A stretch of DNA of 34,520 nt from Betaproteobacteria bacterium (GTDB lineage: Bacteria; Pseudomonadota; Gammaproteobacteria; Burkholderiales; SG8-41): assembly GCA_003820645.1 (NCBI GenBank), contig RPOR01000017.1:1-34520 (forward strand), in the 5' to 3' direction. Within the stretch, counting starts at the first letter, position 1. Each line of letters begins with the position of its first letter. Positions 1 through 34,520 of the stretch are shown here, piece by piece. The translations under genes and the position numbers were made by a program. The notes under the pieces were generated by a model that saw only the letters and a program-made list of their open reading frames with translations, did not search any database and was not told the origin of the DNA.

Positions 1-98
1 ATGCCCGGGCGCAGTTCGAATGGCTGCTGAAGAATGCCCGCGACCCCGCGCAGATTGCGGTGGCACGGCGCGAACTTGGCATCTAGACCCGTCTGCCG

Positions 99-872
99 TC
101 AGCGCGGCGCGGTTTTCCACAGGTCGCTGAGATATTCGTGGTCGGCGGTATTGATCCAGCTCAGCCGGTATTCCACCGGCGAATCGTTATAGGTGTAGGC
201 GACGCGCCGGATATGCAGCGCCGGCTGGTTGGCGTGCATGCCGAGGATCGCTGCGATTTCGGCCGGCGGATGCGCGGCCGACAGGCGCTCGCTGATGCGC
301 ACGACGTTGACGCCGTAGCGCGCCTGATACAGTCCGTAGATGGTTCCCTCGCGATTGCGGAACGTGTCCTCGTCGATGCGCGCGAAGCGCTCGGTCGGCA
401 CAGTGATATCGTCGAGCACGACAGGCCGGTCGGCAAGCTTCAGCAGATTGCGCACCCGTGCGACGCGGCTGCCGCGGGCAATACCCAGCAGCGCCTCGTC
501 ATTGGCATCGGCCCGTTCCTTGCGGAACCCCAGCAGTTCCGATACCGGGAATTCCTGACTGCCGTCCTTGCCGACAATGTGGAAAAAATAAAACAAGGTG
601 CGGTCTTCGGTGTGCGCCGCAACAAAAGTGCCGCGTCCCTGTTGCCGCACGAGGATGCGGCCGGCGACCAGCTCGTCGATGGCACGGCGTATCGTGCCGA
701 TCGATACCTTGAAATCGCCGGCCAGCTTGGCCTCGCTGGGGATCGCTTCACCCGGCTTCCAGTTACCGGCGGCCAGCGCCCGCGTGATGCGCAGCTGCAC
801 CGCGCGGTAAAGCGGGGTGGCGACCAGATTGCCGGCGGCCGGGGGGTCGGTATTGGAATTGTGGGCGGGCAT
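99..872 (-). CDS. GntR family transcriptional regulator with UTRA domain (HutC/FadR-like); a GTG start at 902 is also possible
   Basis: N-terminal wHTH 'PLYRAVQLRITRALAAGNWKPGEAIPSEAKLAGDFKVSIGTIRRAIDELVAGRILVRQQGRGTFVA' is typical GntR; the C-terminal half resembles UTRA; divergent to the catabolic cluster. Confidence 0.92.
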   Translation of the reverse strand: MPAHNSNTDPPAAGNLVATPLYRAVQLRITRALAAGNWKPGEAIPSEAKLAGDFKVSIGTIRRAIDELVAGRILVRQQGRGTFVAAHTEDRTLFYFFHIVGKDGSQEFPVSELLGFRKERADANDEALLGIARGSRVARVRNLLKLADRPVVLDDITVPTERFARIDEDTFRNREGTIYGLYQARYGVNVVRISERLSAAHPPAEIAAILGMHANQPALHIRRVAYTYNDSPVEYRLSWINTADHEYLSDLWKTAPR

Positions 873-916
873 ATCAGCGCTGCGCAGTCTAGCACGCCGC
901 ACGCTGATTCATATAG

Positions 917-930
917 GTCATCTAGTTGAC
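917..930. promoter_or_regulatory. Candidate GntR operator, imperfect palindrome GTCATCTAGTTGAC
   Basis: 6 of 7 base pairs symmetric; lies between the divergent GntR gene and the first catabolic gene. Confidence 0.35.
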
Positions 931-1023
931 TGGCCGCTATGCGCGCGGGTAGCATCAGCGGCCCTGTACTAGCGTTTTTCCCGCATCTTTTTTCACCCGT
1001 ACGGCGTTCATCCAGGAGGCGCA

Positions 1024-1305
1024 ATGATCCACATATTGGTACACGACAAGAAGGATACGGTCGGCGTGGCCGTCATCGAAGGCATCAAGGCCGGTCAGGA
1101 AATGATCGGCTGGGTCATGGAAGACGATTCCACGATCAAGGTCAAGGCGATCAACGACATTCCGATCGGGCACAAGGCGGCGCTGCGTGACATCAAGAAG
1201 GGCGACACCATCATCAAATACGGCTTCGATATCGGCAAAGCCGTGGCCGACATCAAGGTCGGCGAGCACGCACACGTACACAACATCAAGACCAAACGCT
1301 GGTAA
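1024..1305 (+). CDS. UxaA family hydrolase small subunit (SAF domain; altronate dehydratase N-terminal / SuyA-like)
   Basis: 93 aa SAF-like protein 'KDTVGVAVIEGIKAGQEMIGWVMEDDSTIKVKAINDIPIGHKAALRDIKKGDTIIKYG'; followed by the large subunit; AGGAGG-like RBS (atccaggaggcgcaATG). Confidence 0.88.
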   Translation: MIHILVHDKKDTVGVAVIEGIKAGQEMIGWVMEDDSTIKVKAINDIPIGHKAALRDIKKGDTIIKYGFDIGKAVADIKVGEHAHVHNIKTKRW

Positions 1306-1336
1306 GCGGAACGTGAACCGTCAAGGCTGAGCCGCT

Positions 1337-1354
1337 GCACCGCGCGGTGCTTTT
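1337..1354 (+). terminator. Small hairpin plus T4 between small- and large-subunit genes (possible attenuator)
   Basis: GCACC-GCGC-GGTGC followed by TTTT; short stem (5 bp). Confidence 0.3.
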
Positions 1355-1382
1355 ATTCCACGTTTCACATTCCACGTTTCAC
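1355..1382 (+). repeat. Two tandem copies of ATTCCACGTTTCAC plus a degenerate third (ATTTCACG)
   Basis: Direct reading: ATTCCACGTTTCAC ATTCCACGTTTCAC ATTTCACGAGG. Confidence 0.85.
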
Positions 1383-1401
1383 ATTTCACGAGGTTCTTAC
1401 C

Positions 1402-2571
1402 ATGATCAACAGCAAAACTACATTCTGGGGCTATCGCCGCGAGAACGGCCGCGTCGGTGTCCGCAACCACGTTCTGATCCTGCCGGTCGACGACCTGTCC
1501 AACGCCGCCGCGGAAGCAGTGGCGAACAACATCAAGGGCGCGATTGCGATACCGCATCCCTATGGCCGGCTGCAGTTCGGCGCCGACCTGGATCTGCATT
1601 TCCGCACGCTGATCGGTGCCGGCTCCAATCCCAATGTCGCTGCCGTGGTCGTGATCTGCATCGAAGAGGGATGGGCCAAGAAAGTCGTTGACGGCATTGC
1701 CAAGACCGGGAAGCCGGTCACCGGTTTCGGCATCGAACTGCACGGCGACCATGACACCATTCTGCGCGCCTCCAGGGTTGCCAAGGAATATGTCCAGTGG
1801 GCCTCCGAACTGCAGCGCGTCGAGTGCCCGATCAGCGACCTCTGGGTTTCCACCAAGTGCGGCGAATCAGACACCACGTCCGGCTGTGGCTCCAACCCGA
1901 CTGTCGGCAGCGCATTCGACAAGCTGGAACCGCTGGGTGTGACCATGTGTTTCGGCGAGACCACGGAGATTACCGGCGGCGAAAACATCGTGGCCGACCG
2001 TTGTGCGACTCCCGAAGTACGCGCGGATTTCATGAAGATGTTCGACCGCTACCAGGAAATCATCGAACGCCACAAGACCAGTGACCTGTCCGATTCACAG
2101 CCGACCAAGGGCAACATCGCCGGTGGCCTGACGACGATCGAGGAGAAGGCGCTGGGCAACATCCAGAAAATCGGCAAGAAGTGCAAGGTCATCGGCGTGC
2201 TCGACAAGGCCGAAACGCCGACCAAGCCCGGCCTGTGGTTCATGGACTCCTCGTCCGCCGCCGCCGAGATGGTGACCCTGTGTGCGGCTTCCGGTTACGT
2301 GGTCCATCTGTTCCCGACAGGCCAGGGCAACGTCATCGGCAATCCCATCGTTCCGGTCGTCAAGCTGACCGCGAATCCGCGCACCGTGCGCACGATGAGC
2401 GAACACGTTGATTACGACTGCTCGGGCCTGCTGCAACGGGAGAAAAATCTCGAGCAGACCGGCGACGAACTGATCGACGTCATGCTGCGGACCTGCAACG
2501 GGCGGCTGACGGCGGCAGAAGCGCTGGGCCATCGCGAGTTCGTGATGACCCGTCTCTACGAGAGCGCGTAA
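1402..2571 (+). CDS. UxaA family hydrolase large subunit (altronate dehydratase C-terminal / SuyB-like)
   Basis: 389 aa; '[32 protein letters not shown]' and '[18 protein letters not shown]' are UxaA/GarD family signatures. Confidence 0.9.
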
Positions 2572-2686
2572 CACGGGCTGCACGGCCCGGCGGCGCGGAT
2601 GGCGCGATACGCGCGCTGTCCGCGCCGCCGGCTCTCGTGGTTCCTGAGGTCCGAATTTTGCAACTGATGCGGAAACACCAGAACCG

Positions 2687-4339
2687 ATGACCCAACTCCG
2701 CGGTGCCGACATCCTCGCGCGTTCACTGGCGCAAGCCGGCATGCGCCGGATCTTTTCGCTCTCCGGCAACCACATCATGCCGGTCTACGACGCGGCAATC
2801 GAGGCACAGCTCGCAATCACCCATGTGCGCTACGAAGGTGCGGCCGTGCACATGGCCGATGCCTGGGCGCGGCTGACGGGCGAGGTTGGCGTGGCATTGC
2901 TGACTGGCGGGCCGGGTCACGCCAATGGCGTCGGCGCACTGTACACCGCACTGGCCTCCGAATCCCCGCTGGTGCTGCTGTCGGGGCATGCCCCGCTTAA
3001 TGAACTCGGGCGCGGCTCGTTCCAGGAGATGCGCCAGGCCGACCTGGCTGCACCGGTCGTCAAAGCGTCATGGACCGCCGCCAGTGTCGAGACGCTGGGG
3101 GCGGACATTGCACGGGCTTGCCGCGTTGCCCGTTCCGGGCGACCGGGACCGGTGCATCTGAGCCTGCCCTTTGACGTGCTGGAAACAAAAGTCGCCAACG
3201 GCGACAGCCTGCTGGCGAAACCAGCGGATTTCGCGCCGGTTGCCACCCCGCTGGACCGCCAAACCGCAGCTGCCCTGCAGGCCCTGCTGAAATCGGCTGC
3301 GCGGCCGCTGATCCTGTTTGGTCCGGTGATGGCCCACGCACCGGTCGCGGGGCTGGTCAGGCAGCTGGCAGACGCAACCGGCGTACCGGCGGTGTGCATG
3401 GAAAGTCCGCGTGGCATCAATGACCCCGGTCTCGGCGCTTTTGCCGGCGTGCTGGCCAAGGCCGACCTCGTCGTGCTGATCGGCAAACAACCGGACTTTA
3501 CGTTGCGTTTCGGCAAGGCGCCGGCGCTCGCCGCGGATTGCCGTTTCGTCGTCATCGATCCCGACGCCGAAACACTGCTGCGTTCGGTGAAAAATCTCGG
3601 CGCACCGCGTGTTGCGCTGTCCGCACACGCAGACAGCGCGGCCACGGCGCGTGCCCTGATTGCAGCAGCGCAGCGCCCGGGGGGTACGGTGTGGCTCAAG
3701 GAAGTCACCGCGGCCATTGCGTTTCGCCCCGAAGCATGGCGCAGCATTGCCAGCGGCGATGCCGGACCTGTGCATCCGGTTGAAGTCGGTCGTGCCGTGC
3801 AGGAAGTCGTCAATGGTTCGCCCGAAGCCGTATTCATTGCCGACGGCGGTGAGATCGGCCAGTGGGCGCAAGCCTGCGTAACGTCGCCGGTGCGCCTCAT
3901 CAACGGCCCGGGCGGCTCGATCGGCAGCGCCGTGCCGTTCGCGCTGGCGGCGCGCATGGCGCGACCCGCAGCGCCGGTGATTGCGATAATGGGTGACGGC
4001 GCCTTCGGTTTTCATTTGATGGAATTCGATACCGCGGTGCGGGCCGCCCTGCCCGTGGTGGTGGTGGTGGGCAACGACGCTTGCTGGAATGCCGAACACC
4101 AGATCCAGCTGCGCACCTACGGCAAGGAACGCGCGCATGGCTGTGAACTGCTGGGCACGCGCTATGATCAGGCGGTGGCGGCGCTCGGCGGCCACGGGGA
4201 ACTGGTGACCCGTGCCGCTGAACTGCGCCCGGCACTGGCGCGGGCGATTGCCAGTGGCAAACCGGCTTGTATCAATGTGATGATCCAGCGCCTCGCGGCG
4301 CCGACCGTGACTGCCGGCACAACTGCTGCTGCACACTAG
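2687..4339 (+). CDS. Thiamine pyrophosphate-binding protein (acetolactate synthase-like family)
   Basis: 'VRYEGAAVHMADAWARLTGEVGVALLTGGPGHANG' and TPP motif 'IMGDGAFGFHLMEFDTAVRAALPVVVVVGND'. Confidence 0.9.
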   Translation: MTQLRGADILARSLAQAGMRRIFSLSGNHIMPVYDAAIEAQLAITHVRYEGAAVHMADAWARLTGEVGVALLTGGPGHANGVGALYTALASESPLVLLSGHAPLNELGRGSFQEMRQADLAAPVVKASWTAASVETLGADIARACRVARSGRPGPVHLSLPFDVLETKVANGDSLLAKPADFAPVATPLDRQTAAALQALLKSAARPLILFGPVMAHAPVAGLVRQLADATGVPAVCMESPRGINDPGLGAFAGVLAKADLVVLIGKQPDFTLRFGKAPALAADCRFVVIDPDAETLLRSVKNLGAPRVALSAHADSAATARALIAAAQRPGGTVWLKEVTAAIAFRPEAWRSIASGDAGPVHPVEVGRAVQEVVNGSPEAVFIADGGEIGQWAQACVTSPVRLINGPGGSIGSAVPFALAARMARPAAPVIAIMGDGAFGFHLMEFDTAVRAALPVVVVVGNDACWNAEHQIQLRTYGKERAHGCELLGTRYDQAVAALGGHGELVTRAAELRPALARAIASGKPACINVMIQRLAAPTVTAGTTAAAH

Positions 4340-4349
4340 GAATCAGCGT

Positions 4350-5063
4350 ATGGACAATTTGCAGGTCAGTATCTGGCGCGGCGCCGAAGCAGGCGGATTC
4401 CAGGATTTCGAGGTGCCGCGGCAGGAAAGTCAGACGGTGCTCGACGTCGTGACTTATGTGCAGCGCAAGTGCGACCCGACGCTGGCCTATCGTTTCGCGT
4501 GCCGCGTCGGCGTCTGCGGCTCGTGCGCGATGACAGTCAACGGCGTCTCGCGCTGGACCTGCCGCACTCATGTGTCGAAGGTCGCTGCAGGCAACAAGCT
4601 GGAAATCGCGCCGCTGCGCAACCTGCCGGTGGTCAAGGACCTGGTCACCGACATGCGGGAGTTTTTCGACAAGTGGGCGCGTGCCCGCGGTGTGTTCACC
4701 GGCAGTACGACGCGCAAGGAGAAATTTGCCCGCGTCGAACCGCAATCGAAGGAACGCAAGCGTGTCGATGCCGGTATCGAGTGCATTGGCTGCGGCGTCT
4801 GTTACAGCGCTTGCGATGTCGTGACGTGGAACCGGGACTACCTCGGTCCGGCGGCGCTCAACCGCGCCTGGACGCTGGTCAATGACGTGCGTGACACCAC
4901 GCGCGCCGAGCGGTTGGCCGCAGTCGCCGGTGATGCCGGTTGCCACGCCTGCCATACCCATATCAGCTGCACCGAGCGCTGTCCCAAAGGATTGTCGCCG
5001 ACGGCCGGCATTGCCGGGCTGAAGCGCGCGGTACTGGCTGCGACGCTGTCAGGCGAAATATAG
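4350..5063 (+). CDS. Succinate dehydrogenase/fumarate reductase-like iron-sulfur subunit
   Basis: 2Fe-2S 'CRVGVCGSCAMTVNGVSRWTC', 4Fe-4S 'CIGCGVCYSAC', and C-terminal cluster 'CHACHTHISCTERCPKGLSP'. Confidence 0.92.
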   Translation: MDNLQVSIWRGAEAGGFQDFEVPRQESQTVLDVVTYVQRKCDPTLAYRFACRVGVCGSCAMTVNGVSRWTCRTHVSKVAAGNKLEIAPLRNLPVVKDLVTDMREFFDKWARARGVFTGSTTRKEKFARVEPQSKERKRVDAGIECIGCGVCYSACDVVTWNRDYLGPAALNRAWTLVNDVRDTTRAERLAAVAGDAGCHACHTHISCTERCPKGLSPTAGIAGLKRAVLAATLSGEI

Positions 5064-5112
5064 ACATGTTTATAAACAAAGAGTTGGATATTGCGGTGGG
5101 AATGCGCAGGCC

Positions 5113-5463
5113 ATGAGCAATCGCACGCAGGTCTTGCTGTGGGGCGCGCAGCGCATCAGCGCGATGGTGCTGGGACTGTGCGTGGCGGTGCACCTGGTGA
5201 CGATGATCTACGCAGTGCGCAGCGGACTCAGCGCAGCAGAAATCCTCGGTCGCACCCAGGGCAGCGTGGGCTGGTTCGCGTTCTACACGGTTTTTGTTGC
5301 AGCCGTTGCGATCCATGCGCCGATCGGCCTGCGCACCGTACTCAGTGAAATGCTGAACTGGCGCGGCCGCGGACTCGACATCCTGACCGGTGTATTCGGC
5401 CTGAGTCTGGCGATGTGGGGCATGCGCGCGGTGTTTGCGGTATTCAGCGGAGGCGGCGCATGA
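5113..5463 (+). CDS. Sdh/Frd-like membrane anchor subunit (cytochrome b type)
   Basis: Three hydrophobic segments; 'HLVTMIYAV', 'IHAPIGLRTVLSEML'; ATGA overlap with the next gene. Confidence 0.75.
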   Translation: MSNRTQVLLWGAQRISAMVLGLCVAVHLVTMIYAVRSGLSAAEILGRTQGSVGWFAFYTVFVAAVAIHAPIGLRTVLSEMLNWRGRGLDILTGVFGLSLAMWGMRAVFAVFSGGGA

Positions 5464-5807
5464 AAAACGATTTTCGTGCGCGCAACCACCCGGCGTACTG
5501 GGCCTTCATCGTGCATCGCGGTTCGGGCGTATTGCTTACGCTGTTCCTGCCCCTGCATTTCTGGGCGCTGGGTCAGGCGCTGCAGGGTGCCGCCGTGCTC
5601 GATGGTTTCCTGCGCTGGACCGAGTACCCGCTGGTGAAGTTCGCGGAAATCGGTCTGGTGTTGCTGCTCTCCGCGCACCTGGCCGGCGGCGTGCGCCTGC
5701 TGGTGCTGGAATTCCTGGAATGGCGCGAATGGCAGAAGACGCTGCTGGCGGCTGCAGCCGGCGTATCGCTGGTTGCCGCGCTGGCATTCATGCTGAATCT
5801 GGTCTGA
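5460..5807 (+). CDS. Sdh/Frd-like membrane anchor subunit (SdhC-like)
   Basis: 'NHPAYWAFIVHRGSGVLLTLFLPLHFWALG' matches the SdhC HR-x-SG motif; 'SAHLAGGVRLLVLEF'; start overlaps the preceding stop (ATGA). Confidence 0.8.
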   Translation: MKNDFRARNHPAYWAFIVHRGSGVLLTLFLPLHFWALGQALQGAAVLDGFLRWTEYPLVKFAEIGLVLLLSAHLAGGVRLLVLEFLEWREWQKTLLAAAAGVSLVAALAFMLNLV

Positions 5808-5831
5808 CCGGAAGACAACGAAAGGACGGGG

Positions 5832-7229
5832 ATGAAGAAAAGAGCGCACAGCAACAAGCCGAATTTGCTGCTGATCCTGGTTGACGATCTGCGCTTCGAC
5901 GAATTCGGCGCCGGCGGACATCCGTACATGAAAACGCCGCACATCGACCGCATCGCCCATCAGGGCGTAATGTTCGATCGTGCATTCCACACGACGTCGA
6001 TCTGTTCGCCGAACCGCGCGTCCATCCTCACCGGCCAGTACGCCAGCCGTCACGGCATCATCGACAACGTAGCCCGCGACCTGGCGAGCCACCGCCTGCC
6101 CAACTATCACCTGGAACTGCAGCGCCTCGGTTACGAGACTGCGCACATCGGCAAGTGGCACATGGGCAACGACGGCAAACCGCGTCCCGGCTACGATTTC
6201 TGGGTGGCCTACGACGGCCATGGCAGCCTCTACGATCCCAGGCTTAACGAGAACGGCACCTACGTACAGCACCAGGGCTATGTCACCGACATCATGAATA
6301 CCATGGCGGTGGACTGGATCAAGGGCAGACGCAAAACCAGCAAACCCTGGTCGCTGTGGTTTGCCCACAAGGCGGTGCATCCCGACGCGGAGCAGGCGGC
6401 CGACGGCTCGTTCCGCATGGACGGCTATCGGCCGGCGAAGCGCCACGAGAACCTCTACCGGGGCTGCGTGTTTCCGAAAAAGCCGAACATGCAAAAGCCC
6501 ACCGAATTCCTCAAACACAAACCGGTATGGGCGGAAGCGGTCGAACTGCGCAAGACCGAAGCCGCGAAAATCATGCACGACGCGATCCACTCCGGAAAAC
6601 AGGAGGAGATCCGTCTGCGCGCGGCGATGATGGCGGCTGTCGACGAGGGGGTCGGCATGCTGTTCCAGGCACTGGAGGAGACCGGCGAACTCGACAACAC
6701 GGTGATCCTGTTCCTCGGCGACAACGGCTACTACTTCGGCGAGCACGGACTCGGACCCGAGCGCCGCTTTCCGTATGAAGAGGGCATCCGCGCGCCGCTG
6801 CTGATCCGCTGGCCGAAATCGATCAAGCCCGGGTCGCGGGTGCGCGACCTGGTGATCCTGCAGGACATTGCGCCGACACTGCTCGAAGTCGCCGGTGGCA
6901 AACCCGGCAAACACATCCAGGGCCGTTCCCTGCTGCCGGTGATCCGCGGCAAACGCGCCGGCTGGCGAAAATCCTTTCTCGTCGAATACTGGGCGGAGAA
7001 TGCCTATCCGTGGCTGGTCGGCATGAGCTTCAGGGCGATCCGTACCGACCGCTACAAGTACATCCACTGGGTCAACCGCGCCCGCAATGGCGAACTCGAT
7101 GAGTTGTATGACCTCGAACGCGACCCCTATGAAATCATCAATGTCGCGAAACGCCCGGCGTATCGCGGGATCCGCGAAAAAATGACGCGGGAGCTGCGCA
7201 AGCTGGCGGCAGATGCACTCGGTTTGTAG
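5832..7229 (+). CDS. Type I sulfatase (formylglycine-dependent)
   Basis: 'NLLLILVDDLRFDEFG', sulfatase signature 'CSPNRASILTG', 'GKWHMG', 'FLGDNGYYFGEHG'. Confidence 0.95.
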   Translation: MKKRAHSNKPNLLLILVDDLRFDEFGAGGHPYMKTPHIDRIAHQGVMFDRAFHTTSICSPNRASILTGQYASRHGIIDNVARDLASHRLPNYHLELQRLGYETAHIGKWHMGNDGKPRPGYDFWVAYDGHGSLYDPRLNENGTYVQHQGYVTDIMNTMAVDWIKGRRKTSKPWSLWFAHKAVHPDAEQAADGSFRMDGYRPAKRHENLYRGCVFPKKPNMQKPTEFLKHKPVWAEAVELRKTEAAKIMHDAIHSGKQEEIRLRAAMMAAVDEGVGMLFQALEETGELDNTVILFLGDNGYYFGEHGLGPERRFPYEEGIRAPLLIRWPKSIKPGSRVRDLVILQDIAPTLLEVAGGKPGKHIQGRSLLPVIRGKRAGWRKSFLVEYWAENAYPWLVGMSFRAIRTDRYKYIHWVNRARNGELDELYDLERDPYEIINVAKRPAYRGIREKMTRELRKLAADALGL

Positions 7230-7343
7230 GTCCGTTCGCGTGGTCGCGGCTTGCCGCTGCCCGAAGCGTGGGGTATCTTGAAGCGAAGCAGAATTGTGTT
7301 GTTTGCGATGAATTCGATAAAACCAGACCGTGAGGAGAAACCG

Positions 7344-8306
7344 ATGTCCAAAGCACGAATGATCGCCGCGGCATGCATGCTGTTTGCCACTACCGCTTTT
7401 GCTGCAGACACCTATCCCGTCCGGCCGGTGCGCATCATCGTGCCGTTCGCACCGGGCGGCGCCACCGACATAGTGGCGCGCCTGGTGGCGCAGAAGCTCA
7501 ACGAGGCCTGGGGTCAGACCATTGTCGTTGACAACCGCGCCGGCGCTGGCGGCAACATCGGCGGCGAACTGGCGGCGAAGGCCAACCCCGACGGCTACAC
7601 GCTGTTCATGACCTCGGGCTCCATCGTCACTGCCAACCAGCACATGTACGCAAAGATGCCGTTCAGCCCCGAGAAGGATCTGGTTGCCGTGACCAACGTC
7701 GCCAGCGGGCCGCAGGCCATCGTCGTCAATCCGAGCAATCCGGCGAAGACGCTGAAGGATTTCATTGCGATGGCCAAGGCCAAGCCGAAATCGATGACCT
7801 TCGGTTCGGCCGGCATCGGCACCCAGACCCACCTTGCCGCAGAAAACTTTATCTATACTGCCGGCATCGACGTCACCCACGTGCCCTACAAAGGAGAGGG
7901 TCCGGCGATCAGCGATCTGATCGGCGGCCAGATCCAGTTTGTCACGCCCAACCTGTCGGCAGCGATCGCCCATGTCAACTCGGGCAAGCTGCGCGCGCTG
8001 GCAGTGACCAGCAAGGAGCGATCCGCGCAATTGCCCAACGTGCCGGCAGTTGCCGAGACCTTGCCGGGTTTCGAGAACCTCGGCTGGTTCGGCTTCATGG
8101 TGCCGACCGGCACGCCCAAGTCGGTCATAGGCAAGGTGCATGCGGATACCGTCAAGGCGCTGTCCAGCCCGGATTTGCGCAAGCGTTTCACCGAGATCGG
8201 CATGGTACCCGTGGGCAACAGCCCGCAGGACTTCGCCCGCGATATCAAGGCCGAGTCGGCGCGCTGGGCGAAGATCATCAAGGAACGCAAGCTGCAGGTG
8301 AAGTAA
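7344..8306 (+). CDS. Bug family tripartite tricarboxylate transporter substrate-binding protein
   Basis: Signal peptide then 'YPVRPVRIIVPFAPGGATDIVARLVAQKLNEAWGQTIVVDNRAGAGGNIGGE'. Confidence 0.95.
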   Translation: MSKARMIAAACMLFATTAFAADTYPVRPVRIIVPFAPGGATDIVARLVAQKLNEAWGQTIVVDNRAGAGGNIGGELAAKANPDGYTLFMTSGSIVTANQHMYAKMPFSPEKDLVAVTNVASGPQAIVVNPSNPAKTLKDFIAMAKAKPKSMTFGSAGIGTQTHLAAENFIYTAGIDVTHVPYKGEGPAISDLIGGQIQFVTPNLSAAIAHVNSGKLRALAVTSKERSAQLPNVPAVAETLPGFENLGWFGFMVPTGTPKSVIGKVHADTVKALSSPDLRKRFTEIGMVPVGNSPQDFARDIKAESARWAKIIKERKLQVK

Positions 8307-8315
8307 TCGCAGCAC

Positions 8316-8352
8316 CGGTGCCGGGGCGCAACGCCCCGGTACCGTTTTTTTA
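8316..8352 (+). terminator. Intrinsic terminator
   Basis: CGGTGCCGGGGCG-CAA-CGCCCCGGTACCG followed by T7. Confidence 0.85.
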
Positions 8353-8371
8353 ATCGTTTGAAGGTAATCTC

Positions 8372-9247
8372 GTGAAGGTCGATCTCAATCAGGTGGAAGA
8401 GGCGTGCAGGGAGCTCTACATCCGCGCGCTCAAAATGCTGCCGCCCGACATCAAGCAGGGTTTCCGGCGTCTCGACAGCAGTGAAACCAACGCCACCGGC
8501 AAGGCGATACTCGGCACGATGATCCGCAACATCGCCGTGGCGGAGGACACCAACAACCTGCTGTGTCAGGACACCGGCATCCCGATCTACAACGTCACCA
8601 TCGGCAGCAACGTCATCGTCGATGGCTATGCGCTGAAGCAGGCGATCGTCAAGGGCTGCGCACGCGCGACGAAAGAGCACCCGCTGCGTTCCTCCGTAGT
8701 GCATCCGACGACCCGCAAGAACGAACACACCTCGTGCGGCCGGCACGTGCCGGTGATCAACATCGACTTTGTGCCGGCGGCCGATATCTTGGCGATCGAA
8801 ATGATTCCCAAGGGCTCGGGGTCGGAGAACAACTCCTGGCTGAAAATGGCGATACCGGCAGACGGCATCGACGCGATCAAGACCTTTGTCGTCGACTGCG
8901 TGCTGGAAGCCGGCGGCAAGAGCTGCCCGCCGGTGATCGTCGGCGTGGGTGTCGGCGGCACCGCCGACCTGTGCGTGCACCTGTCCAAGGTCGCGGCAAC
9001 GCGGCCGCTGGGGAGTGTCTGCGCCGACCCCGAAGGCGCGAAACTCGAGGCGGAGTTGAGTGCTGTGGTCAACCAGCTCGGCGTCGGTGCACAGGGGCTC
9101 GGCGGCGATTCCACCGCTTTTGCGGTGCATGTCGAGACCGCCGCCACCCATATCACGATGAATCCCGTCGCAGTCAACATGCAGTGCCATTCGGCGCGGC
9201 GCGCGCGGGCAACTTTCACGCCGCAGGGCGTGGGGTACGGGTACTGA
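8372..9247 (+). CDS. Class I fumarate hydratase / L(+)-tartrate dehydratase alpha subunit
   Basis: 'NLLCQDTGIPIYNVTIG', 'EHPLRSSVVHPTTRKNEHTS', 'PKGSGSENNSWLKM', 'VGVGVGGTADLC' are typical of the Fe-S hydro-lyase alpha family. Confidence 0.92.
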   Translation: MKVDLNQVEEACRELYIRALKMLPPDIKQGFRRLDSSETNATGKAILGTMIRNIAVAEDTNNLLCQDTGIPIYNVTIGSNVIVDGYALKQAIVKGCARATKEHPLRSSVVHPTTRKNEHTSCGRHVPVINIDFVPAADILAIEMIPKGSGSENNSWLKMAIPADGIDAIKTFVVDCVLEAGGKSCPPVIVGVGVGGTADLCVHLSKVAATRPLGSVCADPEGAKLEAELSAVVNQLGVGAQGLGGDSTAFAVHVETAATHITMNPVAVNMQCHSARRARATFTPQGVGYGY

Positions 9248-9248
9248 C

Positions 9249-9860
9249 ATGGCGCACTACGAACTCAACATGCCGGTGACCGAGGAACAGGTGCGCCAGC
9301 TGCGCATCAACGATACCGTCACGCTGCACCAGACGCTGTACGGCATCCGCGATGCGACGCAGATCCACATGTTCGACCATGGCCGCAAAACCCGCTTCGA
9401 CCTAAAAGGCCATGCCGTCATCCATACCGCACCCAACGTGAAGTGGGTCGGCGAAACCAAGGAGCACCCGTCGGGCTATGCGCCGATCTGCATCGGTACC
9501 ACTACCAGCGCACGCATGGAACGGTTCACCCGGCCACTGATGGAGCAATATGGCGTGCGCATCGTCATCGGCAAGGGCGGTCTGTTTGCCGCTTCGGCGA
9601 AGGCATTCAGCGATTTGGGCGGCGTTTACCTCGCGATCATCGGCGGGACCGCGGCGCTGGAGACCACCTGGATCGAGCAGATCGAAGAGGTCGATCTCGA
9701 CGACCTCAATCCCGAGTCGCTATGGAAGTTCCGCATCAAGGGTTTCGGTCCGCTGCTGGTGGCGATGGATTCCCACGGCGGCAGCCTCTACACGGCGGTC
9801 AATTCCGCAGCGAAGGACAGGCGTGCCGGCGTGCTTGCCGCACTCGGCGTCAAAAGCTAG
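9249..9860 (+). CDS. Class I fumarate hydratase / tartrate dehydratase beta subunit
   Basis: 'PLMEQYGVRIVIGKGGLFAASAKAFSDLGGVYLAIIGGTAALETTWI'; immediately follows the alpha subunit. Confidence 0.92.
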   Translation: MAHYELNMPVTEEQVRQLRINDTVTLHQTLYGIRDATQIHMFDHGRKTRFDLKGHAVIHTAPNVKWVGETKEHPSGYAPICIGTTTSARMERFTRPLMEQYGVRIVIGKGGLFAASAKAFSDLGGVYLAIIGGTAALETTWIEQIEEVDLDDLNPESLWKFRIKGFGPLLVAMDSHGGSLYTAVNSAAKDRRAGVLAALGVKS

Positions 9861-9866
9861 GCAGTC

Positions 9867-11582
9867 ATGAAAACCATCAAGACCGACATTCTGATTCTCG
9901 GCTCCGGCGGCGCCGGCCTGTTCGCCGCGCTGCATGCGCACCAGCACAACCCGGCGCTGTCGATCACCGTCGCGGTCAAGGGCCTGCTCGGGAAAAGCGG
10001 CTGCACGCGCATGGTGCAGGGAGGCTACAACGTTGCGCTGGCTGCCGGTGATTCGGTCGAGCGTCATTTCATGGATACCATCGAGGGCGGCAAGTGGCTG
10101 CCCGATCAGGATCTTGCCTGGACTCTGGTCGAAACCGCTGTGGAGCGCATTCACGAGCTCGAGAACGAGCTGGGCTGTTTCTTCGACCGCAACCCCGACG
10201 GCACCATCCACCAGAAGGCATTTGCCGGCCAGACCTTCGACCGCACCGTGCACAAGGGCGACCTGACCGGCATCGAAATCATCAACCGGCTGGCCGAACA
10301 GGTCTGGGCGCGCGGTATCGAGCGCCTCGAAGAGCACCGCGCTGTCGAGCTCATCAAGAACCGGGCCGGCGATGCAATTTCCGGCGTGTTGATGATCGAC
10401 ATGCGCACCGGTGAATTCGTATTCGTGCAGGCGCAGGCCGTGTTGCTGGCCACTGGCGGCGGGCCGACCATGTACAAGTTCCACACGCCCTCGGGCGACA
10501 AGAGCTGCGACGGCATGGCGATGGCGCTGCGCGGCGGCCTGGTGCTGCGCGACATGGAAATGGTGCAGTTTCACCCGACCGGCCTGATCGCGGGCTCCGA
10601 CACGCGTATTACCGGCACCATCATCGAGGAAGGGTTGCGTGGTGCCGGCGGCTATCTGCTGAACGGCGCCGGCGAACGCTTCATGCACAACTACGATCCG
10701 CGCAACGAGCGTGCCACGCGTGACATCGTCAGCCGCGGCATGTACGAGGAAATGCGCGCAGGCCGCGTCAACAAGCACGGCGGGCTGTACATCACCATGA
10801 GTCACCTCGACCCGGTGATGGTGCGCCGCGAGTTCAAGGGCATGGTCGAGCGCTGCGCCGACTGCGGTTTCGATCTCGTCGGCGGCCTGGTCGATGTGGT
10901 GCCTACCGCGCATTACATGATGGGCGGGGTGGCGTTCAAGACCGACTGCACCACCGACCTGCACGGCCTGTTCGTTGCCGGCGAGGATTCCGGCGGCGTG
11001 CACGGCGCCAACCGTCTCGGCGGTAACGGTGTTGCCAATTCCACGGTGTTCGGCGGCATCGCTGGCGACGTCATGCCGGGCTGGGTCAAGGCCCATGGCG
11101 AATTTCGTTTGCCAGACCAGGAAGCGATCGATGCCGCGGTGGCGCGCTGCCGTGCGCCGCTGGCGCGCAAGGGCGGCGACATCAACGCCATCCGTGAAGA
11201 ACTCTATAACGTCATGTGGGATGACGTCGGCATCGTCCGCGATGCGGCGTCACTGACGCGGGCTTCGGGCTTGCTCGACGAACTCGACGCGCGGCTCGAT
11301 GCGACTGGAGTCGACGGTTCCACGCTGGCCTTCAATCTGACCTGGCATGACTGGATGAACCTGAAGAACCTGGTGCTGGTGTCAAAGTCGATCCGTTTTG
11401 CCGCAATGGCGCGCGAGGACTCGCGTGGTGCGCATTTCCGCGCCGACTTTCCGGATGTCCGCGATCTGGAGAATTCGCGCTATACCTGCGTCAGCTGGCA
11501 GGACGAGCGTTTTGCCAGCGAAACCCGGCCGGTCCACTTCACCCGCGTCAGGCCCGGAGAGTCGCTGCTGACTGCGGTCTGA
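9867..11582 (+). CDS. FAD-binding succinate dehydrogenase/fumarate reductase-like flavoprotein subunit
   Basis: 'TDILILGSGGAGLFAALHAHQ', 'KSGCTRMVQGGYNVAL', 'MEMVQFHPTGL', 'HYMMGGVAFKTD', 'LFVAGEDSGGVHGANRLGGN'. Confidence 0.94.
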   Translation: MKTIKTDILILGSGGAGLFAALHAHQHNPALSITVAVKGLLGKSGCTRMVQGGYNVALAAGDSVERHFMDTIEGGKWLPDQDLAWTLVETAVERIHELENELGCFFDRNPDGTIHQKAFAGQTFDRTVHKGDLTGIEIINRLAEQVWARGIERLEEHRAVELIKNRAGDAISGVLMIDMRTGEFVFVQAQAVLLATGGGPTMYKFHTPSGDKSCDGMAMALRGGLVLRDMEMVQFHPTGLIAGSDTRITGTIIEEGLRGAGGYLLNGAGERFMHNYDPRNERATRDIVSRGMYEEMRAGRVNKHGGLYITMSHLDPVMVRREFKGMVERCADCGFDLVGGLVDVVPTAHYMMGGVAFKTDCTTDLHGLFVAGEDSGGVHGANRLGGNGVANSTVFGGIAGDVMPGWVKAHGEFRLPDQEAIDAAVARCRAPLARKGGDINAIREELYNVMWDDVGIVRDAASLTRASGLLDELDARLDATGVDGSTLAFNLTWHDWMNLKNLVLVSKSIRFAAMAREDSRGAHFRADFPDVRDLENSRYTCVSWQDERFASETRPVHFTRVRPGESLLTAV

Positions 11583-11684
11583 AGCCTGCCGCCGTCCCGG
11601 TATTAACATGTGCGGTTTGATTTTTTCCGGGTGGCGGGGGAGACTCGCTGTCCGTCATCAGTCGGTCAATCAGGGGGAGGTATC

Positions 11685-12677
11685 ATGAATCGGTCCATGA
11701 CTCACGCGGTTCGTTGCACGATCGGCGTTATCGTAACTGTCGGCGGCGTGCTGTCAGCCGTTGCACCTGCCTTCGCGCAGGAATTTCCGGCGCGCGCGAT
11801 CCGCATGGTGCTGCCGTTCCCGGCAGGCGGCGGCAGCGATGTCGTTGCGCGCATCATTGCCCAGAAGTATGCCGCGCAGCTCGGCCAGCAGGTGGTCGTC
11901 GACAATCGCGCCGGTGCCAGCGGCAACATCGCCGCCGACATCGTCGCAAAGGCGCCGGGCGACGGTTACACGGTGCTGTTCGGCAATTCTTCGCTTTCGA
12001 TCAGCCCGGCAATCTACAAGAAACTCTCTTACGATCCGGTACGCGACCTGACGGCAATTTCCATGGCATCGTCGTATCCGTTTGCACTGGTCGCCCATCC
12101 GGCGCTGCCGGTGAAGAGTGTCAAGGAGCTGGTCGCATTGGCTAAATCCAAGCCGAATTCTCTGGATTATTCGTCGGCCGGTGCCGGAACGATGTCACAT
12201 ATGGCCATGGAAATGCTGCGGGTGAAGACCGGCACGCGCATCACCCATCTGCCGTACAAGGGCGCTGCGCCGGCGACGGTCGCGCTGCTGACCGGTGAAT
12301 CACAGGTGGCGTTCATCGTGATGCCGGTTGCCGGTCCGCATATCAACACCGGCCGGCTGCGCGGCCTCGGTGTCGCCGCGAAGGCCCGCTCTGCCGTGGT
12401 GCCGAACATTCCGACCATGGAGGAAGCGGGTGTGCCGGGCCATCTCGCCGTGCAGTGGAACGGGCTGTTCGCCCCGTCGAAGACGCCGCCGGCGGTGCAG
12501 GACAAACTGTACCGCGAATGGGTCGCTGCCGTGAAATCGCCGGAGGTCAGCAAACGCATCGTCGCCCAAGGCGCCGAGCCCAGTGGCAACACGCCGGCGG
12601 AATTCTCGGCGTTCTTCAAGGCGGAAGCTGCGAAATGGGCCGACGTGGCGAAACAGTCCGGGACCAAAGTCGATTGA
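11685..12677 (+). CDS. Bug family tripartite tricarboxylate transporter substrate-binding protein
   Basis: 'FPARAIRMVLPFPAGGGSDVVARIIAQKYAAQLGQQVVVDNRAGASGNIAAD' after a signal peptide; GGGGGAGG-like RBS upstream. Confidence 0.95.
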   Translation: MNRSMTHAVRCTIGVIVTVGGVLSAVAPAFAQEFPARAIRMVLPFPAGGGSDVVARIIAQKYAAQLGQQVVVDNRAGASGNIAADIVAKAPGDGYTVLFGNSSLSISPAIYKKLSYDPVRDLTAISMASSYPFALVAHPALPVKSVKELVALAKSKPNSLDYSSAGAGTMSHMAMEMLRVKTGTRITHLPYKGAAPATVALLTGESQVAFIVMPVAGPHINTGRLRGLGVAAKARSAVVPNIPTMEEAGVPGHLAVQWNGLFAPSKTPPAVQDKLYREWVAAVKSPEVSKRIVAQGAEPSGNTPAEFSAFFKAEAAKWADVAKQSGTKVD

Positions 12678-12696
12678 CCGGAAGGTCGCTGCCGCG

Positions 12697-13728
12697 ATGG
12701 CCAACGTTGCGATCGATGCCTTGACCGACCTCGCCGTGCGCGCACTGAAGCGTGCTGGCGCATCCAAGCCCATGGCGCAGGTTACGGCGCGGGCGCTGGT
12801 CCTTGCCGAAGCCGAGGGCTTGTCCGGCCACGGCCTGTCACGCGTTGCGTTGTATGCGCAGCACCTGCGCGAAGGTCGTGCCGACGGCAAGGCGAAGCCG
12901 AAAATCGTCAAAAAGGCAGGTGCGACCTGCCTCATCGATGCCGGCGGCGGCCTGGCATTCCCTGCGGCGGCGCTGGCCGCCAACGAAGCCATCAAGCGCG
13001 CACGGCGTTACGGCGTGGCCTTTGCCGGCGTTACCAACAGCCATCATTTTGGCGCCGCCGCATATCACCTCGCGCCAATCGCGGATGCAGGCCTGGTCGG
13101 ACTCGCGTTCACCAATTCGCCGGCGGCGATCAATGCCTGGGGCGGGAAAAAAGCGTTCTTCGGCACCAATCCGATCGCGGCGATTTTCCCGCGCCAAGGC
13201 GCAGCGCCCATTGTCATCGACCTGTCGCTGACCGAAGTCACCCGCGGCAAGATCATGCTGATGGCCAAGGAAGGCAAGCCGATTCCGCCGGGTTGGGCGG
13301 TCGACCGTGACGGCCATCCGACCACCGATGCCCAGGCCGCGTTGACCGGCAGCCTGACCGCGATCGGCGGCGTCAAGGGTACTGCGCTGGCGCTGATGGT
13401 CGAAGCGCTGTGCGTTGCACTGACCGGAGCGGCATTAAGCCGCGACAACGATTCGTACTTCGAACCCGGAAACAAGCCGCGCATCGGTCATGCGATCATT
13501 GCCATCAATCCGCAGGCGCTGGCCGGAGCGGATGTCTATTACGCGCGCATCGACGACATGGTCGGACAGATGCTCGCCGATGGAGGCGTGCGGCTGCCCG
13601 GTACGCGGCGTCAATTGGCGGTCGTCCAGGCGCAGACCGATGGCATTGCGATTGCAGACGGGCTGCACCGGGAATTGCTGCAGCTGGCCGGGCGTCCACG
13701 CAAGACCGCAGGTTCGACGCTGAAATAG
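12697..13728 (+). CDS. Ldh family oxidoreductase (malate/L-lactate/L-sulfolactate dehydrogenase family)
   Basis: 'AEGLSGHGLSRVALYAQHLREG', 'GVTNSHHFGAAAYHLAPIADAGLVGLAFTNSPA', 'FGTNPIA'. Confidence 0.92.
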   Translation: MANVAIDALTDLAVRALKRAGASKPMAQVTARALVLAEAEGLSGHGLSRVALYAQHLREGRADGKAKPKIVKKAGATCLIDAGGGLAFPAAALAANEAIKRARRYGVAFAGVTNSHHFGAAAYHLAPIADAGLVGLAFTNSPAAINAWGGKKAFFGTNPIAAIFPRQGAAPIVIDLSLTEVTRGKIMLMAKEGKPIPPGWAVDRDGHPTTDAQAALTGSLTAIGGVKGTALALMVEALCVALTGAALSRDNDSYFEPGNKPRIGHAIIAINPQALAGADVYYARIDDMVGQMLADGGVRLPGTRRQLAVVQAQTDGIAIADGLHRELLQLAGRPRKTAGSTLK

Positions 13729-13825
13729 TTTTTAACTAATTGATTTTAAATAATATATTTAAATTCGTTACCGGTGTCCGGCCCGGTCGAGTGATCCCCC
13801 GCCGGCGCGCCACTGTGCTCGGTCA

Positions 13826-15634
<1,809 letters not shown>

Positions 15635-15654
15635 AGCCGCACCGGAAACCGCGC

Positions 15655-15951
15655 TCAGCCGAGGCCTTCGACGATGCGCAGATCGCGCTCCACCGCGGCG
15701 CCGGCCAGTTCCCGGAGCGCTGCCTGATAGGCCGGTGTGTCGTGTGCCGACAGTGCCTGTGCCAGGCTGTCGAATTCGATCACCACCACGCGCTGCTGGA
15801 TACCGGCCTCATAGACTTTTGCCGCCATGCCGCGCACCAGGAAACGTCCGCCATGCGCCTGCACCGCGGCCGGCGCCAGGCTCGCGTAGCGAGCGAATGC
15901 TTCCGGATTGTGGATCGCGCGGTAAGTCACCACCCAGTAGCCCTTGGCCAT
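15655..15951 (-). CDS. DUF1330 domain-containing protein
   Basis: 'MAKGYWVVTYRAIHNPEAFARYASLAPAAVQAHGGRFLVRG...VVIEFDSLAQALSAHDTPAYQAAL'. Confidence 0.9.
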   Translation of the reverse strand: MAKGYWVVTYRAIHNPEAFARYASLAPAAVQAHGGRFLVRGMAAKVYEAGIQQRVVVIEFDSLAQALSAHDTPAYQAALRELAGAAVERDLRIVEGLG

Positions 15952-16052
15952 CTGACCCTCCGTGTCGGAAAATGTGGTTGTGCAGCGAATGATACGCTGC
16001 TGCATCCGCGCCATAATGGCGATGCGGTTTGACATTGTGGAGGAGGAAACAC

Positions 16053-16949
16053 ATGGGCATCACGATCGTCCCGGTCACCCCGGATTTTGTCGCCGAAATC
16101 GGCGACGTCGACCTCGCGCGGCCGCTGGCGGCCGACGACCTTGCGGCGATCAAGGCGGCATTCTGGAAATACGCGGTACTGGTGTTCCCGCAGCAGACGC
16201 TGAGCCAGGAACAGCAACTCGCGTTTGCGCGGCACTTCGGTCCCATCGAGACCGACCGCACGCTGGATCCGAAGGCGACTCCGTCGCGCTTCAGCGGCGC
16301 GTTTGCCGACATCTCCAATCTGGCGGCGGACGGCAAGATCTGGGGCGAAACCAGCCGCCAGCGCATGTACAAGGCCGGGAACAGGCTGTGGCATACCGAC
16401 AGTTCCTTCAAGCGGCTGCCCAGTATCTGCTCGCTGCTGTATGCGGAAACGGTGGCACCCATCGGCGGGCACACGGAATTCGCCGACCAGCGCGCCGCGT
16501 ACGATGCGCTGCCCGCAGCGACGAAGGACAGGCTGCAGGGCCTGGTCGTCGAGCACTGGATCGCGACGTCGCGCCGGCGCAGCGGTTTTGCGGAATTCAC
16601 CGAAGAGGAGCAGCAGCGGCTGCCGCCGGTGCCGCAGGTTCTGGTGCGTACCATTCCGCAGAGCCGGCGCAAGTCGCTTTTCGTGGCCTCACATGCCGGT
16701 CGCATCTGGGGCATGCCGGATGTCGAGGGGCGCGCGCTGATCGACGAAATGATCGCGCACGTGACACAACGCCAGTTTGTCTATACCCATCGCTGGCGGC
16801 CGCACGAACTGGTGATGTGGGACAACCGCTGCACCATGCACCGCGGCACCGATTTCGACGACCTGCGCTGGGTGCGGGACATGCGCCGCGTGACCGTCAG
16901 CGACGTGGCTAATTCCTGCGAGCAGGAGGGCGTGCCGGTCCCCGCGTGA
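16053..16949 (+). CDS. TauD/TfdA family Fe(II)/2-oxoglutarate dioxygenase
   Basis: 'LWHTDSSFKRLPS' (HxD), distal His 'LVMWDNRCTMHRGTDFDD'; AGGAGG RBS. Confidence 0.93.
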   Translation: MGITIVPVTPDFVAEIGDVDLARPLAADDLAAIKAAFWKYAVLVFPQQTLSQEQQLAFARHFGPIETDRTLDPKATPSRFSGAFADISNLAADGKIWGETSRQRMYKAGNRLWHTDSSFKRLPSICSLLYAETVAPIGGHTEFADQRAAYDALPAATKDRLQGLVVEHWIATSRRRSGFAEFTEEEQQRLPPVPQVLVRTIPQSRRKSLFVASHAGRIWGMPDVEGRALIDEMIAHVTQRQFVYTHRWRPHELVMWDNRCTMHRGTDFDDLRWVRDMRRVTVSDVANSCEQEGVPVPA

Positions 16950-17004
16950 CCCGTTGCAGGTTCACAGCACCATGTCCCGGCCGAACGATGGCTGCGTAAT
17001 TGCC

Positions 17005-17032
17005 AAAAAAACACCCCGCCGCAGCGGGGTGT
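17005..17032 (-). terminator. Intrinsic terminator of the OmpA-family gene
   Basis: ACACCCCGC-CGCA-GCGGGGTGT with an adjacent A7 run on + (U run on - strand transcript). Confidence 0.8.
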
Positions 17033-17052
17033 AGCCGTTCTGCAGGACGCGT

Positions 17053-17553
17053 TCAGTCGGTGCAGAACTTTGTCACTGCCATCGGTTCTTTCGCGTCTTT
17101 GCCTTCCCAGAACATCAGCTTCTGGTCCAGGCCCTTTTCCGCCAGGTACACCTGCACGGCCTTGGCGCGCTGCTCATCGAGGTTGGCGTTGCTCTCGGCC
17201 TCAAGCCGGTCTGAGTGGCCGGTAATGATCACGGAGCCGACGTTGAGCGGGCGGGGATCTTTCTTGGTGCCTTTGTTGATCAGATCTACCAACTTGTCGA
17301 GCTCGGCTTTGCCGCCGGCCTTGAGTGTTGCGCTGCCTGAATCAAATGCGGAGTCACCCTGCGCCATGGCTTTCAGCACGAGCGCCTGCCGTCCCGGCTT
17401 GGCGCCGGGTTTGGCGGGCGGCTTGATCTTGATGCCCGACACTTCAACGGCGACGCGGCGGTTTGGCTGCAGACAACTGACCAGTTCGGGGCTGGCGGCG
17501 CAACCGGCAATCAGCGCAGCCATTGCGGCAGCGCCCAAAGGCAATATCTTCAT
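17053..17553 (-). CDS. OmpA family lipoprotein
   Basis: Lipobox 'ALIAGC'; OmpA_C 'VIITGHSDRLEAESNANLDEQRAKAVQVYLAEKGL'. Confidence 0.88.
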   Translation of the reverse strand: MKILPLGAAAMAALIAGCAASPELVSCLQPNRRVAVEVSGIKIKPPAKPGAKPGRQALVLKAMAQGDSAFDSGSATLKAGGKAELDKLVDLINKGTKKDPRPLNVGSVIITGHSDRLEAESNANLDEQRAKAVQVYLAEKGLDQKLMFWEGKDAKEPMAVTKFCTD

Positions 17554-17861
17554 TTGACTACTCCTCTCTGGATTTATTTGAATTCGCGGCGCAGGCAGGG
17601 CTGCGCCGTCTGCAACAATTCTAGGCTCCAACGCGCCGCCAGGGCAATCAAAATTAACAATAGTCCCGGACCGGTTCCAGAAAATGGAATCGGGAGCCGG
17701 CGATGACCGATTTTGGGCGTTGACGGCACCATCCGAACGGAGCCCTCGATGACCGGCGCACTGGGCCACTAGCGCTTTGGAACGCGATGCGATGACGATT
17801 CCACCAGGCGGATGCGGGATCGGCTTCCCGGGGGGGCTGGACGGCCGATTTCAATGCGACT

Positions 17862-19112
17862 TCAACGGCCCAAGCCGTCGAAGCCGCGCGCGTCCATCAG
17901 TCGCTCACGGGACATTTCGGCGATGGTGTTGGCACCGAGCATCGCCATGTCACGGTCGATTTCGTCCTGCAGCAGCTTGATCGCATGGCGCACGCCGGTC
18001 TCGCCGGCAACGGCCGCCGCATACAGCATCGGCCGGCCGATGAACACGAACTTTGCGCCCAGCGCCAGCGCCTTCAGTACGTCGGTACCCCGGCGCACGC
18101 CGCTGTCCATCATGACCGTCATGTCACCGGCCAATTCGACGATGCCGGGCAGCACGCGCAGCGGTGAGGAGGCCGAATCGAGCTGGCGGCCACCGTGATT
18201 GGAGACGATGATGCCGTCGGCGCCGTGCTCGCGCGCGAGCTTCGCATCGGCCTTGTCCAGGATTCCCTTGATCACCAGCCGGCCCGGCCACAGCCGGCGC
18301 ATCAGCGCGACATGCGCCCAGTTCAGATGGTCGCGGTTGGCGCGCTCGCGCACCGCGGTGCGCGACACCAGCGGTGTGCGTTTGCCCATGTTCTCGAAGT
18401 GCGGCATGCCCTGGGTGAAATACGTGCGCAGCGCCGTACCGACGAGCCAGCGGGGCCGCGCCAGACATTGCAGCGCCAGGCGCAGATTGGGCCGCAGCGG
18501 TGCGTTATAGCCGTTGCGCACATTGTTCTCGCGGTTGGCGCCCACGGGGATGTCCACCGTCAGTACCAGCGTGTCGTAACCGGCCCTCGCCACGCGCTCG
18601 ACGAGTTCGGTGATCGCCTGCTCTTCGCCCGGCAGGTAGGCCTGGAACCACGAGTGGCCGGGGCTGGCGGAGCGCACTTGTTCCAGCGGCGTCAGCGACG
18701 CACCGCTGAGGATCATCGGCACGTTGCGGGACGCCGCGGCGGTGGCCAGCGCCAGGTCGCCCTGGAATGCGGCGAGCGAAGTGCCGCCCATGGGGGCGAT
18801 CCCGAATGGCGAATCATAGACGCGACCGAACAATTCCGTTTTCTGCGAGCGCTGCGACACATTGACCAGCATGCGCGGTACCAGCGCCAGATCATCAAAG
18901 GCCGAGCGGTTCCAGTTGAGCGTCACGTTGCGCTCGACGCCACCCGACACGTAGCCGTAGATCGGGCGCGGGATGTAACGTCGTGCCGGCGCCTCGAAGT
19001 CCTCCAGCGCGAGCATCAGTCGCAGCGCAGGCGGCGCCGCGGCGCTGGTCAGGTGCGGCGCGGCGCGGTCGGCAGAAGACAGCGTCTGGATCGGCGGTTT
19101 GACGGTCGACAT
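17862..19112 (-). CDS. FMN-dependent alpha-hydroxy acid oxidase/dehydrogenase (LldD-like)
   Basis: 'PFGIAPMGGTSLAAFQGDLALATAAASRNVPMILSG', 'GADGIIVSNHGGRQLDSASSPL', 'MMDSGVRRGTDVLKALALGAKFVFIGRP'. Confidence 0.94.
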   Translation of the reverse strand: MSTVKPPIQTLSSADRAAPHLTSAAAPPALRLMLALEDFEAPARRYIPRPIYGYVSGGVERNVTLNWNRSAFDDLALVPRMLVNVSQRSQKTELFGRVYDSPFGIAPMGGTSLAAFQGDLALATAAASRNVPMILSGASLTPLEQVRSASPGHSWFQAYLPGEEQAITELVERVARAGYDTLVLTVDIPVGANRENNVRNGYNAPLRPNLRLALQCLARPRWLVGTALRTYFTQGMPHFENMGKRTPLVSRTAVRERANRDHLNWAHVALMRRLWPGRLVIKGILDKADAKLAREHGADGIIVSNHGGRQLDSASSPLRVLPGIVELAGDMTVMMDSGVRRGTDVLKALALGAKFVFIGRPMLYAAAVAGETGVRHAIKLLQDEIDRDMAMLGANTIAEMSRERLMDARGFDGLGR

Positions 19113-19457
19113 GGCATTTCCCACAGGGTCATATATTGAACGCCGAGCGTAGATGAAGGGGCTTACCCGAGTCAATTTGGCTGCATGGAGTGTGGACTGT
19201 GCCGGCCACCGCCTCGTGTCATCTGCCTTTGATTGTCCGAAACGGGCGCTGCTGCAAGGCGCCCCGTGACCCCGCCACCGGGCGCTCCGATTCGCCTCGT
19301 CATCCGGCCTGCGGACGCGGGGGAGATGTGCGCGCGCAGGCGATTACCTCCATCCGGTGCTGCATGGCGCAGCCTGACTCGAGGAAGTTCCGCCGGACGT
19401 CGTCGTGATGCGGCGCACTGCCATTTGCTGCCGAGTGCTGCGGGCGGCGCCTGGCGC

Positions 19458-19724
19458 TCAGCGCTTTTCCGCAGCGACCCTTCCCTGGGGATTCAAGTAA
19501 ACACGGTAACGGTTTTTGTCGCTGCAGGTCACGATGTAATCGCGGTTACCCTGGGTCACGACATTGACTACCTGGCCGCAGGGCAAGCCGAGCAGCGAGA
19601 TGGTTGATGTCAGATCCTTGGCCAGTGCGCCATTTTCAGCTGCGCCGGCTGGTCCCGCGAATAACATGGTCAAGGCCAGGATCAGGGCCCGGCCCGGGGT
19701 TTGGGATTGCGTTCGGGTGTTCAT
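19458..19724 (-). CDS. Small secreted hypothetical protein
   Basis: Signal peptide MNTRTQSQTPGRALILALTMLFAGPAGAAENG; two cysteines in the mature part; no recognised family. Confidence 0.6.
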   Translation of the reverse strand: MNTRTQSQTPGRALILALTMLFAGPAGAAENGALAKDLTSTISLLGLPCGQVVNVVTQGNRDYIVTCSDKNRYRVYLNPQGRVAAEKR

Positions 19725-19749
19725 GATGAAGGGTTTCCTTTTGCGATTT

Positions 19750-20583
19750 TCAGAGTTTTGCAAACTTTTCCGGATCGGTGAGCACGCCCCAGATCACTTC
19801 GCGTGATCCCATGATCTCGGTGGCCAGCGATGGATCGCCGTTTTTCAGCACATCATTCACTTTCAGCAGCAACTGATCATAAGCCTGCCGCAGTTGCGCG
19901 AGCGCCGTCTTGCCGTTGCCTTCGTGGTGGTTCTTGAACTGTTTCAACAGATCGTCGACCTGATTCTTCAAAGCGATTTTGGTGAAAACGCCGATGGCGT
20001 CCGTGCTCTTGATGCGTTGTTCCAGCGCTGCCAGGTCCAGCGACGGCGCTTTGGCGCGCGCCGGCGCAGCGCCTGGTTTCTGCGGTGGCGTTGCGCGCAC
20101 CACCGGCGCGGCCACTTTGGCCGGAACTTTCGCTGCCGGCTTGTCAGCTACAGCAGTACCGATGCTGGGCGCGGCGGCTGCGCCGGATGTGGCCGCGACG
20201 GGGGGGGTGGTGGTTGCAGGGGGTGTGGGGGGTATGGACGCGACGGTGGCGGGGGCTGCTGGTGTTTCCGTACGCGGTTCCGGGACCGTTGGTAACGCCG
20301 CACTGATCGGGGCCGTTGAGGCCGCCGGCGCCACGGCAACAGGCGCCGCCTCGGGTACGATCTCGGGCAGCGGCGGCAACTGCTCGACAACCACGGTGCC
20401 ACCGGACCCCGCGCTCTGCGACAGTTCCGTCACGTCCGTCCGATCCTGCGCAGCATCGGGCAGCAGTCGCTCAACGACGACGCTGCCACCCGGCATCGCG
20501 CCGGTTGCGGGCGCAGTACCCGTAACGGTGCACCCTGCCACCTGAAGCAGAAAAAGCAGTCCGAAGATGTACGTTGCGCGCAT
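19750..20583 (-). CDS. Pro/Ala/Thr-rich putative lipoprotein, hypothetical
   Basis: N-terminus 'MRATYIFGLLFLLQVAGC' (lipobox), low-complexity linker, C-terminal helical domain. Confidence 0.75.
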   Translation of the reverse strand: MRATYIFGLLFLLQVAGCTVTGTAPATGAMPGGSVVVERLLPDAAQDRTDVTELSQSAGSGGTVVVEQLPPLPEIVPEAAPVAVAPAASTAPISAALPTVPEPRTETPAAPATVASIPPTPPATTTPPVAATSGAAAAPSIGTAVADKPAAKVPAKVAAPVVRATPPQKPGAAPARAKAPSLDLAALEQRIKSTDAIGVFTKIALKNQVDDLLKQFKNHHEGNGKTALAQLRQAYDQLLLKVNDVLKNGDPSLATEIMGSREVIWGVLTDPEKFAKL

Positions 20584-20754
20584 AAGAGGCCCTAAAACAT
20601 GATCATTTGATGCTGGCACCGGCAGTGCTGCTTCCCGGTTGCTACCGCAGTTTTCAAAGTACTAACTTCATTATTTCGAACACGGCGCCGGGTTATGGTT
20701 CCCCGTGCCCCTGTTCCAGTATCATGTTTCCGCATCAAAATAGTCAGGAATCCC

Positions 20755-20976
20755 GTGGAAACCCGCGACTTTAAACTGAATGACGACTACGTCAGGCTAT
20801 GTGACCTGCTGAAACTCGCCGGCATCGCCGAGAGCGGCGGCCAGGGCAAGCAGATGGTTGCTGCAGGTGAGGTCAGTGTTGACGGCCGGCCGGAGGCGCG
20901 CAAGACCGCGAAAATCCGCGCCGGGCAGACCGTCGAATGCCACGGCGTCAAAGTCATCGTGCTGGCTGCGGCATGA
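20755..20976 (+). CDS. RNA-binding S4 domain protein (YbcJ-like), GTG start
   Basis: 'FKLNDDYVRLCDLLKLAGIAESGGQGKQMVAAGEVSVDGRPEARKTAKIRAGQTVECHGVKVIV'. Confidence 0.88.
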   Translation: METRDFKLNDDYVRLCDLLKLAGIAESGGQGKQMVAAGEVSVDGRPEARKTAKIRAGQTVECHGVKVIVLAAA

Positions 20977-21182
20977 GCGCCGTGGACTCACGCCTGTCCG
21001 AAATCGAAATCAAGCTGAGTTTCAGCGAAGACCTGCTGGAAGAACTGAACCGCACGGTGGCCCGCCAGCAGCAACAGATCGCCGAACTGGAGCACCAGGT
21101 GCGTGAGTTGCGCCTGCAGTTGCAGCGCAGCCAGCCCGCCGAATCGGGCGCCACCGGCCACGAGATCCCGCCGCATTACTGA
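20973..21182 (+). CDS. slyX: SlyX family protein
   Basis: 'SRLSEIEIKLSFSEDLLEELNRTVARQQQQIAELEHQVRELRLQLQ...PPHY'; ATGA overlap with the S4 gene. Confidence 0.9.
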   Translation: MSAVDSRLSEIEIKLSFSEDLLEELNRTVARQQQQIAELEHQVRELRLQLQRSQPAESGATGHEIPPHY

Positions 21183-21197
21183 ATTTCGGATGCATAT

Positions 21198-22433
21198 ATG
21201 ACCAGATCTGCAATGCCTGCGCCGAAGCCCGGCCTGCCGCTGCCCTGTGCCGAACCGCAGTCACTTGGTTTGGCGCCGGACCGCCTGCCGCGTATCGCCG
21301 CGGCCCTGAATGCCGAGGTCGCGCGTGACGCGCTGCCCGGCGCGGTGCTGATGATCGCCCGGCGCGGGCAGCTCGGCTATTGCGAGACGTTCGGCCATCT
21401 CGATCCGGCCGCGCAAACACCGATGCCCGTGGATGCGATGTTCAGCATCGCATCGATGACCAAACCGCTGGTGACCGTGGGCGCATTGATGCTCAGCGAA
21501 GCGGGACGGCTGGCGGTCAATGAGCCGGTCGCCAGCTACCTGCCGCAGCTCGCGCGCATGCAGGTCAATCCGCCCGAGTGCGACGGCAGCACCGGTGCGC
21601 CGACGGTGGCGCCGTTGCGTGCGATGACGATTGAAGACCTGATGCGGCACACGGCGGGACTGAGCTATGGCCGCGGTGACAACGCGCTGTATCAGCGTTA
21701 TCCGGTGTCTTCAGACGTGGCATCGAGCAAATGGACCGGCGCCGAATTTCTCGACCAGCTCGCCGCGCTGCCGCTGCATTACCAGCCGGGGTCGATGTGG
21801 GAATACAGTCTCGGTCTCGACGTGCTGGGACTGGTCATCGAGGCTGTCGCCGGCATGCCGCTGGCGCGCTATCTCGAGGAAAATCTGTTCGGACCGCTGC
21901 AGATGCGCGACTCGGCATTCACGGTGCCGCCGGCAAAGGTCGGGCGCTATGCAAAGGCGCTGCCCGTCGACCCGGTGACCCGCGAGCCGCAGGCGCTGCG
22001 CGACGGCACCACGCCGCACAAGTTCGACTGCGGTGGCGGCTGCGCGGTATCGACCGCGGCCGATTACCTGCGCTTTGCGCAAATGCTGCTCAACGGCGGC
22101 GCACTCGATGGCGTGCGCGTGCTGGCACGCAAGACCGTCGAATACATGACGACCGACCATCTCGGGCCGGAAGTCGATCTCGCGAAACTCAACGACTATC
22201 CGAATATCCGCGGCTATGGCTTCGGCCTCGGCGTCGCCGTGCGGCGCAGTGCCGGCCGCGGCGGCATGCCGAGCTCGGCCGGTGAATTCCACTGGGCCGG
22301 TTCCACCGGGACTTATTTCTGGGTTGATCCCGCGGAAGAGCTGGTGGTCGTGTTCATGGCCCATGCGCCCGGGGCGATCCGCTACTACCACCGGCAGTTG
22401 CTGCATGCGCTGGTGCTGCAGGCCCTGGTCTAG
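21198..22433 (+). CDS. Serine hydrolase (beta-lactamase/EstB family)
   Basis: 'MFSIASMTKPLVTVGALML' (SxxK), 'YSLGLDVLGLVIEAV', 'EFHWAGSTGTYFWVDPAEELV'. Confidence 0.93.
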   Translation: MTRSAMPAPKPGLPLPCAEPQSLGLAPDRLPRIAAALNAEVARDALPGAVLMIARRGQLGYCETFGHLDPAAQTPMPVDAMFSIASMTKPLVTVGALMLSEAGRLAVNEPVASYLPQLARMQVNPPECDGSTGAPTVAPLRAMTIEDLMRHTAGLSYGRGDNALYQRYPVSSDVASSKWTGAEFLDQLAALPLHYQPGSMWEYSLGLDVLGLVIEAVAGMPLARYLEENLFGPLQMRDSAFTVPPAKVGRYAKALPVDPVTREPQALRDGTTPHKFDCGGGCAVSTAADYLRFAQMLLNGGALDGVRVLARKTVEYMTTDHLGPEVDLAKLNDYPNIRGYGFGLGVAVRRSAGRGGMPSSAGEFHWAGSTGTYFWVDPAEELVVVFMAHAPGAIRYYHRQLLHALVLQALV

Positions 22434-22529
22434 AAGGGAAAAATCGGCGCGGCGGCCCGTTCCCGGGGGTCCGGGGCTAAGCCGTTGTTTCCATTGGAAG
22501 GTTGCGTTGTTCATGCGATAATGCCAGCC

Positions 22530-22865
22530 ATGAACGATTCGCAACCCCCCCAATCTCCGGAACCCACCATTTCTCCCCGGGCTCGCCTGCAGGAGTTGTT
22601 GGCGATTCCTGACCGCAACCGCACCGATGCCGAGTGGGATGAGCTCAATGAGCTCGAGATCGCGCTGGCCTCCGGCAACCGGCCCGGTGCGCCCGAACCC
22701 CAGAACCGGCAGAGTCATCAGCGGCAGAACGCCGGGCCCGGCCGCCCGCAGCCGGGTGGTGGTCGCCCGCAGGGCCAGAACAAGAACCCGGGCGGTGGTG
22801 GCGGCAAGAAATTCCACAAGCGCCCCGGCAAGCGCCGCGGCGGTCCGCAGCAACCGCCGCAATAA
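22530..22865 (+). CDS. Low-complexity Gly/Pro/Arg-rich hypothetical protein
   Basis: ORF with basic, G/P/Q-rich C-terminus 'GGGRPQGQNKNPGGGGGKKFHKRPGKRRGGPQQPPQ'. Confidence 0.55.
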   Translation: MNDSQPPQSPEPTISPRARLQELLAIPDRNRTDAEWDELNELEIALASGNRPGAPEPQNRQSHQRQNAGPGRPQPGGGRPQGQNKNPGGGGGKKFHKRPGKRRGGPQQPPQ

Positions 22866-22927
22866 CTGTCGCGCCAGCCCTCGCGCCGCGCGCGGCGCCG
22901 AAACACTCCTTGCCTGCAGCCACCACC

Positions 22928-23206
22928 ATGACCATGACGCCTGCCGAACTGCAAAAACTCAATGCGCTGAAGCTGCTCAACAAAATGAAGCAGGGCGGAG
23001 CGCCGGGCCGACCTGGTGCCCATGCCAGGGCCGCCGTGCCTGACCGACGCGAGCAGCGTCGTATCGATCAGGCGGCCGGCCTGGTGCCGTTTGCGGTCAA
23101 ACTCAACGGCGATCTGATCAGGCAGATCCACGCGCTGGCCGCAGAACGCAAAACCGGCATCAACGAAATCGTTGCCGAACTGCTGCAAAAAGCGCTGAAA
23201 CAGTAG
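22928..23206 (+). CDS. Small basic hypothetical protein
   Basis: 'MTMTPAELQKLNALKLLNKMKQGGAPGRPGAHARAAVPDRREQRRIDQAAGLVPFAVKLNGDLIRQIHALAAERKTGINEIVAELLQKALKQ'. Confidence 0.6.
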   Translation: MTMTPAELQKLNALKLLNKMKQGGAPGRPGAHARAAVPDRREQRRIDQAAGLVPFAVKLNGDLIRQIHALAAERKTGINEIVAELLQKALKQ

Positions 23207-23213
23207 TCGCCGT

Positions 23214-23633
23214 TCAGGCGTGATGCGCGGTGCCTGCCGGCAGTTCCGCGAGTTCAATCAGGCAGTTTTCCGTCGCTGACGGGTCAAGGAAGGCGATCCG
23301 GCAGCCGGCATGGCCGATGCGCGGCACGTCGTCGAGCAGCGGAATGCCCTTCGCCTTCAGTTCGGCCAGCGCCGCGTCGATGTTTTCGACTTCGAGGCAG
23401 ATGTGATTCAGCCCGCCTTTGCCTGCCGCGATCATTTTGGATTGCTTGCTGTCGGGCGTGATGCCCGCGAGCAGTTCGACCATCGAATCCCCCACGGGGT
23501 ACAACGCCAGTCGCCGTGTCGCGTTTTCCTCGATGCCACCGAGCTTGATGCCGAAGCAGTCTTCCCACAGTTTGCGGCTCGCCTCAATATCCCGAACCAC
23601 GATGCCGACATGCTCGATGCGTTTGACTTTCAT
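23214..23633 (-). CDS. VOC family protein, methylmalonyl-CoA epimerase-like
   Basis: 'MKVKRIEHVGIVVRDIEASRKLWEDCFGIKLGGIEE...GGLNHICLEVENIDAALAELKAKGIPLLDD'. Confidence 0.9.
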   Translation of the reverse strand: MKVKRIEHVGIVVRDIEASRKLWEDCFGIKLGGIEENATRRLALYPVGDSMVELLAGITPDSKQSKMIAAGKGGLNHICLEVENIDAALAELKAKGIPLLDDVPRIGHAGCRIAFLDPSATENCLIELAELPAGTAHHA

Positions 23634-23757
23634 GGGCTCCCCCGGCGTGTTGTCGCGTCTCCCTGCATGATGCCCTTGGCAAGCCGTGGACTCAAGCGTC
23701 CGGCGGACGATGTGCGCGGTGTAACATAGGGCGACTCTTTTTCTTCCGGCACTGCCC

Positions 23758-24186
23758 ATGTCTGCCAGACCCAGCCCTGCACCTGCCCGGTGGCGTTCGA
23801 CCGTGCCGCTGTACATCCACCTCGGTTTCCAGCTCGATGCGCTGGACGACGGCCGTTCGCAGGTGCGGCTGAAATTCCAGCCGCATCTCGGCAATTCCCG
23901 CGGTGAAGTGCACGGCGGCTCGGTCGCGGCGATCGTTGATGCCGCGATGTCCCAGGCCGTGCGCTCGCTGGTCGACAAGGCCCTGGGCGTTGCCACGATG
24001 ACCATGAATCTTACCTACCTCGCACCCGCGCGGGGCGAGATCGTCTGCAAAGGCACCGTCATCAAGCGCGGACGCAGCGTCATGTTTGCCGAAGCTGAAG
24101 TGTTTGGCGAGGACGGTGAACTCGCCTGCCGCGCCAGCGCAAGCTACCGCATCCTGCCGAAGACGGTTTACGACGGCAAACCGTAA
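23758..24186 (+). CDS. PaaI family thioesterase (hotdog fold)
   Basis: 'GNSRGEVHGGSVAAIVDAAMSQAVRSL...TMTMNLTYLAPARGEIVCKGTVIKRGRSVMFAEAEVF'. Confidence 0.9.
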   Translation: MSARPSPAPARWRSTVPLYIHLGFQLDALDDGRSQVRLKFQPHLGNSRGEVHGGSVAAIVDAAMSQAVRSLVDKALGVATMTMNLTYLAPARGEIVCKGTVIKRGRSVMFAEAEVFGEDGELACRASASYRILPKTVYDGKP

Positions 24187-24234
24187 CAGCGGATGTGCAA
24201 CCGGCAGCCTGCTGCCACAACCGGAGGAGGACGT

Positions 24235-24795
24235 ATGAGCAAACCACTGGGCAACGAAGATCTGTCCGAAAAGCCCGGCGAACGCATCATCGACAAGCCG
24301 GAATTGCCAGTCGGCGGCATTACCAACGAGAACGACGTCTACGCCGAAGTCATCGCCGGCGAAATGCACCTGAAGCGCGGCCGCATGGGCAAGTTCGAAG
24401 TGTTCACCGATGAAGCACAACGCCTTGGCGGTACCGATAAATATCCCTCGCCGATGACTTACCTCGCACTGGCGGTGGGCTTCTGACTGCTCACCCAGGT
24501 TGCGCGGTACGCGCACATGATGAAGATGAAGGTGAGCGGGGCAAACTGCCGCGTCGTGTTTCGCAAACACCTCGGCGGATCGGTATTGAAGGGCACGGTG
24601 TTCAACCGCTGGGAAGGGGTGGACACCTACCTCAAACTGAGCAGCGACGAGCCGGCAGACAAGCTTGCGCACCTGATCAAAAATGCCAAGGCCGGCTGTT
24701 TCGCCGAGGGTCTGATCGTGCAGCCGGTGCCGCTGCACAGCCACATCGAGGTCAATGGCCAGCCGTTCCACATCGAAGGCGTAACAGACAAATAA
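24235..24795 (+). CDS. Candidate OsmC-like selenoprotein, 186 aa with Sec (in-frame TGA 24484-24486) at position 84
   Basis: Same frame before and after the TGA: ...LGGTDKYPSPMTYLALAVGF-U-LLTQVARYAHMMKMKVSGANCRVVFRK...AKAGCFAEGLIVQPVPLHSHIEV. OsmC hallmarks on both sides, with the first redox Cys replaced by TGA. Strong RBS (GGAGGAGG) only before 24235; none before the ATG at 24517. Confidence 0.87.
24487..24520 (+). promoter_or_regulatory. Candidate bacterial SECIS element
   Basis: Stem G24499-C24516, U24500-A24515, bulged U24501, GCGC(24502-24505)/GCGC(24511-24514), apical G-GUA-C; the loop begins about 20 nt after the UGA. Confidence 0.8.
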
Positions 24796-24825
24796 GTTCA
24801 AAAGACAACTTTTACATTGGGTAAT

Positions 24826-24851
24826 CCGGGGTGCAGCGTGGCTGCACCCGG
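24826..24851 (+). terminator. Strong hairpin, possible terminator
   Basis: GGGTGCAGC-GTG-GCTGCACCC (9 bp perfect), then GGTTTG; weak U tract. Confidence 0.4.
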
Positions 24852-24870
24852 TTTGCAGCGCGGAGGCTGA

Positions 24871-25752
24871 TTGATGAGTGCATTGGACATACACGCCGGC
24901 GGGAAAGAGACGCCCGTGCCCGACGATTTTCGCTGGCCGGGCGACAAACGAATTGCCGTGTTCTTCCGGGTGTCGTTCGAATGGTGGTCGGATGGCAAAT
25001 GGCCGGGCATCGGACCGATGGGCAACCCGCTGCGGGCGGGTGTGCCGGACCTCAATGCCGTGGGCTGGGCCGAATACGGTCATCGTCGCGGCATACACCG
25101 GATCCTCGATGTACTGGCGCGGCAGGACGTCAAGGCCACGATCAACGTCAGCGGCATCATGGCCGAACGCTATCCGGAAACGGTACGCAAGATCGCCGAC
25201 GCCGGCCACGAGATCGTCGCGCATTCGTACACCATGGACATGATCCCGTGTTATCTGACCGAGGAGGAGGAACGCGCCAATATCGTCCATACCACGGGGC
25301 TGATCGAACGTGCCACCGGCATCCGCCCCAAAGGCTGGATCAGCCCGCGCAGCACGCCGAGCCTGCGTTCGCCACGGCTGCTTGCCGAGGCCGGTTTCGA
25401 ATGGCATGGCGATACGCTGAACGACGACTTGCCGTACCAGGTCGATTTTGGCGACCGGTCGATCATCGCCTTTCCGAACAACACCGAAGTCAACGACCTG
25501 CCGCTCTACATGCGCTATGGCAATGCACCCCAGGTCATGTTCGACATTTTCGAACACTGGCTGGACTGCGCACGTCACCGCGAAGCCGGGCCGGTGCGCA
25601 TGGATCCGGCGATCCACACACATGTGTTTGGCCGTTCGCCAGGCCTGTTCGTTTACGAAGACATCATCAAGGCGGCCAAGGCCGCGAGCGATGTCTGGAT
25701 CGGCACGCGCTCGGAGGCTGTTGCACATCTCAAACGCACGTTAGGGTGGTGA
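24871..25752 (+). CDS. Polysaccharide deacetylase family protein (PuuE-like)
   Basis: 'VLARQDVKATINVSGIMAERYPETVRKIADAGHEIVAHSYTMD', 'GWISPRSTPSLRSPRLLAEAGFEWHGD'. Confidence 0.92.
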   Translation: MMSALDIHAGGKETPVPDDFRWPGDKRIAVFFRVSFEWWSDGKWPGIGPMGNPLRAGVPDLNAVGWAEYGHRRGIHRILDVLARQDVKATINVSGIMAERYPETVRKIADAGHEIVAHSYTMDMIPCYLTEEEERANIVHTTGLIERATGIRPKGWISPRSTPSLRSPRLLAEAGFEWHGDTLNDDLPYQVDFGDRSIIAFPNNTEVNDLPLYMRYGNAPQVMFDIFEHWLDCARHREAGPVRMDPAIHTHVFGRSPGLFVYEDIIKAAKAASDVWIGTRSEAVAHLKRTLGW

Positions 25753-25867
25753 ATTGCGGCACAATGCGATTTCCCCGGCTATAGCTGCGGCCGGACGCTA
25801 CCAGCAGTGCAGCACGTGTAACAACGAAATCCGCAACAGCGGATGCCAACTCAGCACAGGAGGACTC

Positions 25868-26842
25868 ATGCCAACGACTACCCGCCGGATTGCCGGAATG
25901 TTTCTCGGTGCACTCATCATGGCCGGTGCCGCGCTGTCGACTGCCGCGGCCTTCCCGGAGCGGCCGATCCGCCTGATCGTGCCGTTTGCGGCCAACGGTC
26001 CTAACGACGTGCTTGCGCGCCTGGTCGGCGTGAAGCTGACCGAGGCCTGGGGCCAGCAGGTGGTTGTCGACAACCGCCCCGGGGCGGGCACCATCATCGG
26101 TACCGAACTGCTGGTACGGGCGCAGCCGGATGGCCATACCCTGCTGATGATTTCGGCGAGTACGGTGGTCAACCCGACGCTGAAGAAAAAACTGCCCTAC
26201 GATACGCGCAAGGATCTGACGCCGGTGGTGCAACTGGCCTCCTCGCCAACCGTGCTGGTCGTGCATCCGGGGGTCAAGGCCGGCAGCATTCCGGAACTGC
26301 TCGCGCTTGCGAAAGCCAGCCCTGGTGCGCTCACTTACGCCTCAGGCGGCACCGGCACGACGACCCACCTTGCCGGGGAACTGTTCGCCATCACCGGGGG
26401 CATCAAGTGGACCCACGTGCCGTACAAAGGTACCGGTCCCGCCAACATCGATTTGCTCGGAGGGCGCGTATCGGGCATGTTCGGCACGATTTTGCCGGTG
26501 CTGCCGCATATCAAATCCGGCAGGATGCGGGCGCTCGGGGTGAGTTCGCTGAAGCGCTCGCCCGCGTTGCCGGATGTGCCGGCTGTCGCCGAATCATTGC
26601 CTGGATTCGAGGCCGTCTCGTTCTTCGGCATTGCCGCGCCCGCCGGCGTGCCGCAACCCGTGCTCGACAAGCTCAACCGTGAAATCGCACGCATCATCAC
26701 CGCGCCCGACATGAGCGACAGTTTGCGCAAGCAGGGCACCGACGCGGTAGGCAATACTCAGGCCGAGTTCACCGCGTTTTTCAACAGGGAAATGGCCAAG
26801 TGGGCCAAGATCATCAAGAGCGCAGGCATAGCGCCGAGCTGA
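25868..26842 (+). CDS. Bug family tripartite tricarboxylate transporter substrate-binding protein
   Basis: 'FPERPIRLIVPFAANGPNDVLARLVGVKLTEAWGQQVVVDNRPGAGTIIGTELLV'; RBS AGGAGG. Confidence 0.95.
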   Translation: MPTTTRRIAGMFLGALIMAGAALSTAAAFPERPIRLIVPFAANGPNDVLARLVGVKLTEAWGQQVVVDNRPGAGTIIGTELLVRAQPDGHTLLMISASTVVNPTLKKKLPYDTRKDLTPVVQLASSPTVLVVHPGVKAGSIPELLALAKASPGALTYASGGTGTTTHLAGELFAITGGIKWTHVPYKGTGPANIDLLGGRVSGMFGTILPVLPHIKSGRMRALGVSSLKRSPALPDVPAVAESLPGFEAVSFFGIAAPAGVPQPVLDKLNREIARIITAPDMSDSLRKQGTDAVGNTQAEFTAFFNREMAKWAKIIKSAGIAPS

Positions 26843-26977
26843 AAATCGGTTAAAAATAAGTTGGATCGTCGTGCGCCACGGCTATGCGCGGGGCCGCGGG
26901 TCCGCAGCGGAGGCCGGCTCCGTGCACTCTGCAGTTCGCGTCATCCACTGCGCGGCCACGCCGGCCGCGGCTGATGC

Positions 26978-27268
26978 CTATTGCAACGACGGATCCGGCG
27001 CGTCGTCCCTGATGGTGGCGAGCGCCATCGCCAGCACTTCCAGCCCGTCGGCGACGCGGTCGGCCTGCGCTTCGGTCAGGCCTTCGCTTTCGAGCAGGTC
27101 GATGTTCTCGTCCATCGGCAGTGCGCCGTGCAGACGCTGGTAATTCGCGACCTGCAGTGCCAGCAGGCGCGCAGCGACGATCAGGGCGTCGCGCGAGGCA
27201 TCGTTTATCATTCGCTCCGTCAGCGTCGTCAGTTTGGCGAGGCGCCCGTATCCGGTGAGGTCCAGCAT
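26978..27268 (-). CDS. Hypothetical protein
   Basis: 'MLDLTGYGRLAKLTTLTERMINDASRDALIVAARLLALQVANYQRLHGALPMDENIDLLESEGLTEAQADRVADGLEVLAMALATIRDDAPDPSLQ'; AGGA upstream of the ATG. Confidence 0.6.
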   Translation of the reverse strand: MLDLTGYGRLAKLTTLTERMINDASRDALIVAARLLALQVANYQRLHGALPMDENIDLLESEGLTEAQADRVADGLEVLAMALATIRDDAPDPSLQ

Positions 27269-27779
27269 GTCGAGGTTCCTGTATGGTCGCGCGGCCCTGG
27301 CAGGGCTGCTGCTTGCGGAAACGGTCCTGACTGTAGCCGCCGGCGCGTCGGCCGTCCATGATGCCAGCCGCAAGATGCCTGCCATGGAAACGTTCTTCAC
27401 GACCCTGAAACGGCCGGATTCGCCCAACCACTGGCTGGCGGCGCCCGCCGATTTTGTGGTGAAGCCGGATACGGTCGCCCCGGTATTTGCGGTGCCCGTG
27501 ACGGCGCTCCGTGAGGCATGCAAAGCGGTAGTGCAGCAGGTCAAGGGTGCGGCCATCGCCGCTGAAACGGACGACGGTCTGCACGTCGTCGTCACCACGG
27601 CCATTTTCGAATTCAAGGACGATGTCCACGTGCAATTCATCACGTTATCTTCCCGGCAATCCACTGTTGCGCTGTATTCGGCCTCGCGCACGGGATACTG
27701 GGACCTCGGCACCAACCGCCGGCGGGTAGAGGGCTGGGTCACCCGTATCCAGTCCACCCTGACCAGCCGCAGGCCGTAA
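27267..27779 (+). CDS. DUF1499-like secreted/membrane protein
   Basis: Signal-like N-terminus MSRFLYGRAALAGLLLAETVLTVAAGASA; 'VTTAIFEFKDDVHVQFI...STVALYSASRTGYWDLGTNRRRVEGWVTRIQ'. Confidence 0.75.
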   Translation: MSRFLYGRAALAGLLLAETVLTVAAGASAVHDASRKMPAMETFFTTLKRPDSPNHWLAAPADFVVKPDTVAPVFAVPVTALREACKAVVQQVKGAAIAAETDDGLHVVVTTAIFEFKDDVHVQFITLSSRQSTVALYSASRTGYWDLGTNRRRVEGWVTRIQSTLTSRRP

Positions 27780-28023
27780 CGGTGTCGCCGTAGGCTCTCC
27801 CGCTTGACCGCAGCGAGCGCTGCCGCGGCCCGCATGCGCCGGGCGCGGACATCGAGGGCAACGCCATGCATCAGACACTGCGCAGCGCCTCTGACAAACT
27901 GTCTGTGGTCGCGTCATAATCGTGGCGCTATCCTGCTCCACGGCGTCGCTGCGTTGCGGGTGATTCATCATAGCCCTGACCGCGGCCGATGGCATGAACA
28001 CCCTTTGATTCAGGGAGACTGTA

Positions 28024-28329
28024 ATGATGCGTCTTGTTGCGTTGTTGATCGTGCTGATTCTCGGCGTTGCGACCTCCGGCTGTGATGCCCGCAAGGAAGC
28101 CGGGCCATCGGCCAAACCGGCGGCGACGAAATCCCAGGCCGCGCTGATCGACATCAACAGCGCCAGTGAGAAAGAACTGATGACCCTGAAGGGGATCGGT
28201 GAAGTCCGCGCCGCCGCGATCGTCCGCGGGCGGCCTTTCGCCCGGAAGGACGAACTCGTGCAAAGAGGCCTCGTGCCCTATGCGGTGTACGACGGGATCA
28301 AGGATCAGATCATCGCCAGGCAGAAGTAG
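28024..28329 (+). CDS. ComEA-like helix-hairpin-helix lipoprotein
   Basis: Lipobox 'GVATSGC'; 'LIDINSASEKELMTLKGIGEVRAAAIVRGRPFARKDELVQRG'. Confidence 0.9.
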   Translation: MMRLVALLIVLILGVATSGCDARKEAGPSAKPAATKSQAALIDINSASEKELMTLKGIGEVRAAAIVRGRPFARKDELVQRGLVPYAVYDGIKDQIIARQK

Positions 28330-28484
28330 CCGGCGCCACGGGCAGTTGCGGCCGCGGCAGACTTGAACTCACCGCCGCGGCCCCGCACGCGGCGATACGC
28401 GGCACGCCATCCGGACTCGGCGCCCGAAAACCGACGGATCGCACGTTGGCATGCCGTCATTACGGGACAAAACCTGCAAGCGTT

Positions 28485-28498
28485 TTGATCCAAATCAA
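28485..28498. promoter_or_regulatory. FNR/Anr/Dnr-type box TTGATCCAAATCAA
   Basis: Exact TTGAT-N4-ATCAA palindrome; a TATATG -10-like hexamer follows at 28518-28523, compatible with class II spacing. Confidence 0.75.
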
Positions 28499-28569
28499 TA
28501 AGCTTTTCCTGATAATGTATATGGTGTGTTTCGTAAGCTATTGATTACTTGGCCCTCACGGGGAATCAA

Positions 28570-30162
28570 ATGAAAATAATCCTGACCCGACTGGTAGTTG
28601 CGGTGGTTCTGGGCGCCTGGCTCGGATTGCCGGCCGTGGCCAGCGAAGCAAAATCCGTCAAGCTGACCACCACGGCGGACCACAGCAAATTCAAGGAGTT
28701 GGATAAGGCGTTCAGTTCCGGTCCGGAGGTCACCCAGACCTGCCTCGGCTGCCATACCGAAGCGGCCGGGCAGATTCACCGTACCAAGCACTGGAAATGG
28801 GAGTACCTGAACCCGGATACCAAACAAACGCTGGGCAAGAAGACCATACTCAACAATTTCTGCATTTCCATTGCCTCGAATTACGCTTCCTGCACCAGCT
28901 GTCATGTCGGCTACGGCTGGAAGGACGCCAACTTCGACTTTACGTCCGAAAAAAACGTCGATTGCCTGGTCTGCCATGACACCACCGGGAACTACCGCAA
29001 GCCCCCCGGACTGGCCGGCAATGTAGTCACCAGGGACACTGAATTTCCGCCGGGTTCAGGCAAGATCGTGAAGGGCATCGACCTGACCCAGATTGCGCAG
29101 AAAGTCGGTAAAACCAGTCGCGACACCTGCGGTGCCTGTCACTTCTACGGCGGTGGCGGCGACGCCGTCAAGCACGGCGACCTCGACAGTTCGATGTCCG
29201 CTCCCGAAAAAAGCCTCGATGTGCATATGGACGCCGTCGGGCTGGATTTCACCTGTGCCACCTGCCACAAGACCTCCAGCCACGATGTCGCCGGCAGCCG
29301 TTACACGCCGACGGCGAAAGATACCGGGGGTGCTCACATTCCGGGGAAATCGGACAACGGCAACCCTGCGACCTGCGTCGCCTGCCATGGCAATGGCCCG
29401 CACAAGAAAGAGGCGCGGCTGAATCAGCATGCGACCAAGATCGCCTGCCAGACCTGTCACATTCCTGCCTTCGCGCGCGGGGGCATCGCCACCAAGATGA
29501 CCTGGGACTGGTCAACCGCCGGCCAGGTTGACGCCGAAGGCAAGCAGATCACCCGCAAGGACGACAAGGGCCGCATTGTCTACGAATCGCGCAAGGGTGA
29601 TTTCACGCTGGCCGAAAACGTCATCCCGGAATACGCCTGGTTCAACGGGCACATCGAGTACACGCTGCTGACCGACAAGATCGAGAAGTCCGACCAGCGC
29701 ATCAAGATCAACAAGCTGAGCGGCAGTCCGACCGACGGCAAATCCCTGATCTGGCCGCTGAAGGTGTTCCGCGGTTCGCAGCCCTACGATCCGGTGAACA
29801 AGACGCTGATCACGCCGCACACCGCCGGCAATGACGATACCGGTTTCTGGAAAAACCTGGCCTGGGAGAAGGCGATTCCACCGGGCATGAAAGATTCCGG
29901 CGCGCCCTATTCCGGCAAGTTCGAATTCATCAAGACCGAAATGTCCTGGCCCATCACGCACATGGTTGCACCCAAGGATAAAGCGCTGGGCTGTGTCGAG
30001 TGTCACGCCAAAGGCGGCCGCCTGGCCGGCATCCAGGGCGTCTATATGCCTGCACGCGACGCCAACAGCCTGGTGGACAAGGCGGGCTGGGGCATCGTCC
30101 TGCTGACGCTGATTGGCGTCATTGGCCACGCCATCCTGCGCATCGTCAGCCGCAAGCATTAA
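28570..30162 (+). CDS. Octaheme c-type cytochrome, tetrathionate reductase (OTR) family
   Basis: Eight CXXCH motifs (CLGCH, CTSCH, CLVCH, CGACH, CATCH, CVACH, CQTCH, CVECH), signal peptide, C-terminal TM anchor. Confidence 0.92.
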   Translation: MKIILTRLVVAVVLGAWLGLPAVASEAKSVKLTTTADHSKFKELDKAFSSGPEVTQTCLGCHTEAAGQIHRTKHWKWEYLNPDTKQTLGKKTILNNFCISIASNYASCTSCHVGYGWKDANFDFTSEKNVDCLVCHDTTGNYRKPPGLAGNVVTRDTEFPPGSGKIVKGIDLTQIAQKVGKTSRDTCGACHFYGGGGDAVKHGDLDSSMSAPEKSLDVHMDAVGLDFTCATCHKTSSHDVAGSRYTPTAKDTGGAHIPGKSDNGNPATCVACHGNGPHKKEARLNQHATKIACQTCHIPAFARGGIATKMTWDWSTAGQVDAEGKQITRKDDKGRIVYESRKGDFTLAENVIPEYAWFNGHIEYTLLTDKIEKSDQRIKINKLSGSPTDGKSLIWPLKVFRGSQPYDPVNKTLITPHTAGNDDTGFWKNLAWEKAIPPGMKDSGAPYSGKFEFIKTEMSWPITHMVAPKDKALGCVECHAKGGRLAGIQGVYMPARDANSLVDKAGWGIVLLTLIGVIGHAILRIVSRKH

Positions 30163-30173
30163 GGAGCATGCAA

Positions 30174-30770
30174 ATGACCCAACGTGTCTACATATTCAAG
30201 GGTTTTGAGCGTTTCTGGCACTGGTCGCAGGCCGGCCTGATCATTTTCCTGATGCTCACCGGCTTCGAAATCCACGGCACTCACACCCTGTTCGGCTTCG
30301 AAAAGGCCGTGTACTTGCACACCAACGCCGCCTGGACGCTGGTCGGATTGTGGATCTTCGCCATTTTCTGGCATTTCACCACCGGCGAATGGCGGCACTA
30401 CATCCCGACCCGGGAAAAGATACTGACGATGGCGAAATACTACTCATCGGGGATCTTCAAGCATGAGCCGCACCCGTTCAAGCCGAGTCCGGTCAACAAG
30501 CACAATCCCCTGCAACGGCTGACCTATCTGGCCATCCTGACGCTGCTCAGTCCGCTGATCTGGATTACCGGCTGGCTCTATTTGTTCTATGCCGACTGGC
30601 CGGCATGGGGGCTGGGCAAACTGCAGCTGGAGTGGATTGCCACCGGCCACACCATCGGTGCCTTCCTGATGCTGGCGTTCCTCATCTCGCATCTCTATCT
30701 GGCGACCACCGGCCACAAGATCACCTCGCAGCTCAAGGCCATGATCACCGGCTGGGAAGAAGTCGAATAA
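30174..30770 (+). CDS. Cytochrome b/b6-type di-heme membrane subunit
   Basis: 'FKGFERFWHWSQAGLIIFLMLTGFEIHG', 'LHTNAAWTLVGLWIFAIFWHFTTGEW', 'WIATGHTIGAFLMLAFLISHLYLATTG'; multiple TM histidines. Confidence 0.9.
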   Translation: MTQRVYIFKGFERFWHWSQAGLIIFLMLTGFEIHGTHTLFGFEKAVYLHTNAAWTLVGLWIFAIFWHFTTGEWRHYIPTREKILTMAKYYSSGIFKHEPHPFKPSPVNKHNPLQRLTYLAILTLLSPLIWITGWLYLFYADWPAWGLGKLQLEWIATGHTIGAFLMLAFLISHLYLATTGHKITSQLKAMITGWEEVE

Positions 30771-30812
30771 TCTGCAAACCACCCATTCACCAAGTCATCA
30801 AGGAGTCCAACC

Positions 30813-31205
30813 ATGAAAACCTTCAACATCCTCGCCGCCGCAGCCGTACTGGGGCTGTTCGGCACTGCGTTCTCTGCCCAGGCCTACGATGGCGACTGGA
30901 AGCGCGGCCGCATCTATTACCGCAGTGTATGCACTTCGTGCCACGTCGCGATGCCGGTGGGTGCGATCAACCCGAGCACCAAGACCAAGGCCGAGTGGGC
31001 GGCCTACCTGAAGGCCGACAAGCATGCCAAGGGCAAGGACACGGTCAAGCAGTATGTCAGCAAGGCCTACCGTGCCAGCATCAAGTCGGGCAACAAGGCG
31101 GCGGAAAAATTTGCGAACGTACCGGATCAGGAATTGCTTGATGACCTTGCCGCCTTCCTCAAAAAAGGCGCGAAGGACGGCGACTCACCGGCGAGCTGCA
31201 GCTGA
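30813..31205 (+). CDS. Monoheme c-type cytochrome
   Basis: Signal peptide; 'RGRIYYRSVCTSCHVAMPVGAINPSTKTKAEW'; C-terminal DSPASCS. Confidence 0.88.
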   Translation: MKTFNILAAAAVLGLFGTAFSAQAYDGDWKRGRIYYRSVCTSCHVAMPVGAINPSTKTKAEWAAYLKADKHAKGKDTVKQYVSKAYRASIKSGNKAAEKFANVPDQELLDDLAAFLKKGAKDGDSPASCS

Positions 31206-31245
31206 TCCGGCGCAATGAGGATGGCCGGGAATCCAAGAGACGGAC

Positions 31246-32490
31246 ATGAACGCAGAAAGCGGACCCCGCTGGCTGGCTGGTTTCAAAGCCGACTACACGC
31301 AGATCCTCGTCGAGGAATGGTCACCCTTTGTCGGCGCGTTGCTGCTGGTGCTGGTCATCATCGGCCTGATGCTCAGCGGCCTGGTGTGGGGCGTTTTCGG
31401 CGGCGTGAAGTTCTGGGGTGACTGGTTCAACAATCTGATCGGCCTCGGCCCGCTGCTTGGCGTGCCGCGCGAACTCGACGGTTTCATCATGCACCGCATG
31501 TCGCTGATGAACATCATGCTCGTCCTGGGCGCATTTTCCGCGGCGCTGTTGTCCCGCCAATTCAGCCCCAACCGCCCGCCCAAACTTGAATATGTCTGGG
31601 CTGCCCTGGGCGGCAGCTTCCTGGGTATCGGTGCAGCACTGGCCGGCGGGTGCACGACCGGTGGCTTCTTCAATCCGGTGCTGCATGCCTCGCCGGCCGG
31701 ATGGGCGATGTGGGCGGGGCTGCTGGCAGGCGCAGCGATCGGCCTGAAGCTGCTGCTGTGGACGCTGGAGCATGTCGAATGGGGCATGCAGGCACCGCGC
31801 CCGCTCGAAATCTCCGAGGCCGTGACCCGCAAGTATCCACTGCTGGGCTTGGCGTTGATTGTCGGCGTCCTGGTCTGGGCTACGCAGTGGTACGGCTCGG
31901 CCGATGAAATGCTCGTTGCGCGTGCCGTGATCGTGCTGGCCGGTTTCGCCATCGGTTTCATCATGCATCGCTCGCGCCTGTGCTTCGCCCGTGCGTTCCG
32001 CGAACCGTTCATGACGGCGGAAGGCGATATGACCAAGGCGGTCATTCTCGCGCTGGCGATCGGTGTACCGATTGCCGCGCTGCTGTTCCAGAAGAAAGTG
32101 ATCGACCCCTACCTGGCGATACCCGCGACGTTCTGGATCGGCTCGCTGGCCGGCGGCGTGATCTTCGGCATCGGCATGGTGTTTGCCGGAGGCTGTGCAT
32201 CAGGCTCGCTGTGGCGCATGGGTGAAGGCCATATCAAGCTCTGGGTGGCGATGTTCTTTTTTGCATGGATGGGTTCGACGGCCAGCGCCCTGTTCAAGAA
32301 ATTCGGCCTCACGGCCATCGACGAAACCAACGTTGAAATGTACGAAATAACCGGAGTCGGCTTCCAGGCCTACCTCCCTGAAATGCTGGGCAGCTGGGGC
32401 TGGACGCTGTTGATCGTCGGCAGCCTGTTGCTGCTCTGGTATGCATTGGTCCGTTACAACGAGACCACCGAAAACTTCACCTTAATGTAG
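31246..32490 (+). CDS. YeeE/YedE family sulfur-compound transporter
   Basis: 'GIGAALAGGCTTGGFFNP', 'MHRSRLCFARAFREPFMT', 'GIGMVFAGGCASGSLWRMGEGHIKLW'; many TM segments. Confidence 0.93.
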   Translation: MNAESGPRWLAGFKADYTQILVEEWSPFVGALLLVLVIIGLMLSGLVWGVFGGVKFWGDWFNNLIGLGPLLGVPRELDGFIMHRMSLMNIMLVLGAFSAALLSRQFSPNRPPKLEYVWAALGGSFLGIGAALAGGCTTGGFFNPVLHASPAGWAMWAGLLAGAAIGLKLLLWTLEHVEWGMQAPRPLEISEAVTRKYPLLGLALIVGVLVWATQWYGSADEMLVARAVIVLAGFAIGFIMHRSRLCFARAFREPFMTAEGDMTKAVILALAIGVPIAALLFQKKVIDPYLAIPATFWIGSLAGGVIFGIGMVFAGGCASGSLWRMGEGHIKLWVAMFFFAWMGSTASALFKKFGLTAIDETNVEMYEITGVGFQAYLPEMLGSWGWTLLIVGSLLLLWYALVRYNETTENFTLM

Positions 32491-32499
32491 GAGCGCATC

Positions 32500-33624
32500 A
32501 TGAACACGAAACGCATCACCCTGTTGGCTGCAATCATTGCGGGCCTGGCGGCCACGCCGCTCGTTTATCCCGTTGTCGCCCATGGTGCCGATACCGCCGC
32601 CATTCAGGTCAAGGAGGGCTATTACAAGACACTGGTCGATTATGACTATGTGCGCCAGAACGTCGAAATTCCGCCCAAAAAGGGCGTAATGATCATTGAT
32701 TCGCGGCCGGCGGCACGCCAATACGACCCCGGTCATATTCCGGGCGCAGTGAACATTCCCGACAGCCAGTTCGACAAGCAGGTTGCGAAACTGCCGAGCG
32801 ACAAATCGACACTGCTGCTGTTCTACTGCGGCGGGCTGGAGTGCATGTTGAGCCACAATTCGGCGGCGAAGGCCGAAAAGCTGGGCTACACCAATATCAA
32901 GGTCTACGCGGCCGGCATGCCTGACTGGAAGGCCCGGGGTGGGCGGATGTCCGTGTCCGCTGCCCATATCAAGAAGCTGATCGCGGACAAGGCCAGCTTG
33001 GTGCTGATCGATGCGCGGCCGAAGCGGGTGGCCGACAAGGGCATGATTCCCGGCGCGCTCAATATCTCCGATACCGAGTTCGACAAAAACATCGCCAGGC
33101 TGCCCGCCGACAAGGCTGCGCTGCTGATCTACTACTGCGGCGGTCTCGAGTGCGTGCTGTCGGAGAAATCCGCAGAGAAGGCGAGGCAGCTCGGCTATAC
33201 CAATGTGCTGACCTATCCCCCCGGCTATCCGGAGTGGGAAAAACTGCATGGCGCAGCTGCCGTGGCCGCTGCAGCACCAGTGCTTGCCGCAGGCAAGGAG
33301 AAAGGGTCGGTCAGCGTCGCTTCCTTCGAGAAAATCTGGAAGGAAAATCCCGCGTCAGTGATGTTGGTCGATGTGCGTGATGCGAAGGAGTTCGCCCAGG
33401 GCACGATTACCGGTGCGGTCAACCTGCCGATCAACGATCTCGAGAAAAAGATCGGCACACTGCCCACCGACAAGCCGGTGATCTTCATTTGCGGCACTGG
33501 CGCCCGCTCCGGCGAAGCTTTTGACATGGTGCAACTGCTGCGTCCCGAAGTGAAGGCCTCGTTCATCGACGCCGATATCAAGTTTGACGGCAACGGTGCT
33601 TACAGAATGGCGGAGAAGAAATAG
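32500..33624 (+). CDS. Periplasmic protein with three rhodanese domains
   Basis: Signal peptide; 'MIIDSRPAARQYDPGHIPGAVNIP...YCGGLEC', 'LVLIDARPKRVADKGMIPGALNIS...YCGGLEC', 'VMLVDVRDAKEFAQGTITGAVNLP...ICGTGARSG'. Confidence 0.93.
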   Translation: MNTKRITLLAAIIAGLAATPLVYPVVAHGADTAAIQVKEGYYKTLVDYDYVRQNVEIPPKKGVMIIDSRPAARQYDPGHIPGAVNIPDSQFDKQVAKLPSDKSTLLLFYCGGLECMLSHNSAAKAEKLGYTNIKVYAAGMPDWKARGGRMSVSAAHIKKLIADKASLVLIDARPKRVADKGMIPGALNISDTEFDKNIARLPADKAALLIYYCGGLECVLSEKSAEKARQLGYTNVLTYPPGYPEWEKLHGAAAVAAAAPVLAAGKEKGSVSVASFEKIWKENPASVMLVDVRDAKEFAQGTITGAVNLPINDLEKKIGTLPTDKPVIFICGTGARSGEAFDMVQLLRPEVKASFIDADIKFDGNGAYRMAEKK

Positions 33625-33639
33625 CGTTTCCATCCGCGG

Positions 33640-33679
33640 CGCAGCTGTCCCTGACCGATCCCGGCCCGGGACAGCTGCG
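33640..33679. repeat. 12-bp perfect inverted repeat CGCAGCTGTCCC...GGGACAGCTGCG between convergent genes
   Basis: Direct reading; no strong T tract, so possibly a bidirectional transcription-end structure. Confidence 0.6.
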
Positions 33680-33730
33680 GAGTGAAGGCAGCCAACGCGG
33701 CCCCGCAGCGGGCGCGTCGGTCGCGTACCG

Positions 33731-34357
33731 TCAGTTGGTCAATGGCGGCAGCGGCAGCGGTGTGCCTGCCGGCAGCGGCGTGCCATCCACGTTCAGGCAC
33801 ATCGATACCAGCACATAAAATCCGTTGACCGAGATCAGATCCACGACGCCGCGTTCACCGAAGCGGGTCAGCGCAGCCTGGTAGGTGGCGTCGCTGACGC
33901 CCTGCGTGTCGTGCAGTTCGCGCGAGAAGTTGTAGACGATGGTTTCGTCCGCATCCATATTGGCCGGTCGCCGGCCCTGTGCGATGTCCTCGGCAATCGC
34001 GGGGTTCAGCCCGCCTTCCAGCGCGAGCTTGTGGTGCGCGAACCATTCGTACTGCGAAGTCCAGTGGCGCGCCGTGATCAGGATCGCCAGTTCATTGAGC
34101 TTGCCTGCCAGCGAACTGCGGAAACGGATTTCCTCGCCGAGCTGCTGCACCAGGTTGCCGATGCCCGGACTGCGCAGCCAGACATTGAACGGGCCGCCGA
34201 GCGGTCCCGGCCTGGAGGCCCCCGAACTCGCGAGCCTGGCGCGCGGGCCCGATTTGATCGCGTCCGACAGCGCCCGCTGCTCGGGTGTGAGTTGCTCGAA
34301 CGGGATCAGTTTGAAGCGGCGCGCGTCTGTCGCGCCCTGGTCTTTCGGGTTGCTCAT
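33731..34357 (-). CDS. Carboxymuconolactone decarboxylase family protein
   Basis: 'PGIGNLVQQLGEEIRFRSSLAGKLNELAILITARHWTSQYEWFAHHKLALEGGL'. Confidence 0.9.
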   Translation of the reverse strand: MSNPKDQGATDARRFKLIPFEQLTPEQRALSDAIKSGPRARLASSGASRPGPLGGPFNVWLRSPGIGNLVQQLGEEIRFRSSLAGKLNELAILITARHWTSQYEWFAHHKLALEGGLNPAIAEDIAQGRRPANMDADETIVYNFSRELHDTQGVSDATYQAALTRFGERGVVDLISVNGFYVLVSMCLNVDGTPLPAGTPLPLPPLTN

Positions 34358-34520
34358 GATCAGGATTCACCAGCAAAAACCGGGATGCCGCATCACGCAG
34401 CCGCCGGGATTTCTGCCAAAAATATAAACAAAAACAATAAGTTGAGAGATCTCGTCTAGTCACGAATCCGGATTTGCTGCACCGCCCGCGATCAGGTGAA
34501 ATCCAGGCGGGTGTCGCGCA

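Follow-up and report, generated by a model that had tools for sequence, protein, structure and literature searches.

Within the window, the whole 34,520-nucleotide stretch of DNA that was analysed, an operon encodes an octaheme cytochrome of the OTR family together with a cytochrome b561, a monoheme cytochrome c, a YeeE/YedE-family transporter and a triple-domain rhodanese (Table 1). With a probability of about one half, we infer that it is a periplasmic module for quinone-linked sulfur redox chemistry, induced under anaerobic conditions, which delivers sulfane sulfur inward; the substrate, the direction, the order of transfer and the regulation are all part of this inference. In agreement with the five co-directional, tightly spaced genes described at 28570-33624 in an earlier note on this DNA, all five are present on the + strand, separated by gaps of ~10-42 bp. 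All five reading frames are intact and retain K153 and the key cysteines. OTR, cytochrome b561, YeeE/YedE and the rhodanese are firmly assigned to their families, cytochrome c less so. As a single system the five-gene set seems to be undescribed, as a full-text search of open-licence papers found no description of it. New here are an FNR/ANR-type box, a cytochrome c that lacks a conserved Met and has an invariant C-terminal Cys, two C-x4-C loops in the rhodanese, and an empty insertion site in related genomes.

Table 1. Positions of the operon genes and associated features in the window.
Feature	Position	Strand	Description
OTR, octaheme c-type cytochrome	28570..30162	+	530 aa, signal peptide, eight CXXCH, C-terminal membrane anchor
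Cytochrome b561, PhsC/FdnI/HydC-like	30174..30770	+	PF01292; probable quinone-reactive OTR partner
Periplasmic monoheme cytochrome c	30813..31205	+	PF13442
YeeE/YedE-family sulfur transporter	31246..32490	+	PF04143, two stretches
Periplasmic triple-domain rhodanese	32500..33624	+	PF00581, three stretches
FNR/ANR/DNR-type predicted operator TTGATCCAAATCAA	28485..28498	+	72 bp before OTR start
ComEA-like HHH gene	28024-28329		within inserted segment
Acquired segment, ~5.95 kb	27780..33730	.	operon + ComEA-like HHH gene; empty site in congeners

An OTR clade linked to sulfur-handling genes

The octaheme cytochrome scores 636.5 bits against the OTR model TIGR04315 (cut-off 375, model positions 1-440), and its residues 45-486, almost the full length, align with the Shewanella oneidensis OTR (1SP3) with an E-value of 4e-112. 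Lys153 (1SP3 numbering), which we take from the 2004 structure to be the active-site heme ligand, is conserved in all 84 OTRs of the clade described below and in all 37 others (121/121). Eight CXXCH motifs are found in 81 of 82 clade rows, and a C-terminal hydrophobic anchor in 76 of 82. By its sequence features the window protein is an OTR-family member with a predicted activity, and the tetrathionate reductase family named in the earlier note is confirmed, including the diagnostic lysine. The structure of OTR was reportedly solved in 2004, and the protein is said to reduce several small molecules in vitro; we know of no settled natural role.

The Shewanella protein shares the family, the eight CXXCH motifs and the invariant Lys153. 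Three Shewanella-like genomes, like the window, also have a related cytochrome c with the conserved His and C-terminal Cys near OTR. However, the Shewanella-like loci have none of the membrane anchor, cytochrome b561, YeeE and rhodanese that accompany the window OTR. In lucinid symbionts otr is adjoined by SoxYZ (PMC11237559); sulfur-carrier genes beside otr in sulfur oxidisers resemble the window operon, whereas a cytochrome b-cytochrome c-YeeE-rhodanese operon is not described in the parts of that paper drawn on here.

A scan of 84,980 species genomes returned 174 relatives, of which the best 80 were kept with flanks of up to 10 kb. In most of these best 80 of 174, OTR has genes for cytochrome b, cytochrome c, YeeE and a rhodanese as neighbours. 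Their arrangement varies: OTR-b-c-YeeE-rhodanese; c-rhodanese-OTR-b; OTR-b with divergent YeeE and c genes; and a version in which two additional half genes of the YeeE type separate c from YeeE. Chance can hardly explain the grouping, as dozens of other genomes contain all five proteins together. As a counterweight to this selection of close relatives, 399 phylum-sampled genomes were searched with TIGR04315, and 45 of them contained an OTR over the cut-off; contexts were fetched for 40 of these loci. Open reading frames in the compared loci come from a simple caller and HMMs built for the analysis, and many loci are from metagenome-assembled genomes.

In a tree of 121 OTRs, 84 fall on one side of a branch with a FastTree support of 95; the same split was obtained with IQ-TREE in quick mode on 71 rows (support 89). 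In 76 members of this clade OTR is linked to cytochrome c plus YeeE and/or rhodanese; the remaining eight lie at a contig edge. The neighbourhood, whose conservation the earlier note had proposed to check, is therefore kept in 76/76 clade loci with readable flanks, well beyond the window genome. The clade contains every YeeE-linked OTR and all but one rhodanese-linked OTR. That exception (L142) is the only linked one among the 37 OTRs outside, 25 of which have at least 5 kb of readable sequence on both sides; the outside OTRs otherwise stand with cytochrome b only or, in three genomes, with a related cytochrome c. OTR and cytochrome b form a widespread core, which the sulfur-handling genes joined in one lineage.

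Some loci carry further genes. Second YeeE-type halves, DsrE-like, SoxY and FCSD genes are found near some copies. At L057 a second OTR-cytochrome b pair, 54-59% identical to that of the window, is found on the opposite strand ~4 kb away from the first. A complete genome (G219; L113, L114) carries two OTR copies, of which one belongs to a full five-gene set and the other is accompanied by cytochrome b alone.

Among genomes of the clade, DsrA was found in 39/50 and SoxB in 41/50, and both in 4/4 further complete genomes; in the 21 OTR genomes outside the clade the numbers were 8 and 6. These were counted by hand from tables, a strong match being taken as present and DsrA fragments included. Both Dsr and Sox are present in most clade hosts, which are likely sulfur oxidisers. 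DsrA is absent from 8 of 12 genomes of loci without YeeE vs 4 of 43 with it (Fisher p 1.5e-4); a phylogeny-aware test gave three pairs for and none against, which is not significant given the few independent events. In the window genome (92% completeness) neither DsrA nor SoxB was found. Its contig C138 (L174, 1451-3547) has a run of soxY, soxZ, soxX and soxA that includes no soxB; here soxY matches the model of the AACIE-arm paralogue and soxZ, at 70.7 bits, stays just under the cut-off of 76.

Probable electron-transfer and sulfur-transfer partners

The cytochrome b561 matches PF01292 (E 1.4e-26) and the thiosulfate reductase cytochrome b model PRK15006 (E 1e-33, below the model cut-off). 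A cytochrome b gene adjoins OTR in nearly all loci within and outside the clade; the exceptions are the Shewanella-like genomes, whose OTRs also lack the membrane anchor. The cytochrome c is only just over the Pfam cut-off for PF13442. Besides its CXXCH it has a His that never varies (DKHAKGKD) and lacks a conserved Met; the C-terminal Cys in D-G/S-D-x-P-A-x-C-S/G is likewise invariant. Relatives were found in 7 of 399 phylum genomes, all seven OTR carriers with the gene beside OTR; three rows of the query came from OTR-carrying phylum genomes, and no OTR-free genome matched. The AF2 model (pLDDT 87.9) gave no significant PDB match in a fold search, and viral contigs held no relatives. The C-terminal Cys (DGDxPAxCS) is common to the window protein, A1 and the ~30%-identical OTR neighbours in Shewanella-like genomes (L120, L122, L133).

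The YeeE/YedE protein matches PF04143 with an E-value of 3.6e-41. Its invariant cysteines in GGCTTGG, RLCFARAF and AGGCASG (53/53) correspond to the conserved relay cysteines of TsuA, to whose structure (6LEO) it aligns with an E-value of 3.6e-19 in two blocks of opposite order, i.e. with swapped halves. PF04143 and the three matching Cys motifs are common to the window protein, TsuA/YeeE and the SoxT importers (PMC11582611). In contrast to these, the window protein has its halves in opposite order, low TsuA scores and no fused TsuB, and it lies in an OTR operon instead of an assimilatory or sox/shdr cluster. As TsuA the protein was rejected, since the scores against the NCBIfam TsuA models (107 bits vs a cut-off of 400, and 76 vs 645) are far too low and the halves are reversed; it is classified as YeeE/YedE-family only, which leaves the label 'thiosulfate-type' of the earlier note unproven.

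Two of the three rhodanese loops are of the C-x4-C type (CGGLEC) and the third is canonical (CGTGARS), with 98-100% conservation of the loop cysteines across 65 loci. Its AF2 model (pLDDT 89.1) matched rhodanese folds in a structure search. Of the 399 phylum genomes, five have the triple rhodanese, and each of these five also carries OTR. The best curated relative is TsoB, a selenoprotein resembling a rhodanese/DsbD fusion (PMC13188914), but at 123 bits against NF045694 (cut-off 805) and with Cys in both Sec places (UxxxxU) an assignment as TsoB was rejected. By motif spacing, C-x4-C in the window protein appears to correspond to U-x4-U in TsoB; the Tso operon consists of three selenoprotein genes as described (PMC13188914), whereas the window rhodanese uses Cys.

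A selenoprotein review lists Sec-containing members of OTR, YeeE/YedE (GUxSG) and TsoB (UxxxxU). The window counterparts are GCASG in YeeE and C-x4-C in the rhodanese; as selenocysteine is possible at these positions elsewhere, this suggests redox-active cysteines here. The window genome may make selenoproteins, given a SelB over the cut-off (contig C3, 49673-51556). The speculative selenium link of the earlier note was nevertheless dropped: the operon genes use Cys and have no in-frame TGA, and nothing ties the operon to selenium.

An empty insertion site and a predicted anaerobic operator

OTR was found in none of 18/18 congeners. In three of them the DUF1499-like left and decarboxylase-like right flank genes adjoin directly, 31-55 bp apart between aligned blocks, hence a ~5.95 kb segment has been inserted in the window genome. 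The gene downstream of the operon is 68-91% identical in all 18 congeners and therefore native. The empty site shows that the operon was acquired by insertion. Composition was set aside as evidence for transfer: GC is slightly low (0.602 vs 0.635), but third-position GC is not distinct, so the acquisition is argued from the empty site. Another soil genome has a near copy with 91-99% identity. The ComEA-like HHH gene has no homologue in the other loci and was left out of the module.

The perfect TTGATnnnnATCAA box upstream of OTR is the only match in the window, where 0.01 would be expected. Upstream of the clade OTRs, 34 of 82 loci have the box at ≤1 mismatch, 12 of them perfect, compared with 1.2% and 0.09% of background windows, respectively; outside the clade it was found in 2 of 36 upstream regions. 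The enrichment p of 1e-38 is overstated, since related sequences are not independent, though the enrichment is still large. In the clade the box mostly lies 150-190 bp before the aligned protein start. A box upstream that recurs in relatives is the pattern of an FNR/ANR regulon, and judged by sequence the operon is probably switched on without oxygen.

Proposed function and alternatives

In the proposed module, the lysine-ligated heme of the membrane-anchored OTR would be the site where thiosulfate and tetrathionate (or a comparable sulfane-sulfur oxyanion) are interconverted. Electrons would pass between the enzyme and the quinone pool by way of cytochrome b561 and the dedicated cytochrome c with its single heme. 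The triple rhodanese would take up the sulfane sulfur of the product as Cys persulfides, from which YeeE/YedE could carry it into the cytoplasm, and in most hosts reverse Dsr or another pathway might oxidise it there. The oxidoreductase part is likened to PhsABC and TsdAB, the import part to SoxT and TsuA. The sulfur and quinone reading of the earlier note gains support from the cytochrome b, the conserved cysteines, the co-occurrence of DsrA and SoxB, and the extra sulfur-transfer genes in some loci; its 'complete module' was too strong, as Dsr, Sox or something similar is needed to finish the pathway. Several points weigh against the proposed module. Tetrathionate may not be the OTR substrate, given the reported reduction of nitrite and hydroxylamine by the Shewanella protein, and reduction of tetrathionate would be odd where energy comes from sulfur oxidation. 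The window genome lacks DsrA and SoxB, YeeE is missing from 21/76 linked loci and under the TsuA cut-offs where present in the window, and the YeeE-DsrA association stems from few independent events.

We judge net tetrathionate reduction to be slightly more likely than thiosulfate oxidation. The same module could run oxidatively: OTR would then act as a thiosulfate (or sulfane-sulfur) dehydrogenase that reduces quinone and supplies electrons to nitrate or oxygen respiration, comparable to TsdA and DoxDA. Cytochromes b of this family work both in quinone reduction (FdnI, HydC) and in quinol oxidation (PhsC), most hosts, carrying both Dsr and Sox, are likely sulfur oxidisers, and an anaerobic box is compatible with nitrate-dependent sulfur oxidation. 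We consider this direction somewhat doubtful, as a quinone-linked thiosulfate-to-tetrathionate step by itself needs no rhodanese and importer, and the OTR activities named in two titles cited by PMC11237559, Mowat 2004 and Atkinson 2007, are reductions. A title quoted there (ref. 85) states that purified Shewanella OTR also reduces nitrite and hydroxylamine. The window OTR may accordingly be a detoxifying or respiratory reductase of these compounds, with the sulfur genes merely sharing its anaerobic operon. The linkage of YeeE, rhodanese and a dedicated cytochrome c throughout the clade, their genome-wide co-occurrence and the extra sulfur-transfer genes near some copies make this unlikely, even though the TTGATnnnnATCAA box is also recognised by NO-sensing DNR-type regulators.

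The absence of the operon from 18 congeners, its insertion at an otherwise empty site and the lack of DsrA and SoxB would also fit a nonfunctional or recently acquired passenger that is active in other hosts only. Yet the five intact frames with K153 and the key cysteines, the perfect FNR-type box, the 91-99% identical copy in another soil genome and the SoxXAYZ genes of the window genome render a passenger improbable. There is also a small chance that the system is carrier-bound: the substrate sulfur would be held covalently, comparable to SoxY, by the invariant C-terminal Cys of cytochrome c, by the C-x4-C loops of the rhodanese or by both, and OTR would act on a protein-bound thiosulfonate or persulfide instead of free tetrathionate. 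The small cytochrome would then carry both electrons and sulfur, which would explain the unsettled physiological role of OTR.

For the module with free tetrathionate or a similar oxyanion, the association of a single OTR clade with a predicted anaerobic operator, a dedicated cytochrome c, a periplasmic sulfurtransferase and a sulfur importer gives OTR a concrete, testable role. The gene set may serve as a marker for a possible sulfane-sulfur route in Sulfuritalea, Rhodoferax, Sulfuricella, Aromatoleum and relatives from low-oxygen waters and sediments. Two extra YeeE/YedE-type genes lie inside the operon in about half of the Sulfuritalea-type loci; at L003 and L004 they are small genes between cytochrome c and YeeE, both matching PF04143 and one also DUF6691.
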